From Nocardioides caldifontis (lineage in GTDB: Bacteria; Actinomycetota; Actinomycetes; Propionibacteriales; Nocardioidaceae): DNA of 64,000 bases. The translations under genes were made by a program, and so were the position numbers. Positions 1-64,000 of this stretch are shown piece after piece; position 1 is the stretch's first letter; each line of letters opens with the position of its first letter. The notes beneath the pieces are model-generated. The model made no database searches. It worked only from the letters and a program-made list of their open reading frames with translations, and was not told where the DNA came from. The stretch spans positions 806,001 through 870,000 of the forward strand of contig NZ_VHIB01000001.1 of the NCBI RefSeq assembly GCF_008087345.1, written 5' to 3'.

Positions 1-1
1 G

Positions 2-67
2 CGGTACGGCTTCCGCGAGGAGCCGCCGGTCGTCCGGGAGCCCGAGCGGCTCCCGGAGCCGGTCTGA
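2..67 (+). CDS. C-terminal tail of an unidentified gene (cut by window edge)
   Basis: An open frame enters from the left edge and stops at TGA 65-67. The 21 visible residues are rich in Pro, Glu and Arg (ending PERLPEPV), as in disordered C-terminal tails. They are too few to name a family. The next gene's -10 hexamer begins 7 nt after this stop, so the two are probably transcribed separately. Confidence 0.45.
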   Translation, partial: RYGFREEPPVVREPERLPEPV

Positions 68-74
68 GCCCACC

Positions 75-80
75 TAGGGT
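75..80 (+). promoter_or_regulatory. -10 hexamer of a leaderless promoter for the RNA phosphodiesterase gene
   Basis: TAGGGT lies 6 nt before the GTG start at 87. That spacing puts the transcription start at or next to the start codon, and no Shine-Dalgarno sequence is visible. I see no clear -35. Confidence 0.55.
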
Positions 81-86
81 GGCCGG

Positions 87-683
87 GTGCGGATGTTCGT
101 GGCGGTGGTCCCACCCGAGGACGTGCTCGAGGAGCTCGAGGAGTTCCTCGCCCCGCGGCGCGAGGCCGAGGCCCTGCGGTGGACGCGGCCGGAGAGCTGG
201 CACCTCACGCTCGCCTTCATGGCCTCGGTCCCCGACCGTGCGTACGACGACCTCGTGGAGCGGCTGACCCGCGCCGGCCGCAAGCGCACGCCGTTCACGG
301 TCAGCCTCGGCGGCGGCGGTGCGTTCCCGAACGTCGGCCGGGCCAAGGTGCTGTACGCCGGCGTGGCCGGCGAGCCCGACGCGCTGGAGGAGCTGCGCCG
401 GCTGGCCGCCGGGGCCCGGGCGGCCGCGGGGAAGGCCGGGGCTCCGGTCGACGGCTCGGCGTTCCGGCCGCACGTGACGCTTGCCCGGATGAGCCGGCCG
501 ATCGAGGCGACCCGCTGGATCCGGGTGCTGTCGGCGTACCTGAGCCGTCCCTTCCAGGTGGAGGAGATGGTGCTGGTGCAGTCGTTCCTGGGGGAGGGGC
601 CGGGCGGTCGGCCGCGCTACGAGACCGTCGCAGAGTTCGCCCTCGGCGGGGGCGCGGAGGAGCCCCGGGAGCCGTCCGGCTGA
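87..683 (+). CDS. thpR: RNA 2',3'-cyclic phosphodiesterase (2H family)
   Basis: The protein has 198 residues, normal for the 2'-5' RNA ligase/ThpR family of 2H phosphoesterases, which open 2',3'-cyclic phosphates on RNA ends. Both catalytic H-x-T-x motifs are present: HLTL within WHLTLAFM near residue 42, and HVTL within PHVTLARM near residue 129. The GTG start at 87 fits the -10 hexamer spacing. It stands alone, with no operon partner in evidence. The family assignment is firm; the biological substrate is not visible from sequence. Confidence 0.92.
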   Translation: MRMFVAVVPPEDVLEELEEFLAPRREAEALRWTRPESWHLTLAFMASVPDRAYDDLVERLTRAGRKRTPFTVSLGGGGAFPNVGRAKVLYAGVAGEPDALEELRRLAAGARAAAGKAGAPVDGSAFRPHVTLARMSRPIEATRWIRVLSAYLSRPFQVEEMVLVQSFLGEGPGGRPRYETVAEFALGGGAEEPREPSG

Positions 684-772
684 AACGCGAGGTTCACGTC
701 CGGGGGTTAGAGTCGTGGGGTCCCCGTCGGTCCGGGGACGGACCTGATCGCGACGCGGAGGGTGGAGCCGAC

Positions 773-1417
773 GTGCCGTTCCTGTTGAGGGTGGAACTGC
801 CCGACGTCCCCGGTTCGCTGGGTCGCGTCGCGACCGCCATCGGTGAGGCCGGCGGTGACATCGAGGCGATCGAGATCGTCGAGCACCGCCACGACGGCAC
901 CGCCGTCGACGACGTGCTCCTCGAGATGGCCCCTGGCGTCATGCCCGACTCCGTGGTCTCGGCCTGCAACATGCTCGACGGCGTCCACGTCCTGTGGGTC
1001 TCGCGCTACGCGGCGGGCGGGAACGTCTTCCTCGACCTCGAGGTCGTCGAGCAGCTGACCCTCAACCCGACGCTCGCCCTCGACGAGCTGGTCGACCACC
1101 TGCCGATCACCTTCCGCGCCGACTGGGGCGTGCGGCTGGCCCCGACCGGCTCGGGGCTCAAGCAGGTGCACGCCACCTCCGCTGCGCCCGACCTCGGTGA
1201 CGAGCAGGCGGTCTGGTTCCCGCTCGAGCGCGCCGCCCGGCTGGAGGTCGACCCCTCCTGGGTGCAGCTCCACGACAACGAGGTGGCCGGGGCGCCCGTC
1301 CACGACGGCGGCATCGTGGTGATCGGGCGCCGCGGTGGCCCGGCGATCCTCGACTCCGAGGTGGCCCGGCTCGGCCACCTCGCCGCGCTGGCGGTCACGA
1401 TCTCCCAGGCCGGCTGA
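773..1417 (+). CDS. ACT-domain protein, probable amino-acid-sensing regulator
   Basis: The protein has 214 residues. The first 75 or so look like an ACT domain (FLLRVELPDVPGSLGRVATA, then a second strand near VDDVLLEM), the small-molecule-binding fold of amino-acid metabolism. The rest resembles a GAF-like half with no catalytic motif I recognise. Such ACT/GAF proteins are common in actinobacteria and lack a known partner. The start is GTG 773, preceded by the purine-rich GGTGGAG; longer in-frame extensions upstream lack family similarity. The methyltransferase follows after 6 nt, so they may be co-transcribed. Confidence 0.75.
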   Translation: MPFLLRVELPDVPGSLGRVATAIGEAGGDIEAIEIVEHRHDGTAVDDVLLEMAPGVMPDSVVSACNMLDGVHVLWVSRYAAGGNVFLDLEVVEQLTLNPTLALDELVDHLPITFRADWGVRLAPTGSGLKQVHATSAAPDLGDEQAVWFPLERAARLEVDPSWVQLHDNEVAGAPVHDGGIVVIGRRGGPAILDSEVARLGHLAALAVTISQAG

Positions 1418-1423
1418 GCCCGC

Positions 1424-2068
1424 GTGCCCGAGCCCGGTGAGGTCTGGCGACGCGTCGCCCGGGCGACCCAGGGCGAGGACTACGCGCGCGGCTACGCCGG
1501 CCACTTCGCCCGGATCGCCGCCGCCGGGGAGGACGTGCACGGCGAGGCGGCGTACGTCGCCGGACTGCTCGCGCCGGGCTCCTCCGTCCTCGACGCGGGG
1601 TGCGGCACCGGCCGCGTCGCGGCCCGGCTGGCCGACCTCGGCTTCGACGTCGTGGGCGTCGACGTCGACGCCGCGATGGTCCAGGTCGCCCGGGCCGAGC
1701 GCCCCGAGCTGACCTGGGTGGTCGCGGACCTCGGCGCCCTCGACCTCGGCCGCCGGTTCGACCTCGTCGTGCTGGCCGGCAACGTGGTCCCGTTCATCGA
1801 CCCGTCCGCGCTCCCGGTCGCCGTCGCCCGGCTGGCCGACCACCTCCGGCCCGGAGGACGGGTGGTCTGCGGGTTCGGCCTCGACGAGGAGCACCTCCCG
1901 ACCGGAGGGCCGGTCGTGACCCTCGCGGCGTACGACGAGGCCTGCGGCTCGGCCGGCCTGGAGCTCGTCACGCGGCACGCCGGCTGGGACGCCACGCCGT
2001 ACGACGGGGGCGGCTACGCGGTCAGCGTGCACGCCCGCCGGACCGACCGTCGCGGACCGGTTTCCTGA
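1424..2068 (+). CDS. Class I SAM-dependent methyltransferase
   Basis: The 214-residue protein has a Rossmann methyltransferase core. Motif I is VLDAGCGTGRVAARL near residue 50, an acidic ribose-binding residue follows in VVGVDVDAAMV, and a motif near VLAGNVVPF takes the catalytic-face position. The substrate cannot be told. GTG at 1424 lies 6 nt after the preceding stop, which suggests coupling to the ACT-domain gene. Confidence 0.82.
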   Translation: MPEPGEVWRRVARATQGEDYARGYAGHFARIAAAGEDVHGEAAYVAGLLAPGSSVLDAGCGTGRVAARLADLGFDVVGVDVDAAMVQVARAERPELTWVVADLGALDLGRRFDLVVLAGNVVPFIDPSALPVAVARLADHLRPGGRVVCGFGLDEEHLPTGGPVVTLAAYDEACGSAGLELVTRHAGWDATPYDGGGYAVSVHARRTDRRGPVS

Positions 2069-2109
2069 GACAGACGTCTCACCTCCCGAACTCCGTCGGT
2101 CGCGTGCCC

Positions 2110-2115
2110 TAGGTT
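2110..2115 (+). promoter_or_regulatory. -10 hexamer of a leaderless promoter for the transhydrogenase operon
   Basis: TAGGTT lies 7 nt before the GTG start at 2123. There is no ribosome-binding site between them. Confidence 0.5.
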
Positions 2116-2122
2116 TCGGCAC

Positions 2123-3286
2123 GTGAAGATTGCGGTTGCCAGGGAGTCACGGCCGGGCGAGGCCCGCGTCGCGATCGTGCCCGAGCTGGTCGGCAAGCTC
2201 ACCGGGCTCGGCTACGAGGTCGCGGTCGAGACGGGGGCCGGCGAGCACGCGCAGCACTACGACGACGAGTACGCCGCCGCCGGGGCCGAGGTCAGCGACA
2301 CCGCGCTCGACGGGGCCGGCCTCATCGTGTCCGTGAACCCGCTCGACAGCGGCACGGTCCGCCGGCTGCCCGCGGGGACGTCGGTGGTCTCGTTCCTGCC
2401 GACGACGCAGGTGCCCGAGCTCGTCGCCGACCTGCGCGACACCGGGGTCACGTCGTTCGCGATGGAGCTCGTGCCCCGGATCAGCCGGGCGCAGTCGATG
2501 GACGCGCTGTCCTCGCAGTCGCTGGTGTCCGGCTACCGGTGCGCCGTGGTCGCCGCCGGGATGCTCCGCCGGTTCTTCCCGCTGAACATGACCGCCGCCG
2601 GCACCGTCCCGCCCGCCGAGGTCGTGGTGCTCGGGGCGGGGGTCGCCGGGCTCCAGGCCATCGCCACCGCCCGCCGGCTCGGTGCGGTCGTGAAGGCCTA
2701 CGACGTGCGCGCCGCGGCCGCCGAGGAGATCCGCTCCGTGGGCGGCCAGTCGATCGACCTGGAGCTCGAGACGCTCGAGGGGGCCGGCGGCTACGCCCGC
2801 GAGATGACCGAGGACCGCGCCCAGCGCCAGCGCGAGCTCCTGGCGCCGTACATCGCGGCGGCCGACGCCCTGATCACCACCGCCGCCGTGCCGGGACGCA
2901 CCGCGCCGCTGCTGGTGACCGCCGACATGGTCGAGCAGATGCGGCCGGGGTCGGTCGTGGTCGACCTCGCCGCGGAGTCCGGCGGCAACGTCGAGGGCTC
3001 CGTGGCGGGCGAGGTGGTCCGCATCGGCCACGCGCAGGTGTGGGGTGGCAGCAACGTGCCGTCCCAGATGCCGCAGCCCGCGTCGCGGCTCTACGCGCAG
3101 AACATCGTCAACCTGGTCACGTTGATGACCCGCGAGGGCACGTTCGACCCCGACTTCGAGGACGAGATCGTCGTCGGCTGCTGCGTGACCCGCGACGGCG
3201 CGATCCTGCACGAGCCGACGCGGCAGCTGCTCGAGCCGGACCCGCCCGGTCCCGCACCGATCGAACCGGACGAGGGAGGGAACTGA
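2123..3286 (+). CDS. pntAA: NAD(P) transhydrogenase subunit alpha, domain I part (PntAA)
   Basis: This is the NAD(H)-binding subunit of the proton-pumping transhydrogenase, which uses the proton gradient to move hydride from NADH to NADP+. At 387 residues it matches the split alpha subunit of actinobacteria. It opens MKIAVARESRPGEARVAIVP and carries the nucleotide fold VVVLGAGVAGLQAIATARRLG near residue 170 (alanine-dehydrogenase-like). The mobile-loop region VPGRTAPLLV is present. Its stop shares one base with the start of the next gene (TGATG), so three subunits form a tight operon. Confidence 0.95.
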   Translation: MKIAVARESRPGEARVAIVPELVGKLTGLGYEVAVETGAGEHAQHYDDEYAAAGAEVSDTALDGAGLIVSVNPLDSGTVRRLPAGTSVVSFLPTTQVPELVADLRDTGVTSFAMELVPRISRAQSMDALSSQSLVSGYRCAVVAAGMLRRFFPLNMTAAGTVPPAEVVVLGAGVAGLQAIATARRLGAVVKAYDVRAAAAEEIRSVGGQSIDLELETLEGAGGYAREMTEDRAQRQRELLAPYIAAADALITTAAVPGRTAPLLVTADMVEQMRPGSVVVDLAAESGGNVEGSVAGEVVRIGHAQVWGGSNVPSQMPQPASRLYAQNIVNLVTLMTREGTFDPDFEDEIVVGCCVTRDGAILHEPTRQLLEPDPPGPAPIEPDEGGN

Positions 3287-3594
3287 TGGACGAAGGCATC
3301 GTCTGGCTGACGATCTTCGTGCTCAGCGTGTTCGTCGGCATCGAGGTGATCTCCAAGGTCTCCTCGACGCTGCACACCCCGCTGATGTCCGGGGCCAACG
3401 CGATCCACGGCGTGATCCTGCTCGGGGCCGTGCTGGTCACCGGGACGACCGACTCCACCCTCGCGCTGGTCGTGGGGCTGGTGGCGATCGTGCTGGCGAC
3501 GGTGAACATGGTCGGCGGGTTCGTGGTGACAGACCGGATGCTCCAGATGTTCACGCGCAAGAAGCCGGCGCCGCGGAAGGGAGCGGACGTCTGA
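3286..3594 (+). CDS. pntAB: NAD(P) transhydrogenase subunit alpha, membrane part (PntAB)
   Basis: The protein has 102 residues and starts at ATG 3286, one base inside the preceding stop codon. It has three hydrophobic helices (WLTIFVLSVFVGIEVI, GVILLGAVLVTG, ALVVGLVAIVLATVNMVGGF) followed by FVVTDRMLQMF, which is typical of the small membrane half of a split alpha subunit. It forms part of the proton channel with PntB. It overlaps pntB by one base at TGATG. Confidence 0.93.
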   Translation: MDEGIVWLTIFVLSVFVGIEVISKVSSTLHTPLMSGANAIHGVILLGAVLVTGTTDSTLALVVGLVAIVLATVNMVGGFVVTDRMLQMFTRKKPAPRKGADV

Positions 3595-4970
3595 TGCCCA
3601 CCTGGGTCCAGCTGGTCTACCTGCTCTGCGCCGTCGGGTTCATCCTCGCGCTCAAGGGGCTCTCCGGTCCGCGCACCGCCCGGGCGGGCAACCTCATCGG
3701 CGCCGCTGCCGCGGTCGTCGCCTGCGCGCTGCCCTTCTTCTACGTCGAGGGGCTCGACCACATCCCGCTCATCCTGCTCGCGATCGTGGTCGGCACGGTC
3801 GGCGGCGTCTTCGGGGCCCGCAAGGTCCAGATGACGCAGATGCCGCAGATGGTGGCGCTGTTCAACGGCGTCGGCGGTGGGGCGGCGGCGCTCGTCGCGC
3901 TGCTCGAGCTCGAGCACATGGTCGACGGGGTCACCCCCGGGTTCGACCTCGCCGCGACCGCCTTCACGATCGTGGTCGGCTCGATCTCCTTCTCGGGCTC
4001 GCTGATCACCTTCGCCAAGCTCCAGGAGCTGATGACCTCGCGGCCGGTGGTCTTCCCCGGCCTGCCCGTCGTCTTCGGGGCGCTGGTGCTCGGCGCGCTC
4101 GCCCTCTCGGTGCTGGTCGTCACCGACGCCTCGGTGCCGCTCGGTGTGGTGCTCTGCCTGGTCGGCCTCGCGTTCGGTGTGCTGCTCGTGCTGCCGGTCG
4201 GCGGCGCGGACGTGCCGATCGTGATCTCGCTGCTCAACGCCTTCACCGGTCTGACCGTGGCCGCGGGCGGCTACATCCTCGCCAACACCGTGCTGCTCGT
4301 CGGCGGCACGCTCGTCGGCGCCTCCGGCACGTTCCTCACGCTGCTGATGGCGCGGGCGATGGGCCGGTCGGTGGCGAACATCCTCTTCGGCGCCCTCAAG
4401 GGCGGGTCGACCCTCGGGGCCGGCGAGGCGTCCGACCGGCCGGTGAAGTCCGCCGGGCCGGAGGACATCGCGATCCTGCTCGCCTACGCGTCCCGGGTGA
4501 TCATCGTCCCGGGCTACGGCCTCGCGGTCGCGCAGGCGCAGCACACCCTCCGCGAGCTCGTGGACCTGCTGATCGCCCGCGGCGCGAAGGTCGACTACGC
4601 CATCCACCCCGTCGCCGGCCGGATGCCCGGGCACATGAACGTCCTCCTCGCCGAGGCGCAGGTGCCCTACGAGCAGCTCGTCGAGATGGACGACATCAAC
4701 GGCGAGTTCAAGCACACCGACGTCGTGCTGGTCGTCGGCGCGAACGACGTCGTCAATCCGGCCGCGAAGACCACCCCCGGCGCCCCGATCTACGGGATGC
4801 CGATCCTCAACGCCGACGAGGCCGAGCAGATCGTCTTCATGAAGCGCTCCATGCGGCCCGGGTTCGCTGGGATCGAGAACGAGCTCCTCTTCGACCCGAA
4901 GACCACCCTGCTCTTCGGGGACGCCAAGGACTCGCTCGGCAAGCTGCTCAAGGCCGTCGAGACCCTCTGA
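3594..4970 (+). CDS. pntB: NAD(P) transhydrogenase subunit beta
   Basis: The 458-residue protein has about nine membrane helices (residues 1-260) and then the NADP(H)-binding domain III. The signature GYGLAVAQAQ near residue 305 is the dinucleotide loop. HPVAGRMPGHMNVLLAEA and VGANDVVNPAA are the conserved domain III segments. Length and motifs match full-length PntB. It is the last gene of the pnt operon; upp converges on it 31 nt away. Confidence 0.96.
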   Translation: MPTWVQLVYLLCAVGFILALKGLSGPRTARAGNLIGAAAAVVACALPFFYVEGLDHIPLILLAIVVGTVGGVFGARKVQMTQMPQMVALFNGVGGGAAALVALLELEHMVDGVTPGFDLAATAFTIVVGSISFSGSLITFAKLQELMTSRPVVFPGLPVVFGALVLGALALSVLVVTDASVPLGVVLCLVGLAFGVLLVLPVGGADVPIVISLLNAFTGLTVAAGGYILANTVLLVGGTLVGASGTFLTLLMARAMGRSVANILFGALKGGSTLGAGEASDRPVKSAGPEDIAILLAYASRVIIVPGYGLAVAQAQHTLRELVDLLIARGAKVDYAIHPVAGRMPGHMNVLLAEAQVPYEQLVEMDDINGEFKHTDVVLVVGANDVVNPAAKTTPGAPIYGMPILNADEAEQIVFMKRSMRPGFAGIENELLFDPKTTLLFGDAKDSLGKLLKAVETL

Positions 4971-5001
4971 TCCGGCTCGCGCCGCTCGGGAGAAGGACCC
5001 G

Positions 5002-5643
5002 TCAGTGGGCGAGGCCGTACAACCGGTCCCCGGCGTCACCGAGCCCGGGCACGATGTACCCCTTCTCGTTCAGGTGGTCGTCGAGCGCGGCGGTCACGAC
5101 CGTCACGGGGACGTCGAGCCCCTGCAGGTCGTCCTCGAGCCGCTTGCACCCTTCGGGAGCGGAGAGCAGGCAGATCGCGGTGATGTGGTCGGCGCCGCGG
5201 TCGGTGAGGAACCGGATCGCCGCGGCGAGCGTGCCGCCGGTGGCGAGCATCGGGTCGAGGACGTAGCACTGGCGCCCGGAGAGGTCCTCCGGCAGCCGCT
5301 CGGCGTACGTCGCGGCCTCGAGGGTCTCCTCGTTGCGGACCATCCCGAGGAACCCGACCTCCGCGGTGGGCAGCAGCCGCATCATCCCCTCGAGCATCCC
5401 GAGCCCGGCGCGGAGGATCGGGACCACGAGCGGCTTCGGGACGGCCAGCCGCACCCCGGAGGCGGGCGAGACCGGGGTGGTGACCGTGACCGGCTCGACC
5501 CGCACGTCGCGGGTGGCCTCGTAGGCCAGCAGCGTCACCAGCTCGTCGGCGAGCCGGCGGAAGGTCGGGGAGTCGGTCCGCTCGTCCCGGAGCGTGGTCA
5601 GCTTGTGCGAGACGAGGGGGTGGTCGACCACGTGAACGCGCAT
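5002..5643 (-). CDS. upp: Uracil phosphoribosyltransferase
   Basis: Upp makes UMP from uracil and PRPP (pyrimidine salvage). The 213-residue length is typical. The PRPP-binding loop [16 protein letters not shown] lies near residue 127, and the uracil-binding end [15 protein letters not shown] is intact at the C terminus. The ATG at 5643 ([16 protein letters not shown]) matches family starts. The hexamer TAGCGT (5650-5655) lies 6 nt upstream, so the mRNA is probably leaderless. Confidence 0.96.
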
Positions 5644-5649
5644 GGGCTC

Positions 5650-5655
5650 ACGCTA
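5650..5655 (-). promoter_or_regulatory. -10 hexamer of a leaderless promoter for upp
   Basis: Read on the minus strand this is TAGCGT, followed by 6 nt and the ATG of upp. Confidence 0.5.
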
Positions 5656-5757
5656 TCCGGCCTGCGCTCGCGAGAACCCCCTGGATCGCCTCCCCGGTCG
5701 GTGCCATGATCGACACGCGACACGGTGCCGCGCCGGGCTGCGCTGTCAGGAGGACTG

Positions 5758-6252
5758 ATGACCGAGGTCTCCCAGGGGAGCGAGGCGGTCGACTTCGCCC
5801 TGGTCGCCTACCGCGAAGAGGGTGTCTGGCGGATCGAGGAGATCGGCGAGGACCGGTTGCACGACCTCGAGGCGCTCACCGCCGAGCTACGGCGCTGGCC
5901 CGGCGACTTCGGTTCGCTGGGGCTGGTCTCGATCGACGAGGACTTCTTCGTGCTGGTGCGGGTCGCGGGGGACCAGACCAGGGTGCTGCTCTCGGACGTC
6001 ACCGCCGCGACCGAGTGGCCGATCGCCCGGTCGGTCGTCGAGACCCTCGAGCTGCCGATGCCGGACGACGAGGACGAGCAGCTCCCGGCGGGCGACCTCG
6101 GGATCGTGGCCGACCTCGGGCTGCCGGCGATGGACATGGGCGCGCTGCTCGACGACTACGACCTGTACCCGGACGAGATCCTCGGCGACATCGCGCACAA
6201 GCTGGGCTTCGGCGCGTTGTACGAGGAGACCGTCGGCGTGCCGATCACCTGA
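5758..6252 (+). CDS. tRNA adenosine deaminase-associated protein
   Basis: The 164-residue acidic protein belongs to a family found beside tadA in actinobacteria (partner of Rv3752c-type genes). It has no known catalytic motif. Asp/Glu-rich stretches (DDEDEQL near residue 103, LLDDYDLYPDEIL near 134) end in GFGALYEETVGVPIT. The ATG at 5758 is chosen over an in-frame start at 5725 because AGGAGG sits at 5748-5753, 4 nt ahead of it. tadA follows after 7 nt, so the pair is an operon. The molecular role is unknown. Confidence 0.85.
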   Translation: MTEVSQGSEAVDFALVAYREEGVWRIEEIGEDRLHDLEALTAELRRWPGDFGSLGLVSIDEDFFVLVRVAGDQTRVLLSDVTAATEWPIARSVVETLELPMPDDEDEQLPAGDLGIVADLGLPAMDMGALLDDYDLYPDEILGDIAHKLGFGALYEETVGVPIT

Positions 6253-6259
6253 CCCGGCG

Positions 6260-6721
6260 GTGATCCCCGACCGCTGGGCGGTGCCGATGCGCATCGCGCT
6301 CGACGAGGCGCGCGCCGCGCTCGCGACCGGTGACGTCCCGGTCGGCGCCGTCGTGCTCGACCCGGCCGACACCGTCGTCGGGCGGGGCCGCAACCGGCGC
6401 GAGGCCGACGCCGACCCGACCGCCCACGCCGAGGTCGTCGCGCTCCGCGAGGCCGCGGTCACGCTCGGCAGCTGGCGGCTCGAGGGGTGCACGCTGCTGG
6501 TCACCCTCGAGCCCTGCACGATGTGCGCCGGCGCCGTCGGACTGTCACGCGTCGCGCGCCTGGTGTTCGGGGCGTACGACGAGAAGGCCGGCGCCGTGGG
6601 CAGCCTGTGGGACGTCCTCCGCGACCGGCGGCTCAACCACCGGCCGGAAGTGCTGGGTGGGGTGCTCGCCGAGGAGTCCACGGCGCTGCTGCTGGAGTTC
6701 TTCGACGGCCACCGGGGCTGA
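6260..6721 (+). CDS. tadA: tRNA-specific adenosine deaminase
   Basis: TadA turns A34 into inosine in tRNA-Arg(ACG). The zinc and catalytic motif HAEVVAL (His-Ala-Glu) is followed by the PCTMCAGA Cys pair, as in the cytidine deaminase fold. The length of about 153 residues fits the family. GTG 6260 is taken as start; ATG 6287 (MRIALDEAR) is an alternative that still keeps the whole domain. A tRNA-Ser gene follows. Confidence 0.94.
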   Translation: MIPDRWAVPMRIALDEARAALATGDVPVGAVVLDPADTVVGRGRNRREADADPTAHAEVVALREAAVTLGSWRLEGCTLLVTLEPCTMCAGAVGLSRVARLVFGAYDEKAGAVGSLWDVLRDRRLNHRPEVLGGVLAEESTALLLEFFDGHRG

Positions 6722-6759
6722 TTTCTCCGGCGCCCCGCCCCTCTAGTACCCTCGTCGGC

Positions 6760-6849
6760 GGTGGCGTGTCCGAGCGGCCTAAGGAGAACGCCTCGAAAGC
6801 GTTTGTGGGTGAAAGCCCACCGAGGGTTCAAATCCCTCCGCCACCGCCA
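6760..6849 (+). tRNA. tRNA-Ser (CGA)
   Basis: This is a class II tRNA of about 90 nt with a long variable arm. The acceptor GGTGGCG pairs with CGCCACC (6839-6845), followed by discriminator G and an encoded CCA. The anticodon stem AACGC/GCGTT encloses CTCGAAA, giving anticodon CGA at 6794-6796. The T-loop GGGTTCAAATCCC is intact. Candidate -10 hexamers (TAGTAC or TACCCT) lie at 6744-6752. Confidence 0.97.
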
Positions 6850-6853
6850 TTGC

Positions 6854-6892
6854 GATGTCCCGGGACACCGTTGACAGGTGTCCCGGGGCATC
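6854..6892 (+). terminator. Terminator after tRNA-Ser (CGA)
   Basis: A 16-bp stem (6854-6869 with 6877-6892, one G-T pair) encloses a 7-nt loop and is followed by GTTGCTCTTTCC. It starts 4 nt after the tRNA's CCA end. Confidence 0.85.
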
Positions 6893-6996
6893 GTTGCTCT
6901 TTCCGGCTCTGCGGGTGGCGCGGCCGGGAAGGTTGCCCGGTCCGTCACCGGCGGGCATGGTGGCGGTGACGCCCGGGGGGCTCCGGGAACCCGACC

Positions 6997-8406
6997 GTGA
7001 GGACGCTGCTCGTGGAAGCGATCGATCCGAAGTACGGCACCGCTGTCCTGCTCCTCATCGCGGCCGGTGCGGTGGCGCTGCTCCTGGTCCTGATCATGCT
7101 GGTGAAGCTCCACGCGTTCGTCGCGCTGGTGCTGGTCAGCGTGGTCACCGCGGTCGTCGTCGGGTTCCCGCTCGCCGACGTGCCCGACGCCTTGATGTTC
7201 GGCTTCGCCGACACGTTGGGATCGGTGGCGCTGCTGGTCGCCTTCGGCGTGATGCTGGGGCGGCTCCTCGAGGTCACCGGGGGTGCCCAGGTCCTGGCGG
7301 ACACGTTGATCGGCAGGTTCGGCGAGAAGCGGGCGCCCTTGGCCCTCGGCGTGGCCGCGTTGCTGTTCGGCTTCCCGATCTTCTTCGACGCGGGGCTGGT
7401 CGTCTTCCTGCCGATCATCCTGACGGTGGCGCGACGGTTCGGAGGCTCCCTGCTGTTCTACGCGCTGCCGGCTGCCGGGGCGTTCGCCGCGATGCACGCG
7501 ATCGTCCCGCCGCATCCGGGTCCGGTGGCCGCGGCGACGATCCTGGAGGGCAGCGTGGGCATGACGCTGCTCGTCGGCGTCCCGGTGGCGGTCCTCGCGT
7601 GGTACGTAGGCGTCTACCTGGTCTCCCGCGTCCTCGGCCGACGGTTCGACGTGGCGCTCCCCGACTTCGTCCTCGGTGAGGTCAACGGCGGCAAGGAGGA
7701 GGGCGACAACCTCGGCGACAGACCGCCGTCCTTCCCCACCGTCCTGGGGCTGCTGCTCATCCCCTTCGTGCTGATCTCGTTCGACACCGTGATCAGCACG
7801 CTGGAGTCCGCAGGAACCATCGACGAGGGCGAGGGGTGGGCCGAGGCGCTCGGGCTGCTCGGGTTCACGCCGGTGGCGCTGCTGATCACGGTGCTGGTCG
7901 CAGTCTTCGTGCTCGGCCGGCCGAACGCGTCGATGGCGACCGTCAGCGGCATCCTGGACAACGCGCTGGGGCCGATCTGCGCGATCATCCTGATCACCGG
8001 TGCCGGCGGGATGTTCGGTGGCGTCCTGGAGCTCAGCGGCATCGGGGCAGCCCTCAGCGACAGCCTGTCCGGGCTCGGGATGTCGCTGGTGGTGCAGGCG
8101 TTCGTGATCGCCACGTTGCTCCGGGTGGCGCAGGGGTCGGCGACCGTGGCGCTGACCACGGCCGGCGGGCTCATCGCCCCGGCCGTCACCGCGGCGGAGC
8201 TCAGCGACTTCAAGGTCGCCCTGCTGGTCATCGCGATCGCCGCAGGAGCGACGGTGCTCTCCCACGTCAACGACTCGGGGTTCTGGCTCGTCAACCGGTT
8301 CTTCGACCTCGACCTGAAGACGACGCTCGCGACGTGGACCGTCATGGAGACGACCCTGGGGCTGACCGCCTTCGCGCTCGCGGCGGGGCTGTGGGTGGTC
8401 GCCTAG
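6997..8406 (+). CDS. GntP-family gluconate/organic-acid permease
   Basis: The 469-residue protein has about 12 hydrophobic segments. It carries GntP-family features such as FGVMLGRLLEVTGGAQVLAD, a PIFFDAGLVVFLPI-type segment near residue 128, and HAIVPPHPGPVAAA near 168. GntP transporters import gluconate or related sugar acids with protons. No gluconate kinase lies nearby, so the substrate is open. GTG 6997 is taken; GTG 7012 is a possible alternative with GAGG ahead of it. It stands alone and converges with the stress-protein gene. Confidence 0.88.
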   Translation: MRTLLVEAIDPKYGTAVLLLIAAGAVALLLVLIMLVKLHAFVALVLVSVVTAVVVGFPLADVPDALMFGFADTLGSVALLVAFGVMLGRLLEVTGGAQVLADTLIGRFGEKRAPLALGVAALLFGFPIFFDAGLVVFLPIILTVARRFGGSLLFYALPAAGAFAAMHAIVPPHPGPVAAATILEGSVGMTLLVGVPVAVLAWYVGVYLVSRVLGRRFDVALPDFVLGEVNGGKEEGDNLGDRPPSFPTVLGLLLIPFVLISFDTVISTLESAGTIDEGEGWAEALGLLGFTPVALLITVLVAVFVLGRPNASMATVSGILDNALGPICAIILITGAGGMFGGVLELSGIGAALSDSLSGLGMSLVVQAFVIATLLRVAQGSATVALTTAGGLIAPAVTAAELSDFKVALLVIAIAAGATVLSHVNDSGFWLVNRFFDLDLKTTLATWTVMETTLGLTAFALAAGLWVVA

Positions 8407-8422
8407 CCGACCCTCCGGTCGG
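8407..8422. terminator. Short hairpin between convergent genes
   Basis: CCGACC and GGTCGG form a 6-bp stem with a 4-nt loop exactly between the stop of the GntP permease and the stop of the stress-protein gene. It is short, so terminator function is tentative. Confidence 0.4.
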
Positions 8423-8423
8423 G

Positions 8424-8897
8424 TCACCGCCTCCGGGCGGCCCGTTTCCTGGGGGCAGGCCGGACGACGAGCACCGGGCAGGGTGCGTACTGCTGCACCC
8501 GCTGGGCAGTGCTCCCCATCAGCACCGTCTCGCTGATGCCGCGGCTGCCGCTGGCCACCACGATCAGCCCGGCATCGAGCTGCGTGGCCGCCTTGATCAG
8601 CTCGTTGGCCGGCGAGCCGCTGCGGATCCGCTTGTGCACCTTGGGACCCCAGCCGCTGAGCGCGTCGGCGACGACCTGCACGGCGTGCTCGGCGGCCTCG
8701 CGGAACGAGGCGAACTTCGGCTCACCGGCTCGTGGTCGGGGCTCGGTGAGGTCGTCCGCGAACCCCACCGGGGCCAGCGGTCGTACGACGGCGATGACCG
8801 AGACGTCGGTGATCAACGAAGGGTCGCCCAGCTTCTTGAGGTACTTCGCCGCCGCCAGCGACTGCTTCGACCCGTCGGTCGCCACGATCACGTGCAT
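8424..8897 (-). CDS. Universal stress protein (UspA family)
   Basis: A single 157-residue Usp domain with an N-terminal VIVATDGSKQSLAAA strand and the ATP-binding C-terminal motif GSRG..x..GSTAQRV near residues 118-135 (G-2x-G-9x-GS). It should therefore be an ATP-binding Usp. The basic tail RKRAARRR is unusual but short. Its ATG lies 1 nt after the permease stop, so the two are translationally coupled. Coupling of a Usp to an amino-acid permease is common. Confidence 0.92.
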   Translation of the reverse strand: MHVIVATDGSKQSLAAAKYLKKLGDPSLITDVSVIAVVRPLAPVGFADDLTEPRPRAGEPKFASFREAAEHAVQVVADALSGWGPKVHKRIRSGSPANELIKAATQLDAGLIVVASGSRGISETVLMGSTAQRVQQYAPCPVLVVRPAPRKRAARRR

Positions 8898-8898
8898 C

Positions 8899-10302
8899 TC
8901 ACGCCTCCGTCACGGTGTTGCCCCGGTCCCGCTTGCCGAAGCCGTACTCGATGAGGAACAGCACCACGCCCACCGCGACGAGCCCGCCGCACCAGTAGAG
9001 CGAGTGCGGGTCGTCGTACACCACGTAGCCGAGCAGCACGAGGTTGGCCACCAGCCCGACCAGCAGCAACCAGGTCGGCGCGGTGAACGTCTCGCCGTCC
9101 TCGTCCTGGCCACGCAGCTTGATCGCCGCGAAGATGACCAGCGCGTAGATGAAGAGGACGAAGACCACCGTGACCGTCGCGAGCCGCCCGACCACGTCGA
9201 CGCCCACCCCGGCCTCGTTGAGGAGCTTGCCGATCACGAGCAGCGAGCAGACCACCACGGCCGAGAAGATCAGCGCGACCCAGGGGCTGCGCCGGCTGGC
9301 GTGCACCTTGGCGAAGACGCCGGGCACGACGTCCTCCTTCGCCATCCCGTAGAGGATCCGCGACTGCGTCACCACCGAGACCAGGGTGGTGTTGGTGATC
9401 GCCACCATCGCGATGCAGGCGAACAACGTGGCCATGAAGGTGACCGAGATCGGCAGGATCCCGGCCTCGACGACCTCGAGCAGCGCGGCGTCGGACTCCG
9501 CCAGCGTGTCGATCGGCACGGTCAGCGCTGCTGTCATTGCGACAAGAACGTAGATGACGCCAGCAGCGATCATCCCGCCCACGAGTGCGCGGGGGAAGCT
9601 GCGCGCGGGGTCGACGGTCTCCTCCGCGACGTTGACGGCGTTCTCGAACCCCGTCATCGCGAAGAACGCCAGCGCGACGCCGGCGATGATCGCGAGCACC
9701 GGGTTGGTGTCGGAGGCCTCGAAGTTGGTGAGCGTCCCGAAGTCTGCGCCGCCCTCGACCACGTGCCAGACGCCGATGACCATCACGATCAGCAACCCGG
9801 CCACCTCGACGAAGGTCATCAGCATGTTCGCGACGACCGACTCGGTGATGCCGAGGTAGTTCACCAGCGCCAGGAGCACCAGGAAGACCAGCGACACCAG
9901 CAGGAGGGGCGGCAGCTCCCAGACCTCGTTGAAGTACGCCGCGAAGCCGGTGGCCAGGGAACCTGCGGCGGCGAACACCGCGGCCAGCATGAACACCGTC
10001 ACCATGAACGTGAGCGTGGTGTTGCCGAAGGCCCGGTTGACGTAGAGCGCGGCGCCGGCGGCCCGGGGGTACTTGGTCGCGAGCTCGGCGTACGCGAGGC
10101 CGGTGACGGTCGCGACCGTCACCCCGACGGCGAAGGCGACCCAGAACGCGCCGCCGACGGCACCCGCCACCAACCCGATCAGCACGTAGATTCCGGAGCC
10201 CAGGACGTCGCCGAGGACGTAGAAGAAGAGCAACCGTCCGGTGATGGAGCGCTTCAGGTCCCCGTCGTGCGGGACGGTGCGCTGCTCGGCCACGTCGGTC
10301 AT
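8899..10302 (-). CDS. APC-superfamily amino-acid permease
   Basis: The 467-residue protein has about 12 membrane helices. The first helix region FYVLGDVLGSGIYVLIGLVA has the G-S-G-I-Y unwound motif of APC transporters, which binds the substrate backbone. ATKYPRAAGAALYV and GFENAVNVAEE are further conserved loops. The amino acid carried cannot be told. It is the first gene of a two-gene operon with the Usp. Confidence 0.9.
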   Translation of the reverse strand: MTDVAEQRTVPHDGDLKRSITGRLLFFYVLGDVLGSGIYVLIGLVAGAVGGAFWVAFAVGVTVATVTGLAYAELATKYPRAAGAALYVNRAFGNTTLTFMVTVFMLAAVFAAAGSLATGFAAYFNEVWELPPLLLVSLVFLVLLALVNYLGITESVVANMLMTFVEVAGLLIVMVIGVWHVVEGGADFGTLTNFEASDTNPVLAIIAGVALAFFAMTGFENAVNVAEETVDPARSFPRALVGGMIAAGVIYVLVAMTAALTVPIDTLAESDAALLEVVEAGILPISVTFMATLFACIAMVAITNTTLVSVVTQSRILYGMAKEDVVPGVFAKVHASRRSPWVALIFSAVVVCSLLVIGKLLNEAGVGVDVVGRLATVTVVFVLFIYALVIFAAIKLRGQDEDGETFTAPTWLLLVGLVANLVLLGYVVYDDPHSLYWCGGLVAVGVVLFLIEYGFGKRDRGNTVTEA

Positions 10303-10362
10303 CGTCCGCCTCCGTCAGAGTCGCGGCAGGAATACCCGAGCCGGACGGTGGTGAAACGACGA

Positions 10363-10392
10363 GGAGCCGGACCCGGGTGCGGGTCCGGCTCC
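10363..10392. terminator. Perfect 12-bp hairpin in a divergent gap
   Basis: GGAGCCGGACCC (10363-10374) pairs perfectly with 10381-10392 around a 6-nt loop. It lies in the 269-nt gap between the divergent permease (minus) and serine hydrolase (plus). No gene ends next to it, so it may be a leftover terminator of a lost gene or an attenuator in one leader. Confidence 0.5.
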
Positions 10393-10407
10393 GGCCGGCC
10401 GGTGCAG

Positions 10408-10430
10408 CGCGCCACGAGGGGCGGTTCGAC
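10408..10430 (+). repeat. Dispersed palindromic repeat family, copy A (half element)
   Basis: CGCGCCACGAGGGGCGG followed by TTCGAC matches the half-element found at 18.7, 47.8 and 61.6 kb, where the common core is CGCCACGAAGGGCGGCTC. Only one arm is present here. Confidence 0.6.
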
Positions 10431-10494
10431 GACAGCCCTGCCTCGCCTAGACTCACCGCACCCGTCGGGGTGGGCGACGGTGGAGGAGGGGATC

Positions 10495-10575
10495 GTGACC
10501 GACCCTGTCGAGGTGCTCGTCGTCGACGACCACGTGGTGTCCCGCAGGAGGTTCGCCGGGCTGGGGCGCGCGTGA
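10495..10575 (+). pseudogene. Stub of a response-regulator gene (first 20 or so residues of a receiver domain)
   Basis: A GTG start behind GGAGGAGGGG opens VTDPVEVLVVDDHVVSRRRF, the first strand and acidic pair (VLVVDDH) of a NarL/FixJ-type receiver domain. The frame stops after 26 codons. The phospho-acceptor Asp, the rest of the receiver and the HTH domain are absent. Its TGA overlaps the GTG of the serine hydrolase (GTGA), so the stub could still act as a coupled leader. It is most simply a deletion remnant. The start of a two-component gene has been fused to an unrelated gene. Confidence 0.65.
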
Positions 10576-11657
10576 GCGGGACGCCCGGCGGCGGCACCGT
10601 CGCGCCCCGCTTCGCCCCGGTCGAGGCGGCGTTCCGGGAGGTGGTGGAGGGTCACCCCGGCACCGGCGCCTCGCTCGCGGTCCGGCACGACGGGGAGTGG
10701 GTCGTCGACCTCTGGGGCGGGTGGGCCGACGCCGCCCGGACCCGGCCGTGGCAGCGGGACACCCTCGTGATGCCGTACTCCGTCACCAAGCCGTTCGCCG
10801 CCGTCTGCGTCCTGCTGCTCGTGGACCGGGGGCTGGTCGCGCTCGACGAGCCGGTGGCGACGTACTGGCCGGAGCTGCGCGCGGCGACGACCGTCCGCGA
10901 GCTGCTCGCCCACCGGTCGGGGCTGGTGCTGCTCGACGAGCCGCTGCCCGAGGAGGCGCTCTACGACTGGGACCGGCTCTGCGCGAGCCTCGCGGCCCAG
11001 GAGCCGGCGTGGGAGCCGGGGACCGCGGCGGGGGAGTCGGCGCTGTTCTACGGCCACCTGCTCGGCGAGGTGGTGCGCCGGGTGGACGGGCGCCCGCTCG
11101 GCCGGTTCCTCGCCGAGGAGGTGTGCGGGCCGCTCGACCTCGACTTCCACGTGGGGCTCGCCGACGCCGAGCTGGCCCGGGTTGCCGAGCTGACCGGGTT
11201 CGGCGACGAGCTCCGCAGCGTGGGGGAGGGACGACCGCCGTTGTACGCGCGGGCGGTGGGCAACCCGCCCGGGCTGCTCGACCCCGCCGTCGTGAACTCC
11301 GAGCGGTGGCGGCGGGCCGAGATCCCGGCGGTCAACGGCCACGGGACCGCCCGGGCGGTCGCCGGGTTCCACGTCGCCCTCGGCCGCGGCACCCTGCTGT
11401 CCGATGCGGTACGACGCGAGCTCGTCACGGGCGTCGAGGACGAGGACCTCGTCATCGGCGGGCCGACGACGTGGGGGCTCGGTGTGGCGCTCGACCCGGA
11501 CGGGTTCGGCATGGGCGGGCTGGGCGGCAGCTTCGGCTGGTGGAGCGAGGTGGGCGGTTACGCGATCGCGTTCCTCACCGGGCACGTCGGCGACCACGAC
11601 CGGGGCGACCGGCTCGAGGGGGCGCTCCGCGAGGTGCTCGGCCTCCCGCCGCTCTGA
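10572..11657 (+). CDS. Serine hydrolase of the beta-lactamase/EstB family
   Basis: The 361-residue protein has the class C beta-lactamase fold. The nucleophile motif S-x-x-K is SVTK at residues 70-73. The second motif is YGH at 161-163 in place of Y-x-N, as often in EstB-type esterases. The third block is the GHGTARA region near 255. There is no signal peptide, so it is probably a cytoplasmic esterase or peptidase and not a secreted beta-lactamase. The start GTG 10572 overlaps the stop of the receiver-domain stub. Confidence 0.85.
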   Translation: MSGTPGGGTVAPRFAPVEAAFREVVEGHPGTGASLAVRHDGEWVVDLWGGWADAARTRPWQRDTLVMPYSVTKPFAAVCVLLLVDRGLVALDEPVATYWPELRAATTVRELLAHRSGLVLLDEPLPEEALYDWDRLCASLAAQEPAWEPGTAAGESALFYGHLLGEVVRRVDGRPLGRFLAEEVCGPLDLDFHVGLADAELARVAELTGFGDELRSVGEGRPPLYARAVGNPPGLLDPAVVNSERWRRAEIPAVNGHGTARAVAGFHVALGRGTLLSDAVRRELVTGVEDEDLVIGGPTTWGLGVALDPDGFGMGGLGGSFGWWSEVGGYAIAFLTGHVGDHDRGDRLEGALREVLGLPPL

Positions 11658-11724
11658 GTCGCGGACGCCACTCTGAGTCACGGCGCCGCTCTGGCGCGCG
11701 CCAGGCCCGTGAGGGCAAGCCGGT

Positions 11725-11751
11725 GGGCGCCCCGACGTGTCCGGGGCGCCC
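11725..11751. terminator. Hairpin between convergent genes
   Basis: GGGCGCCCCG pairs perfectly with CGGGGCGCCC around a 7-nt loop. It lies in the 283-nt gap between the ends of the serine hydrolase and the aminotransferase. Near-duplicate CTCTGAGTC segments (about 11653 and 11671) occur just after the hydrolase stop; I see nothing else in the gap. Confidence 0.6.
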
Positions 11752-11940
11752 GCCGTGGCGCGGCGACCGGGGACGGGTCCGCGGTGCGCGCCGGCTCTGG
11801 GGACCCGAAGCGCGCCGGGGCGCACTGGGAGAACGGGTCGGGCACGGAAGAGCGACCGGTTGCCCTCGCCCACCGGGAGTGCGGGCGTGGAACCAGTGTC
11901 GTGGAGCAGCCCCCGAACAGGCGTCGGTTTCCGTCGGTTT

Positions 11941-13146
11941 TTACCCGGGGAGCCACCGATCCAGCCGCTCGAGGGCGGCGACCACCTCGGCTTCGTGGCC
12001 GGCGAACGACAGCCGCACGAACCGGTCGCCGTCCGCGGTGTCGAAGTCGATCCCGGGGGCGAGCGCCACGCCGGTCTGCGCGAGCAGCGTGCGCGACCAG
12101 GACATCGTGTCGTCGGTGAGGTGACCGACGTCGGCGTACACGTAGAAGGCGCCGTCGGCCGGCGCCAGCCGGTCGATGCCGAGCCGGCGCAACCCGTCGA
12201 GGAGCACCTCGCGGTTGCGCGCGTAGCGGGCGACGTGGCCGTCGCACTCGTCGTAGGCGTCCTGCCCGAAGGCGGCGACGGCTGCCCGCTGGGCCAGGAC
12301 CGGCGGGCAGATCGAGAAGTTGCCGGTGAGCACGTCCACGGCCCTTCGCAGCCGGGGCGGCACCAGCATCCAGCCCAGCCGCCACCCGGTCATCGAGAAG
12401 TACTTCGAGAACGAGTTGAAGACGACCGCCTCGCGCGACGTCTCCCAGGCCGAGGACTGCGCCACCGTGCCGGAACCCGCGTAGGTGATGCCGTGGTAGA
12501 TCTCGTCGCTGATCAGCTGCACCCCGTGCTCCTCGCACCACCGGGCGAGTGCCGCGAGCTCGTCGGGCGCGAGCATCGTCCCGGTCGGGTTGGCGGGGCT
12601 CGCCACGACCAGCCCGGCGACGGGCCGGTCGAGCTCCTCGAGCATCGCCACGGTCGGCTGGAACCGCGACTCCGGGCCGGTGGGCAGCTCGACGACCTCG
12701 CACCCGAGCGCGGTGAGCACGTTGCGGTAGCAGGGGTATCCGGGCCGCGCGATCGCCACCCGGTCGCCGACCTCGAAGGCGGCGAGGAAGGCGAGCAGGA
12801 ACCCGCCGGAGGAGCCGGTCGTCACCACCACGTCTTCCGGCGCCACGTCGAGGCCGTGGACCCGGGCATGGTGGCCGCAGACGGCCTCGCGGAGCTCGGG
12901 GATGCCGATCGCCTCGGTGTAGCCGAGCACGTCGTTGTCCAGGGCGTGCACCGCCGCCTCGCGGACCGCCCGGGGAGCGGGGGTGGACGGCTGCCCGGCG
13001 ACGAGGTTGAGCAGGTCGCCGTGGGTGCGCTGCCGCTCGTGGGCCAGGGCCAGCAGGTCCATGACGTGGAAGGGCGGGACGTCCGCGCGCGAGGCGACGG
13101 CGAAGCGGGCCCCCGAGGTCGGTGCCGCGGGCGTCTCTCGTGCCAT
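11941..13146 (-). CDS. PLP-dependent aminotransferase (class I/II)
   Basis: The 401-residue protein is a fold-type I aminotransferase. SFSKYFSMTGWRLGWM holds the PLP-binding Lys and the phosphate-binding Arg, and VVASPANPTGTM and ISDEIYHG are the conserved cofactor loops. The C-terminal RLSFAG Arg binds the substrate carboxylate. The substrate is not known. The ATG at 13146 is 7 nt after a TAGGGT hexamer and looks leaderless. It is divergent from the antiporter gene. Confidence 0.9.
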   Translation of the reverse strand: MARETPAAPTSGARFAVASRADVPPFHVMDLLALAHERQRTHGDLLNLVAGQPSTPAPRAVREAAVHALDNDVLGYTEAIGIPELREAVCGHHARVHGLDVAPEDVVVTTGSSGGFLLAFLAAFEVGDRVAIARPGYPCYRNVLTALGCEVVELPTGPESRFQPTVAMLEELDRPVAGLVVASPANPTGTMLAPDELAALARWCEEHGVQLISDEIYHGITYAGSGTVAQSSAWETSREAVVFNSFSKYFSMTGWRLGWMLVPPRLRRAVDVLTGNFSICPPVLAQRAAVAAFGQDAYDECDGHVARYARNREVLLDGLRRLGIDRLAPADGAFYVYADVGHLTDDTMSWSRTLLAQTGVALAPGIDFDTADGDRFVRLSFAGHEAEVVAALERLDRWLPG

Positions 13147-13153
13147 GCCGCCA

Positions 13154-13163
13154 ACCCTAGAAT
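13154..13163. promoter_or_regulatory. Overlapping divergent -10 elements
   Basis: On the minus strand 13154-13159 reads TAGGGT, 7 nt before the aminotransferase ATG. On the plus strand 13158-13163 reads TAGAAT, placed to serve the antiporter, with GAGAGGA ahead of its GTG. The two hexamers share two bases, so the promoters must compete. Confidence 0.5.
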
Positions 13164-13189
13164 GAGCCCCTACCCACCGAGAGGATCGT

Positions 13190-14692
13190 GTGACCTTCGA
13201 CGTCGAGCAGCTGGACCAGGCTCTCCTCCTCGGGTCCGCAGTGCTGCTCGTGGCGATCGTCGCGGTCCGGCTGTCGCTCGTCGCCGGGCTCCCCAGCCTG
13301 CTGTTCTACCTTCTGCTCGGCGTCCTGCTCGGCGAGGACGGCATCGGCATCGGCTTCGAGGACGCGAGCCTCGCGCACGCGCTCGGCTTCGGCGCGCTCG
13401 TCATCATCCTCGCCGAGGGCGGGCTGACGACCAGCTGGAAGGAGATGCGTCCCGTGGTCCGCACGGGAGCGCTGCTGGCCACGGTCGGCGTGGCGGTGAG
13501 CGTCGGGGTGATGACCGTCCTCGCCCACTACGTGCTCGGCTTCCACTGGCAGCTCGCGGTGCTGCTGGCCGCGGTGACGGCGCCGACGGACGCGGCCGCG
13601 GTCTTCTCGGTGCTGCGGAAGGTGCCGCTGCCGCGACGGGTCACGGGGGCGCTCGAGTCGGAGTCCGGCCTCAACGACGCCCCGACCGTGCTCCTGGTGA
13701 CGCTGGCCGCCGAGGGCGACGTGTTCGAGCACGGCATCCTCGGCTTCGGCGGGATCGTCGTCTTCGAGCTCGGGGTGGGCGTCCTGTTCGGTCTCGGCGT
13801 GGGGTTCACCGGCGCCTGGATGATGCGCCGTGTCGCACTCCCGTCGTCCGGGCTCTACCCCCTCGCGGTGCTGAGCCTCTGCGTGCTGGCGTACGCCGGC
13901 GCCGCTAGCCTGCACGCCTCCGGCTTCGCCGCCGTGTACGCCGCGGCGCTGGTGCTCGGCAATGCGGAGCTCCCGCACCGTGCCGCCAGCCGGTCGTTCG
14001 TCGAGGGGCTCGGCTGGCTCTCCCAGATCGGGCTGTTCGTGATGCTCGGCATGCTGGCCTCGCCGCAGCGGCTGTTCGACGGCGACACCCTGTGGCACGC
14101 GATCGTGGCCGGCTTCATCCTCACCGTGGTCGCCCGGCCGCTGTCGGTGCTCGCCAGCGCCGTCTGGCAGCGGTTGACCCTTGCCGACCTCACGTTCCTC
14201 TCCTGGGCGGGGCTCAGGGGCGCGGTCCCGATCGTGCTCGCCACGATCCCGCTGGCCGCGGGGGTCGAGGGGTCGGCCCAGCTCTTCGACATCGTCTTCG
14301 TGCTGGTGGTCGCCGACACGCTGGTCACCAGTCCGACGCTGCCGTGGCTCGCGAAGCGGCTGGGGATCACGGTCGCGGGAGAGGTGCGCGACCTCGAGGT
14401 CGAGTCGGCGCCCCTGGAGCGGCTGGCCGCGGACCTCCTCGAGATCCGGATCACCCGGCGGTCGAAGATGCACGGCGTCGAGGTCGGCGAGCTGCGGCTC
14501 CCGCCCGGGGCGTCGGTAGCGCTGGTGGTCCGCGACGGCACGACCACCGTGCCGACCGACCGGACCGTGCTGCGCACCGGGGACGACCTGCTCGTGGTCA
14601 CCCCCCGCAAGATCAAGGAGCAGACCGAGCAGCGGCTGCGGGCGGTGTCACGGCGCGGGCGGCTGGCCCACTGGGTCGACAGCGACGGCTGA
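13190..14692 (+). CDS. Potassium/proton antiporter (CPA1, NhaP2/CvrA type)
   Basis: The 500-residue protein has about 12 membrane helices in the first 400 residues, followed by a cytoplasmic RCK-C (TrkA-C) domain near residues 410-490 (ITRRSKMHGVEVGELRLPPG and TVLRTGDDLLVV). The core holds APTDAAAVFS and ESGLNDAPTV, the ion-binding Asp motifs of CPA antiporters. It probably extrudes K+ or Na+ in exchange for protons, gated by a ligand on the RCK-C domain. Confidence 0.9.
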   Translation: MTFDVEQLDQALLLGSAVLLVAIVAVRLSLVAGLPSLLFYLLLGVLLGEDGIGIGFEDASLAHALGFGALVIILAEGGLTTSWKEMRPVVRTGALLATVGVAVSVGVMTVLAHYVLGFHWQLAVLLAAVTAPTDAAAVFSVLRKVPLPRRVTGALESESGLNDAPTVLLVTLAAEGDVFEHGILGFGGIVVFELGVGVLFGLGVGFTGAWMMRRVALPSSGLYPLAVLSLCVLAYAGAASLHASGFAAVYAAALVLGNAELPHRAASRSFVEGLGWLSQIGLFVMLGMLASPQRLFDGDTLWHAIVAGFILTVVARPLSVLASAVWQRLTLADLTFLSWAGLRGAVPIVLATIPLAAGVEGSAQLFDIVFVLVVADTLVTSPTLPWLAKRLGITVAGEVRDLEVESAPLERLAADLLEIRITRRSKMHGVEVGELRLPPGASVALVVRDGTTTVPTDRTVLRTGDDLLVVTPRKIKEQTEQRLRAVSRRGRLAHWVDSDG

Positions 14693-14708
14693 CGCCTCCG
14701 TCAGGCGG

Positions 14709-15218
14709 TCAGCACCCCGAACCGGCGGCCCGGGCCTTCATCTTCTGCGGCGCCTTCACGAGCTTGCGGAACGCGTCGCCGACGACCACGTCGACGCCGG
14801 GCCCGAGGTCGTCGGCGCCCACCCGGATCTCGACCTTGCGTCCGAGCTGGCGGGCGACCAGGCGGGCGGCCGGGTCGTCGGCCGACGGCGCGAGGACGAC
14901 GGCGCCACGCACGTCGGAGAGGGCGCCGGGGGCGTTGCCCACCTCGCCGGCGAGGAAGCCGCGCTGGGTGAGCTGCTGCTGGGTCTGGCTGGCCAGCCCC
15001 GACCGGTTGCCGGCGTTGTAGACGCTGACGGTGACGTCGGTGCTGCGGACCACGTCGCCCCTGCGCAGCTGCTCGGCGCAGGTCGCGGCAGCCGCCGGCT
15101 CGTCGTCACCCGGGAACGGCGCGGTCAACGAGCGCCACCCGACGAACGCGGCGGCCAGCAGGATGCAGACCAGCACCACCAGGGTGATCGCCGACAGGCG
15201 GCCGCGGCTCATCGTCAC
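14709..15218 (-). CDS. LytR C-terminal domain protein, membrane anchored
   Basis: The 169-residue protein has an N-terminal membrane helix (LSAITLVVLVCILLAAAFVGW) and an extracellular LytR_C domain with VTVSVYNAGNRSGLASQT, the hallmark block of that domain. Such domains accompany cell-wall enzymes; stand-alone versions have no proven activity. GTG 15218 and ATG 15212 are both possible; GGAG lies about 10 nt before the GTG. It starts 7 nt after the upstream gene's stop and is co-transcribed with it. Confidence 0.82.
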   Translation of the reverse strand: MTMSRGRLSAITLVVLVCILLAAAFVGWRSLTAPFPGDDEPAAAATCAEQLRRGDVVRSTDVTVSVYNAGNRSGLASQTQQQLTQRGFLAGEVGNAPGALSDVRGAVVLAPSADDPAARLVARQLGRKVEIRVGADDLGPGVDVVVGDAFRKLVKAPQKMKARAAGSGC

Positions 15219-15225
15219 CTGGTCG

Positions 15226-15522
15226 TCACTCCGCGATCTCGTGGACCCGCGCGTGGAGCACGGTCCGTTGCTGGAGGGCGGCCCGGAGCGCCCGGTGGAG
15301 CCCGTCCTCGAGGTAGAGCTCCCCGCGCCACAGCACCACGTGCGCGAAGAGGTCGCCGAAGAAGGTCGAGTCCTCGTCGAGCAGCGCCGCGAGGTGCAGG
15401 GTGTCCTTGGTGGTCACGAGCTCGTCGAGCCGCAGCTGCTGCGGCGGCAAGGCAGCCCAGTCGCGCCCACGCAGCCCGTGGTCGGGGTAGGGGCGCCCCT
15501 CACCGACGCGCTTGAAGATCAC
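15226..15522 (-). CDS. Conserved actinobacterial 98-residue protein (VapB-like in databases)
   Basis: It opens MIFKRVGEGRPYPDHGL and ends LYLEDGLHRALRAAL..., a family strongly conserved in actinobacteria and, from memory, often named a VapB-type antitoxin. No PIN-domain toxin gene is adjacent, and I see no ribbon-helix-helix or AbrB motif, so I do not accept the antitoxin name as a function. The pairing with a LytR_C gene suggests a cell-surface or housekeeping role. TATCCT (15529-15534) lies 6 nt before its GTG, so it looks leaderless. Confidence 0.75.
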   Translation of the reverse strand: MIFKRVGEGRPYPDHGLRGRDWAALPPQQLRLDELVTTKDTLHLAALLDEDSTFFGDLFAHVVLWRGELYLEDGLHRALRAALQQRTVLHARVHEIAE

Positions 15523-15528
15523 CGCCCC

Positions 15529-15534
15529 AGGATA
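15529..15534 (-). promoter_or_regulatory. -10 hexamer of a leaderless promoter for the VapB-like gene operon
   Basis: Minus-strand TATCCT lies 6 nt before the GTG at 15522. The herA-like gene diverges from it with its own -10 at 15584-15589. Confidence 0.5.
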
Positions 15535-15583
15535 GGGCCCGGCCGCGGGGCGCCGACGGGTGTCGCGCTCCGGCCCACTCGGC

Positions 15584-15589
15584 TACGTT
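15584..15589 (+). promoter_or_regulatory. -10 hexamer of a leaderless promoter for the HerA-like gene
   Basis: TACGTT lies 6 nt before ATG 15596. It supports that start over the longer in-frame option at 15560. Confidence 0.5.
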
Positions 15590-15595
15590 CCCGTC

Positions 15596-17203
15596 ATGAC
15601 CGACCCCGCACCGCACCCGGGCCCGGAGAACCACGACGACGAGCTCGCGGCGACCGTCCGCGCCGGCTACGCCTTCGAGGGGGCCGCCCTCGAGCTGGGG
15701 CGGCTGGCGGACGGCCCCGACCGGGTCACCGACGTCGACGTACGCATCCCGCTCGCCATGCTCAACCGGCACGGGCTGGTCACGGGCGCCACCGGCACCG
15801 GCAAGACCAAGACGCTGCAGCTGCTCGCCGAGCAGCTGTCGGCCGCGGGGGTGCCGGTGTTCGCCGCCGACATGAAGGGCGACCTCTCGGGGATCGCCGG
15901 GCCGGGCGAGCAGGGCGACAAGGTGCAGGCGAGGGCGCGTGCCGTGGGCCAGGACTGGCAACCGACCGGGTTCCCGGCACAGTTCTTCGCCATCGGCGGC
16001 CAGGGCGAGGGGCTCCCGCTGCGGGCGACGATCTCGTCCTTCGGGCCGCTGCTGCTCTCGAAGGTGCTGGGGCTCAACAAGACCCAGGAGTCCTCGCTCG
16101 CGCTGGTGTTCCACTACGCCGACCAGGCGGGGCTCCCGCTGCTCGACCTCGCCGACCTGCGCGCGGTCGTCCAGCACCTGCTCTCCGACGAGGGCAAGCC
16201 GGAGCTCAAGGCGCTCGGCGGCCTCGCCGCCTCGACCGCGGGGGTGATCCTCCGTGAGCTCGTCGCCCTCGCTGCGGAGGGAGGGGACGCGTTCTTCGGC
16301 GAGCCGGAGCTCGACACCGCCGACCTGCTGCGGCACGACCCGGACGGGCGCGGCGTCGTGTCGCTCGTGGAGCTTCCCGCCCTCCAGGACCGGCCGCGGA
16401 TCTTCTCGACCTTCCTAATGTGGCTGTTGGCCGACCTCTTCAACGAGCTTCCGGAGGTCGGCGACACCGAGAAGCCCGAGCTGGTCTTCTTCTTCGACGA
16501 GGCACACCTGTTGTTCGAGGACGCGTCCCCGGACTTCCTCGAGGCGATCACCCGGACGGTGCGGCTGATCCGGTCCAAGGGCGTCGGCATCTTCTTCGTC
16601 ACCCAGACGCCGACCGACGTCCCCGACGAGGTGCTCGGCCAGCTCGGCTCGCGCATCCAGCACCAGCTCCGCGCCCACACCCCCAAGGACGCCAAGGCGC
16701 TGAAGGCGACGGTGCAGACCTTCCCGCACAGTGCGTACGACGACCTCGGCGAGGTGATCACCTCCCTCACCGTGGGCGAGGCCGTCGTGACCGTCATGGA
16801 CGAGCGCGGCGCTCCCACGCCGGTGGCGAGGACCCTGCTGCGGGCGCCCGAGTCGCTGATGGGCCCGATCACCGCCGACGCGCTGCAGGGAGTGGTCGCC
16901 AGCTCGGCGCTGCGCAGCAAGTACGCCGACCCGGTGGACCGCGAGTCCGCCCGCGAGGTGCTGGCGCAACGGCTGGAGGCCGGGGCCGCCAAGGCGGAGG
17001 CCGAGGCCGAGGCCGGGCAGGCGGGCCGGGCCGAGGCGCCTACCGGCGGGCGGGCGAGCTACCCCCGCAAGCGCTCCGGTGCCACGGAGCGCGAGAAGGA
17101 GAGCGCGGTCGAGCAGGTGCTGAAGTCCGACGCCGCCAAGCTCTTCATGCGCACCGCGGCGCGCGAGATCGCCCGGGGTGTCTTCCGGGTGGGCCGCCGG
17201 TGA
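15596..17203 (+). CDS. HerA-like P-loop ATPase (DUF853, YjgR family)
   Basis: The 535-residue protein belongs to the HerA/FtsK superfamily. Walker A GATGTGKTKT lies near residue 65, Walker B ELVFFFDEAHLLF near 295, and GVGIFFVTQTPTDVPDEVLG carries the sensor and arginine-finger region. YjgR-type proteins are predicted DNA-translocating or helicase ATPases of unknown role. The C terminus is an Ala/Glu-rich linker followed by a basic helix. The next gene overlaps its stop (GTGA). Confidence 0.9.
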   Translation: MTDPAPHPGPENHDDELAATVRAGYAFEGAALELGRLADGPDRVTDVDVRIPLAMLNRHGLVTGATGTGKTKTLQLLAEQLSAAGVPVFAADMKGDLSGIAGPGEQGDKVQARARAVGQDWQPTGFPAQFFAIGGQGEGLPLRATISSFGPLLLSKVLGLNKTQESSLALVFHYADQAGLPLLDLADLRAVVQHLLSDEGKPELKALGGLAASTAGVILRELVALAAEGGDAFFGEPELDTADLLRHDPDGRGVVSLVELPALQDRPRIFSTFLMWLLADLFNELPEVGDTEKPELVFFFDEAHLLFEDASPDFLEAITRTVRLIRSKGVGIFFVTQTPTDVPDEVLGQLGSRIQHQLRAHTPKDAKALKATVQTFPHSAYDDLGEVITSLTVGEAVVTVMDERGAPTPVARTLLRAPESLMGPITADALQGVVASSALRSKYADPVDRESAREVLAQRLEAGAAKAEAEAEAGQAGRAEAPTGGRASYPRKRSGATEREKESAVEQVLKSDAAKLFMRTAAREIARGVFRVGRR

Positions 17204-17586
17204 GCCGGGACGCCGGGAGCGACGTCGAGCAGCTGCAGGCGCTCAAGCACGCCTACCTGCGCCACCTCGACCTCAAGCAGTGGGACGAGTTCGGCGCGCT
17301 GTTCACTCCCCACGCGACCGGCTCCTACGCCGAGCTGACCTTCTCGTCGAGGGACGGGATCGTCGACTACCTGCGCGAGACGGCCGAGACGATCGTGGAG
17401 CTGGTGTTCGTGCCGGCGTACGACGTGGCGATCGAGGGGGCGGCCTTCTACTCCGACCGGATGGCCCGGACCCCGGAGGGATGGCGGTTCACCCATGTGG
17501 GCTACCGCCGCACCTTCGAGGCGTCCTGGACGATGTCCGCCGTGCCGGGGTGGAGCTTCGAGGTCGGCACGGCCTACCACGGCTGA
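17200..17586 (+). CDS. SnoaL/NTF2-like protein, probably internally shortened
   Basis: The 128-residue protein has the N-terminal helices of a SnoaL-like domain (LKHAYLRHLDLKQWDEFGAL) and the C-terminal GAAFYSDRMARTPEGWRFTH strand with its usual YRRTFE follow-on. The middle strand, usually an H-x-x-HHPE block and the D/G-W segment, is missing: ETIVELVF runs straight to VPAYDV. Relatives are usually around 150 residues. It may be a decayed or minimal version. GTG 17200 overlaps the ATPase stop by 4 nt. Confidence 0.65.
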   Translation: MSRDAGSDVEQLQALKHAYLRHLDLKQWDEFGALFTPHATGSYAELTFSSRDGIVDYLRETAETIVELVFVPAYDVAIEGAAFYSDRMARTPEGWRFTHVGYRRTFEASWTMSAVPGWSFEVGTAYHG

Positions 17587-17607
17587 GCGGACCGCCCCCT
17601 CGCGGGG

Positions 17608-17862
17608 TCAGGCGCTCCAGCGGACGGACTCGACGAAGAAGTCCGCCACCGGGCTGACCCCCTGCAGGTCGGCGCGCTCGGCGAAGAGCTCGGTCAGCTC
17701 GTGGCTGCTGCGGGCGCGGCGCCGGTTGCGGGTCGCCAGGCGGCGCTCGGCGGTGCCGTCGACCCGGGTGGGCCCGGTGCTGGTGGTCGTGGTGGTGACG
17801 CCGGCCGGGGTGAGGGCCAGGGAACCGGTGGGCTGGACCTCGGTGAAGGACGTGCGTGCCAT
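17608..17862 (-). CDS. Small Thr-rich protein of unknown function
   Basis: The 84-residue frame starts at ATG 17862 with GAGGAG about 7 nt upstream. It has a Thr-rich stretch (GVTTTTTSTGPT near residue 22), a basic patch (RRLATRNRRRARSS), and a C-terminal amphipathic segment ending ADFFVESVRWSA. I do not recognise a family, and there is no signal peptide or membrane helix. The codon pattern looks coding and the start context is good. It could be a small DNA-binding or stress protein, but nothing shows this. Confidence 0.55.
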   Translation of the reverse strand: MARTSFTEVQPTGSLALTPAGVTTTTTSTGPTRVDGTAERRLATRNRRRARSSHELTELFAERADLQGVSPVADFFVESVRWSA

Positions 17863-17916
17863 CGGAGCTCCTCTCGTGGTGGAAGGGGGTTGCTGGAAGC
17901 GAAGCACCGTGAATCG

Positions 17917-17946
17917 ACGGCCGTGTGCACGCTGCGTTACGGCCGT
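17917..17946. promoter_or_regulatory. Twin ACGGCCGT palindromes, candidate operator
   Basis: Two identical 8-bp palindromes start at 17917 and 17939, 22 bp apart (two helical turns), with GTGCAC between them. They lie in the gap between the small Thr-rich gene (minus) and the catalase-like gene (plus), so they could control both. Confidence 0.4.
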
Positions 17947-18010
17947 GCGACAGGCGGTGTGATCCCGGACGCACCGGTTGCCCGGCTGCGTGCCGGGGTA
18001 GGGGCTGACC

Positions 18011-18694
18011 ATGCCCCAGGAGCGTTCCGCGACCCCCGCCCCCCGCACCGGCCTCGTCGGTGCTCTGGGAGCCGTCCCCGGCGCGGTGCTGGGCGCCACC
18101 TTCGGCGCCGTCGCCAAGGTGCGCCGGACCAAGCCCCTGCACCCGGTGGGCCGGGTGGGCGACGCGACGCTGGTGGTCACCGACCCCAGGCCCCGGCTCG
18201 GCGTCCCGCTGCTCGCAGCCGAGGGGACGCACCGCTGCTTCGCGCGCTGGTCCCGCGCCGCCGGGCTGCCGAGCCCGCTGCCCGACGTGGAAGGGCTGGC
18301 GCTCCGGCTGGAGGAGCCCCGAGCCGACCTGCTGTTCGCCTCGACCGGGACCGGGTCCGTCGGGAGGTACCTGCTGACGCCGAGAGGGTCAGGCTCCCAC
18401 GGCACGCAGACGACGCTGCTGCCGGTCGCCTCCGCGGCCGGGCCGCTCCTGTTCGCGGTCACCCCGGCAGGCGACGGGGAACCGCCGCGGCGCTACACGC
18501 TCTCGGTCGCCTGCGGGTCAAGGGAGTGGGAGACCGTCGGCCGGGTCGAGGTCGACCGGTGGCGTGACGACGAGCCGACCCGGTTCGACCCCGTCACGCA
18601 CATGCTCCCCGGGACCGAGCAGTACCCCGTCGTACGCCTGCTGCGGGAGCCGTCGTACCTCCTGGCCCGCAAGGCCGCGTCGCCTCGCACCTGA
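18011..18694 (+). CDS. Catalase-fold-like conserved protein, function unknown
   Basis: The 227-residue protein has an arrangement seen in short heme-catalase relatives: RCFARWSRAAGLPSPLPDVE, then a DLLFAST strand, and a C-terminal RFDPVTHMLPG block. Related actinobacterial proteins are often labelled phosphodiesterase or catalase-like; I recall this from the family and cannot verify it. The catalytic His/Asn pair and the proximal heme Tyr of true catalases are not evident, so enzyme activity is doubtful. An N-terminal Gly/Ala helix (LVGALGAVPGAVLGATFG) may anchor it to a membrane. Confidence 0.5.
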   Translation: MPQERSATPAPRTGLVGALGAVPGAVLGATFGAVAKVRRTKPLHPVGRVGDATLVVTDPRPRLGVPLLAAEGTHRCFARWSRAAGLPSPLPDVEGLALRLEEPRADLLFASTGTGSVGRYLLTPRGSGSHGTQTTLLPVASAAGPLLFAVTPAGDGEPPRRYTLSVACGSREWETVGRVEVDRWRDDEPTRFDPVTHMLPGTEQYPVVRLLREPSYLLARKAASPRT

Positions 18695-18702
18695 CGTGCC
18701 GG

Positions 18703-18738
18703 GCCGCCCCTCGTGGCGGTCACGGGAGGCGGCTCGAC
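18703..18738. repeat. Dispersed palindromic repeat family, copy B (imperfect)
   Basis: GCCGCCCCTCGTGGCG (18703-18718) is followed by the degenerate right arm GGAGGCGGCTCGAC. It sits between the convergent ends of the catalase-like gene and the FAD oxidoreductase gene and may serve as a terminator. Confidence 0.55.
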
Positions 18739-18749
18739 AGAGGTCAGAC

Positions 18750-18782
18750 GCGGGTCACACGCCGGTCACTCGCCGGTCACTC
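18750..18782 (-). repeat. 11-bp tandem repeat spanning the oxidoreductase stop codon
   Basis: Three near-identical units (GGCGAGTGACC on the minus strand; the third is diverged) run through and past the TGA of the FAD oxidoreductase. Slippage here would change only the 3' untranslated end. Confidence 0.6.
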
Positions 18783-20171
18783 GCCGGGGACGACGTGGTT
18801 GGCGAGGAACACCTCGCGCGGGTCCACCGCGCTGCGCACCGCGCGCAGCCGCGCCCACGCTCCTTCCTCGTACGCCGCGGCCACGTCGGCCGGCCCCTCG
18901 GCGAAGTTGAGGAAGCTCTTGCCGTTGGACCACGGCTCGAGCGCGGTGGTCGTCCGGGCGACGTCGACCATCCCCTGCTGCGCCATCTCGGGGGTGGCGG
19001 CGATGGCGACGAAGAAGCCGAGGTACGCCGCGGGCACCATCGACAGCGCGCCGCCGTCCGGGGCCGGGCGGCCCAGGGCACCGCCGAGCTGGCGGAGCTC
19101 CGCGATCATCAACGAGGTCTGCACGCCGGGGCCCACAGCGGCGAGGAACGCGTCGACGGCACCGTCGGTCAGGGCGTCGAAGCAGGCGCTGCCGCCGACC
19201 GACGGCGTCGGCCCCTCGGGGTCCATGTGCAGCCGCGACAGCGCCGCGGCGGGCGTGCGGGCGAACGTGTCCATCTCCGGCTCGAGGGCCCGCAGCCCGG
19301 CGACCAGCTCCGCACCGCGCTCGTCGTCCCCGAGGACCGCGCCGTCGACCACGACGAGCTGACGGCCACGGAGGAACTCCGGCAGCTCGGGCATCGGGGG
19401 GAACCGCATCACGCGGAGCGCGGTGGTGACCTCCTCGGGAGCGGTCGCCGACCAGGCCGCCCAGTGGCGCACCACCTTCTCGGCGTGCTGGAGGTCCCAG
19501 AGCATCATCCCGGCGTACGCGTCGGCGATCGGGAAGAGCCGGAGCTCGAGCGCGGTGACGACACCGAAGCTGCCGCCGCCCCCGCGGACCGCCCAGAACA
19601 GCTCCGCGTTCTCCTCGGTGGTGGCGCGGAGCTGCTCGCCGTCGGCGGTGACCAGCTCGACCGCGGTGATGCTGTTCGTGGCGAGCCCGAGCTTGCGGGC
19701 GTACCACCCGATGCCGCCGCCCAGCGCGTAGCCGGCGACGGCGACGTCCGGCGACGATCCGTGCAGCGCCGCGAGCCCGTGCGGCGCCGCCGCCTCGACG
19801 ACCTCCTGCCAGAGCGTCCCGCCCCCGACGCGGGCAACCCGGCGCTCGGCGTCGACGGTCACGCCTCGCAGCTCGCCGGTGCGCAGGACAACGACGTCGT
19901 CGAGGTCGTGCTGGACGAGTGCCGCGGCCGCGTGGCCGGTGCTCTGGGGCGCGACGCGGAGGCCGAGCACCGCGCAGTGCCGCACGACGGCGGCCACCTG
20001 GTCGGCGCTGGCGGGCACCGCGACCGCGGCGGGACGCTGGTCGACGGCGACGTTCCAGGGCATCCGTACGGCGTCGTACGACGGGTCGCCGGGGAGGTGC
20101 ACGATGTCGCCGCAGAGCTCTTTGAGCCGGTGGGCCGCGGAGTCGGTCGGGGCGGATGTGGTGACGGACAT
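18777..20171 (-). CDS. FAD-linked oxidoreductase (berberine-bridge/PCMH family)
   Basis: The 464-residue protein has a PCMH-type FAD domain (residues 40-215) and a C-terminal BBE segment. STGHAAAALVQ supplies the His that commonly carries FAD covalently. The second attachment Cys of bicovalent members is replaced: GSSPDVAVAGYALGGGIGW has Ser where Cys is usual, so FAD is probably held by His alone. WSNGKSFLNFAEG is the BBE motif. The ATG at 20171 has AGGA upstream. It is second in an operon with a RidA protein and divergent from a LuxR regulator. Confidence 0.88.
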   Translation of the reverse strand: MSVTTSAPTDSAAHRLKELCGDIVHLPGDPSYDAVRMPWNVAVDQRPAAVAVPASADQVAAVVRHCAVLGLRVAPQSTGHAAAALVQHDLDDVVVLRTGELRGVTVDAERRVARVGGGTLWQEVVEAAAPHGLAALHGSSPDVAVAGYALGGGIGWYARKLGLATNSITAVELVTADGEQLRATTEENAELFWAVRGGGGSFGVVTALELRLFPIADAYAGMMLWDLQHAEKVVRHWAAWSATAPEEVTTALRVMRFPPMPELPEFLRGRQLVVVDGAVLGDDERGAELVAGLRALEPEMDTFARTPAAALSRLHMDPEGPTPSVGGSACFDALTDGAVDAFLAAVGPGVQTSLMIAELRQLGGALGRPAPDGGALSMVPAAYLGFFVAIAATPEMAQQGMVDVARTTTALEPWSNGKSFLNFAEGPADVAAAYEEGAWARLRAVRSAVDPREVFLANHVVPGE

Positions 20172-20221
20172 GGTGGTCCTGCTTTCGTGTCGGGTTGACG
20201 TGAATTCGTTGTTGGGTGCGG

Positions 20222-20626
20222 TCAGCGCATGGCGAGGCCGTCGATGCTGACGGTCATGCCGGGGACGAGGAGGCGGGAGACCTCGAGGAGGGTCGCCGGT
20301 GGACGGGCCCCTTCCCCGCCGAGGTGCTCGACGAGGGTGTCGTAGACGTCGAGCAGCCCGGGGAGGTCCGTGGTGTAGACGCGGAGCTGGACGACGTCGC
20401 ACCACCCCAGGCCGGCGGCCTCGAGCACGCCGGCCACGTTCGCCAGCGTCAGCGCGAGCTGCGCGGCCGGGTCGTCCTCGTGGACCAGCCGCCCGCTCCC
20501 GTCGAGCGGTCCCTGGGCGGCGATCGTGAGGACCCGGGTCGGCGCGGTGAGGAGCCGGCCCTGGTCGAACCCGAGCCCCTGGGACCAGTCGGACGGGTTC
20601 ACCTCGAGCGGCGCGGTCGTCGTCAT
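20222..20626 (-). CDS. RidA/YjgF-family protein
   Basis: The 134-residue protein opens MTTTAPLEVNPSDWSQGLGF and has the family's core VLTIAAQGPLDGSGRLVHED. RidA members hydrolyse reactive imines and enamines from PLP or flavin enzymes. Pairing with a FAD oxidoreductase, which makes imines from amines, fits that role. The C-terminal Arg-E region is replaced by VSRLLVPGMTVSIDG, so specificity may differ from archetypal RidA. It leads the operon. Confidence 0.85.
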   Translation of the reverse strand: MTTTAPLEVNPSDWSQGLGFDQGRLLTAPTRVLTIAAQGPLDGSGRLVHEDDPAAQLALTLANVAGVLEAAGLGWCDVVQLRVYTTDLPGLLDVYDTLVEHLGGEGARPPATLLEVSRLLVPGMTVSIDGLAMR

Positions 20627-20660
20627 GGCCACCACCCTCGGGCCCACCACGGGTCGCGAA

Positions 20661-20732
20661 CCATCCCACAGGGCCCGGGAATCGCGGGTCGACGGTCGTG
20701 GGGGTCCCGGGACCCCCACAAATGTGGGATGG
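20661..20732. promoter_or_regulatory. Nested inverted repeats, candidate operator of the divergent LuxR/oxidoreductase locus
   Basis: CCATCCCACA (20661-20670) faces its exact inverse TGTGGGATGG (20723-20732). Between them lies a perfect 22-bp palindrome at 20698-20719, and CCCACA-AA-TGTGGG (20715-20728) overlaps the right site. All lie between the starts of ridA (20626) and the LuxR gene (20767). A GACACT hexamer (20754-20759) is 7 nt before the LuxR ATG. Confidence 0.6.
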
Positions 20733-20766
20733 CGGAGCCGGGCCTCCAGCCACGACACTGTCCGCC

Positions 20767-21900
20767 ATGGGTCGGGGCCTCATGGAGCAGCGCGTGCTGC
20801 GCGACGTCGACGTGGTCGCCCGGGCAGGGCTCGAGCTCGAGAGCTTCCTCGCCGAGGCGATCGAGTCGGTCAACCGCGCGGTGCCGCACGTCGCGTCCTG
20901 CCTGGCCACCGTCGACCCCAGCACGCTGCTGCTGACCGGCACCGTCAAGTTCGGTCGGCTCCGAGGCATCGACAGCCACGACCACGAGTGGGGGCTCGTG
21001 GAGTACGGCTCCTCGGAGCCGACCGCCTTCCGCAACCTCGGCACCAGCGAGCACCCGGCTGCCGCCATGCACCTGCTGGCGTCACGCACCGGGCAGCGCT
21101 CGGCGCGCATGGAGGAGTTCATGCGCCCCAACTTCGGGTTCACCGACGAGCTGCGCGTCGTGTTCCGCGACCGCGGCCAGGTGTGGGGCGGCGCGGCGCT
21201 GTTCCGCGACGGCAGCGACCGCGAGCACTTCGACGACGACGACGTCGAGTTCGCCGCGTCGCTCTCGTCGGTGATGTCGGTGGGCATGCGCGCCGGCATC
21301 CTCGCCAGCCTGGCGGCCGACCCAACGCCGGCGCCGACCGGTCCGGCGGTCGTCATCGTGGGGGCGGACGGCACCGTCCAGCAGGTCAGTGCCGGCGCGG
21401 AGCAGCGGCTCGAGCAGCTGGTGGGCAGTGCGACCGCGCTCGAGGCGGCCGGGATCATCACCTCGCTGGTGGGAGCCGCCCGGCGCTACGCCCGCGGCGA
21501 GGTCGACCTCCCGCCGCGGTGCCGCGTCCGGTCGCGCAGCGGGATGTGGCTGGTGCTGCACGCGACGCCGCTCAGCCCGCGCGGGGACACCCACGGCGAC
21601 GTGGTGGTGACGATCGACGAGGCGCGTCCGCCGGAGATCGTGCCGCTCGTGGTCGCCGCCTTCGACCTCACCCAGCGCGAGCGCGACGTCACCCAGCTGG
21701 TGCTGCAGGGCGTCGACACCAAGGAGATCGCCGCGTCGCTGCACCTCTCGACCTACACGGTGCAGGACCACCTGAAGTCCGTGTTCGAGAAGGCAGGGGT
21801 GCGGAGCCGTCGCGAGCTGATCGCCCGGATCTACTTCGACCAGTACGTCCCGCGGATGGGCACCGAGGTCGGCCCGAGCGGCTGGTTCGCCGGGGTCTGA
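20767..21900 (+). CDS. LuxR-type regulator with N-terminal GAF-like sensor
   Basis: The 377-residue protein has a C-terminal LuxR HTH: LTQRERDVTQLVLQGVDTKEIAASL, then LSTYTVQDHLKSVFEKAG near residues 305-355. There is no receiver domain. The first 170 residues resemble a GAF-type sensor (an RVVFRDRGQVWGGAALFR strand pair), followed by a PAS-like strand segment. It is transcribed away from the FAD oxidoreductase/ridA pair across an operator-rich gap, so it probably senses the substrate and controls those genes. ATG 20767 is preferred to the in-frame GTG inside the palindrome. Confidence 0.87.
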   Translation: MGRGLMEQRVLRDVDVVARAGLELESFLAEAIESVNRAVPHVASCLATVDPSTLLLTGTVKFGRLRGIDSHDHEWGLVEYGSSEPTAFRNLGTSEHPAAAMHLLASRTGQRSARMEEFMRPNFGFTDELRVVFRDRGQVWGGAALFRDGSDREHFDDDDVEFAASLSSVMSVGMRAGILASLAADPTPAPTGPAVVIVGADGTVQQVSAGAEQRLEQLVGSATALEAAGIITSLVGAARRYARGEVDLPPRCRVRSRSGMWLVLHATPLSPRGDTHGDVVVTIDEARPPEIVPLVVAAFDLTQRERDVTQLVLQGVDTKEIAASLHLSTYTVQDHLKSVFEKAGVRSRRELIARIYFDQYVPRMGTEVGPSGWFAGV

Positions 21901-21905
21901 CCCCG

Positions 21906-21965
21906 GCGGGTGTGCCAGCGGGTGTGCCGATGGGTGTGCCGGTGGGTGTGCCGGCGGGACTGCCG
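21906..21965 (+). repeat. 12-bp tandem repeat, five units, between two genes
   Basis: Five units of the form GCGGGTGTGCCG (last one diverged) fill the gap between the LuxR stop and the hydrolase start. In one frame it would read A-G-V-P repeats, but no start serves it. Confidence 0.75.
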
Positions 21966-21979
21966 GGGACGATGGCGCG

Positions 21980-22792
21980 GTGACCGATCTCGACACCGAC
22001 CTCGTCGTCCACCGGCACGGGCTGCCCCCGGGCCCCGGGGTGCCCACGCTGTTCTTCCTCCACGGCCTCACCGACTCCGGCTCGGGGTGGCCGGAGGCGG
22101 TGCGTCACTGGGGTGCGAGCCACGCGATCGTCGCCGTCGACCAGCGGGGCCACGGCGGTTCGCCGCGGTTCACCCCCGCCGAGCTCGAGCAGGGGCCGGG
22201 CGAGGTGTTCGTGCGGGACGCGGTCCGGGTGCTCGAGCAGCTCGACCGCCCGGTCGTCGTCGGCCACTCGATGGGCGGAGCGGTCGCGCTGGCGGCCGGC
22301 GTACGACGTCCTGAGCTCGTGCGTGCGCTGGTCCTCGAGGACCCCGCCCCGCGCGGGCCGGGGGAGCCGCTGGCGACCGGCCGCGGCGCGGAGTTCCTCG
22401 AGGGGGTCCGGCAGAGCCTGGCCGCGCCCGACGAGGAGGCGTTGTACCGGCTGCGCAAGGAGGCCCACCCGGACTGGCCCGACTCCGAGCTGCTGGTCAC
22501 CGGCATCGCCGAGCAGCAGATGGACCTCGAGTTCCTGGGCCGCGGGAGCTACAAGCCGGAGTCGCCGTGGACCGAGATGTTCGCGTCGGTGACCGTCCCC
22601 ACGCTGGTGGTCTCGGGGGACCGGGCCGACGAGGTCGTGGTCGGTCAGGAGATCGAGGCCGGGCTCGCGGAGATCGGCAACGAGCGGGTCACGCTGGTGC
22701 GGGTCCCCGGGACGGGCCACTGCCCGCGCCGTGAGAACCCGGAGGAGTTCTACCGGACGGTGGACCACTGGTTGGCGGCGCTGGGTTCCTGA
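21980..22792 (+). CDS. Alpha/beta hydrolase
   Basis: The 270-residue protein has the nucleophile elbow GHSMGGAVAL (Ser near residue 96), the oxyanion strand LFFLHGLTDSGSGW, an acid in VVSGDRADEVV, and the C-terminal catalytic His in GTGHCPRREN. Substrate unknown. GTG 21980 is used. It may be co-transcribed with the LuxR gene, from which it is separated only by the tandem repeat. Confidence 0.87.
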   Translation: MTDLDTDLVVHRHGLPPGPGVPTLFFLHGLTDSGSGWPEAVRHWGASHAIVAVDQRGHGGSPRFTPAELEQGPGEVFVRDAVRVLEQLDRPVVVGHSMGGAVALAAGVRRPELVRALVLEDPAPRGPGEPLATGRGAEFLEGVRQSLAAPDEEALYRLRKEAHPDWPDSELLVTGIAEQQMDLEFLGRGSYKPESPWTEMFASVTVPTLVVSGDRADEVVVGQEIEAGLAEIGNERVTLVRVPGTGHCPRRENPEEFYRTVDHWLAALGS

Positions 22793-22829
22793 CGAGTCGT
22801 GCCGGACCGGGTTCGCGCGCCGGCGCCGA

Positions 22830-23669
22830 TCACGGGACAGCCTCGAAGACGGCGGTCACCTCGGCGTACCTCGCGCCGGTCGGCAAGGTGCAGAGCGTGG
22901 TCGTCTCGGCCGCACACACACCCGTCCAGCGGACGAAGCGTGCTGTCGACGGCGACCTGGCCTGGAGCGTGTGGACCTCGTGGTCGAGGAAGGAGTAGAA
23001 GCAGGGCGAGCGCATCTCACCCAACCCGACGGGCGACCCGGCCGGCACGCAGTGACCGACCCGCGCCTTCTGCGCCGACTCGTTGGTGAGCAGCACCTCG
23101 CTCCGCTGCGGACCCTCCACGCTGAGCAGCAGCTCGGTCGAGTCCCGCTCGCAGAACATGGTGATGTTCCCGTTCTGGAGGTGAAGCTTGGTGAAGCCGG
23201 GGTTGTCCGTGTCGGTGGCGCACGGCAGGTGGCGCAGGTCCTCGACCGAGGTCATCCCGGCTCCGTCCTGCCCGGCGGGGCCCGCCGGACCGGGTTCGCC
23301 CTGCGGCCCGGGCTCGCCCTGCGGTCCCGCCGGACCCGGCTCGCCCTGAGGCCCGGGCTCGCCCTGCGGTCCCGCGGGACCGGTCTCGCCGCGGGGGCCC
23401 TGCTCGCCCTGTGGTCCGGCAGGGCCCGGCTCCCCCGCCGGGCCCTCGGCGTTCCAGCTCAGCGGGCGCTCCGCCGCCCGGCACTGGGACGGGTCGTCGA
23501 CCACGCGCATGTTGCCGTTGGTGCTGTGGACGCAGCCGTGGATGAGGTCCGTGGTCGGTGCGGAGACGGCGGTGATCGCCGTCGCCACGCCCGCGCTGCC
23601 GACCAAGGCCCCGACGACGAGCGAGAGGGTGACGGCGCGACGACGTCCGGTCGGTAGTGACAGTCCCAT
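22830..23669 (-). CDS. Exported collagen-like protein
   Basis: The 279-residue protein has an N-terminal signal or anchor ([20 protein letters not shown], residues about 12-31). A short Cys-containing segment is followed by 21 unbroken Gly-X-Y triplets rich in GPA, GEP and GPQ (about residues 78-140). A C-terminal globular domain of about 135 residues has several Cys ([28 protein letters not shown]). This is the architecture of bacterial collagen-like surface proteins, which trimerise through the triplets. The globular domain is not one I recognise. It is monocistronic. Confidence 0.82.
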
Positions 23670-23811
23670 GGGGCCCCCGTGTTCCTGGACCGAGGCGCCC
23701 GCCCCGGTCCGACGAAGATAGGGACCGCCGACCGCGCACGACACTGCCGTTGGTCCTGCAGGTCGGCATGCCGAGGCCCGGCCGGGGCCGCTCGGGTTGT
23801 GGAGAGCCGAA

Positions 23812-23844
23812 GGCCCCGACGACCGTGTGGCGGTCGTCGGGGCC
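23812..23844 (-). terminator. Terminator after tRNA-Ser (GGA)
   Basis: GGCCCCGACGACC pairs perfectly over 13 bp with 23832-23844 around a 7-nt loop. It lies 28 nt downstream of the tRNA's CCA end on the minus strand. Confidence 0.75.
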
Positions 23845-23872
23845 CTGCCGATGGTTCGCGGCGCGAGCCAGC

Positions 23873-23961
23873 TGGCGGAGGATGCGGGATTCGAACCCGC
23901 GAGGGCTGTTAACCCAACCCGCTTTCCAAGCGAGCGCCATAGGCCACTAGGCGAATCCTCC
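23873..23961 (-). tRNA. tRNA-Ser (GGA)
   Basis: This is a class II tRNA. The acceptor GGAGGAT pairs with ATCCTCC, followed by G and an encoded CCA. The anticodon loop TTGGAAA gives GGA. The variable arm is long and the T-loop GGGTTCGAATCCC is intact. A TACCCT hexamer (23969-23974) stands 8 nt upstream. Confidence 0.97.
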
Positions 23962-24008
23962 GTCGCAGAGGGTACCGGTCGGCCTCGACGGCAGGAAATC
24001 GGTCCGCT

Positions 24009-24038
24009 TTGGAGTGACCTCGCCCCCTCACCTAGACT
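24009..24038 (+). promoter_or_regulatory. Promoter of the SRP RNA gene
   Basis: TTGGAG (24009-24014) and TAGACT (24033-24038) are spaced 18 bp apart, directly ahead of the RNA. The same TAGACT hexamer precedes tRNA-Pro (31866-31871, minus). Confidence 0.65.
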
Positions 24039-24039
24039 G

Positions 24040-24133
24040 GGGCCAACCCCCCGTGCGGCGGCATCTCGCTGAACTCCCCCAGGGCCGGAAGGCAGCAAGG
24101 GCAGGTGAGCTCTGTCGGGTGCGCGGGGGGCCT
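24040..24133 (+). ncRNA. ffs: Signal recognition particle RNA, small bacterial (4.5S) type
   Basis: The apical domain CAGGGCCGGAAGGCAGCAAG holds the GGAA tetraloop and the asymmetric loop that bind Ffh. The 5' CCCCCCGTGC pairs with the 3' GCGCGGGGGG, closing one long hairpin. It ends in CCTTTT. Its position just upstream of dnaX is the classical ffs location in actinobacteria. The ends are placed to within a few bases. Confidence 0.95.
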
Positions 24134-24236
24134 TTTCGTGCCCGGGTCGGCAGCCCGCGACGGCGGGGCGGGCGCGGCTGTGGAGATGGGTGTGCAGAGT
24201 GGTCGGGACGGCTGTCGACCTGTCGGCCCCCACGGT

Positions 24237-24242
24237 TAGGGT
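24237..24242 (+). promoter_or_regulatory. -10 hexamer of a leaderless promoter for dnaX
   Basis: TAGGGT lies 7 nt before GTG 24250, which fixes that start. Confidence 0.55.
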
Positions 24243-24249
24243 CGGGGAC

Positions 24250-26301
24250 GTGGAAGCCCCCCTCGCCCTCTACCGGAGGTACCGCCCCGACACCTTCTCC
24301 CAGGTGATCGGCCAGGACCACGTGACCGAGCCGCTGAGGGCTGCGCTGCGCAACAACCGCGTCAACCACGCCTACCTCTTCTCCGGTCCCCGTGGCTGCG
24401 GCAAGACGACGAGCGCGCGGATCCTCGCGCGGGCGCTCAACTGCGCCAAGGGCCCCACCGACGAGCCGTGCGGCGTGTGCGAGTCCTGCGTCGAGCTCGC
24501 GACCGGTGGCCCCGGCTCGGTCGACGTCATCGAGATCGACGCGGCCTCCCACGGCGGCGTCGACGACGCCCGTGACCTGCGCGAGCAGGCGACGTTCCAG
24601 CCGATGCGCGACCGCTACAAGGTCTACATCATCGACGAGGCCCACATGGTCTCCTCGCAGGGGTTCAACGCCCTGCTGAAGATCGTCGAGGAGCCCCCGG
24701 AGCACGTCCGGTTCATCTTCGCGACCACCGAGCCGGAGAAGGTCATCGGCACGGTCCGCTCGCGGACCCACCACTACCCGTTCCGGCTGATCCCGCCGAA
24801 GGTGCTCTCGTCCTACCTCGCCGAGCTGTGCGCCAAGGAAGGGGTCAAGGTCGACCCGGCCGCCCTCCCGCTGGTCGTCCGCGCCGGCGGCGGGTCCGCG
24901 CGGGACACCCTCTCGATCCTCGACCAGCTCATCGGCGGCGCCGGTGAGGACGGCGTCACCCACACGCTGGCCGCCGGGTTGCTCGGGTTCACCCCCGACG
25001 CGCTCCTCGACGAGGTCGTCGACGCCTTCGCCGCGGCGGACGCGGCCGGGGTGTTCGCGGTCGTCGACAAGGTCATCGAGACCGGGCAGAACCCGCGGCG
25101 GTTCACCGAGGACCTCCTCCAGCGGCTCCGCGACCTGGTGATCGTCTCGGCGGTCCCCGACGCCTCGGCGTCCGGGCTGGTCGACGTCCCGGAGGACCAG
25201 GCCGAGCGGCTGGTCGCCCAGGCCGCCCGCTTCGGCCGCTACGAGCTCTCCCGCGCCGCCGACCTCGTCGCCGAGGGGCTCACCGAGCTCAAGGGGACGA
25301 CTGCGCCGCGGCTCCTCCTGGAGCTGCTCTGCGCCCGGATCCTGCTGCCCGCCGCCGAGGAGGGGCTGACCGCGCTGGGCACGCGCGTGGACCGGCTCGA
25401 GAAGGTCATGTCGCTGGCCGGGCCGGCGGCGGGGGCCGCGTCCGGCCCGTCCGCCCCCGCAGCGGCACCGCCCGCCGCACCGCCCGCGCCCCCGGCCGGC
25501 GACCCGCGTCCGCAGCACGCGCCGAAGGCCCAGCCACAGACCGGCCGCTACGGCGGCACCGCCGCGCCGGACGACACGTGGGGCGGGCAGCCGCCGGCCA
25601 CCGCGCCGGCCGCGCCGCCGGCGTCGCAGCCGACCGCACGGGAGCGGACCGCGTCCCCGGCCACGGAGGAGCGGGCGCCCGCGGCACAGGCCCCGCCCCA
25701 GCCCCAAGCCCAGCCCCAAGCCCAGCCCCAAGCCGAGCCCCAAGCCGCTGCTCCGACCCAGTCGGCGACGCCTGCCGCCTCCACCCCGGCCCCAGCGGCC
25801 CCGGCGGCCCCATCGTCGCCGGGCCAGCTCGGGCTCGCCGACGTCCGGCGGCTCTGGCCGGAGGTCGTCGAGGCGGTGAAGACCCGGCGCCGGCTCACCT
25901 GGATCCACCTCAGCCAGCACGCCCAGGTGGTCGCGCTCGAGGGGCGCACCATCACCCTCGGGTTCAACAACGCCGGCGCGCGCGAGTCCTTCGTCAACGG
26001 GCGCAGCGACGCGCTGCTCCAGCAGGTGCTGATCGACCTGATCGGTCAGGACTGGAAGATCGACGCGATCGTCGACCCCTCCGCGCAGCCGGGTGTGGAG
26101 CCGCCCGTCACCGTGACGAGGCCGGCCGTGCAGCAGCCCGCGTCCGGTTCCGGCGGCGCGGAGCCCCCACCGTCCCCGCCGCCGTCACCGACCGAGGACG
26201 CCCACCGCGACGACCCGGACGCCGACGACGCCCTCGACACCGCCGGGTTGCTCAGCGAGCGGCTCGGCGCCCAGGTGATCGAGGAGATCCCCCACCAGTG
26301 A
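24250..26301 (+). CDS. dnaX: DNA polymerase III subunit gamma/tau
   Basis: The 683-residue protein is the clamp-loader ATPase. Walker [12 protein letters not shown] (near residue 44), zinc-binding CGVCESC, Walker [11 protein letters not shown] and the SRT sensor region are in order within the first 230 residues. Residues 395-520 form a Pro/Ala/Gln-rich linker with a 12-bp repeat (PQAQ units near 25693-25745). A tau-like domain follows ([18 protein letters not shown]). GTG 24250 gives [13 protein letters not shown], the expected N terminus. No programmed frameshift site is evident. Confidence 0.96.
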
Positions 26302-26359
26302 GCACCACCCCGACCCGTCGACACCGTGCGACGCCCGCCCCGACCGACAGGAAGACCAG

Positions 26360-26803
26360 ATGACCGAGAACAACCCCTTCGGCAGCGGCGGCTTCGACAT
26401 GCAGGCGCTCCTGCAGCAGGCCCAGGCCATGCAGCAGCAGGTCGTCGCGGCGCAGCAGGAGCTCGCCGAGTCCGAGGTCGACGGCACCGTCAACGACGGC
26501 CTGGTGACCGTGACCGTCAACGGCACCGGCGAGCTGGTCCGGGTCAAGATCCGTGCGAACTCCTTCGACCCCGCCGACACCGAGGACCTCGAGGACCTCA
26601 TCGTGGCGGCCTACCGCGACGCCCGCGCGCGCTCCGACGAGATGGCCGCCGAGGCGTTCGGCCCGCTCGCCGGCGGGCTCGGCGCCCTCGGCGGTGACCT
26701 GGGCGGCGGTGCGGGTGGCGGTGCGGGTGGCGGTGCGGGTGGCGGCACGGGTGGCGGCCCGACCCCGGGTGGGGGCGCGCCCGGTGGCGCGCTCGGGTTC
26801 TGA
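26360..26803 (+). CDS. YbaB/EbfC-family nucleoid-associated protein
   Basis: The 147-residue protein has the small dimeric DNA-binding YbaB core ([14 protein letters not shown] helix, [18 protein letters not shown] sheet) in the first 105 residues. It then has a Gly-rich tail of tandem GGGAG units encoded by a 12-bp repeat (about 26700-26760). Most YbaB proteins lack such a tail. It lies between dnaX and recR, the usual order, and overlaps recR by one base (TGATG). Confidence 0.93.
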
Positions 26804-27402
26804 TGTACGAAGGCATCGTCCAGGACCTCATCGACGAGCTGGGGCGGTTGCCCGGTGTCGGCCCGAAGAGCGCCCAGCGGATCGCGTTCCACCTCCTCCA
26901 GGCCGACCCGACCGACGTACGCCGCCTCGCCGCGGTGCTCGTCGAGGTCAAGGAGAAGGTCAAGTTCTGCTCGGTGTGCGGCAACGTCGCCGAGGAGGAG
27001 ACCTGCCGGATCTGCCGCGACCCCCGGCGCGACCCGGCGCAGCTGTGTGTGGTCGAGGAGCCCAAGGACGTCGTGGCCATCGAGCGCACCCGTGAGTTCA
27101 AGGGGCGCTACCACGTGCTCGGCGGGGCGATCTCGCCGATCGAAGGGGTCGGCCCCGACCAGCTGCGCATCAAGGAGCTGATGCAGCGGCTCGCCGACGG
27201 CACGGTCACCGAGGTGATCCTCGCGACCGACCCGAACCTGGAGGGGGAGGCCACTGCGACGTACCTCACGCGGTTCCTGGCCCCGCTCGGCGTGCGGGTC
27301 AGCCGGCTGGCGAGTGGACTTCCCGTGGGTGGGGACCTTGAGTATGCAGATGAGGTGACGCTCGGACGGGCGTTCGAAGGAAGGCGGTCGGTCAGTGGCT
27401 GA
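26803..27402 (+). CDS. recR: Recombination protein RecR
   Basis: RecR acts with RecF/RecO to load RecA at gaps. The 199-residue length is standard. It has the helix-hairpin-helix [20 protein letters not shown], the zinc finger [18 protein letters not shown], and a Toprim domain with [12 protein letters not shown] and [10 protein letters not shown]. It starts inside the ybaB stop and its 3' end overlaps the next gene by 8 nt. Confidence 0.97.
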
Positions 27403-28012
27403 CACGACGGAGCAGGCACGGGACATCAGCGGGCCGGCGGAGGTGGACGAGGAGTTCGCCCAGCAGATCGCCGACCAGGTCGAGTCGTTCCTCCTCGCGC
27501 TGCGGGCGATCGCGCGCGGCGAGGCGACCGGCGGGGAGGCCATCTCGCTGCTGCTCCTGGTGGTGAGCCAGGTGCTGCTCGCCGGTGGACGGCTCGGTGT
27601 CCAGGAGGACTTCCAGCCGCAGGAGGAGTACGAACCCGACCCCGGCCCGGACCCCGACCTCGACGAGATGCGCCACCGGCTGGCGGTCCTGCTCGGCGGT
27701 GTCGACGCCTACACCGAGGTGTTCGACCCCTACGTCGACCCGCCGGAGCTGGTCTCCAGCCTGGTCTCCGACGACCTGACCTCGATCGCGGCCTCGCTGG
27801 CCCACGGGCTGCGCCACTTCAAGGCCGGGCGCGTCGCCGAGGCGCTTTGGTGGTGGCAGTTCTCCTACGTCGCCTCGTGGGGCGGCGAGGCGAGCGCCAC
27901 CTTGCGCGCGCTGCAGTCGGTGATCGCCCACGACCGGCTCGACTCGGAGTTCGAGAGCGAGCAGGAGGACGTCGAGGCGGCGGAGCAGATGCTCGGCGGC
28001 ACCCCCGTCTGA
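27395..28012 (+). CDS. DUF5063-domain protein
   Basis: The 205-residue acidic, mainly helical protein belongs to a family found downstream of recR in actinobacteria. Recognisable parts are a helical first half ([18 protein letters not shown]), an Asp/Glu/Pro linker ([13 protein letters not shown]) and an Ala/Trp-rich helix pair ([20 protein letters not shown]). No catalytic motif is seen. The GTG at 27395 overlaps recR by 8 nt, so it is translationally coupled and probably linked to recR function or expression. Confidence 0.82.
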
Positions 28013-28167
28013 CCGGAAATCTTCCTGACGAGCGCCGCGCGCGCGGCTTCGAGAAGGAGATCTTCCTCTCCTCTGCGGTGTCCACGGGCGGATAACCGGT
28101 CGGACCGGCTGGTCCTGCACGGGTAGGATCGGCCCGTCCCCCCGACCCCCGAGCCCTGAGGAGAACC

Positions 28168-30479
<2,312 letters not shown>

Positions 30480-30499
30480 CCCGGGAGCGGCCGTCGGGG

Positions 30500-31252
30500 T
30501 CAGCGGATGTCGTGCTGCTCCGACGGGTAGTCGTCGCTGTCGTCGGCGTACCTCGTGGTGATCCACCGGGCCGCGCCGAACGTCACCGCGGTGACCACCG
30601 GGATCGCGACGAACATCCAGCCGTCGTAGAGGTGGTCGACCAGCACCAGCAGGGCGACCACCACCATCAGCCCCACACCGAGGAGGCTGAGGTTGCCCGG
30701 TTCGGGCACGCCCAGGAGCTGGAGCAGGGCTGCGCCGAGGGCGATTTGCCCGACCACGATCGCGACCAGCACCAGGAGACCGGGGCCGCCGCAGGTCTGC
30801 GCGCCGGTGACCGCCTCGCACCCCTGCAGCCCGATCCAGGTGGCGACGCAGCCGAGGAGCCCGACGAGCGCGCCCACGACGACGGCCGCGGTGCTCGCGG
30901 CCATCGGGGGCACGGCGGTGGTGACCCGCTCGCCGAGCGGCGCCGACGGCTCTGCGGGCCGGGGCCGGCTCGCCCGGGCGGGCGGCTCGGTGGAGCCGAC
31001 CGGGGTCGCCTCCGGCCCAGGGGCCGGCCGGTCTTCGAGCGGCGACTTCCGCACCTCCGCGAACCGTGACCGCCGAGCCGGCGCATCCTGCCGCTCCTCG
31101 GCCGCCGAGTCGGCGCGTCCTGCCGGCTCGGCCCAGTCCGTGGGAGCCTCGGGCCCTGCGGCCTCCGGCTCGGCCGTCTTCCGGCGGCGCCGGAAGAGCG
31201 ACGGCAGCTCGAGCGTGGGGCCCTCGGTCCCGGGCTCGTCGTCGTCAGCCAT
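30500..31252 (-). CDS. Membrane protein with long charged N-terminal tail
   Basis: The 250-residue protein has a 110-residue cytoplasmic-looking Pro/Ala/Glu/Arg tail. Four hydrophobic segments follow (AASTAAVVVGALVGLLGCVA, LLVLVAIVVGQIALGAALL, LLGVGLMVVVALLVLVDHLY, FVAIPVVTAVTFGAARW). Two Cys lie in the first loop (GCEAVTGAQTCGG). I recognise no family. It converges on asd. Confidence 0.65.
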   Translation of the reverse strand: MADDDEPGTEGPTLELPSLFRRRRKTAEPEAAGPEAPTDWAEPAGRADSAAEERQDAPARRSRFAEVRKSPLEDRPAPGPEATPVGSTEPPARASRPRPAEPSAPLGERVTTAVPPMAASTAAVVVGALVGLLGCVATWIGLQGCEAVTGAQTCGGPGLLVLVAIVVGQIALGAALLQLLGVPEPGNLSLLGVGLMVVVALLVLVDHLYDGWMFVAIPVVTAVTFGAARWITTRYADDSDDYPSEQHDIR

Positions 31253-31305
31253 GCCCAGCAGTCTGCCAGAGCCGGACCATCCCGGTCCGTACCGCGCGGC
31301 GCGGC

Positions 31306-31692
31306 TCAGCGGGCGGAGGGCTCGAGGAACGCAGCGGTGTCGTAGTACGTCGCGAACCGGTCGATCCTGCCGTCCCCGTCGAGGTGGAGCAGGGAGACCC
31401 CGCGGTAGGTGATCGAGCGTTCGGTGGTGAGCGAGCCCGACGACGACCACTCGAGCGTCGCGTGGTCCTCGCCCTCCGTGACGTGGCCGAACTCGGTGGT
31501 GACCTCGTCGAACTGGTCGCGGTAGCTCGTCCAGAAGCCGGCCGCGTCCTCGGGGTCGGCGAGCCCGGAGGCCTCGGGGCGCACCAGCTCGGCACCGTCG
31601 GCGAAGAGGGCGGCGAGCTCGTCCACGTCGCCTCCGGACTCGAAGGCGAGGAGCGCGTCGGCGAAGGTGCGGGCGGGGGTCTGGTCAGCCAT
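31306..31692 (-). CDS. SnoaL/NTF2-like protein
   Basis: The 128-residue protein is a single cone-shaped NTF2-type domain: FADALLAFESGGDVDELAALF helices, then four strands ending GDGRIDRFATYYDTAAFL. This matches SnoaL_2-type proteins of unknown substrate. ATG 31692 is taken because it opens the domain; ATG 31738 would add 15 residues. The tRNA-Pro gene lies just upstream. Confidence 0.75.
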   Translation of the reverse strand: MADQTPARTFADALLAFESGGDVDELAALFADGAELVRPEASGLADPEDAAGFWTSYRDQFDEVTTEFGHVTEGEDHATLEWSSSGSLTTERSITYRGVSLLHLDGDGRIDRFATYYDTAAFLEPSAR

Positions 31693-31740
31693 GCGCGACC
31701 CGTGCCCGCTGGTGAGCCGGCGAAACGGGTCGGACATGAC

Positions 31741-31772
31741 GGCACCCCCGAACCAGACGGTGCGGGGGTGCC
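31741..31772 (-). terminator. Terminator after tRNA-Pro
   Basis: GGCACCCCCG pairs with CGGGGGTGCC (10 bp perfect) around a 12-nt loop, 6 nt past the tRNA 3' end. Confidence 0.75.
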
Positions 31773-31778
31773 GATCGG

Positions 31779-31852
<74 letters not shown>

Positions 31853-31906
31853 TGGAGCCTGGGCGAGTCTAGCCGAGGGAGCGCGGCCGACCGAAATCGG
31901 GGCGGC

Positions 31907-32851
31907 TCACGCCGGGGAGCGCCGGGTCAGCCGGAGCAGCGTCGCCTCGGGGCGGCAGCAGAACCGGACCGCGGTGTACGGCGAGGTGCCCGCGCCGGCC
32001 GACACGTGGAGCCACGAAGAGCCCGGGTCACCGGGGGCCGAGGCCGCCGGGTGCCGGTGCAGCCCGCGGGCCCGGGCCGGCTCGAGGTCGCAGTTGGTGA
32101 CGAGGGCGCCCTTGCCCGGCAGTCGGAGCTGGCCGCCGTGGGTGTGGCCGGCGATCACCGCGTCGTAGCCGTCGGCGGCGAACCGGTCCAGCACCCGGAG
32201 GTACGGCGCGTGGGTGACCGCCAGGCGGAGGTCGGCGTCGGGGTCGGCCGGGCCGGAGACCGAGCCGAGGTCGTCGTACCTCAGGTGCGGGTCGTCGACG
32301 CCGGCGAAGGCGATCCGCACGCCCTTGACGGTCGCGGCGGCGCGGGTGTTGGTCAGGTCGAGCCAGCCGCGCCCGGTGAGCCCGGCGACGAGGTCGTCGT
32401 ACGGCAGCTTGGCCTGGTCGGTGGCCCGCCGGCCGTCGTCGGGGAGCAGGTAGCGCACCGGGTTCTTCAGCACCGGGGCGAAGTAGTCGTTCGACCCGAG
32501 CACGAAGGCGCCCGGGACGTCGAGCAGCCCGCCGAGGGAGTCCAGCAGCGGCTCGACCGCGTCCTGCGCGGCGAGGTTGTCGCCGGTGTCGATCACCAGG
32601 TCGGGCTCGAGCCCGGCGAGGGAGGCGAGCCACCGGCGCTTGCGGCCCTGGCGCGGGACCAGGTGGAGGTCGCTCAGGTGCAGGACCCGAAGCTCCGGCG
32701 CGCCCTCAGGGAGGACCGGCACCGTGACGTGACGGAGGGTGAACCAGCGAGCCTCGGCCCAGCCGTAGCCGAGCCCGGCCACCCCCGTCGCCCCCATGAC
32801 GGCGCCGGCGCGGAGCAGCCCTCGAGCGGTGCTCCCGCGGCGTGTTCCCAT
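31907..32851 (-). CDS. Metallophosphoesterase, membrane-anchored
   Basis: The 314-residue calcineurin-like protein has all metal-binding blocks in order: VLHLSDLHL, VIDTGDNLA, VLGSNDYF, VTHAPYL and VIAGHTHGGQLRLP. An N-terminal hydrophobic helix (AGAVMGATGVAGLGYGW) anchors it. It is the counterpart of Rv3683, next to ponA2 in mycobacteria. ATG 32851 has GGAG a few bases upstream. Relatives remove phosphate from lipids or nucleotides at the membrane; the substrate here is unknown. Confidence 0.9.
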   Translation of the reverse strand: MGTRRGSTARGLLRAGAVMGATGVAGLGYGWAEARWFTLRHVTVPVLPEGAPELRVLHLSDLHLVPRQGRKRRWLASLAGLEPDLVIDTGDNLAAQDAVEPLLDSLGGLLDVPGAFVLGSNDYFAPVLKNPVRYLLPDDGRRATDQAKLPYDDLVAGLTGRGWLDLTNTRAAATVKGVRIAFAGVDDPHLRYDDLGSVSGPADPDADLRLAVTHAPYLRVLDRFAADGYDAVIAGHTHGGQLRLPGKGALVTNCDLEPARARGLHRHPAASAPGDPGSSWLHVSAGAGTSPYTAVRFCCRPEATLLRLTRRSPA

Positions 32852-32864
32852 TGCTCCAGGCTGC

Positions 32865-32870
32865 CACAAT
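32865..32870 (+). promoter_or_regulatory. -10 hexamer of a leaderless promoter for the YqeY-like gene
   Basis: CACAAT lies 7 nt before ATG 32878 and supports that start over one at 32842. Confidence 0.45.
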
Positions 32871-32877
32871 GCTGTGC

Positions 32878-33336
32878 ATGGGTGACCTCAAGGACCGACT
32901 GCGCAGCGACCTCACCTCCGCGATGAAGGCCCGGGACGAGCTGCGCTCCTCGACGCTCCGGATGGTCCTCACCGCCGTGACGAACCTCGAGGTCTCGGGC
33001 AAGCAGGCCCGCGAGCTCAGCGACGACGACGTCCTCGGCGTGCTCACCTCCGAGGCGAAGAAGCGCCGTGAGGCGGCTCAGGCGTTCGAGGACGCCGGCC
33101 GGACCGACAGCGCCGCCAAGGAGCGGGCGGAGGCCGAGGTGATCGCGGAGTACCTCCCCGCCCAGCTGACCGGGGACGAGATCCGCGACCTGGTCACCGC
33201 GGCCGTCGAGGAGACCGGCGCTGCCGAGCTCGGCATGCGCGGGATGGGCAAGGTCATGGGCGTCCTGCAGCCCCGGCTGAAGGGGCGCGCCGACGGTGGC
33301 GCGGTCGCCGCGGAGGTGCGCCGCCAGCTCGGCTGA
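32878..33336 (+). CDS. GatB/YqeY-domain protein
   Basis: The 152-residue protein is a stand-alone YqeY domain: an N-terminal helical bundle (LKDRLRSDLTSAMKARDELR) and a C-terminal bundle (GMGKVMGVLQPRLKGRADGG). This is the tail domain of the GatB amidotransferase, thought to bind tRNA. Stand-alone members have no settled role. It converges with ponA. Confidence 0.92.
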   Translation: MGDLKDRLRSDLTSAMKARDELRSSTLRMVLTAVTNLEVSGKQARELSDDDVLGVLTSEAKKRREAAQAFEDAGRTDSAAKERAEAEVIAEYLPAQLTGDEIRDLVTAAVEETGAAELGMRGMGKVMGVLQPRLKGRADGGAVAAEVRRQLG

Positions 33337-33348
33337 GTCGGCGGCGGG

Positions 33349-35628
33349 TCAGCCCTCGGACTCGCGGGGCGGCTTGCCGTTCGAGACGAGGATCTCCACC
33401 GGCGTGCCGGTGCCGAGGACCGCGCCGCCGGTCGGGGCGGTGTCGGCCACCGTCCCCTCGTCGTACGTCGACCTGGCGAACGAGCCGACCTCGGGCACGA
33501 GCCCCACCGACCGGATCCGCTCCGCGGCCTCCTCGGGGGAGAGTCCGCCGACCTCGGGGACGGTCACCGGCTGACCCGCGGAGAGGGCGCTGGTGTCGGG
33601 CTCGACGAAGTCGACGTCGGGGAGGAAGTCGTCGATGGCCTGCATCGCCTCGCCCCAGATCGGGCCGGCCTGGGTGGAGCCGAAGGCCCTCCCGATGTAG
33701 CGGCCGCCGACGGTCTGCCCGTTGAGCGTGACCCAGTGGCCGAGCGAGTTGGCGCCGGCGAGCATGGACGCGGTGGAGAGGTTCGGGGTGTAGCCGACGT
33801 ACCAGACCGACATGTTGTCCTGGATGGTGCCGGTCTTGGCGGCCGAGTCCTGGCTCAGCCCCAGCCCCGCGCCGTAGCCGAACCCGCCGGGCTCCTGCAC
33901 TCCCCGGAGCACCTCGTTGACGGCATCGGCGACCGCGGTCGACATCAGTCGGCGACACTCGTCGGGATACTCCGCGAGCACCTTGCCGGAGGAGCTGAGG
34001 ATCCGGCTGACCGGCCGCGGGGCGCAGTACTCGCCGCGGGCGCCGAAGGTGGCGTAGGCGGCCGCCATGTCGAGCGGGTTGGTGCTGGTCACCCCGAGGG
34101 TGAACGGCCCGACGACGTCGTTCTCGGGGACGTCGATGCCCATCTGCCGGGCGATCGTCACCGGGTCGCAGAGCCCGGTGCGGGCCTCGAGCTGGGCGAA
34201 GAAGGTGTTCACCGACTCGCGGGTGCCGGTGATCAGGTTGTAGGTGCCGCTGCCGGTCGAGTTCCCGGGCGACCAGGTGTCGTTGCTGGCCAGGGTGCCG
34301 TCACAGGTCTGCAGCTCGCTGGGGGAGATGTCGACGGTCTGCGGCGAGTTGATCGACTCGGTCAGCGGGATTCCCTGCTTGAGGGCCGCGGCGAGCACGA
34401 ACGCCTTGAACGTCGAGCCGGCCTGGAACCCGTTGGCGTCGCCGTACTCCGGAGGCACGACGTAGTTGAGGAACGTGCGGCCCTTGGAGCGGTCGGCGCC
34501 CATCGGGCGGGACTGGGCGAGCGCCTTGACGGCCCCCGTCCCGGGCTCGACCATCGCGAGGCCGCCGATCGCGTTGTCGGTCGGGTCGGTGTACTCGGCG
34601 AGGGCGTCGTCGGCTGCCCGCTGCATCCGGGGGTCGAGCGTGGTCTCGATGGTCAGCCCGCCGGTCTCGAGGAGTCGCTCGCGCTCGGCGCGGCTGTCGC
34701 CGAGGGCGGGGTCGAGCTTGAGGTACTCGCGGACGTAGTCGCAGAAGAACTCGCCGTTGACGCCGACGCAGCCGTTGGGCTGCGGGTCGACCTTGAGCCC
34801 GAGGCCGCGGCGGGACGCCTTGCGCGCCTCGCTGACCGAGATCACGTTGAGCTGGGCCATCCGGGCGAGGACGGTGTTGCGCCGCGCCTTCGCCTCGCCG
34901 GCGTTGTTGGTCGGGTCGAACGCGCTCGGGTTCTTCACGATGCCGGCGAGCAGGGCCGCCTCGTGGAGCTTCAGCTTGCGGGCCGGCTTGGAGAAGTAGT
35001 GGCGGGCCGCCGTCTCGATGCCGTAGGCGCCGTCGCCGAAGTAGCTGATGTTGAGGTAGCGCTCGAGGATCCAGTCCTTGCTGTACTCCTCCTCGAACGC
35101 GATCGCGTAGCGGAGCTCGCGGAACTTGCGCGCGTAGGTGTCCGCCGTCGCCTCGGCGAGCTCCTCCTTGGTCTTCGCCTGGTTGACCAGCGTCTGCTTC
35201 ACCATCTGCTGGGTGATCGACGAGCCGCCCTGCACGACGTCGTCGTTCGCCTGGTTGGTCACGAAGGCCCGCAGCGTGCCCTTCAGGTCGAGCGCGCCGT
35301 GCTGGTAGAAGCGGTAGTCCTCGATCGCCACGATCGCCTTGCGCATGATCAGCGAGACCTTGTCGAGCGAGACGTTCTGGCGGTTCTGGTCGTACCACGT
35401 GGCCAGCACGCTGCCGTCGGAGGCGAGGACCCGGGTGCGCTGTGCCAGCGGCTCCGCGGTGAGCTCGCTCGGCAGGGCGTCCATCCCCTTGGCGACGTCG
35501 CGCGCGCCGAGGCCGGCGACGGCGGCGAACGGGATCGCGAGGCCGGCGACCAGGAGGCCCATCACGGCGGCCACGGCGACCATGACGCCGAGGTGGGACA
35601 GGACGGTCGCAGGGGACGTGCGGGGCAT
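33349..35628 (-). CDS. ponA2: Bifunctional class A penicillin-binding protein with PASTA domain (PonA2 type)
   Basis: The 759-residue protein has an N-terminal membrane helix (residues 10-40). Its GT51 glycosyltransferase has catalytic Glu103 in EDYRFYQHG, plus GGSSITQQMVKQ and a KDWILERYLN block. Its transpeptidase has GSTFKAF (Ser nucleophile), SVN and KTGT. One PASTA domain ends the protein (VPEVGGLSPEEAAERI onward). Neighbouring whiB4 and the two ArsA-like genes match the M. tuberculosis ponA2 locus. TACGCT 7 nt before the ATG suggests a leaderless mRNA. Confidence 0.95.
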   Translation of the reverse strand: MPRTSPATVLSHLGVMVAVAAVMGLLVAGLAIPFAAVAGLGARDVAKGMDALPSELTAEPLAQRTRVLASDGSVLATWYDQNRQNVSLDKVSLIMRKAIVAIEDYRFYQHGALDLKGTLRAFVTNQANDDVVQGGSSITQQMVKQTLVNQAKTKEELAEATADTYARKFRELRYAIAFEEEYSKDWILERYLNISYFGDGAYGIETAARHYFSKPARKLKLHEAALLAGIVKNPSAFDPTNNAGEAKARRNTVLARMAQLNVISVSEARKASRRGLGLKVDPQPNGCVGVNGEFFCDYVREYLKLDPALGDSRAERERLLETGGLTIETTLDPRMQRAADDALAEYTDPTDNAIGGLAMVEPGTGAVKALAQSRPMGADRSKGRTFLNYVVPPEYGDANGFQAGSTFKAFVLAAALKQGIPLTESINSPQTVDISPSELQTCDGTLASNDTWSPGNSTGSGTYNLITGTRESVNTFFAQLEARTGLCDPVTIARQMGIDVPENDVVGPFTLGVTSTNPLDMAAAYATFGARGEYCAPRPVSRILSSSGKVLAEYPDECRRLMSTAVADAVNEVLRGVQEPGGFGYGAGLGLSQDSAAKTGTIQDNMSVWYVGYTPNLSTASMLAGANSLGHWVTLNGQTVGGRYIGRAFGSTQAGPIWGEAMQAIDDFLPDVDFVEPDTSALSAGQPVTVPEVGGLSPEEAAERIRSVGLVPEVGSFARSTYDEGTVADTAPTGGAVLGTGTPVEILVSNGKPPRESEG

Positions 35629-35635
35629 GACCTAC

Positions 35636-35641
35636 AGCGTA
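35636..35641 (-). promoter_or_regulatory. -10 hexamer of a leaderless promoter for ponA2
   Basis: Minus-strand TACGCT lies 7 nt before the ATG of ponA2. Confidence 0.45.
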
Positions 35642-35980
35642 CGGGACCGCGCCCGGCTCCTCGGGGATCCGGAAGCGGCCGGAATTACATTATTGGCATT
35701 CGACGAAATGCGGGCGGGGCTCGAGGAAGGGCTAGCCCCATGTGACCAGGGACGGTCCCGAATCGCCCGTCCCAGGCACCTCACAAGTCACACCAGTGTC
35801 GTTTCTGGGCCGTTCCGTGTCCGATTCGTCCCGTTTGGTCCCCGTATGGATATTCGGGGTAGTCCGGAATGACTAAATGCATTTCCTCCCTCCGTACCTG
35901 TGCGCAAACGGTTGACCTCTTTACTGTTGGAGCCCTGGGAGAGCGACTCCTCAGCCTGTTTGGGAGAGCAGGAAGCTGAG
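35642..35980. other. AT-richer intergenic region between divergent ponA2 and whiB4
   Basis: No gene is visible. The base composition is clearly less GC-rich than the surroundings from about 35680 to 35930. Visible elements are TTGACC (35912-35917), TACTGT (35922-35927), a CCCCG...CGGGG dyad near 35838-35857, and AGGAAG ahead of the whiB4 ATG. A long regulated leader for whiB4 is likely. Confidence 0.5.
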
Positions 35981-36298
35981 ATGGGAAACCACGAGATGAC
36001 GTGGAACGAAGACTGGGCGACCCTTGCCCAGTGCAAGCAGTCACGCCCCGACGACCTGTTCGTGCGCGGCGCGGCGCAGAACCGGGCCAAGTCGATGTGC
36101 GCCGGATGCCCCGTGAAGACCGAGTGCCTCGCCGAGGCGCTCGACAACCGGATCGAGTGGGGCGTGTGGGGCGGCATGACCGAGCGTGAGCGGCGCGCGG
36201 TCCTGCGGAAGCGTCCGAACGTCACCTCGTGGCGTCGGCTGCTCGAGGCGGCCCAGGCCGAGGCGCTCGGCCGGCCGCAGGCGGCGCACTCCGCCTGA
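35981..36298 (+). CDS. whiB4: WhiB-family iron-sulfur regulator (WhiB4)
   Basis: The 105-residue protein has the four [4Fe-4S] cysteines C18, C40, C43 and C49 (MCAGCPVKTEC) and the G-V-W-G-G turn followed by a basic helix (WGVWGGMTERERRAVLRK). DDLFVRGAAQ before the second Cys is characteristic of WhiB4. Position next to ponA2 supports the assignment. WhiB4 is redox-sensitive in mycobacteria. ATG 35981 has AGGAAG upstream; a GTG at 35900 is possible but less likely. Confidence 0.9.
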   Translation: MGNHEMTWNEDWATLAQCKQSRPDDLFVRGAAQNRAKSMCAGCPVKTECLAEALDNRIEWGVWGGMTERERRAVLRKRPNVTSWRRLLEAAQAEALGRPQAAHSA

Positions 36299-36385
36299 CC
36301 CCCCACCAGGCGGTGGGGAAGCCGCCTGATGAGGAAACGACCTCCGCTTCGGGGCGGTTGCCGGTCGACCGGGCTTCGGGAGAGC

Positions 36386-37576
36386 TCAGCCGGCCAGCAG
36401 CCGCCCCACCTCGCGGAGCCCGTCGAGGTCGTGGACGTCGGTCGACAACGCCGGCACCACCACGGTCGGCACCCGTGGGTGGGCCGCCTGGAACCGCTGC
36501 TGCATCCGCTGCTCGCGGTCGACCCGGCGGGCCCGGTCGGCATGGAGCCGCAGCAACCCCGCCGTCGTACGGCTGCCGTCCTGGTCGCCGTCGCCGGACG
36601 CCGGCTCCAGCCGCTCGGCCGCCGCGACGGCCTGCTCGGCCGAGAGGCCGTCCAGCGCGGGGGTGGCCCGGTTGACGACGAGCCCGGCGAGCGGCATGCG
36701 GTCGGCGTCGAGCCGCTCCACGAAGTACGCCGCCTCGCGGAGCGCGTCCGCCTCGGGGGCCGCGACGACCAGGAACGCCGTCTCCTTGGTCTGCAGCAGC
36801 TCGTAGGTCTGCTGCGCACGGTTGCGGAACCCGCCGAAGAGGGTGTCGAACGCGGCCACGAACATCTGCAGGTCCTTGAGCACCTGGGCGCCGACGACCT
36901 TGGCCATCGTGTTCGTGACGACGCCGACCCCCGCGGTCATCAGCCGCGCGGGCCCCTTCGCCGGCGCGAGCACCAGCCGGATGAACCGGCCGTCGAGGAA
37001 CCCCGACAGCCGCTCGGGGGCGTCGAGGAAGTCCAGCGCCGACCGGGCGGGCGGGGTGTCGACGACGATCAGGTCCCACCGGCCGCTCTTCCGGGCGTCC
37101 TGGCGGAGCTGGCCGAGCTTCTCCATCGCCATGTACTCCTGCGTGCCCGCGAACGAGCTCGACAGGGTCACGTAGAACGGGTTGCTCAGGATCGCCTGCG
37201 CCTTCTCGGGGCTCGCCTGCGCCTCGACCACCTCGTCGAAGGTGCGCTTCATGTCGAGCATCATCGCGTCGAGCGAGCCGCCGGCGGAGCCGACGACCCC
37301 GGGCACCGGCCGGGGCACGTTGTCGAGCCTCTCGATCCCCATCGATTGCGCGAGCCGGCGGGCCGGGTCGATGGTCAGCACCACGACCTTCCGCCCGCGC
37401 TCGGCGGCCCGCAACGCGAGGGCGGCCGAGGTGGTCGTCTTGCCGACGCCGCCGGAGCCGCAGCAGACGACCACGTGGGTGCTCGGGTCGTCGAGGAGGG
37501 CGTCGACGTCGAGGTGGGGGGAGGTGCCGAGCCGGGAGGCCAGCGGTCCGACGCGGGGTTTCGTCCGGGTGCTCAT
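36386..37576 (-). CDS. ArsA/Get3-like anion-transporting ATPase (Rv3680 type)
   Basis: The 396-residue protein has the deviant Walker A GSGGVGKTTT near residue 42, switch I-like TIDPARRLAQSMG, and switch II VVDTPPARSALDF. The pair of ArsA-like ATPases beside whiB4 is conserved in actinobacteria; in mycobacteria the pair (BagA/BagB) forms a complex, which I recall and cannot check here. There is no arsenite-binding Cys set. ATG 37576 is used; GTG 37585 overlapping the upstream stop is an alternative. Confidence 0.9.
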   Translation of the reverse strand: MSTRTKPRVGPLASRLGTSPHLDVDALLDDPSTHVVVCCGSGGVGKTTTSAALALRAAERGRKVVVLTIDPARRLAQSMGIERLDNVPRPVPGVVGSAGGSLDAMMLDMKRTFDEVVEAQASPEKAQAILSNPFYVTLSSSFAGTQEYMAMEKLGQLRQDARKSGRWDLIVVDTPPARSALDFLDAPERLSGFLDGRFIRLVLAPAKGPARLMTAGVGVVTNTMAKVVGAQVLKDLQMFVAAFDTLFGGFRNRAQQTYELLQTKETAFLVVAAPEADALREAAYFVERLDADRMPLAGLVVNRATPALDGLSAEQAVAAAERLEPASGDGDQDGSRTTAGLLRLHADRARRVDREQRMQQRFQAAHPRVPTVVVPALSTDVHDLDGLREVGRLLAG

Positions 37577-37581
37577 CGGCG

Positions 37582-38598
37582 TCACGCCATCCCTAGGTCG
37601 CGGAGGTCGGCGGCGAGCTCGTAGAGCCCGCCGAGGTCGATGCCGTCGGGCAGCCGGGTCAGCTCGTACGTCGGCACCTCGAGGGCCGCGATCCGCTCGC
37701 GCTGCTCGTCCTCCAGCCTCCGGCGCTCGGCGTGCGACCGGGCCTCCTCGAGCAGCCCCTCGAGGAGCTCGGGGGTGACGTCGACGCCGACCTTGGCGAG
37801 GTCCTCCTCGATCTGCGCACGGGGCAGCAGCCCGGCGATGGCGGCGTCGCGCGCCTCGTCGTCGAGCGCCTTGGGGCGGGTCAGGTTGACGACCACGCCG
37901 CCCACCCGCAGCCCGCTGGCCCGCAGCTCGGCGATGCCGTCCGCGGTCTCCTGGACGGGCATGTCCTCGAGGACCGTCACCAGGTGGACCGCGGTGCGCC
38001 GGGACTTGAGCAGCCCCATCACGCGCTCGGTCTGCCCCCGCACGGTCCCCACCCGTGCCAGGTCCCCGAACTCCCCGTTGACGTTGAGGAACTGGGCGAT
38101 CCGGCCGGTCGGCGGGGCGTCGAGCACCACGGCGTCGTACCGGCGGGCCTTCTTGTTCCGCGAGTTCCGCTCGACGGCCTCGTAGACCTTGCCGGTCAGC
38201 AGCACGTCGCGCAGCCCTGGCGCGATCGTGGTGGCGAAGTCGATGACGCCGAACCGGTCGAGGGCGCGGCTGGTGCGGCCGCCGAGCCGGTAGTAGAGCT
38301 GGAGGTACTCCACCATCGCGGACTCGGCGTCGATCGCGAGCGCGTAGACGTCGCCGCCGTCCTCGTCGCCCTGGGCCGGCCCCTGGGCGATCCTCCGCTC
38401 CTCGTAGGGGAGCGGGGGCACGTCGAAGAGCTGGGCGATCCCCTGCCGGCCCTCGACCTCGCAGAGCAGGACCTTCTTGCCCTTCGAGGCCAGCGCCAGG
38501 GCCAGCGCGGCGGCGACCGTGGTCTTGCCGGTGCCGCCCTTGCCGGTGACCACGTGCAGCGCCACGCCCGGCCAGTCGGGCTTCCTGTCCTCGCTCAC
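37582..38598 (-). CDS. ArsA/Get3-like anion-transporting ATPase (Rv3679 type)
   Basis: The 338-residue partner of the gene downstream. Walker A is VTGKGGTGKTTVAAAL near residue 18. VLLCEVEGRQGIAQLFDVPP corresponds to switch I, and VVLDAPPTGRIAQFLNV to switch II. The C terminus ends in a helix (GGLYELAADLRDLGMA). It lies first in the two-gene operon, with a few bases or an overlap between the genes. Confidence 0.9.
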   Translation of the reverse strand: MSEDRKPDWPGVALHVVTGKGGTGKTTVAAALALALASKGKKVLLCEVEGRQGIAQLFDVPPLPYEERRIAQGPAQGDEDGGDVYALAIDAESAMVEYLQLYYRLGGRTSRALDRFGVIDFATTIAPGLRDVLLTGKVYEAVERNSRNKKARRYDAVVLDAPPTGRIAQFLNVNGEFGDLARVGTVRGQTERVMGLLKSRRTAVHLVTVLEDMPVQETADGIAELRASGLRVGGVVVNLTRPKALDDEARDAAIAGLLPRAQIEEDLAKVGVDVTPELLEGLLEEARSHAERRRLEDEQRERIAALEVPTYELTRLPDGIDLGGLYELAADLRDLGMA

Positions 38599-38601
38599 GA
38601 C

Positions 38602-39369
38602 CTACAACGTAGCCGGGCCCCGGACCGCCGCGACGACCTCCGTCCACGCCCGCGTCCCGGGGGTCATCAGCGCGAAGTGGTCGACGTCCTCGAGGACCCG
38701 CAGCCCGACGTGCGGGAGCGCCTCGGTCCAGCGGCTGTTGCCGATCGGCACCTGCACGTCGGCGGTGCCGTGCAGGACCACGACCTCCGTGCCGGGGTCG
38801 GTCCCCAGCCGGGTCGCGGGGTCGGCGGCGGCGTACGCGTCCGGCACCTCGTCCGGGCTCCCGCCCAGCAGGTCCCGGACCGCGCCGTCGTCGAGGTCGC
38901 GCTCGAAGGCGTCGCGCAGGTCGCCGACCGGGGCGAGGGCGACGACCCGGTCCAGCGGCACCCCCTCGGCGGCCAGCCACAGCGCCAGGTGGCCGCCGGC
39001 CGAGTGGCCCACGGCGTACGTCGTTCCCGGGACCGGCAGCCCCAGGCCGGTCAGGAGCTCGGGGAGCATGCGGGCCGCGCGGCGGACGTCGTCACCGGTG
39101 GTCGGCCAGCCGCCCGCGCGGTCGCCGGTGGCGCCGGTGCGGCGGTACTCCGGGGTGGCGACGAGGAACCCCTCCCGGCGCAGCGCGTCGGCCGCGGGGC
39201 GGGTGTGGGTGCGGTCGTACTCGCTCCGCCAGAACCCGCCGTGCACCAGCAGGACCGTGCCCACCGGCTCCCCGGAGGGCAGGTGGAGGTCGATCAGGCC
39301 GTCGGGGTGGTCGGCGTAGCGGACGACGGCGTCGGGCAGCGGGTCGGTCCGTTCCAGGGGCGGGGTCAC
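38602..39369 (-). CDS. Alpha/beta hydrolase (esterase-lipase type)
   Basis: The 255-residue protein has VLLVHGGFWRSEYDR (HGGFW oxyanion motif of hormone-sensitive-lipase relatives), the nucleophile GHSAGGHLALW, Asp in VLHGTADVQVP, and His in VDHFALM. GTG 39369 opens the domain. It ends 3 nt before the start of the ATPase pair, so it probably leads that operon. Confidence 0.86.
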   Translation of the reverse strand: MTPPLERTDPLPDAVVRYADHPDGLIDLHLPSGEPVGTVLLVHGGFWRSEYDRTHTRPAADALRREGFLVATPEYRRTGATGDRAGGWPTTGDDVRRAARMLPELLTGLGLPVPGTTYAVGHSAGGHLALWLAAEGVPLDRVVALAPVGDLRDAFERDLDDGAVRDLLGGSPDEVPDAYAAADPATRLGTDPGTEVVVLHGTADVQVPIGNSRWTEALPHVGLRVLEDVDHFALMTPGTRAWTEVVAAVRGPATL

Positions 39370-39408
39370 GGGGCCAGTCTCCCCTCGGGCCCTGTCGGCC
39401 GGTTGGCC

Positions 39409-39414
39409 TAGAGT
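39409..39414 (+). promoter_or_regulatory. -10 hexamer of a leaderless promoter for the DUF4177/ridA/NUDIX/MBL operon
   Basis: TAGAGT lies 6 nt before ATG 39421. Confidence 0.5.
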
Positions 39415-39420
39415 CGCGCC

Positions 39421-39579
39421 ATGACGAAGTGGGAGTACGTGACCGTGCCGGTGCTGGTCCACGCGACCAAGCAGATCCTCGACAACTGGGGGGAGGACGG
39501 CTGGGAGCTGGTGCAGGTCGTCCCGGGCATGAATCCGGAGAACCTGGTCGCCTACATGAAGCGGCCGAAGCAGTCATGA
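39421..39579 (+). CDS. DUF4177-like small protein (Rv3678A type)
   Basis: A 52-residue gene opening MTKWEYVTVPVLVHATKQIL, then NWGEDGWELVQVVPG, typical of DUF4177. A counterpart stands at the same place before ridA in mycobacteria. The ATG follows a -10 hexamer by 6 nt. Its stop overlaps the ridA start (ATGA). Function unknown. Confidence 0.85.
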   Translation: MTKWEYVTVPVLVHATKQILDNWGEDGWELVQVVPGMNPENLVAYMKRPKQS

Positions 39580-40034
39580 GCACCCCGGAGGAGCGGCTCG
39601 CCGCGCTGGGGCTCGAGGTGCCGGAGGTCGCGGCGCCGGTCGCCGCCTACGTGCCGGCGGTGCGCTCGGGCAGCTACGTGTACACCTCCGGGCAGCTGCC
39701 GTTCCGCGCCGGCGAGCTCATGGCCGCCGGCAAGGTCGGCGGTGCGGTCACCGCGGAGGAGGCGTTCGGCTGCGCGCAGCAGTGCGTGCTCAACGCCCTC
39801 GCCGCGATCCGCACCCAGGTGCCGCTCGAGCAGGTGCGCCAGGTCGTGAAGGTCACCGCGTACGTCGCGTCGGTCCCGGACTTCACCGGCCAGCCCGCCG
39901 TCGCCAACGGCGCCTCGGAGCTGCTCGGTGAAGTGTTCGGCGACGCCGGGCGCCACGCACGGGCCGCCGTCGGCGTGCCGGTGCTGCCGCTCGACGCCCC
40001 GGTCGAGGTGGAGATGATCGTGGAGGTCGGCTGA
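39576..40034 (+). CDS. RidA-family protein (YjgF, Rv3678c type)
   Basis: The 152-residue protein has VRSGSYVYTSGQLPF near residue 24, a VVKVTAYVASVPDF block, and the C-terminal VEVEMIVEVG end. It belongs to the actinobacterial YjgF group. The catalytic Arg of canonical RidA is absent from the final strands, so imine hydrolysis is unproven. ATG 39576 overlaps the preceding stop. Confidence 0.9.
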   Translation: MSTPEERLAALGLEVPEVAAPVAAYVPAVRSGSYVYTSGQLPFRAGELMAAGKVGGAVTAEEAFGCAQQCVLNALAAIRTQVPLEQVRQVVKVTAYVASVPDFTGQPAVANGASELLGEVFGDAGRHARAAVGVPVLPLDAPVEVEMIVEVG

Positions 40035-40922
40035 GTGGATCCGACGGTCCGCCAGCTCCCCGACCACCTCGTGGAGCAGGCCCGGGCGTTCGCCGACGGC
40101 ACGCGGCAGCCGGTCGAGCCGAAGGACGCCAGCACGGTCGTGCTCGTCCGCGACGGTGACGGGCTCCCGGGAGGGCTCGAGCTCTACCTCCTCCGCCGCA
40201 CGACCGGGATGGCCTTCGCCGGCGGGTTCTGCGTCTTCCCCGGTGGCGGCGTGGACCCCCGCGACTTCGACCACGACGTCGCGTGGGTCGGCCCATCGCC
40301 CGCGGAGTGGGCCGCGCTGCTCGACACCTCCGAGTCGCACGCGCGTGCGCTGGTCTGCGCCGCGGTCCGGGAGACCTTCGAGGAATCCGGCGTGCTGCTC
40401 GCGGGGCCGACCGCGGACACCGTCGTCGACGACACCACCGGTGAGGACTGGGAGACCGACCGGCGGCGGATGGAGGCCCGCGACCTGTCGCTGACCGACT
40501 TCCTCGACCGGCGTGGGCTGAGCCTGCGCACCGACCTGCTCGCCTGGTGGGGCTCATGGGTCACGCCGGTGTTCGAGCCGAGGCGCTACGACACCCGCTT
40601 CTTCGTGGCGCAGCTCCCCGCGGGCCAGGTGACCCGTGACGTCTCCACCGAGTCCGACCACGTGGTCTGGATGCCGGTCCGCGAGATCCTGGAGGCCGTC
40701 GACGCCGGGCGGCTGGCGATGCTGCCGCCGACGTACGCCACCTGCCTGGAGCTCTTCGAGTTCACCTCGACCACGGACGCGCTGGCCTCGGCCGACGGTC
40801 GCGACCGCAGCCCGATCCGGCCCGAGATGCAGGTCGACGAGGCCGGCGGCTACCTCGAGCTGCCCGAGCGGCTGGTCGCCCTCGGCGAGCGGGTCGCGGC
40901 GATGAAGGCCGCCGGCCGGTGA
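40035..40922 (+). CDS. NUDIX hydrolase with a split NUDIX box
   Basis: The 295-residue protein has FPGGGVDPRDFDH and, about 40 residues later, AAVRETFEESGVLL. The G-x5-E and R-E-x-x-E-E-x-G halves are separated by an insertion, as in NUDT19-type enzymes (acyl-CoA diphosphatases). MAFAGGFCVFPGG and VTPVFEPRRYDTRFFVA are further family blocks. GTG 40035 immediately follows the ridA stop. Confidence 0.85.
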   Translation: MDPTVRQLPDHLVEQARAFADGTRQPVEPKDASTVVLVRDGDGLPGGLELYLLRRTTGMAFAGGFCVFPGGGVDPRDFDHDVAWVGPSPAEWAALLDTSESHARALVCAAVRETFEESGVLLAGPTADTVVDDTTGEDWETDRRRMEARDLSLTDFLDRRGLSLRTDLLAWWGSWVTPVFEPRRYDTRFFVAQLPAGQVTRDVSTESDHVVWMPVREILEAVDAGRLAMLPPTYATCLELFEFTSTTDALASADGRDRSPIRPEMQVDEAGGYLELPERLVALGERVAAMKAAGR

Positions 40923-41695
40923 GCTGGGCCGGCGGCTCCTTCGGGCAGCGGGCGCAGTGCGTCCTGGCGCCGAACCCCGGGATCATGACGCTCGACGGCA
41001 CCAACACCTGGGTGCTCCGCGAGCCGGGCGCGCGCCGGTCGGTCGTCGTCGACCCCGGGCCCCTGGACGAGGCGCACCTCGCCGCGGTGGCGTCGGTCGC
41101 GGGCGAAGTCGGGGTGGTGCTGCTGACCCACGGCCACGCCGACCACTCCGAGGGAGCGCGCAATTTCGCCGAACGGGTCGGCTGCGGCGTCCGGGCGCTC
41201 GACCCGACCCACCGCTACGGCGGCGAGGGGCTCCACGACGGTGACGTGGTCGCCGTCGACGGGCTCGAGGTGCACGTCGTCGGCACCCCCGGCCACACCG
41301 CCGACTCGCTGTCGTTCCTGCTCCCCGCCGAGGCCGCGGTGCTGACCGGTGACACGGTGCTCGGCCGCGGCACGACGGTCGTGGCGCACCCCGACGGCAA
41401 GCTCGGCGCCTACCTCGATTCCCTCCAGCGGCTCCACGCGCTGGCCGAGGCGCAGGAGGCCCAGGCCGTCTGGCCGGGCCACGGGCCGGTCATCGACGAC
41501 GCGCTCGCGGTGCTCGACTTCTACCTCGCCCACCGGCAGGAGCGGCTCGAGCAGGTCCGCGAGGCGCTGCGCGTCCTGGGTGAGGAGGCGTCACCGCGGC
41601 AGGTCGTCGAGCACGTGTACGTCGACGTGGACCCGGTTCTCTGGGGAGCGGCGGAGCTGTCGGTCCGCGCCCAGCTGGAGCACCTCCGGGGCTGA
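40919..41695 (+). CDS. MBL-fold metallo-hydrolase (Rv3677c type)
   Basis: The 258-residue protein has the zinc motif LTHGHADHSEGA (H-x-H-x-D-H), VVGTPGHTADSLSF, AVLTGDTVLG and WPGHGPVIDD. It resembles the LACTB2/glyoxalase II-like group, which includes nucleases and thioesterases. The C-terminal winged-helix-like segment (LRVLGEEASPRQVVEHVY) fits LACTB2. It overlaps the NUDIX gene by 4 nt. The operon ends here and converges on crp. Confidence 0.9.
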   Translation: MSWAGGSFGQRAQCVLAPNPGIMTLDGTNTWVLREPGARRSVVVDPGPLDEAHLAAVASVAGEVGVVLLTHGHADHSEGARNFAERVGCGVRALDPTHRYGGEGLHDGDVVAVDGLEVHVVGTPGHTADSLSFLLPAEAAVLTGDTVLGRGTTVVAHPDGKLGAYLDSLQRLHALAEAQEAQAVWPGHGPVIDDALAVLDFYLAHRQERLEQVREALRVLGEEASPRQVVEHVYVDVDPVLWGAAELSVRAQLEHLRG

Positions 41696-41701
41696 CGAAT
41701 T

Positions 41702-41779
41702 CCCATGGTGCCCTGGGAAACCGTTCCTTCCCATGGGCCACGGTCGATGGGGAGCACCAGCAACCCAGGGCACCCTGGG
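41702..41779. terminator. Two similar dyads between convergent genes
   Basis: CCCATGG-TG-CCCTGGG (41702-41717, one mismatch) and CCCAGGG-CA-CCCTGGG (41764-41779, perfect) occupy the gap between the MBL gene and crp. They probably end transcription from both sides; the duplicated sequence is unusual. Confidence 0.45.
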
Positions 41780-41796
41780 AAAGCGACCCCCGGGCG

Positions 41797-42474
41797 TCAG
41801 CGGGCCCGGCGGGCCAGCCTCTCGATGTCCATGAGCACGACCGACCGCGGCTCGAGCCGGAGCCACCCGCGGGAGGCGAAGTCGGCGAGCGCCTTGTTCA
41901 CCGTCTCGCGTGACGCCCCGACGAGCTGGGCGAGCTCCTCCTGGGTGAGGTCGTGGTGGACGTGCACGCCGTCGTCGGCGGTGCGGCCGAACCGGTCGGC
42001 GAGGTCGAGCAGCGCCTTGGCGACACGGCCCGGGACGTCGGAGAAGACCAGGTCGGCGACGACGTCGTTGGCGCGGCGGAGCCGCGAGGCGAGCTGGGAC
42101 AGCAGCCCGTTGGCGACGCCCGGGCGGCCCTCGAGCCACTTGAGCAGGTCGTCGTGGGAGAGGGAGAAGAAGGAGGTGTCGGTGACCGCGGTGACCGTCG
42201 CCGAGCGCGGGCCGGGGTCGAACAGGGAGAGCTCGCCGAACATCTGGCCCGGCCCGAGGATCGCGAGCAGGTTCTCGCGGCCGTCGGCGGAGGTGCGGCC
42301 GAGCTTCACCTTGCCGTCGGCGACGATGTACAGCTTGTCGCCCGAGTCGCCCTCGTGGAACAGCACCTCGCCGCGACGCAGCTTGACGGTGCTCATCGAC
42401 GAGCGGAGCGCAGCAGCGGCCTCGTCGTCGAGCGCGCTGAAGAGCGGTGCTTGGCGCAGCACGTCGGTGTCCAC
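41797..42474 (-). CDS. crp: Crp/Fnr-family global regulator
   Basis: The 225-residue protein closely follows mycobacterial Crp (Rv3676). The cyclic-nucleotide domain has [20 protein letters not shown] with the FGELS and R-S-A phosphate-cassette features. The HTH near residues 165-205 reads [20 protein letters not shown]. It ends RLARRAR. GTG 42474 has GAGGAGG 5 nt before it. A TGTC-GAGT-GACA dyad at 42549-42560 in the crp-nth gap might be a self-regulation site, weakly. Confidence 0.94.
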
Positions 42475-42682
42475 GAAACCTCCTCGTCGTGCAGCCCGGT
42501 CGGCCCGGTGGGCTGCTGGGTACCCCTCCGATCTCCCCGACGGAGGTGTGTCGAGTGACATATTGCCCCATGCAGGTGAGCCCGAGACAATCGCCCGTCG
42601 TTTTGAGCGTCCCGCGAGGCCGCCGCAAGGTCGCACGCGCGCCTGGGCCGGTCAGCCGCGCCGGGCTGTCGGCGGCCCCTCG

Positions 42683-42688
42683 TACCCT
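42683..42688 (+). promoter_or_regulatory. -10 hexamer of a leaderless promoter for nth
   Basis: TACCCT lies 6 nt before GTG 42695. Confidence 0.5.
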
Positions 42689-42694
42689 GGCTGC

Positions 42695-43441
42695 GTGCCC
42701 GCCACCACCGCTTCCGAGCCGCCCGAGCCGCCCGAGCCGGCCGCGCTGCCCGACCGCCGCAGCCTGGTCCGCCGGGCCCGCAAGATCGACCGGGTGCTGG
42801 CGGAGACCTACCCCGACGCGCGCACCGAGCTCGACTTCCGCACGCCGTTCGAGCTGCTCGTCGCCACCGTCCTGAGCGCCCAGACCACCGACAAGCGGGT
42901 CAATACCGTCACCCCCGAGCTGTTCCGGCGCTACCCCGACGCCCAGGCGCTCGCGTCGGCCGACCGGGAGGACGTCGAGCGGATCGTCCAGCCGACCGGG
43001 TTCTTCCGCGCCAAGACAGAGTCGATCCTCAAGCTCAGCCAGGCCCTCGTCGAGAGGTACGACGGCGAGGTCCCCGGCAAGCTCGAGGAGCTCGTCACCC
43101 TCCCCGGTGTCGGCCGCAAGACCGCCAACGTCGTGCTCGGCGACGCCTTCGGGATCCCCGGCATCACCGTCGACACCCACTTCGGCCGGCTCGCGCGACG
43201 GTTCGGCTGGACGACCGACAAGGACCCGGTCAAGGTCGAGCACGAGGTCGGCGCCTTGTTCCCGCGCAAGGACTGGACGCGGCTCAGCCACCACCTGATC
43301 TGGCACGGCCGGCGGGTCTGCCACGCCCGCAACCCCGCCTGCGGTGCCTGCACGGTCGCGCGCTGGTGCCCGTCGTACGGCGAGGGCCCGACCGACCCGG
43401 AGAAGGCGGCGAAGCTGGTCCGCACCGAGGGCCGCGCATGA
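42695..43441 (+). CDS. nth: Endonuclease III
   Basis: A base-excision-repair glycosylase/AP lyase for oxidised pyrimidines. The 248-residue protein has the helix-hairpin-helix [14 protein letters not shown] with catalytic Lys, the catalytic Asp in VDTHFGRLA, and the [4Fe-4S] motif C-x6-C-x2-C-x5-C in [17 protein letters not shown]. The Pro/Glu-rich N-terminal extension is typical of actinobacteria. The TlpA-like gene overlaps its stop (ATGA). Confidence 0.96.
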
Positions 43442-44037
43442 GGCTGGCCGCCCTGCTGTGCGCCGCGGTCGTGCTGCTGACCGGATGCAGCGGCGGCCCG
43501 TCGATCACCGCCCCCGACCCGTCGACCGACGTCGCCGTCGACACCCCCGAGCTCCGGTCGATCCGCGAGAAGGCCGGCATCGAGGAGTGCCCGCGGCTCG
43601 GCGACGGCCCCGGCACCCCCGCGCTGCCCGACGTCACGCTGCCCTGCCTCGGCGGGGGCCCCGACGTGCAGCTGCAGCGGCTCGAGGGGCCCGCGGTCGT
43701 CGCGGTCTGGGCCCAGTGGTGCATGCCGTGCCGCAAGGAGCTGCCGTGGTACCAGCGGCTCCACGAGGGCGCCGGCGACCGGCTGACCGTCCTCGGGCTC
43801 GACTGGCAGGACCTGCAGCCGAAGGGGGCGCTGGAGCTCGCCGCTGCGCTCGGCGTGACCTTCCCGTCGGTGGCCGACGTGGACGCCGAGCTCGACGACG
43901 GGGCCCGCGGGCTGCCGTTGGTCTACTTCGTCTCCGGCGACGGCGTGGTCACGACGAAGCGGGGGCAGCTCGACGGCTACGACGACCTCGCCGACCTGGT
44001 GGCGCAGCACACCGGGGTCATGGTGCGTGCCGGATAG
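43438..44037 (+). CDS. TlpA/ResA-like thioredoxin-fold lipoprotein (Rv3673c type)
   Basis: The 199-residue protein has a lipoprotein signal peptide with lipobox LTGC (Cys17). The redox motif WCMPC lies near residue 98 in [18 protein letters not shown], and the cis-Pro loop is GLPLVYFV. A further Cys pair (EECPRL, LPCLGG) lies before the fold. It probably acts outside the membrane in thiol redox. The gene following has its promoter in this gene's stop region. Confidence 0.9.
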
Positions 44038-44040
44038 GCT
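44035..44040 (+). promoter_or_regulatory. -10 hexamer overlapping the TlpA-gene stop codon
   Basis: TAGGCT includes the TAG stop (44035-44037) of the TlpA-like gene and lies 7 nt before GTG 44048 of the NUDIX gene. It supports that start over ATG 44027. Confidence 0.45.
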
Positions 44041-44047
44041 GCCCTGC

Positions 44048-44875
44048 GTGCCCGCCGCCTCCGACCCGCCCCACCAGGACGCGGACCCGGCACTCCCGGC
44101 CTGGCTCGAGCCGCTGCGCGAAGGTGCGCGCACCATCGCCGCGGAGGACCTGACCGCGTTCGTCCCGCCCACCGAGCCGCGGCCGCGCGAGGGCGCCGTG
44201 CTGGTGCTCTTCGGCGACGGACCCGAGGGTCCCGACGTGCTGCTGACCGAGCGCGCCCACACGATGCGCTCCCAGCCCGGCCAGGTCTCCTTCCCGGGCG
44301 GCTCCCTCGACCCCGGCGAGACCGCGGTCGAGGGCGCGCTGCGCGAGGCGCACGAGGAGACCGGGCTCGACCCCGACGGCGTCGACGTCTTCGCGGTGCT
44401 GCCGCGGCTCTGGCTGCCGCCCCGCAACTTCGCCGTCGCGCCGGTGCTCGGCTACTGGCACCACCCGAGCCCGATCGCGGTCACCAACCCGCGGGAGGTG
44501 CACGCGGTCTTCCGCGTCCCGATCGAGGAGCTGCTCGACCCGGCGAACCGGTTCACCGTCCGCCATCCCCTCGGGTGGAACGGCCCGGGCTGGATGATCG
44601 GCCCCGACCGCGACGTCCTCCTGTGGGGGTTCACCGCGGGCGTCATCAACGCGCTCTTCGACTACGTCGGGTGGACCCGCCCGTGGGACCGCTCGGTCGA
44701 GCGCCCGCTCCCCGAGCAGCACATCGACTGGAACCGGGTCGCCAGGCAGCTCGGCATCGAGGTGCCGGCCGGCGAGCAGTTCGACCCGGTCGCCGCCGGG
44801 CTGATCCCCGACCCCTACGACGCCGACGAGCCGCCCTCCGGGACGGTCGACGTCGACCGCGAGCACAAGCCATGA
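44048..44875 (+). CDS. NUDIX hydrolase, CoA pyrophosphatase-like (Rv3672c type)
   Basis: The 275-residue protein has a complete NUDIX box: G-x5-E-x7-REAHEETGL in GGSLDPGETAVEGALREAHE and on. The preceding TMRSQPGQVSFPGGS block is the CoA-pyrophosphatase signature. It ends in the marP start (ATGA overlap). The conserved order nth, tlpA-like, NUDIX, marP matches mycobacteria. Confidence 0.9.
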   Translation: MPAASDPPHQDADPALPAWLEPLREGARTIAAEDLTAFVPPTEPRPREGAVLVLFGDGPEGPDVLLTERAHTMRSQPGQVSFPGGSLDPGETAVEGALREAHEETGLDPDGVDVFAVLPRLWLPPRNFAVAPVLGYWHHPSPIAVTNPREVHAVFRVPIEELLDPANRFTVRHPLGWNGPGWMIGPDRDVLLWGFTAGVINALFDYVGWTRPWDRSVERPLPEQHIDWNRVARQLGIEVPAGEQFDPVAAGLIPDPYDADEPPSGTVDVDREHKP

Positions 44876-46044
44876 ACGGGCTCGACGTCATCCTCCTGGT
44901 GCTGCTCCTGGCGTACGCCGTCTCCGGCTACTGGCAGGGGTTCATCACCGGCGCCTTCGCGACCGGCGGGCTGCTGATCGGCGGGCTCCTCGGCATCTGG
45001 CTCTCGCCGCAGCTGCTCGGGGACGTCGAGCCCTCGGTCTGGGTCTCGCTCGGCGCGCTCTTCATCGTGCTCGTCGGGGCGTCGCTCGGCCAGGCGCTGC
45101 TGCAGCTGGTCGGCGCCCGGATCCGCGACCGCATCACCTGGCAGCCGGTCCGAGCGGTCGACGCCGTCGGGGGCGCCGCGCTCAGCGTCGTCGCGGTGCT
45201 GGTGGTGGCCTGGGCGCTCGGCGTCGCGGTGAGCGGTGCCCGGCTGCCCTGGGTCTCCGACCAGGTGCGCGACTCGCAGGTGCTGCGCCAGGTCAACGAC
45301 GTGATGCCGGCCCGTGCGGTGCAGGCGCTCGACTCGTTCAACCGGGTCGTCGGGTCGTCGTTCTTCCCGCGCTACCTCGAGCCGTTCGCGCCCGAGCGGA
45401 TCGTCCAGGTCGGGCCGCCGCCCCGCGGCATCGCGACCGACCCTCAGGTGCGCGCCGCGGCCGCGAGCGTGCTCAAGATCCACGGCGAGAACAATTGCGA
45501 CCAGGGGGTCGAGGGCACCGGCTTCCTCTACCAGCCCGACCGGATCATGACGAACGCCCACGTCGTCGCCGGGGTCGACCGGCCGCGGGTGCTCACCGAG
45601 GACGGCGAGGCCGAGGCGACCGTCGTCTACTACAACCCCGACATCGACGTGGCGGTGCTCGCCGTCGAGGACCTGGGGCTGCCCCACCTCTCCTTCGACC
45701 TCGGCGGGGAGGCGCCCGACCCGGGCGCGGTGCTCGGCTACCCCGAGGACGGCCCGTACGACGTGCAGGGCGCCCGGATCCGCGCCGAGCAGCGGCTCCG
45801 CAGCCCCGACATCTACGGCAACGGGACGGTCGTCCGCGAGGTGTTCTCCGTCCGCTCGACGATCCGGCCGGGGAACTCCGGCGGGCCGCTGGTGTCGCCG
45901 GAGGGGCGGGTGCTCGGCGTGGTGTTCGCCGCGTCGGTGAAGGACCGGTCGACCGGCTACGTCCTGACCGCGGAGCAGGTCGCCGGGGCGGCGGCCCAGG
46001 GGCGCGAGAACGACTCGGCGGTCGACACGCTCACCTGCACCTGA
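44872..46044 (+). CDS. marP: MarP-family membrane serine protease
   Basis: The 390-residue protein has four N-terminal membrane helices (residues 1-125; CvpA-like). A trypsin-like periplasmic protease follows with His230 (TNAHVV), Asp259 (NPDIDVAVL) and Ser336 (GNSGGPL). Cys209 and Cys389 match the pair that forms the activating disulfide in mycobacterial MarP. MarP protects mycobacteria from acid by cleaving the peptidoglycan hydrolase RipA. It overlaps the NUDIX stop. Confidence 0.93.
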   Translation: MNGLDVILLVLLLAYAVSGYWQGFITGAFATGGLLIGGLLGIWLSPQLLGDVEPSVWVSLGALFIVLVGASLGQALLQLVGARIRDRITWQPVRAVDAVGGAALSVVAVLVVAWALGVAVSGARLPWVSDQVRDSQVLRQVNDVMPARAVQALDSFNRVVGSSFFPRYLEPFAPERIVQVGPPPRGIATDPQVRAAAASVLKIHGENNCDQGVEGTGFLYQPDRIMTNAHVVAGVDRPRVLTEDGEAEATVVYYNPDIDVAVLAVEDLGLPHLSFDLGGEAPDPGAVLGYPEDGPYDVQGARIRAEQRLRSPDIYGNGTVVREVFSVRSTIRPGNSGGPLVSPEGRVLGVVFAASVKDRSTGYVLTAEQVAGAAAQGRENDSAVDTLTCT

Positions 46045-46047
46045 GGC

Positions 46048-46497
46048 TCACCGGTTGGTGAGCGCCCGCTTGGTCTCCTGCGCCTGGTGGATCGCCCGCT
46101 CGGGTGCGCGGACCTTGCGCACCGAGCGGTAGCCGACGAACCCCAGCACCCCGGCGAGCAGCGCGTAGAGCGCGAACACGATCAGGAAGCACCAGGCGAG
46201 GTGCATCCCGGTCATGTGCAGGAAGTAGGCGATCGCGACCGACAGCATGATCACGCCGAGCACCAGCACGAATCCGGCGGCGGCGAAGAGCCCGATGCCG
46301 AGCCCGCCGGCCTTGACGCTGACCTTGACCTCGGACTTGGCCAGCGCGATCTCGTGGCGGATCAGCGTCGAGACGTCGCGGCTCGCCGAGGCGACGAGCT
46401 GGCCGATCGAGGGCTCCTCCTCCGGTCCCTGCGGCCGCGCCGCGGCCGTGGCCCCGGTGCGCGTCACGGATGAGGCGGTGCTGGTCCGGTCGCTCAT
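46048..46497 (-). CDS. Phage-holin-family (DUF1469) membrane protein
   Basis: The 149-residue protein opens with a variable tail, then SIGQLVASASRDVSTLIRHE, LAKSEVKVSVKAGGLGIGL and two membrane helices. This is the actinobacterial holin superfamily III form (Rv3669 type). In this chromosomal setting it is a conserved membrane protein, not part of a prophage. It is convergent with marP, 3 nt apart. Confidence 0.85.
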   Translation of the reverse strand: MSDRTSTASSVTRTGATAAARPQGPEEEPSIGQLVASASRDVSTLIRHEIALAKSEVKVSVKAGGLGIGLFAAAGFVLVLGVIMLSVAIAYFLHMTGMHLAWCFLIVFALYALLAGVLGFVGYRSVRKVRAPERAIHQAQETKRALTNR

Positions 46498-46516
46498 GGG
46501 GTGAGCCTAGGGGACG

Positions 46517-47728
46517 TCAGCCGCGGCGGAACAACCTGTGCTCGGCGAGCCCGCGGGCATGGGTACGCCGGTGCAGCACCGCGGAGGCGAGCAGGGCGGC
46601 GACCACCGACGCCCCGAGGACCGCGGTCTTGGCGTGCTCGGCCTCCACCCCGTCGTACGACAGGTCGGCGACGAGCAGCGCGACGGTGAACCCGACACCG
46701 GCCAGCACCGCGACCCCGACGACGTCGCGCCAGTAGAGGTCGGGGTTGAGCTCGGCGCGGGTCAGCTTGGTGACGCCCCAGGCGCCGAGCATGACGCCGA
46801 TCGGCTTGCCCAGCACGAGCCCGGCGGCCACGCCGATCACGACCGGGTCGGTGAACAGGTCGGAGCCCAGCTCGACGGCGACGCCCGCCGACATCAGGGC
46901 GAAGAACGGGACCGCGACGCCGGCGGACAGCGGGGTGAGCGTGTGCTCGAGCCGCTCGGCCGGGCTCTTCCCCTCGCCCGGGTCGGGCTTGACGCGGGTG
47001 AGCAGCCCCATGGCGACGCCGGCGATCGTCGCGTGGATGCCGCTGTCGTGGGTGAACCACCAGATCGCGATCGACAGCGGGACGTACCAGAGCCACGACT
47101 CGCCGCGGTACTTCTGCAGCAGCGCGAAGACCACCAGCAGCCCCAGCGCGACCAGCAGCGCGTCGAGGTGGAGCTCGGAGGTGTAGAAGGCCGCGATGAT
47201 CACGATCACGACGAGGTCGTCGACGACGGCGAGGGTGAGCAGGAACGCGCGGAGGGAGCTGGGCAGCCGGCTGCCGACGACGGCGAGCACGGCGAGCGCG
47301 AAGGCGATGTCGGTCGCCGCCGGGATCGCCCAGCCGTGCAGCTTGCCGTCCTCGGCGACCGAGTTGACGGTGACGAAGATGATCGCCGGCACCGCGACGC
47401 CGGCGCACGCGGCGACGATCGGGACGAGCGCGTCGGCCGGCCGGCTCAGCGAGCCGACGACGAACTCGCGCTTGAGCTCGAGCCCGGCGACGTAGAAGAA
47501 GAGCGTGAGCGCTCCGTCAGCCGCCCAGTGCTCGACGTCGAGGGGGCCGATCTCGAGGTGGCGCAGCGACTCGTAGGCGTCACCCCAGGGCGAGTTGGCC
47601 CAGACCACCGCGACGACGGCGGCCACGAGGACGACGGCACCTCCGACGGTCTCCTGGCGGAGCAGCCTCCCGAGGAAGCTCTCCTCGTCGGAGGTGGAGG
47701 TGGGCAGGAACAGCCGCTTGTCGCTCAC
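46517..47728 (-). CDS. nhaA: Na+/H+ antiporter NhaA
   Basis: The 403-residue protein has 12 helices. The ion-binding Asp pair is in LAVVDDLVVIVIIAAFY near residue 180. The pH-sensing N terminus and LFFYVAGLELKREFVVGSL are present, as is the conserved PAATDIAFALAVLA. Length and motifs fit full NhaA. The upstream gap holds repeat copy C, so it is separate from acs. Confidence 0.95.
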   Translation of the reverse strand: MSDKRLFLPTSTSDEESFLGRLLRQETVGGAVVLVAAVVAVVWANSPWGDAYESLRHLEIGPLDVEHWAADGALTLFFYVAGLELKREFVVGSLSRPADALVPIVAACAGVAVPAIIFVTVNSVAEDGKLHGWAIPAATDIAFALAVLAVVGSRLPSSLRAFLLTLAVVDDLVVIVIIAAFYTSELHLDALLVALGLLVVFALLQKYRGESWLWYVPLSIAIWWFTHDSGIHATIAGVAMGLLTRVKPDPGEGKSPAERLEHTLTPLSAGVAVPFFALMSAGVAVELGSDLFTDPVVIGVAAGLVLGKPIGVMLGAWGVTKLTRAELNPDLYWRDVVGVAVLAGVGFTVALLVADLSYDGVEAEHAKTAVLGASVVAALLASAVLHRRTHARGLAEHRLFRRG

Positions 47729-47838
47729 AGGCGCCTTCCGGTGGCGGTAGGGGTCAGCTCACGCCGACCAGACTTCCCGGCACACCGTCGGCCACCCTAT
47801 CCACCCGGTGCTGCCCCCTGGGACGTGCGTGTGTGGTC

Positions 47839-47909
47839 GAGCCGCCCTTCGTGGCGCGCCACGAAGGGCGGCTCAACAGCAGCAGCCGCGCCACGAAGGG
47901 CGGCTCGAC
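47839..47909. repeat. Dispersed palindromic repeat family, copy C (full palindrome plus extra arm)
   Basis: A perfect 36-bp palindrome spans 47839-47874 (each arm GAGCCGCCCTTCGTGGCG), followed at 47887-47909 by a further right arm ending GGCTCGAC. It begins 6 nt past the acs stop on the minus strand, where it could serve as a terminator hairpin. Confidence 0.8.
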
Positions 47910-47914
47910 GGGGC

Positions 47915-49924
47915 TCAGCCCTCGTCGCCGGAGGAGGAGCCGGAGTCGATCCCCTTCGAGATCAGGTCCATCACCGTCGAGTCGGCCAGCGTCGTGACGT
48001 CGCCGACCTCGCGGTGCTCGGCCACGTCGCGGAGCAGGCGGCGCATGATCTTGCCGGAGCGGGTCTTCGGCAGCTCCGGTACGACCATGATCTGCCGCGG
48101 CTTCGCGATCGCGCCGATCTCCTTCTGCACGTGCTTGCGCAGCTCCTGGATCAGCGAGTCCGGGGCCTCCTCGCCCGACTCCAGCGCCGACTCGCGCAGG
48201 ATCACGAAGGCGCAGACGGCCTGGCCGGTCGTCTCGTCCTTGGCCCCCACGACCGCCGCCTCGGCGACCTTCGGGTGCGAGACGAGCGCCGACTCGATCT
48301 CGGTCGTGGACAACCGGTGGCCGGAGACGTTCATGACGTCGTCGACGCGGCCGAGCAGCCAGATGTCGCCGTCGTCGTCGAGCTTCGCGCCGTCACCGGC
48401 GAAGTACACGTCCTTGAACCGCGACCAGTAGGTGTCCTTGAACCGCTGGTCGTCGCCCCACAGCGTGCGCAGCATCGCCGGCCAGGGCTCGGTGAGCACC
48501 AGGTAGCCGCCACCGCCGTTGCCGACCGGCTGGCCCTCGTCGTTGACGACCTCGGCCGAGATGCCGGGCAGCGGGGTCATCGCCGAGCCGGGCTTGCCCG
48601 CAGTCACGCCGGGCAGCGGGCTGATCATGATCTGGCCGGTCTCGGTCTGCCACCAGGTGTCGACCACCGGGCAGCGGCCGCCGCCGATGGTCTCGCGGTA
48701 CCAGACGTAGGCCTCCGGGTTGATCGGCTCGCCCACCGAGCCGAGGATCCGCAGCTTCGACAGATCGAACTTCTGGGGGATCTCCGCGCCCTGCTTCATG
48801 AAGGTCCGGATCGCGGTGGGCGCGGTGTAGAAGATCGTGACGCCGTACTTCTCGCAGATCTCCCACCAGCGCCCCTTGTGCGGGGTGTCCGGGGTGCCCT
48901 CGTAGATCACCTGCGTCGCGCCGTTCGCGAGCGGGCCGTAGACCATGTAGGAGTGGCCGGTCACCCAGCCGACGTCGGCGGTGCACCAGTAGACGTCGGT
49001 CTCCGGCTTGAGGTCGAAGACCGCCCAGTGGGTGTACGACGTGCCGACGAGGTAGCCGCCGGTGGTGTGCAGGATCCCCTTCGGCTTGCCGGTCGTGCCG
49101 GAGGTGTACATGACGTAGAGCGGGTGCTCGGAATCGAACGCCTCGGGGGCGTGCTCGGACGAGGCGCCGTCGACGACGTCGTGCCACCAGACGTCGCGCC
49201 CCTCGGTCCACCCGACCTCCTCGCCCGTGCGCCGGACGACGAGCACCTTCTCGACGCTGAGCTCACCACTGGCCCCGACCTTCTCGCACGCCTCGTCGAC
49301 CGCGGGCTTGAGCGAGGAGGCCGCGCCCCGGCGGTAGCCGCCGTCGGCGGTGATGACGACCTTGGCGCCGCAGTCGGTGACCCGGCTGGCCAGCGCGTCC
49401 GCGGAGAACCCGCCGAAGACCACGGTGTGCGGGGCGCCGAGCCGCGCGCACGCGAGCATCGCGATGACGACCTCGGGGACCATCGGCATGTAGATCGCGA
49501 CGCGGTCGCCGGTCTTGACCCCGAGCTCGGTGAGCGCGTTGGCGGCCTTGCACACCTCGGTCTGCAGCTGGGCGTAGGTCAGGTCGCGGGTGTCGTCGTC
49601 GGGCTCGCCCACCCAGTGCAGCGCCACGCGGTCGCCGTTGCCGGCCTCGACGTGCCGGTCGACGCAGTTGTACGCCGCGTTGAGCCGGCCCCCGACGTAC
49701 CACTTGGCGAACGGCGGGTCCGACCAGTCGAGGACCTCGTCGAACGGCTGCTCCCAGTGGAGCCGCTCCGCCTGCTTCGCCCAGAACGCGAGCCGGTCCG
49801 CGGCCGCCTCCTCGTAGACCTCCGCCTTCACGTTCGCCGACGCCGCGAGCTCGGCGGGTGGCTCGAAGCGGCGCTCCTCGTGGAGCAGGTTGGCCAGCGA
49901 CTCCTGGTTCGTCGACTCCGACAC
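47915..49924 (-). CDS. acs: Acetyl-CoA synthetase
   Basis: Acs makes acetyl-CoA from acetate, ATP and CoA. The 669-residue protein has the AMP-loop YTSGTTGKPKGILHTTGGYL region, WWQTETGQIM, and the C-terminal PKTRSGKIMRRLL with the Lys that is acetylated for control. GTG 49924 has GGAGG upstream. A TAGGCT hexamer (49972-49977, minus) could be its -10. It is preceded by the ActP operon in the same direction but behind its own promoter. Confidence 0.97.
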   Translation of the reverse strand: MSESTNQESLANLLHEERRFEPPAELAASANVKAEVYEEAAADRLAFWAKQAERLHWEQPFDEVLDWSDPPFAKWYVGGRLNAAYNCVDRHVEAGNGDRVALHWVGEPDDDTRDLTYAQLQTEVCKAANALTELGVKTGDRVAIYMPMVPEVVIAMLACARLGAPHTVVFGGFSADALASRVTDCGAKVVITADGGYRRGAASSLKPAVDEACEKVGASGELSVEKVLVVRRTGEEVGWTEGRDVWWHDVVDGASSEHAPEAFDSEHPLYVMYTSGTTGKPKGILHTTGGYLVGTSYTHWAVFDLKPETDVYWCTADVGWVTGHSYMVYGPLANGATQVIYEGTPDTPHKGRWWEICEKYGVTIFYTAPTAIRTFMKQGAEIPQKFDLSKLRILGSVGEPINPEAYVWYRETIGGGRCPVVDTWWQTETGQIMISPLPGVTAGKPGSAMTPLPGISAEVVNDEGQPVGNGGGGYLVLTEPWPAMLRTLWGDDQRFKDTYWSRFKDVYFAGDGAKLDDDGDIWLLGRVDDVMNVSGHRLSTTEIESALVSHPKVAEAAVVGAKDETTGQAVCAFVILRESALESGEEAPDSLIQELRKHVQKEIGAIAKPRQIMVVPELPKTRSGKIMRRLLRDVAEHREVGDVTTLADSTVMDLISKGIDSGSSSGDEG

Positions 49925-50032
49925 GTACGCCTCCGTCTTCTCAGTGATCTGGGTCTCGCCCCCTGAGGGTCAGCCTAGGGATGTGGGGGTGAGGTGGGAC
50001 ACAGGGATGGGACCCGGCTCGGTCGCACAGGG

Positions 50033-50072
50033 CCGCGCGGCCACCGGGCTGGCAGGTCCGGTGGCCGCGCGG
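50033..50072 (-). terminator. Terminator of the ActP-type symporter operon
   Basis: A perfect 15-bp stem (50033-50047 with 50058-50072) encloses a 10-nt loop, starting 8 nt after the symporter stop. It separates symporter transcription from acs. Confidence 0.8.
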
Positions 50073-50079
50073 TGGTCCG

Positions 50080-51711
50080 TCAGTGCGAGACCGCGCCCTC
50101 GGCCCCCGCCCCGGTGAGCGAGCGGACCTCCAGCTCGTCGTACAGCTCCTCCGACTCCGGCTCCCGCGAGGTCACCGTGCCCAGCCAGCCGAAGAAGAAG
50201 CCGAGCGGGATGGAGACCAGCCCGGGGTTCTCCAGCGGGAACCAGCTGAAGTCGATGCCCTCGCCGAAGAGCGACAGGCTCGCCCCGGTCGCCGGGTCGA
50301 CCTTGCCGGAGACCACCGGCGAGAAGAAGACCAGGACGACGCTGGAGAGCAGGCCGCCGTAGATCGACCAGGTGGCGCCGCGGGTGTTGTACCGCCGCCA
50401 GAAGAGGTTGTAGATCAGCGACGGCAGGTTCGCGGACGCGGCCACGGCGAAGGCCAGCGCCACCAGGAACGCGATGTTGAGCTTCTGCGCCGGGATCGCC
50501 AGGGCGATCGCGATGCCACCGATGACGAACGCCGCGATCTTGGCGACCCGGACCTCCTCCTTCTCCGTCGCGGTGCCGCGCTTGAAGACGCTCGCGTAGA
50601 GGTCGTGGGCCACGCTGGAGGCACTGGTCAGCGTGAGCCCGGCGACGACGGCGAGGATGGTCGCGAACGCGACCGCCGAGATCAGCGCCAGCAGGACGGC
50701 GCCGCCGGTCGACCCCTCGCCGCCGCCGACCGCCTCGGCCAGGAGCGGGGAGGCCAGGTTGCCGCCGGATCCTGCGACCTCGTTGCCCTCGCTGGTGGTG
50801 TCGAGCATCGCGGCCGCACCGAAGCCGAGCGCCAGCGTCATCAGGTAGAACGCGCCGATCAGGCTGATCGCCCAGAACACCGACTTCCGGGCGTCCTTCG
50901 CGGTCGGCACGGTGTAGAAGCGGATCAGGATGTGCGGCAGCCCCGCGGTGCCGAGGACCAGCGCCAGCCCGAGGCTGATGAAGTCGATCTGCGCGGTCAG
51001 CGTGGCGCCGTACCGCAGGCCGGGCTCGAGGAACGCCTCGCCCTTGCCGGTGTTCTCGGCCGCCGCCCCCAGCAGCTCGGAGAGGTTGAAGCCGAACTCG
51101 GCCAGCACCAGGACCGTGATCAACAGCGTGCCGACCATGAGCAGCACCGCCTTGACGATCTGCACCCAGGTCGTGCCCTTCATCCCGCCGACGGTGACGT
51201 AGAAGACCATCAGCAGCCCGACGCCGACGATCACCATGTTCTTCAGCCAGCCGTCGTCGACGCCGAGCAGCAGCGCGACGAGGGAGCCCGCGCCGACCAT
51301 CTGCGCGAGCAGGTAGAAGATCGAGACGACCACGGTGGAGGTGGCCGCCGCGGTGCGGACCGGGCGCTGCCGCATCCGGTAGGCGAGCTGGTCGGCCATC
51401 GTGTAGCGGCCGGAGTTCCTCAGCAGCTCGGCGACGAGCAGCAGCGCGACGAGCCACGCGACGAGGAAGCCGATCGAGTAGAGGAACCCGTCGTAGCCGT
51501 AGAGCGCGATCGCACCCGAGATGCCGAGGAACGACGCGGCGGACATGTAGTCGCCGCTGATCGCGAGGCCGTTCTGGAAGCCGCTGAACGAGCGGCCGCC
51601 GGCGTAGTAGTTGGCGGTGCCCGCGGTCTGCCGGCTGGCCCAGATCGTGATGCCGACGGTGAGGGCGACGACGACGAGGAAGAGGACGGTGGTGAGGGTC
51701 TGGCTGCTCAT
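50080..51711 (-). CDS. actP: Cation:acetate symporter (SSS family, ActP type)
   Basis: The 543-residue protein has 13 membrane segments and begins MSSQTLTTVLFLVVVALTVG. AGGRSFSGFQNGLAISGDYM, a QMVGAGSLVALL helix, TAGLPHILIRFYTVP and the SAVAFATILAVVAGLTLTSA core are ActP features. It is coupled to the DUF485 gene by an ATGA overlap and lies upstream of acs, the standard acetate-uptake pairing. Confidence 0.92.
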   Translation of the reverse strand: MSSQTLTTVLFLVVVALTVGITIWASRQTAGTANYYAGGRSFSGFQNGLAISGDYMSAASFLGISGAIALYGYDGFLYSIGFLVAWLVALLLVAELLRNSGRYTMADQLAYRMRQRPVRTAAATSTVVVSIFYLLAQMVGAGSLVALLLGVDDGWLKNMVIVGVGLLMVFYVTVGGMKGTTWVQIVKAVLLMVGTLLITVLVLAEFGFNLSELLGAAAENTGKGEAFLEPGLRYGATLTAQIDFISLGLALVLGTAGLPHILIRFYTVPTAKDARKSVFWAISLIGAFYLMTLALGFGAAAMLDTTSEGNEVAGSGGNLASPLLAEAVGGGEGSTGGAVLLALISAVAFATILAVVAGLTLTSASSVAHDLYASVFKRGTATEKEEVRVAKIAAFVIGGIAIALAIPAQKLNIAFLVALAFAVAASANLPSLIYNLFWRRYNTRGATWSIYGGLLSSVVLVFFSPVVSGKVDPATGASLSLFGEGIDFSWFPLENPGLVSIPLGFFFGWLGTVTSREPESEELYDELEVRSLTGAGAEGAVSH

Positions 51712-52076
51712 CGGCGCGCTCCGTGGGAGCTCGAGCCGCCGACGGCCGAGCTGTCGTAGTCGGCCCGGAGCTTGTCGGCGAGCGGGTCGAGCGACTTGTT
51801 CGCGTGGGTGGCGTAGAGCCGGGCGATGAGGAAGGTCGAGGCGAACTGCAGCAGTCCGAAGACGAGCGCCACGTTGATGTTGCCGAACAGCTTGGTGCCC
51901 ATGAAGTCGCCGGCCCAGTTCGACATGACGACGTAGAGCAGGTACCAGCTCAGGAACGCGATGGTCCACGGGATCGCGAACCCGCGGTAGCGGCGGCGTA
52001 GGTCGTGGAACTCGGCAGTGGCGTGGAGGCGTTGGTACACCTCGTGCTTGGCCGCCTGGTCGGTCGTCTCGGACAC
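51708..52076 (-). CDS. DUF485 membrane protein, symporter partner
   Basis: The 122-residue protein has two membrane helices (AIPWTIAFLSWYLLYVVMS and LVFGLLQFASTFLIARLYA), the DUF485 signature arrangement. DUF485 proteins are nearly always encoded before ActP-type symporters. GTG 52076 has a GAGGGG-type site upstream; ATG 52103 would add 9 residues. Confidence 0.88.
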   Translation of the reverse strand: MSETTDQAAKHEVYQRLHATAEFHDLRRRYRGFAIPWTIAFLSWYLLYVVMSNWAGDFMGTKLFGNINVALVFGLLQFASTFLIARLYATHANKSLDPLADKLRADYDSSAVGGSSSHGARR

Positions 52077-52269
52077 GTCGTACCCCTCAGGTCGAGGCCG
52101 CACGGCGGAGCCCGGGGGTGCGCGCGGCCGGTCGTGTGATCGCCGTCACCGTAGGGACGCCGGCGTACGGCGGGGGAGGGGTGCGGGGCTCTGCCGCGGC
52201 AGGCGGAACGGCGGCGTCGGTGGACGGTCGGTCAGCCACGACGAGCGGTCTTCGTCACAGTTGGTTGCC

Positions 52270-52293
52270 CTATGCATGTAATCGACGCATAGT
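52270..52293 (+). promoter_or_regulatory. Operator dyad and -10 element of the MarR gene
   Basis: CTATGC and GCATAG form an inverted repeat with an 11-bp spacer (52270-52292). CATAGT (52288-52293) lies 6 nt before the MarR ATG and overlaps the right half. Binding here would block transcription, which fits self-repression. Confidence 0.5.
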
Positions 52294-52299
52294 TGTCGC

Positions 52300-52755
52300 A
52301 TGCATCAAAGTGCCCTGCTCGTCGCCGAGGTCGCCGACGAGACCGCCCCCCAGCAGGTGCTGCGCTCGCTGATGAGCGTCCAGGGGTGGTTCCGCGAGAC
52401 CACCCGCCAGGTGGCCCCCCACCACTCCGGCCCCGTGCTCGGGCTCCTCGTCCTGCTCGACCGCTGCGGCCCGCTCCGCGCCCGGGAGCTCGCCGAGATC
52501 TCCCGCGTCGACCCGTCGGTGATCAGCCGGCAGGTCGCGCAGCTCGTGGACGGCGGGCTCGTCGAGCGCGCCGCCGACCCGCACGACGGCCGCGCCCAGC
52601 TGCTCAGCCTGAGCGCGGAGGGCGCCACTCTCCTCGCCGCGACCCGCCAGGCGATGCTCGCCGTCGTCGAGTCGAGGCTCTCCGACTGGGACCCCGACGA
52701 GCTGCGCGCGTTCGCCGACCAGCTCGTGCGGCTGATCACCGACCTCTCGACCTAG
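52300..52755 (+). CDS. MarR-family regulator
   Basis: The 151-residue protein has a winged HTH: LRARELAEISRVDPSVISRQVAQLVDGG..., wing RAADPHDGRAQLLSLSAEG. It belongs to the MarR group that represses efflux genes. The MFS exporter follows 62 nt downstream, so the pair forms the common regulator-pump unit. Confidence 0.92.
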   Translation: MHQSALLVAEVADETAPQQVLRSLMSVQGWFRETTRQVAPHHSGPVLGLLVLLDRCGPLRARELAEISRVDPSVISRQVAQLVDGGLVERAADPHDGRAQLLSLSAEGATLLAATRQAMLAVVESRLSDWDPDELRAFADQLVRLITDLST

Positions 52756-52817
52756 CCCCGCGTCCGCACCTCCACCGCTGGGTACCACCGGCTGCCCACC
52801 CCTCACCGAAGGACACC

Positions 52818-54395
52818 ATGACCACCCCCTCCGCGCCCGCCGTCGCCCCTGAGGCCGCGGCCGCCCCGATGACGCACCGCGAGGTGCTCGAGGCGCTGTC
52901 CGGGCTGCTCCTCGCCCTCTTCGTCGCGATGATCTCCTCGACGGTCGTGTCGAACGCCCTCCCGCGCATCGTCGCGGACCTCGAGGGCAACCAGTCCGGT
53001 TACACCTGGGTGGTCGTCGCCACCCTGCTCACCACCACGGCCTCCACCCCGATCTGGGGCAAGCTCGCCGACCTGTTCAGCAAGAAGGTGCTGGTCCAGG
53101 CGGCCCTCGTGATCTTCGCCGTCGGCTCCCTGCTCGCGGGGCTCTCGCACAGCATGTCGTTCCTGATCGGCGCCCGCGCCGTCCAGGGCATCGGCGTCGG
53201 CGGCCTCACCGCGCTCGTCCAGGTCGTGATCGCCACGATGGTGTCGCCGCGCGAGCGGGGTCGCTACTCCGGCTACATCGGCGCCACCTTCGCGGTCGCC
53301 ACGGTGAGCGGCCCGCTGGTCGGCGGGCTCATCGTCGACACCCCCTGGCTGGGCTGGGACTGGTGCTTCTTCCTCGGCATCCCGGTCGCGGCGCTCGCCT
53401 TCCTGGTCCTGCAGAAGACCCTGCAGCTGCCCGTCGTACGCCGTGAGGTGTCGATCGACTACTGGGGGGCGGCGCTCATCACCGGTGGCACCTCGGTGCT
53501 CCTCGTCTGGGTCTCGCTCGCCGGCACGGAGTTCGACTGGGTCTCCTGGACCACCGCGGTCATGGTCGGCGCGGGCGCTCTGACGCTGGCGGCGGCCGTC
53601 GCCGTCGAGCTCAAGGTCGCCGAGCCGATCATCCCGATGCAGCTCTTCCGGGACCGCACCACCAGCCTGGCCACCTTCGCCTCCGCGATGATCGGTGTGG
53701 CGATGTTCGGCTCGACCGTCTTCCTGTCGCAGTACTTCCAGGTCGCCAAGGGGATGAGCCCCACGCACGCCGGGCTGATGTCGATCCCGATGGTCGGCGC
53801 GCTGATGCTGTCCAGCGTCGCCACCGGCCGACGGATCAGCACCACCGGGGTGTGGAAGCGCTGGCTGGTCGGCGGGATGATCCTGGTCGTCACCGGCATG
53901 GCGCTGCTCAGCACGATCGACGACGCCACGTCGCTCTGGGTGGTCGGGGTCTTCATGGCGGTGCTCGGCCTCGGCATGGGCGCGGCGATGCAGAACCTCG
54001 TCCTGGCCGTGCAGAACAACACCGCGCAGCGCGACATGGGCGCCGCCAGCTCGCTGGTCGCCTTCTTCCGGACCATGGGCGGCTCGATCGGCGTCTCGGC
54101 GCTCGGCGCCGCCCTCGGCCACCGGGCCTCCGACGTCTCCGCGGCGGGGATGGCGAAGCTCGGCATCGAGACCAGCAGCGACGGCGGCAACATCTCGATC
54201 CCCGACATGGCGTCGCTGCCGGCGCCGGTGCGCGATGTCGTCGAGCACGCGTTCGGCGACGCGACCGGCCACATCTTCCTGATCGCCGCACCGGTGGCCT
54301 TCCTGGCGTTCCTCGCGGTGCTGCTGATCAAGGAGGTGCCGCTGCGCCAGACCATCGAGCGGGCCGACGAGCTGGAGGGGACGCCGGCCGCCTGA
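52818..54395 (+). CDS. MFS drug exporter (DHA2, 14-helix type)
   Basis: The 525-residue protein has 14 helices, the motif A-like KLADLFSKK, WVVVATLLTTTASTPIWGK, and motif C-like VSGPLVGGLIVD. These put it in the EmrB/QacA family of proton-driven multidrug exporters. ATG 52818 has GAAGGA upstream. It is coexpressed with, and probably repressed by, the MarR gene. Confidence 0.92.
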   Translation: MTTPSAPAVAPEAAAAPMTHREVLEALSGLLLALFVAMISSTVVSNALPRIVADLEGNQSGYTWVVVATLLTTTASTPIWGKLADLFSKKVLVQAALVIFAVGSLLAGLSHSMSFLIGARAVQGIGVGGLTALVQVVIATMVSPRERGRYSGYIGATFAVATVSGPLVGGLIVDTPWLGWDWCFFLGIPVAALAFLVLQKTLQLPVVRREVSIDYWGAALITGGTSVLLVWVSLAGTEFDWVSWTTAVMVGAGALTLAAAVAVELKVAEPIIPMQLFRDRTTSLATFASAMIGVAMFGSTVFLSQYFQVAKGMSPTHAGLMSIPMVGALMLSSVATGRRISTTGVWKRWLVGGMILVVTGMALLSTIDDATSLWVVGVFMAVLGLGMGAAMQNLVLAVQNNTAQRDMGAASSLVAFFRTMGGSIGVSALGAALGHRASDVSAAGMAKLGIETSSDGGNISIPDMASLPAPVRDVVEHAFGDATGHIFLIAAPVAFLAFLAVLLIKEVPLRQTIERADELEGTPAA

Positions 54396-54408
54396 GGCGC
54401 AGCAACAC

Positions 54409-54452
54409 GGGGGAGGGCGGTCAGCCGACGAGTCGGCGGACCGCCCTCCCCC
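54409..54452. terminator. Long bidirectional terminator overlapping a coding end
   Basis: A 14-bp perfect outer stem (54409-54422 with 54439-54452), one mismatch, and an inner 6-bp stem form one tall hairpin. Its right arm is the last codons and stop of the symporter gene on the minus strand, and its left arm follows the MFS stop. It serves both convergent genes. Confidence 0.8.
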
Positions 54453-55968
54453 TGTCCAGCCGCAGGCTCTCGGGGGTGTGCAGCCGCACCATGGTCGTCG
54501 CGACGTGCGCCGGGACGCGGCGCGGCGTGAGCACCGAGACCACGACCATCGTCACGAAGGCCGCGGGGACCGTCCACGCCGCCGGCTGGGCGAGCAGCGT
54601 CGCGGTCCAGCCGTGGTGCTCCACGTCGAGGAGGCTGTCGACGATCGCCGCGCCGGCGAGCAGCCCGCCGACCAGCATCCCGGCCACCGCGCCCGCGTCG
54701 GTCAGCCGGCGCCACCAGATGCCGAGCACGATCAGCGGGCAGAAGGTCGAGGCGGCGAAGGCGAACGCCAGCCCCACGGCCTGGGCCACCGCCACCCCGT
54801 CGGTGCCGACCGAGGCGACGAGCGGCACGGCCACCGCCACCACCGCGCCGAGCTGGAACGAGCGCACGCCGCCGAGCCGCCGGCCCATCGTGCCCCGGCT
54901 CAGCAGGTCCTGGCTCAGCACGCCGGCGACGGCGATCGTCAGCCCGCTGGACGTCGACAGGAACGCCGCGAACGCCCCGGCCGCGGTGAGCGCCGAGAGC
55001 AGCTCGCCCGCCACCCCGTCGACCATCCGGCCCGGGAGCTCGAGCACCACCGAGTCGCTGTCGCCGGAGGCCACCAGGTCGGGGGCGTACAGCCGGCCGA
55101 GCGCGGCGTACACGGGCGGCAGGACGTAGAACAGCCCGAGGAGGGCGAGCACCGCCACCGTCGTCCGCCGGGCGGCCCGCCCGTCGGGGTTGGTGTAGAA
55201 GCGGACCACGACGTGGGGGAGCCCCATGGTGCCGAGGAAGGTCGCGGCGATCAGGGAGTACGTCGTGTAGAGCCCCTGCGTCCCCTCGCCGGTTGGCATC
55301 GACCACTCCGAGCCGGTCATCCCGCCGCTGGTCACCGTCGCCGGGCTGGTCGCGCCGTCGCCGGCCCAGGCCGCGAGCAGGAACATCACCGGCACCAGCA
55401 GCGCGGTCAGCTTGAGCCAGTACTGGAACGCCTGGACCAGCGTGATGCTCCGCATCCCGCCGAGGAGGACGTTGACGAGCACCACGGTGCTGACCACGAG
55501 CCCGCCGAGCCGGTCGTCGGCGTCGACGACGACGCCGAGGGCCAGCCCGGCGCCCTGGAACTGCGGGAGCAGGTAGATCCAGCCGATCGCCACCACGAAG
55601 AGCGACGAGGTGCGCCGCGCGACCAGCGACTCCAGCCGGCTCTCCGCGAAGTCCGGGAGCGTGTAGGCGCCCGACCGGCGCAGGGGCGCGGCGACCAGGA
55701 CCAGGAGGACGACGTAGCCGGCGGTCCAGCCGACCGGGTACCAGAGCATGTCGGCGCCGTAGGCGAGGATCAGCCCGGCGGCGCCGAGGAACGACGCGGC
55801 GGAGAGGTACTCCCCGCCGATCGCGCAGGCGTTCAGGGCCGGTCGGACCGACCGGGAGGCGACGAAGAAGTCGCTGGTCGTGCGGGAGAACCGCCAGCCG
55901 TAGGCGCCGAGCCCCAAGGTCACCAGCGCGACCAGGACGATCCCCACCCCGGCGTACGGCGTGCTCAC
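54421..55968 (-). CDS. SSS-family solute:cation symporter (second acetate/carboxylate symporter)
   Basis: The 515-residue protein has about 13 helices. NACAIGGEYLSAASFLGAAG, a FPQFQ-like helix (IYLLPQFQGAGLALG) and TMGLPHVVVRFYTNPDG are ActP-like motifs. It is the last gene of a four-gene operon with a LytS/LytTR pair and a small membrane protein, so that system probably controls its own transporter. Substrate is acetate, pyruvate or another monocarboxylate by analogy. Confidence 0.88.
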   Translation of the reverse strand: MSTPYAGVGIVLVALVTLGLGAYGWRFSRTTSDFFVASRSVRPALNACAIGGEYLSAASFLGAAGLILAYGADMLWYPVGWTAGYVVLLVLVAAPLRRSGAYTLPDFAESRLESLVARRTSSLFVVAIGWIYLLPQFQGAGLALGVVVDADDRLGGLVVSTVVLVNVLLGGMRSITLVQAFQYWLKLTALLVPVMFLLAAWAGDGATSPATVTSGGMTGSEWSMPTGEGTQGLYTTYSLIAATFLGTMGLPHVVVRFYTNPDGRAARRTTVAVLALLGLFYVLPPVYAALGRLYAPDLVASGDSDSVVLELPGRMVDGVAGELLSALTAAGAFAAFLSTSSGLTIAVAGVLSQDLLSRGTMGRRLGGVRSFQLGAVVAVAVPLVASVGTDGVAVAQAVGLAFAFAASTFCPLIVLGIWWRRLTDAGAVAGMLVGGLLAGAAIVDSLLDVEHHGWTATLLAQPAAWTVPAAFVTMVVVSVLTPRRVPAHVATTMVRLHTPESLRLDRGRAVRRLVG

Positions 55969-56369
55969 CGGTCGGGCTCCTCACCCTCCGGCGGCGCCGT
56001 CCCCGGCGCGACCATCGCGACGAAGACCCGCTCGTTGTACTCCGCCCGGCGGACGTAGCCCCAGCCGCAGAGGATCAGGAACGGGTACACCGCGAACGCC
56101 AGCAGCACCCACGGCAACGGCATCCCGAGGACCATCACCTCCCGCAGCGCGGGAAACAGCCAGAAGGCCAGCGGCAGCCCGGTGACCAGCCCGGCCACCA
56201 GCACCAGCACGCCGACGGCGAGCCGGAGCTGGGCGCGGACCAGCGAGGAGACGTAGACCTCGCCCAGCCGGGTGCGGCTGTCGATCTCCGAGGTCGGCGC
56301 TACGCGCCGGGTGCGGGCCGCGGAGGTGCGCGGGCTGGTGACCCGGACCCGGCGTGGAGGGGCGGTCAC
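55965..56369 (-). CDS. Small two-helix membrane protein, DUF485-like partner
   Basis: The 134-residue protein has a basic N-terminal tail and two hydrophobic helices (LRLAVGVLVLVAGLVTGLPL, PLPWVLLAFAVYPFLILCGW). Its place before an SSS symporter matches DUF485. GTG 56369 overlaps the response-regulator stop, and its own stop overlaps the symporter start, so translation is coupled at both ends. Confidence 0.75.
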   Translation of the reverse strand: MTAPPRRVRVTSPRTSAARTRRVAPTSEIDSRTRLGEVYVSSLVRAQLRLAVGVLVLVAGLVTGLPLAFWLFPALREVMVLGMPLPWVLLAFAVYPFLILCGWGYVRRAEYNERVFVAMVAPGTAPPEGEEPDR

Positions 56370-57109
56370 GGTCGGCCCCCGGCCCCGGGCTTGGCCCGCC
56401 GGACCAGCAGGTCGCGCAGCTCGCGGGTGTGCCGGCGCGAGACCGCGAGCTCCTCGCCGTCGACGACGACGGTCACCCGTCCGCCGTCACTGCGCACCTC
56501 GCTGATGTGGGCGAGCGCGACCAGGTGCGAGCGGTGGATCCGCACGAACCCGGCGTCGCGCCACTCCTCCTCGAGCGTCGCCAGCGGGACCCGGATCAAC
56601 GGCGCGCCGGTGGGGGTGTGCAGCCGGGTGTAGTCGCCCTGCGCCTCGACGTAGCGCACCTCCGACCGCTTCACGAAGCGGGTCACGCCCCCGAGCTCCA
56701 CGGGTACGGCGTCGTCGCCGGCATCCTGGGGCGGCGCCGACGACTCGAGCACCCGGCGGACGGCCTCGGCCAGCCGCTGCTCGCGGACCGGCTTGAGCAG
56801 GTAGTCGACGACGTCGAGCTCGAAGGCCTCCACCGCGTGCTCGTCGAACGCGGTCACGAAGACGATCCGCGGAGGCTCCCGGAACCGGCGCAGGACCTGA
56901 GCGAGCTCGAGGCCGGTCAGCCCAGGCATCCGGATGTCGCTGAAGACCGCGTCGACCGGCTCCTCCTGGAGCACCCGGAGGGCCTCGGCGGCCGAGTCGG
57001 CGGTCAGCACCGCGCCGACCCGGTCGTCGCGGTCGAGCAGGTAGCTGAGCTCGTCGAGCGCCGGCCGCTCGTCGTCGACGACGAGGACCCGGAGCCCGTG
57101 GCCCGTCAC
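56366..57109 (-). CDS. LytTR-family response regulator
   Basis: The 247-residue protein has a receiver domain with VLVVDDERPAL, phospho-acceptor Asp in VDAVFSDIRMPGLTG, and the switch Lys in LLKPV. A LytTR DNA-binding domain (residues about 145-245) has SEVRYVEAQGDYTRLHTP and FVRIHRSHLVALAHI. GTG 57109 overlaps the kinase stop by 4 nt. Confidence 0.93.
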   Translation of the reverse strand: MTGHGLRVLVVDDERPALDELSYLLDRDDRVGAVLTADSAAEALRVLQEEPVDAVFSDIRMPGLTGLELAQVLRRFREPPRIVFVTAFDEHAVEAFELDVVDYLLKPVREQRLAEAVRRVLESSAPPQDAGDDAVPVELGGVTRFVKRSEVRYVEAQGDYTRLHTPTGAPLIRVPLATLEEEWRDAGFVRIHRSHLVALAHISEVRSDGGRVTVVVDGEELAVSRRHTRELRDLLVRRAKPGAGGRP

Positions 57110-58239
57110 AGGTGCACCCCGGCCGCGAACTTCGGGACCCGGAGGGTCACCCGGGTGCCGGCGCCCGCCGCGGTCTCGACGACCAGGCCGTACTCGTCGC
57201 CGTACGTCGTGCGCAGCCGGGCGTCGACGTTGGCGAGCCCGACCGAGTCGGAGTGGAGCTCGCCGGCCAGCACCCGGCGTACCTTGTCGGGATCCTCGCC
57301 GACCCCGTCGTCCTCGACCCAGATGACGGCCTCCCGGTCGTGGTCCTCGGCGACGATCTCGACGCTCCCCGGGCCGGCCTTCGCCTCCAGCCCGTGGCGC
57401 ACGGCGTTCTCCACCAGTGGCTGCAGGCACAGGAACGGCACGGTCACCGGCAGCACCTCCGGCGCGACCCGGAGGGTGACGTTGAGCCGCTCGCCGAAGC
57501 GCGCCTTCTCCAGCACGAGGTAGCGCTCGATCGAGCGCAGCTCCTCGGCGAGCGTGGTGAACTCACCGTGCCGGCGGAACGAGTAGCGGGTGAAGTCGGC
57601 GAACTCGAGCAGCAGCTCGCGGGCGTGCTCGGGGTCGGTCCGCACGAACGACGCGATCGCGTTGAGCGAGTTGTAGATGAAGTGCGGGGAGATCTGGGCC
57701 CGCAGCGCCCGGACCTCGGCCTCCATCAGCAGGGTGCGGCTGGCGTCGAGCTCGGCGAGCTCGAGCTGGCTGGTCACCCACGCCGCGACCTCCTCCGCCG
57801 CCCGGACCAACCCCGCGGAGACCCTTGGTGCGAAGACCTGGAGGGTGCCGACCAGGGTGCCGTCGACGGCGAGCGGGCAGACCACCGCGGAGTCGACCGG
57901 GCACCCCGGCTCGGAGCAGGGGAAGTGGTGCCGGTCGTGGATCATCGTGACCTCGGGCGTCGCCCGGGCGAAGCCGCTCGCGTGGTCGCGGTGGTGCTCG
58001 TAGTCGCCGTCCCAGGCCAGCACCTCCTGCACGTCGGTGAGCGCCACCGACGGCGTCCCGAGCAGGGTCCGGAGGTGGCGCACCGACTTCTCCGCCGACT
58101 GCTCGGTGAGCCCGCTGCGCAGCGCGGGCGCCGCCAGCGAGGCGGTGTGCAGGGTGCGGAAGGTCGCCCGGTCGGCCTCGGTGCCGAGGTGCCCGGACCG
58201 ACCCCAGCGAGAGCGCAGCAGTCGGAGTCGGCCGGCCAT
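57106..58239 (-). CDS. LytS-type sensor histidine kinase
   Basis: The 377-residue protein has an N-terminal GAF-like domain (residues 25-170) with a possible metal site (FPCSEPGCPVDSAVVCPL, three Cys). The His_kinase domain ISPHFIYNSLNAIASFV holds the phospho-His. The ATPase has PLVENAVRHGLE and a DDGVGEDP G-box. It lacks membrane helices, so the signal is probably sensed in the cytoplasm. It leads the operon kinase, regulator, small membrane protein, symporter. Confidence 0.92.
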   Translation of the reverse strand: MAGRLRLLRSRWGRSGHLGTEADRATFRTLHTASLAAPALRSGLTEQSAEKSVRHLRTLLGTPSVALTDVQEVLAWDGDYEHHRDHASGFARATPEVTMIHDRHHFPCSEPGCPVDSAVVCPLAVDGTLVGTLQVFAPRVSAGLVRAAEEVAAWVTSQLELAELDASRTLLMEAEVRALRAQISPHFIYNSLNAIASFVRTDPEHARELLLEFADFTRYSFRRHGEFTTLAEELRSIERYLVLEKARFGERLNVTLRVAPEVLPVTVPFLCLQPLVENAVRHGLEAKAGPGSVEIVAEDHDREAVIWVEDDGVGEDPDKVRRVLAGELHSDSVGLANVDARLRTTYGDEYGLVVETAAGAGTRVTLRVPKFAAGVHL

Positions 58240-58242
58240 GGG

Positions 58243-59130
58243 TCAGCGGAAGTCGATCAGCGTGGTGCCGGGGTCCTCGGGCGCCGCCTGCGGCTGGTCA
58301 CCACGGTCGCCGTCCCCTTCCTGCCGCGAGCCCGCACGCACCGCCTCGGCGGCCGCCGTCAGGTCGGCGCTGTGCTCGGGTTCCTCGATGGTGCCGCGCG
58401 GCCGGACCACCGCGCGGTAGCACCGGGTGACGTAGGGCAGCAGCAGCCCGTCGGGGCCGCGGTCGTAGGCGTCGAACAGCTCGTCGACCTTGCGCAGCAG
58501 CCGCTCCTGCGCCATCGGGTCCATCGTCGCGACGTTGCTCCGCGAGCGGACGAGGTCGAGCAGCTGCTGGCGGCGCAGCGGCTGCCAGTGGCGGAAGGTG
58601 GTCTCCTCGACGAAGCCGAACCGCTTCGAGGCGACCAGGATGTCGGTCGGGTCGGCATCCACCTCCTGCCGGCCGATCAGCGCGGCGAGCTTGCGAACCC
58701 ACGGGATGCGGGTGTCCGGCTCGTTCCACACCAGCGCGATCCGCCCCTCGGGCTTGAGCATCCGCGCGGCCTCCCGGAGGGCGGCGTCGCTGTCAAACCA
58801 GTGGAACGCCTGCGCGGCGACCACCGTGTCGACGCTCCGGGTGGCGACCGGGACCGCCTCGGCAGGGGCGGTGGCGGTGCGGACGTCCGGGTGGCGCAAC
58901 CGCAGGTGCGAGAGCATCTCGTCGTCGGGGTCGGTGGCGAGCACGTCGTGGCCGAGCCGGACGAGGAGGTCGGTGAACTTGCCGGTGCCGGCGCCGAGCT
59001 CGACGACCGTCGAGGGCTGGCGGCCCACCATCCACTCCGCCGCCTCGAGGGGGTACGTGGGACGGCCGCGGTCGTAGGCCTCGGCGACGGAGCCGAAGGC
59101 GCGCGCGGGGTCGGGTGGGGAGGGGTTCAT
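58243..59130 (-). CDS. Class I SAM-dependent methyltransferase
   Basis: The 295-residue protein opens DPARAFGSVAEAYDRGRPTY, then has motif I VVELGAGTGKFTDLLVRLG near residue 40, the acidic VLATDPDDEMLSHL, and VVAAQAFHWFDSDAAL. It resembles the Methyltransf_11 group of unknown substrates. A charged C-terminal tail of 45 residues is probably disordered. It ends 3 nt before the kinase start and may be co-transcribed. Confidence 0.87.
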   Translation of the reverse strand: MNPSPPDPARAFGSVAEAYDRGRPTYPLEAAEWMVGRQPSTVVELGAGTGKFTDLLVRLGHDVLATDPDDEMLSHLRLRHPDVRTATAPAEAVPVATRSVDTVVAAQAFHWFDSDAALREAARMLKPEGRIALVWNEPDTRIPWVRKLAALIGRQEVDADPTDILVASKRFGFVEETTFRHWQPLRRQQLLDLVRSRSNVATMDPMAQERLLRKVDELFDAYDRGPDGLLLPYVTRCYRAVVRPRGTIEEPEHSADLTAAAEAVRAGSRQEGDGDRGDQPQAAPEDPGTTLIDFR

Positions 59131-59194
59131 GGCGCGCCCAATCTAGCCGTCCGGCGGCCAGGCGCCACTGCGCGGGCGGGTACCGTTCCACCCC

Positions 59195-59935
59195 GTGCCC
59201 GACCCCGTTCCCGCCCCGCCGGCCGACCCGCTGGGCGACCTCGCCGCCCTGGAGGGCGTCGGGTCCGCGATGGCCGCGACGCGCGACGGCGTCGACGCGC
59301 TGCTGCGGGACCGCGGGCTGCGGCGCACCGCTCCCGAGCTGACCGCGGAGTCGTTGCTGCGCGGGGCGCACGCGAGCGCCGTGCTCGAGGGCTCCACCTC
59401 CTCGCTCGAGGAGCTTCGCGACGGCACCGGCGACGCCACCGCGGCCGCCGCCGTCCGCATCTCCACCGACCTGCTCTCGCTGGTGCCGGTGCTCGCGCAC
59501 TCCCCGCGACAGGTGTTCGCCCGGCTCCACACGCTGGCCGCCAAGGGCGAGGTCGCCGACGACCAGCTCGGCCGGCCGCGCGGGGGAGTCGGCGCCGAGC
59601 GGCTCTCGGCGCTCGGCCGGTTGCTGCTCGAGCCGACGGCGGCGCCCGCGCTGGTCGTCGCGGCGGTGGTGCACGCCGAGCTGCGGACGGTCGCGCCGTT
59701 CGTGTCCCACAACGGGCTCGTCGCCCGGGCCGCGGAGCGGCTGCTGCTCGTCGCGCGCGGGGTCGACCCCACCTCGCTGACCGTGCCGGAGGCCGGCCAC
59801 CTCGCGCTACGAGGCGCGTACGAGTCGAACCTCAGGGGGTACGCCGAGGGCGGGCTCGCCGGGGTCCACGGCTGGCTGCTCTACGCGGCCGAGGGGTACA
59901 CCGCAGGAGCGCAGGCCAGCCCGCTGCGGGGCTGA
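59195..59935 (+). CDS. Fic-fold pseudoenzyme (Rv3662c / SCO3559 type)
   Basis: The 246-residue helical protein has the layout of a class II Fic protein. The inhibitory-helix motif (S/T)xxxE(G/N) is SAVLEG at residues 61-66. The Fic core at 159-190 has APFVSHNGLVAR where active enzymes have HPFxxGNGR. The catalytic His is Ala, and the anion-binding Gly and the Arg are lost. AMP transfer is therefore unlikely. Databases often call this family oxidoreductase, which the sequence does not support. It lies beside the HAD/ssd locus as in mycobacteria. Confidence 0.7.
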   Translation: MPDPVPAPPADPLGDLAALEGVGSAMAATRDGVDALLRDRGLRRTAPELTAESLLRGAHASAVLEGSTSSLEELRDGTGDATAAAAVRISTDLLSLVPVLAHSPRQVFARLHTLAAKGEVADDQLGRPRGGVGAERLSALGRLLLEPTAAPALVVAAVVHAELRTVAPFVSHNGLVARAAERLLLVARGVDPTSLTVPEAGHLALRGAYESNLRGYAEGGLAGVHGWLLYAAEGYTAGAQASPLRG

Positions 59936-59945
59936 GCGGAGATCA

Positions 59946-59972
59946 GGGTGGTTGAGCATGTCGAAACCACCC
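59946..59972. repeat. REP-like inverted repeat
   Basis: GGGTGGTT and AACCACCC flank GAGCATGTCGA. On the minus strand this reads GGTTTCGACATGCTCAACC, a short sequence that I recall as scattered through many actinobacterial genomes in intergenic places. Only one copy occurs in this window. Confidence 0.55.
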
Positions 59973-59983
59973 CGGACATGCGA

Positions 59984-60148
59984 GCGGCACTCCGCGTAGG
60001 GAGTGCCGCCGCTGACACACGAAGCATGGCTACCAGGCGTGCACACTGGCTGTTGGCCCGGGTGAACCCGAGCTCAACGCCCTCTCGGAAGGGTGGATCA
60101 CCGCGTGGGTACCAAGCTCGTGTGTAGGTCTTGAGTTGTTCTGGTGCT
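59984..60148 (-). ncRNA. Ms1/6S-like RNA (MTS2823, scr3559 position)
   Basis: The convergent gap between the Fic-like gene and the HAD gene has a lower GC content and no frame. On the minus strand it has a promoter (TTGCCC, 17 bp, TACAAA) and a predicted start near 60148. It ends in a 10-bp terminator hairpin (59984-60009). The two RNA ends pair: ACACACGA (minus, 60125-60118) with TCGTGTGT (60022-60015), extending through GC, TGG and TACC to 60108/60034. The centre holds CCCT..AGGG and CGGGT..ACCCG hairpins. M. tuberculosis and Streptomyces carry Ms1/6S-like RNA at this exact position and orientation. Ends are approximate. Confidence 0.75.
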
Positions 60149-60154
60149 GGTTCT

Positions 60155-60183
60155 TTTGTACGCCTCAGACCGGATCAGGGCAA
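60155..60183 (-). promoter_or_regulatory. Promoter of the Ms1/6S-like RNA
   Basis: Minus-strand -35 TTGCCC (60178-60183) and -10 TACAAA (60155-60160) with a 17-bp spacer. This is one of the most consensus-like promoters in the window. Confidence 0.7.
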
Positions 60184-60296
60184 GGGTCCCGAGCCACCCG
60201 GTTCGGGGTCCGACCACCCTGGACCGGAGCCGGATCCCCTGCTCCTGCTGGGCTCCGCCCGTTCGAACCGGCGGTCAGGCGACCTCGAGCCGGCGG

Positions 60297-61202
60297 TCAC
60301 GCACGCTCGAGCCGGCGACGGGCGCCGAGGTAGATCGCGCTGCCGACGACCACCGCGGTGCCGGCGGCGAGCGCGGCGAGGGCGCCCCGGTTCTCGGGGA
60401 GCCGCACCCGGGCGCGCAGCGCCACGGGCCGGTCGAAGAGCAGCACCGGCCAGCCGCGCTCCTTCGCGATCCGGCGGAGCTCCTTGTCGGGGTTGACCGC
60501 GTGCGGGTGGCCGACGACCTCCAGCATGTGCACGTCGGTGATCGAGTCGGAGTAGGCGAAGCTCCGTGACAGGTCGTAGCCCCGGAGCTCGGCGAGCTCC
60601 TCGATCGCGGACGCCTTGTTCTCCCCGTAGGCGTAGTAGTCGATCTTCCCGGTGTAGCGGCCGTCCTCGATCGCCAACCGGGTCGCGATGACCGCGTCGA
60701 CCCCGAGCAGCTCGCCGATCGGCTCGACCATCTCCGCTCCGGAGGCCGACACGATGATCACGTCGCGCCCGGCGAGCTGGTGGTCCTCGATGAGCGAGAC
60801 CGCTTCGTCGTAGACCATCGGGTCGACGATGTTGTGGAGGGTGTCGGAGACGATCTCGCGGACGGTGTCGACGTTCCAGCCGGTGACCATCTCGGAGAGG
60901 TAGGCGCGCATCTTCTCCATCTGGTCGTGGTCCGCGCCGCCGACCGCGAAGACGAACTGCGCGTAGGCGCTGCGGAGCACCGAGCGCCGGTTGATCAGCC
61001 CGCCGGCGTAGAACGACTTGCTGAACGCCAGCGCGCTCGACTTGGCGATGATCGTCTTGTCGAGGTCGAAGAACGCCGCCGGGCGCCCGCCGGAACGTCG
61101 CAGGGTCGGACGGGGCTGCTCCCCGGACCCGGCGACCGTCTCGCTCGCGGCGTCGCTGGACACCGTCCCAGTGTTGCCGATGGGCCGATCGTGCGCGGGC
61201 AT
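60297..61202 (-). CDS. HAD-IB family phosphatase, SerB-like (Rv3661 / SCO3558 type)
   Basis: The 301-residue protein has HAD motif I FFDLDKTIIAKSS (Asp nucleophile and general acid), motif II in VIIVSASGAEM, the Lys of motif III in GENKASAIEELAE, and motif IV AYSDSITDVHMLE. A C-terminal membrane helix (LAALAAGTAVVVGSAIYLGA) anchors it. The family is linked to morphological development in Streptomyces. Candidate substrates are phosphoserine-like or phosphate monoesters. Two structured RNAs flank the gene. Confidence 0.9.
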   Translation of the reverse strand: MPAHDRPIGNTGTVSSDAASETVAGSGEQPRPTLRRSGGRPAAFFDLDKTIIAKSSALAFSKSFYAGGLINRRSVLRSAYAQFVFAVGGADHDQMEKMRAYLSEMVTGWNVDTVREIVSDTLHNIVDPMVYDEAVSLIEDHQLAGRDVIIVSASGAEMVEPIGELLGVDAVIATRLAIEDGRYTGKIDYYAYGENKASAIEELAELRGYDLSRSFAYSDSITDVHMLEVVGHPHAVNPDKELRRIAKERGWPVLLFDRPVALRARVRLPENRGALAALAAGTAVVVGSAIYLGARRRLERA

Positions 61203-61298
61203 CTCTCCACATCCGCTCGCGTGCCCAGACCGGTCGTGCCGCCCCGCGAGCCTCCGGCGACGGGGCCGTGGCTGGACTACACTGGTGGTCCAGAACTC

Positions 61299-61327
61299 TT
61301 TGTCTCCGATGTGCGCCGCAGTAGATT
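61299..61327 (+). promoter_or_regulatory. Possible promoter of the 6C-type RNA
   Basis: TTTGTC (61299-61304) and TAGATT (61322-61327) with a 17-bp spacer, in an AT-richer stretch. The start would be near 61330-61335. An alternative promoter further downstream is not excluded. Confidence 0.4.
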
Positions 61328-61329
61328 GG

Positions 61330-61475
61330 GAGCACAAATCTCTGACATGCCTGTTGCCACAAGGTAACGTCCGACTCAAGGTTCCAGCGATCCCCCCTCG
61401 CTGGTAGCGGTCCCGGCTTATCCCCCCAATGCCTGGACCATGGGGCCCCTGGCTGTCCCCCCTGGCCAGGGGCCC
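61330..61475 (+). ncRNA. 6C-type small RNA (B11 position)
   Basis: Two hairpins present runs of six C in their loops: CCAGCGA-TCCCCCC-TCGCTGG (61384-61404), then GGC-TT-ATCCCCCC-AA-T-GCC shortly after. An 11-bp hairpin at 61443-61475 (loop TGTCCCCCCTG) follows as terminator. C6 loops in paired hairpins define the actinobacterial 6C RNA family. In M. tuberculosis that RNA (B11) lies between Rv3660c (ssd) and Rv3661 (HAD) on the ssd strand, as here. The 5' end is approximate. The rest of the 533-nt gap holds the repeat array. Confidence 0.8.
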
Positions 61476-61557
61476 GCCCCGTCTCCAGGGTCGTTCCCCT
61501 TCCGCCCCTTCTGCGCCGAACCGCCCGTTGTGGCCGCGTTTGCGCCGTGGGGTTGTC

Positions 61558-61640
61558 GAGCCGCCCTTCGTGGCGCGCGGACTGGTGTTGAGCCGCCCTT
61601 CGTGGCGCGCGGACTGGTGTTGAGCCGCCCTTCGTGGCGG
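61558..61640 (+). repeat. Dispersed palindromic repeat family, copy D (32-bp tandem array)
   Basis: The arm GAGCCGCCCTTCGTGGCG begins at 61558, 61590 and 61622, giving a 32-bp period with an identical CGCGGACTGGTGTT spacer. Two full units and a partial third are present, ahead of the ssd gene. Confidence 0.85.
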
Positions 61641-61735
61641 CCGTTCCTCGTCCACAGGCGCGTCACTGCGCGCTCTCTCCACAACCTGGCCCTCCGCGTG
61701 CCGGGACCGGGGCGCTCCTCCGGGACCGTCGGACC

Positions 61736-62833
61736 ATGACCACGAGCCCTCCGGCCGCCGTCCCTCCCGCCCGCTCGACCGCCGGCGCCGCGCTGCTGGT
61801 CAGCGCCGACGAGCGGCTCACCTCCGACGTCATGCGGCTCGCCGCCGCAGCCGGGGCGCCGCTCGAGGTCGTGGCCGATCCCGCGGCGGCGCTCGGCGGG
61901 TGGGGTACGGCGGCGGCGGTGCTCGTGGGCACCGACCTTCTCGCGGTCGTGGCCGCCCACCGGCCGCCTCGACGGGCCGACGTCCACGTGGTGGCCCAGG
62001 GCGCCGCTCCCGACTTCCTGTTCCGCGACGCGCTCGACGTCGGTGCAGCGTCGGTCGTCGAGCTGCCCGACGCCGAGCAGTGGCTGGTCAGCGCCCTGAC
62101 CGACCTCGTGGACGAGGCCGCGGTCACCGGTGCGACGACGGTGGCGGTGGTCGGTGGGGCCGGCGGGGTCGGTGCGACGGTCCTCGCCGTCTCGCTGGGG
62201 CTGGTGGCGGCCCGGGAGGGTGAGGCCACCGTGCTGGTGGACCTCGACCCCTGGGGGCCGGGGCTGGCCCGCGTCGCCGGGATCGACGTACGACCGGCGG
62301 TGACGTGGCGGGAGCTGGCGCTGTCCCCCGGCCGCTTCGGGGCCCGCAGCCTCCGCGAGGCGCTCGCGACGCCGGACGGTGTCGGGGTGCTGGGGTGGGA
62401 CGACGCGCCGGGTGGCCCTCCGTCGGCGGCCACCGTGCGGGAGGTGCTGTCGGCTGCCCGGCGCGGCCACTCGTGGGTCGTCGTCGACCTGCCGCACCGT
62501 GACGGCGGGCTCGTCGCAGAGGTGTTGCCGCACTGCGACGCGGTCCTGCTGGTCGGCGCGGCGACGCTCGGCTCCGTGGCCGCGACCGCCCGGGTGGCCG
62601 GCCGGCTGCGGGACCACGGCGCGGACCCGGGGCTCGTGGTCCGCACCCGCCGGGGTGGTCTGGAGCCCGAGGAGCTGGCGGAGGCCGTGGCGCTGCCTCT
62701 GCTCGCCCGGCTCCCGGACCAGCGCCGGCTCGACGAGCACCTCGACCTCGGTGCCGGTCCGGTGCACGCCCGCCGCGGCGTCCTGTCCCGGACCGCGGAG
62801 GTGCTGCTCGAGCGCTGCCGGGAGATGCGGTGA
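61736..62833 (+). CDS. ssd: CpaE/MinD-like septum-site-determining protein (Ssd, Rv3660c type)
   Basis: The 365-residue protein has an N-terminal receiver-like segment (residues 18-115) and a ParA/MinD-type domain. The Walker A position reads VVGGAGGVGATVLAV: the final Lys-Thr is replaced by Ala-Thr, so it differs from the standard GKGGVGKT and nucleotide binding may be weak or altered. VLVDLDPWGPGLARVAG and WVVVDLPHR follow. Ssd-type proteins precede the Tad pilus ATPase. It overlaps the next gene by 4 nt (GTGA). Confidence 0.87.
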   Translation: MTTSPPAAVPPARSTAGAALLVSADERLTSDVMRLAAAAGAPLEVVADPAAALGGWGTAAAVLVGTDLLAVVAAHRPPRRADVHVVAQGAAPDFLFRDALDVGAASVVELPDAEQWLVSALTDLVDEAAVTGATTVAVVGGAGGVGATVLAVSLGLVAAREGEATVLVDLDPWGPGLARVAGIDVRPAVTWRELALSPGRFGARSLREALATPDGVGVLGWDDAPGGPPSAATVREVLSAARRGHSWVVVDLPHRDGGLVAEVLPHCDAVLLVGAATLGSVAATARVAGRLRDHGADPGLVVRTRRGGLEPEELAEAVALPLLARLPDQRRLDEHLDLGAGPVHARRGVLSRTAEVLLERCREMR

Positions 62834-64000
62834 GCGCCTCGCCCGGCGCGGCCCGTGCGCCGGTGCCCGACTCCGTGGCCGAGCTGGTCGAACCGGTCCG
62901 CGAGCACCTCGCCCGCGAGGGGGTCCCGCTGACCCCGGCGGTGGTCGCCGCGGCGCTGCGGGCCCGCGGCCGTCCGGTCGGCGACGCGACGGTGCTCGCC
63001 GTGCTCGACGTGCTCCGCCGCGACGTGGTGGGCGCCGGCCCGCTGGAGGAGCTGCTGACCCTGGACGGGGTGACGGACGTGCTGGTCAACGGGCCGGAGG
63101 CGGTGTACGTCGACCGTGGCCGGGGGCTCGAGCGGAGCGACGTCCGGTTCCCCGACGACGTCGCGGTGCGCCGGCTGGCCCAGCGGCTCGCCGGCTCCGC
63201 GGGGCGTCGGTTGGACGACGCGTCGCCGTACGTCGACCTCCGGCTGGCCGACGGCACCCGGTTCCACGCGGTGCTCGCGCCGCTGTCCCGGCCGGGGACC
63301 ACCATCTCCCTCCGGGTCCCGCGACGCCGGGCCTTCGCCCTCGCCGAGCTCCGGGCCGCCGGCTCGATGACACCTGACGTGGCCGACGTCCTCGAGGCGG
63401 TCGTCGAACGACGGCTCGCCCTCCTGGTCAGCGGCGGCACCGGCTCCGGGAAGACCACGCTGCTCAACGCCCTGCTCTCGCTCGTCCACCCCGACGAGCG
63501 GGTGCTCGTCGTGGAGGACACCGCCGAGCTCCGTCCCGACCACCCGCACGTCGTGTCGCTCGAGGCGAGGCCGGCCAACATCGAGGGCTCCGGCCGGGTC
63601 GACCTGCGGACGCTGGTGCGGCAGGCCCTGCGGATGCGGCCGGACCGGGTCGTCGTCGGCGAGGTGCGGGGGGACGAGGTGGTCGACTTCCTCGCGGCGC
63701 TCAACACCGGTCACGACGGCGGAGCCTGCACCATCCACGCCAACTCGACCGCCGACGTCGTGGCCCGGGTCGAGGGGCTCGCGCTCGCGGCCGGACTTCC
63801 CCAGGCGGCGGTGCACGCCCAGGTGGCGGCAGCGCTGGACGTGCTCGTCCACTGCGACCGCGACCGGCGCGGACGGCGCCGGGTGAGTGCGGTGTCGGTC
63901 CTGGAGCGGGGTCCGGACGGCCGGGTGCACGCGGTGCCGGCGTTGACCGTCGACGCCGACGGGCGCACCGAGGAGCACCGTGGGGCCGCGGATCTCGCGC
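62830..64000 (+). CDS. TadA/CpaF-type secretion ATPase (runs off the window)
   Basis: The visible 390 residues cover most of a type IV/Tad pilus secretion ATPase. An N-terminal domain (AELVEPVREHLAREGVPL; DGVTDVLVNGPEAVYVDRG) leads to Walker A SGGTGSGKTTLLNALL near residue 205. The Asp box VLVVEDTAELRP, VRQALRMRPDRVVVGEVRG (Walker B) and the His box GHDGGACTIHANS follow. GTG 62830 overlaps ssd. Downstream tadB/tadC-like genes would be expected beyond the edge. Confidence 0.94.
   Translation, partial: MSASPGAARAPVPDSVAELVEPVREHLAREGVPLTPAVVAAALRARGRPVGDATVLAVLDVLRRDVVGAGPLEELLTLDGVTDVLVNGPEAVYVDRGRGLERSDVRFPDDVAVRRLAQRLAGSAGRRLDDASPYVDLRLADGTRFHAVLAPLSRPGTTISLRVPRRRAFALAELRAAGSMTPDVADVLEAVVERRLALLVSGGTGSGKTTLLNALLSLVHPDERVLVVEDTAELRPDHPHVVSLEARPANIEGSGRVDLRTLVRQALRMRPDRVVVGEVRGDEVVDFLAALNTGHDGGACTIHANSTADVVARVEGLALAAGLPQAAVHAQVAAALDVLVHCDRDRRGRRRVSAVSVLERGPDGRVHAVPALTVDADGRTEEHRGAADLA

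Follow-up and report, generated by a model that had tools for sequence, protein, structure and literature searches.

A probable compact Ms1-type RNA in the gap between a HAD-IB hydrolase gene and its convergent neighbor in Nocardioides caldifontis

The window analyzed here is a stretch of 64,000 nucleotides of Nocardioides caldifontis DNA. Within it, a HAD-IB hydrolase gene on the minus strand and a gene on the plus strand converge on a short gap, in which we place a small RNA that would share the direction of the HAD gene and converge with the gene on the other side. The features of the locus are as follows:

59195..59935 (+): convergent partner gene, by position the "oxidoreductase/Fic" neighbor of the published Ms1 synteny
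59981..60148 (-): predicted Ms1-type small RNA of ~168 nt, with its presumed 5' end at 60148
59984..60009 (-): terminator-like hairpin with a 10-bp perfect stem, a 6-nt loop and no U tract (from the sequence)
60013..60126 (-): conserved core matched by the covariance models R1 and R2
60015..60023 (-): 3' arm of the closing stem (from covariation)
60028..60042 (-): conserved box 2, GCACGCCUGGUAGCC (from the alignment of 25 sequences)
60101..60113 (-): conserved box 1, GGUACCCACGCGG (from the alignment of 25 sequences)
60117..60125 (-): 5' arm of the closing stem (from covariation)
60155..60160 (-): -10 element TACAAA (60160-60155; direct reading)
60178..60183 (-): -35 element TTGCCC (60183-60178; direct reading), spacer of 17
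60297..61208 (-): gene for a HAD-IB hydrolase (TIGR01490, 198.4 bits, cut-off 98.3), upstream of the RNA, start codon uncertain
61406..61481 (+): candidate 6C RNA (RF01066, 44.8 bits, gathering threshold 47, E 1.1e-4), across the HAD gene from the RNA

Neither Pfam nor NCBIfam gave a match at E 0.01 for the protein of the partner gene (59195-59935). A TIGR03815 neighbor was found at the window locus as well as TIGR01490, and a CpaE-type neighbor is part of the Ms1 context. A 6C RNA was called in six of the eight HAD loci scanned, and the order of 6C RNA candidate, HAD gene and Ms1 in the window is the order 6C, SCO3558, scr3559 described around SCO3558 (PMC8539372).

The G+C content of 59984-60148 is 63.6%, compared with 72.9% across the window, as the original prediction of an Ms1/6S-like RNA at this site had pointed out. 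Folding of the minus strand of 59980-60160 gave -78.3 kcal/mol, compared with -59.8 (sd 4.2) for shuffles (z -4.37), and none of 200 dinucleotide shuffles folded as well as the RNA; the internal hairpins that had been proposed are present in this predicted fold. The closing stem consists of eight perfect pairs (60125-60118 with 60015-60022) and one G-U pair, which is what became of the claim that the RNA ends are complementary over 8 bp plus an extension.

Homologous DNA was found in 28 of 58 genomes, the organism's own included, and 27 of these 28 loci carried the box 1 sequence GGTACCCACGCGG with at most two mismatches. The other locus (L035), in which the box 1 motif was absent, appears spurious and was rejected; two further loci (L032 and L036) were left out as divergent. 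The resulting alignments A1 and A2 contain 25 sequences including the window, A2 being a MAFFT alignment built without structure. The A2 consensus structure has 29 pairs, with 93.6% of cells paired, and in slid controls of A2 the paired fraction fell to 32-44%. The number of A2 cells changed on both sides was 71, compared with 22.9 in shuffles, and 71 was reached by none of 500 shuffles; on a second measure, which counts further pair types, 17 of the 500 shuffles did at least as well as the alignment. Covariation in the closing stem had been named beforehand as decisive, and changes on both sides were found in seven of its nine pairs among the 25 sequences, and in nine of nine pairs in class-wide alignments that were themselves fitted to R1. 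The closing stem has 15 G-U cells against 9 A-C cells, which weakly favors the minus strand.

Box 1 has its second G and ACCCACGCG invariant in the 25 sequences and reads GG.AcCCACGcg across 39 class-wide rows. In box 2, GCACGC, TG, TA and CC are invariant in the 25 sequences, and the 39 class-wide rows read GcaCGC.TGgt..Cc. The pairing between the boxes is without covariation support because GGTACCCACGCGG and GCACGCnTGGTAnCC barely vary in the 25-sequence alignment. A constraint on the boxes beyond the needs of pairing would fit a protein contact, without being a demonstration of one. The two boxes are also partly complementary to each other, because of which the antisense strand at one locus (L117, 3000-3110, minus) gave a weak model match of 21.7 bits.

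The hairpin that follows the core was present in all 27 loci scanned, and in A1 both partners of its pairs show changes. The original prediction had described it as a 10-bp terminator hairpin. The stem can be read directly and stands. As a terminator the hairpin is a candidate: it lacks a U tract, and a generic scan found no U-tract terminator in 59900-60300, the hairpin being left unscored for want of T. Just past this hairpin lies a 19-base near-palindrome, GGTTTCGACAnGCTCAACC (59950-59968), with 10 exact copies genome-wide, the one in the window included, and none for the reversed control; two of the copies start 26 bases apart on one contig (C4).

The checks first proposed for this RNA, covariance models and an alignment of relatives, were extended with a model of the RNA's own family. 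This model, R1, was built from A2, whose 25 sequences are the window's own, 23 more from its family and one from its order. In the organism's own genome R1 found a single copy, the window's, at 111.2 bits and as the sole match at E 0.01. Across the class it matched 136 of 394 genomes, the own genome included, with one match each. In a phylum sample of 149 genomes it matched six, each of them a member of that class; as at least 12 genomes of that sample belong to the class, up to 137 genomes outside it had no R1 match. Among 30 HAD loci of the class, 21 matched at E up to 0.011, and the nine negative at that threshold include other HAD copies. Two Streptomyces-like loci (L048 and L057) had the R1 match just downstream of the HAD gene.

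Gene order was compared in a named set of 80 HAD loci retained out of 177, which include Nocardioides, Marmoricola, Pimelobacter, Kitasatospora, Streptomyces and Nocardioidaceae. R1 matched the first stretch of 78 of the 80 loci at E up to 0.038 (80 rows, less two second weak hits in L192 and L175), the Streptomyces and Kitasatospora matches being weak at 21 to 34 bits. All 80 named relatives have the RNA no farther than 3.5 kb from the HAD gene, five of them (L148, L153, L172, L195 and L200) at a separation of 2.3-3.5 kb. The strong copies in L195 and L200 lie 3.5 and 3.1 kb downstream, on the strand of the HAD gene and beside the partner. A homolog of the partner could be identified in 77 of the 80 loci and was convergent to the HAD gene every time. 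In Nocardioides flavescens (L198) the RNA (3840-3954, minus) is inverted between the HAD gene and the partner, with its promoter and hairpin kept. Outside this set, in 50 loci around R1 matches (1.5-3 kb on each side), the HAD gene was not found in 18, the partner in eight, and neither in four (L108, L109, L112 and L116). The partner protein was also observed to adjoin the RNA often in other families.

Ms1 has been reported to lie near the origin and to be transcribed towards it in 84% of cases (PMC4191392). With dnaA standing for the origin and some genome lengths rounded, the RNA gene points along the shorter arc to dnaA, 0.17-0.67 Mb away, in all 19 genomes examined, although these are not 19 independent events because the genomes are related; in the organism's own genome the distance is 0.52 Mb on one contig. 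Together with the gene order, this bears out the claim that synteny and strand match those of MTS2823/Ms1 and scr3559.

The minus-strand promoter of the original prediction, TTGCCC-17-TACAAA, was read directly and is conserved among relatives. It was counted in 60 of the 78 loci, one of them titled only as Propionibacteriales, after 17 Streptomyces/Kitasatospora loci and one locus with a cut-off hit (L153) had been left out. A hexamer at most one mismatch from TACAAA was found in 45 of the 60, compared with 6.6 expected from shuffled letters. All 45 of these loci also have the TTG of the -35 element, at a spacing of 17 in 41 and 18 in four, the search having tried spacings of 16-19. Despite a generic sigma-70 scan that found no promoter in 59900-60300, this conservation across named relatives makes the promoter credible. 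The distance from the -10 element to the core is 28 nt in the window, with a median of 22 in the 45 named loci. An A sits six bases past the -10 element in the window and likewise in L039, where TACAAAGGAACC is followed by ACGGAAG at the point where the match to the Rfam Ms1 model (RF02566) begins. Since the start of M. smegmatis Ms1 was mapped to an adenine (PMC4191392), by analogy we infer that transcription in the window starts at A60148.

The search with 6S and Ms1 models that had been suggested for the window gave a divided outcome. RF02566 did not match 59700-60500 at E 10 or the organism's own genome (G000) at E 0.01, the 6S models of Rfam did not match 59700-60500 at E 10, and Rfam at gathering thresholds called neither Ms1 nor 6S in the window. 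The link to Ms1 was made through the model of the RNA's own family. In the class search of 394 genomes, RF02566 matched 39, of which 25 passed its cut-off, and among the matches listed none was in another member of the window's family. Family f7, which we take to be mycobacterial, accounts for 34 of these 39 genomes. Rfam called Ms1 in L039, L040 and L042 (229-236 bits) and in L119 and L120 (310-313 bits). In all three of the loci tested, the R1 match (E 4.5e-7 to 1.1e-5) fell within that of RF02566: 972-1162 in 928-1228 (L039), 976-1166 in 931-1231 (L040) and 2411-2600 in 2345-2645 (L042). The two models also coincide in place in three of the five genomes outside f7 that RF02566 matched (G078, G253 and G366, of which G253 and G366 are in g51, presumably Streptomyces). 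The remaining two, G301 and G439, had no R1 match. R1 matched an f7 locus, L044, only at E 0.58, and the class-wide R1 search (394 genomes, E 0.01, strict filters) matched no f7 genome.

A second model, R2, was built from A4, a class-wide alignment of 41 sequences fitted to R1, from which two sequences of alignment A3 are absent (the antisense hit in L117, and L104, a duplicate of L089). R2 matched the window at 60013-60126 with 96 bits, the next best match being 10.7 bits. The compact form exposes a shared core, and one covariance model consequently matched 194 of 394 class genomes, compared with the 39 matched by RF02566 at the same E-value. R2 matched 32 of the 34 RF02566-positive f7 genomes, four of which are in its training set, and its place was inside the RF02566 match in 11 of 11 f7 genomes with places among the matches listed. 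It also matched G301, although not G439, and it missed some R1 matches (G086 and G322). In the phylum sample R2 matched 10 of 149 genomes; the one outside the class (G532, E 0.004) is about what chance would give. The connection between R1 and f7 rests on the locus searches and on R2, which includes four f7 sequences. In the middle of RF02566, a closing stem of 9 bp is followed by a helix of 5 bp with GG/CC and then by CCA/UGG, one mismatch and GCG/CGC. The helices of R1, whose structure was derived from the Nocardioidaceae alignment, come in the same order. We treated the failure of RF02566 on the window as a limit of that model, with membership resting on homology; Rfam is reported to yield Ms1 candidates only from close relatives of mycobacteria (PMC9130861).

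Like the predicted RNA, the mycobacterial Ms1/MTS2823 of RF02566 lies downstream of a HAD-IB gene, has a TACAAA promoter and is transcribed towards the origin (PMC4191392). The two also share the closing stem, both boxes, the order of the central helices and the terminator hairpin, and the long hairpin with a conserved central part that is expected of Ms1 was found. They differ in that the window RNA would be ~168 nt long, compared with 304 in mycobacterial Ms1, with a predicted 23 nt from its start to the closing stem where mycobacterial Ms1 has a 65-nt 5' domain, and with 58 nt between the boxes compared with about 137 in RF02566. Absent from it are the 5' domain (positions 1-65 of the RF02566 model) and most of the apical arm; unlike mycobacterial Ms1, it also has no U tract and is not scored by RF02566. 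The core spans mostly 110 to 140 nt in the families listed, about 128 nt in g51 and about 190 nt in most of f7, which makes the mycobacterial form the long exception in this sample. The original prediction had expected a short member of about 165 nt, and the predicted length indeed falls below the range of about 230-304 nt of studied members. Length is not decisive, because PMC9130861, in the sections consulted, assigns Ms1 to the Nocardioidaceae without giving lengths.

The scr3559 RNA of Streptomyces coelicolor lies in the same gap, between a SCO3558-type HAD gene and its neighbor, and at 227 nt by RACE (PMC9130861) is longer than the window RNA. The window core was also detected in Streptomyces-like loci and in named Streptomyces and Kitasatospora loci, and box 2 starts with GGACGC in Streptomyces-like rows and with GCACGC in the window family. 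The strand of scr3559 is given as minus in PMC8539372, whereas the opposite strand follows from the RACE ends reported in PMC9130861. In L048 and L057, the core and a TACAAAGG promoter are on the strand of the HAD gene, which favors PMC9130861 over PMC8539372.

A rod-like fold with paired ends is also that of 6S RNA, as in Ms1 (see also PMC4191392). The window RNA could act as 6S RNA does, on RNA polymerase with the primary sigma factor (sigma-A/HrdB) bound. There are precedents, as binding of scr3559 to RNAP-HrdB has been cited (PMC8539372) and the CoRP RNA of Corynebacterium binds both forms of the polymerase (PMC11077062). We nevertheless consider this unlikely, because the 6S models failed on 59700-60500 even at E 10, and because scr3559 was found with the RNAP core and not with HrdB (PMC9130861). 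The element directly follows the HAD gene on its strand and has a strong hairpin at its end, which could suggest a different origin, in which the structure is a 3' UTR or terminator in the HAD mRNA or that of the convergent gene and there is no separate RNA. Its own conserved -35 and -10 elements, its distance of 2.3 to 3.5 kb from the HAD gene in five of the 80 named loci, and its inversion together with its promoter in L198 render such a cis element very improbable.

Two further readings, on which the locus holds no RNA gene at all, have next to no weight. Sequence rich in G+C folds easily, and partly complementary boxes with an antisense match (L117 minus, 21.7 bits) might point to a chance structure or a repeat family; against this stand the z-score of -4.37 and covariation measures that exceed nearly every shuffle, as well as the single match per genome and the confinement of the six phylum-sample R1 matches to one class. 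As for a small protein, the window itself leaves one frame of the 168-nt stretch open, but that frame has a stop in 20 of the 25 sequences. The core lengths differ by 0, 1 and 2 modulo 3 in 8, 9 and 8 of the 25 sequences (window included), and each core frame has a stop in 17 to 20 of the 25. A coding gene in the gap was rejected on this evidence, in agreement with the earlier claim that there is no reading frame.

Based on the agreement of covariation, overlap of R1 and R2 with RF02566 in both directions, neighboring genes including the 6C candidate, and direction towards dnaA, the RNA of the window is very probably a compact homolog of Ms1, and the identity originally proposed is upheld. A promoter at 60183-60155 would drive a non-coding RNA of ~168 nt whose transcript would end at the hairpin 59984-60009. 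The RNA would fold as a rod, with a covarying closing stem, two near-invariant boxes face to face and a short apical part with two hairpins, and would act as Ms1 does. An Ms1 RNA is expected to be abundant in stationary phase and to bind RNAP core that carries no primary sigma factor. Ms1, MTS2823 and scr3559 bind the RNAP core (PMC4191392, PMC9130861, PMC11077062), and by analogy it is likely that the window RNA does so too, although its binding may differ from that of Ms1 because parts of Ms1 are lacking. Expression, the role of the boxes and the effect on the cell are what we infer from these comparisons.

In many actinobacteria Ms1 stands in for 6S RNA, and it was predicted from gene-order phrases in 824 species, including members of the Nocardioidaceae (Nocardioides, Marmoricola, Pimelobacter, Kribbella, Aeromicrobium and Actinopolymorpha) (PMC9130861). 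Gene order was used for this because the S. coelicolor RNA has no BLAST-detectable similarity to M. smegmatis Ms1, the RNAs being called "sequentially unrelated", and because of the limited reach of Rfam noted above (PMC9130861). The RNA of the window was therefore already expected in this lineage; what is new is a core that, judged by sequence, is common to Ms1 RNAs described in those words. Our literature search, with supplements and most subscription papers outside it, found no report of a shared Ms1 core, and PMC9130861 was the one paper in it to mention both Nocardioides and Ms1 RNA. A search for the box strings returned nothing on Ms1 by title; an earlier report in print is possible.

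We speculate, with even chances of being right, that the window RNA is close to a minimal Ms1. On this reading Ms1 RNAs from mycobacteria to Streptomyces would share a core of ~115 nt, whose two nearly invariant boxes, GGnACCCACGCG and GCACGCnUGGUnnCC, would be the contact with RNA polymerase, and the mycobacterial RNA would have gained its 5' hairpin domain and its long arm later. The compact RNA would be a small tool for finding what the RNA polymerase core recognizes, and a model of the shared core offers a test, independent of synteny, of which actinobacteria have Ms1. If the near-minimal core reading is correct, sequence would unite Ms1 in a single family, which could be detected in roughly half of the class genomes sampled with no recourse to synteny.
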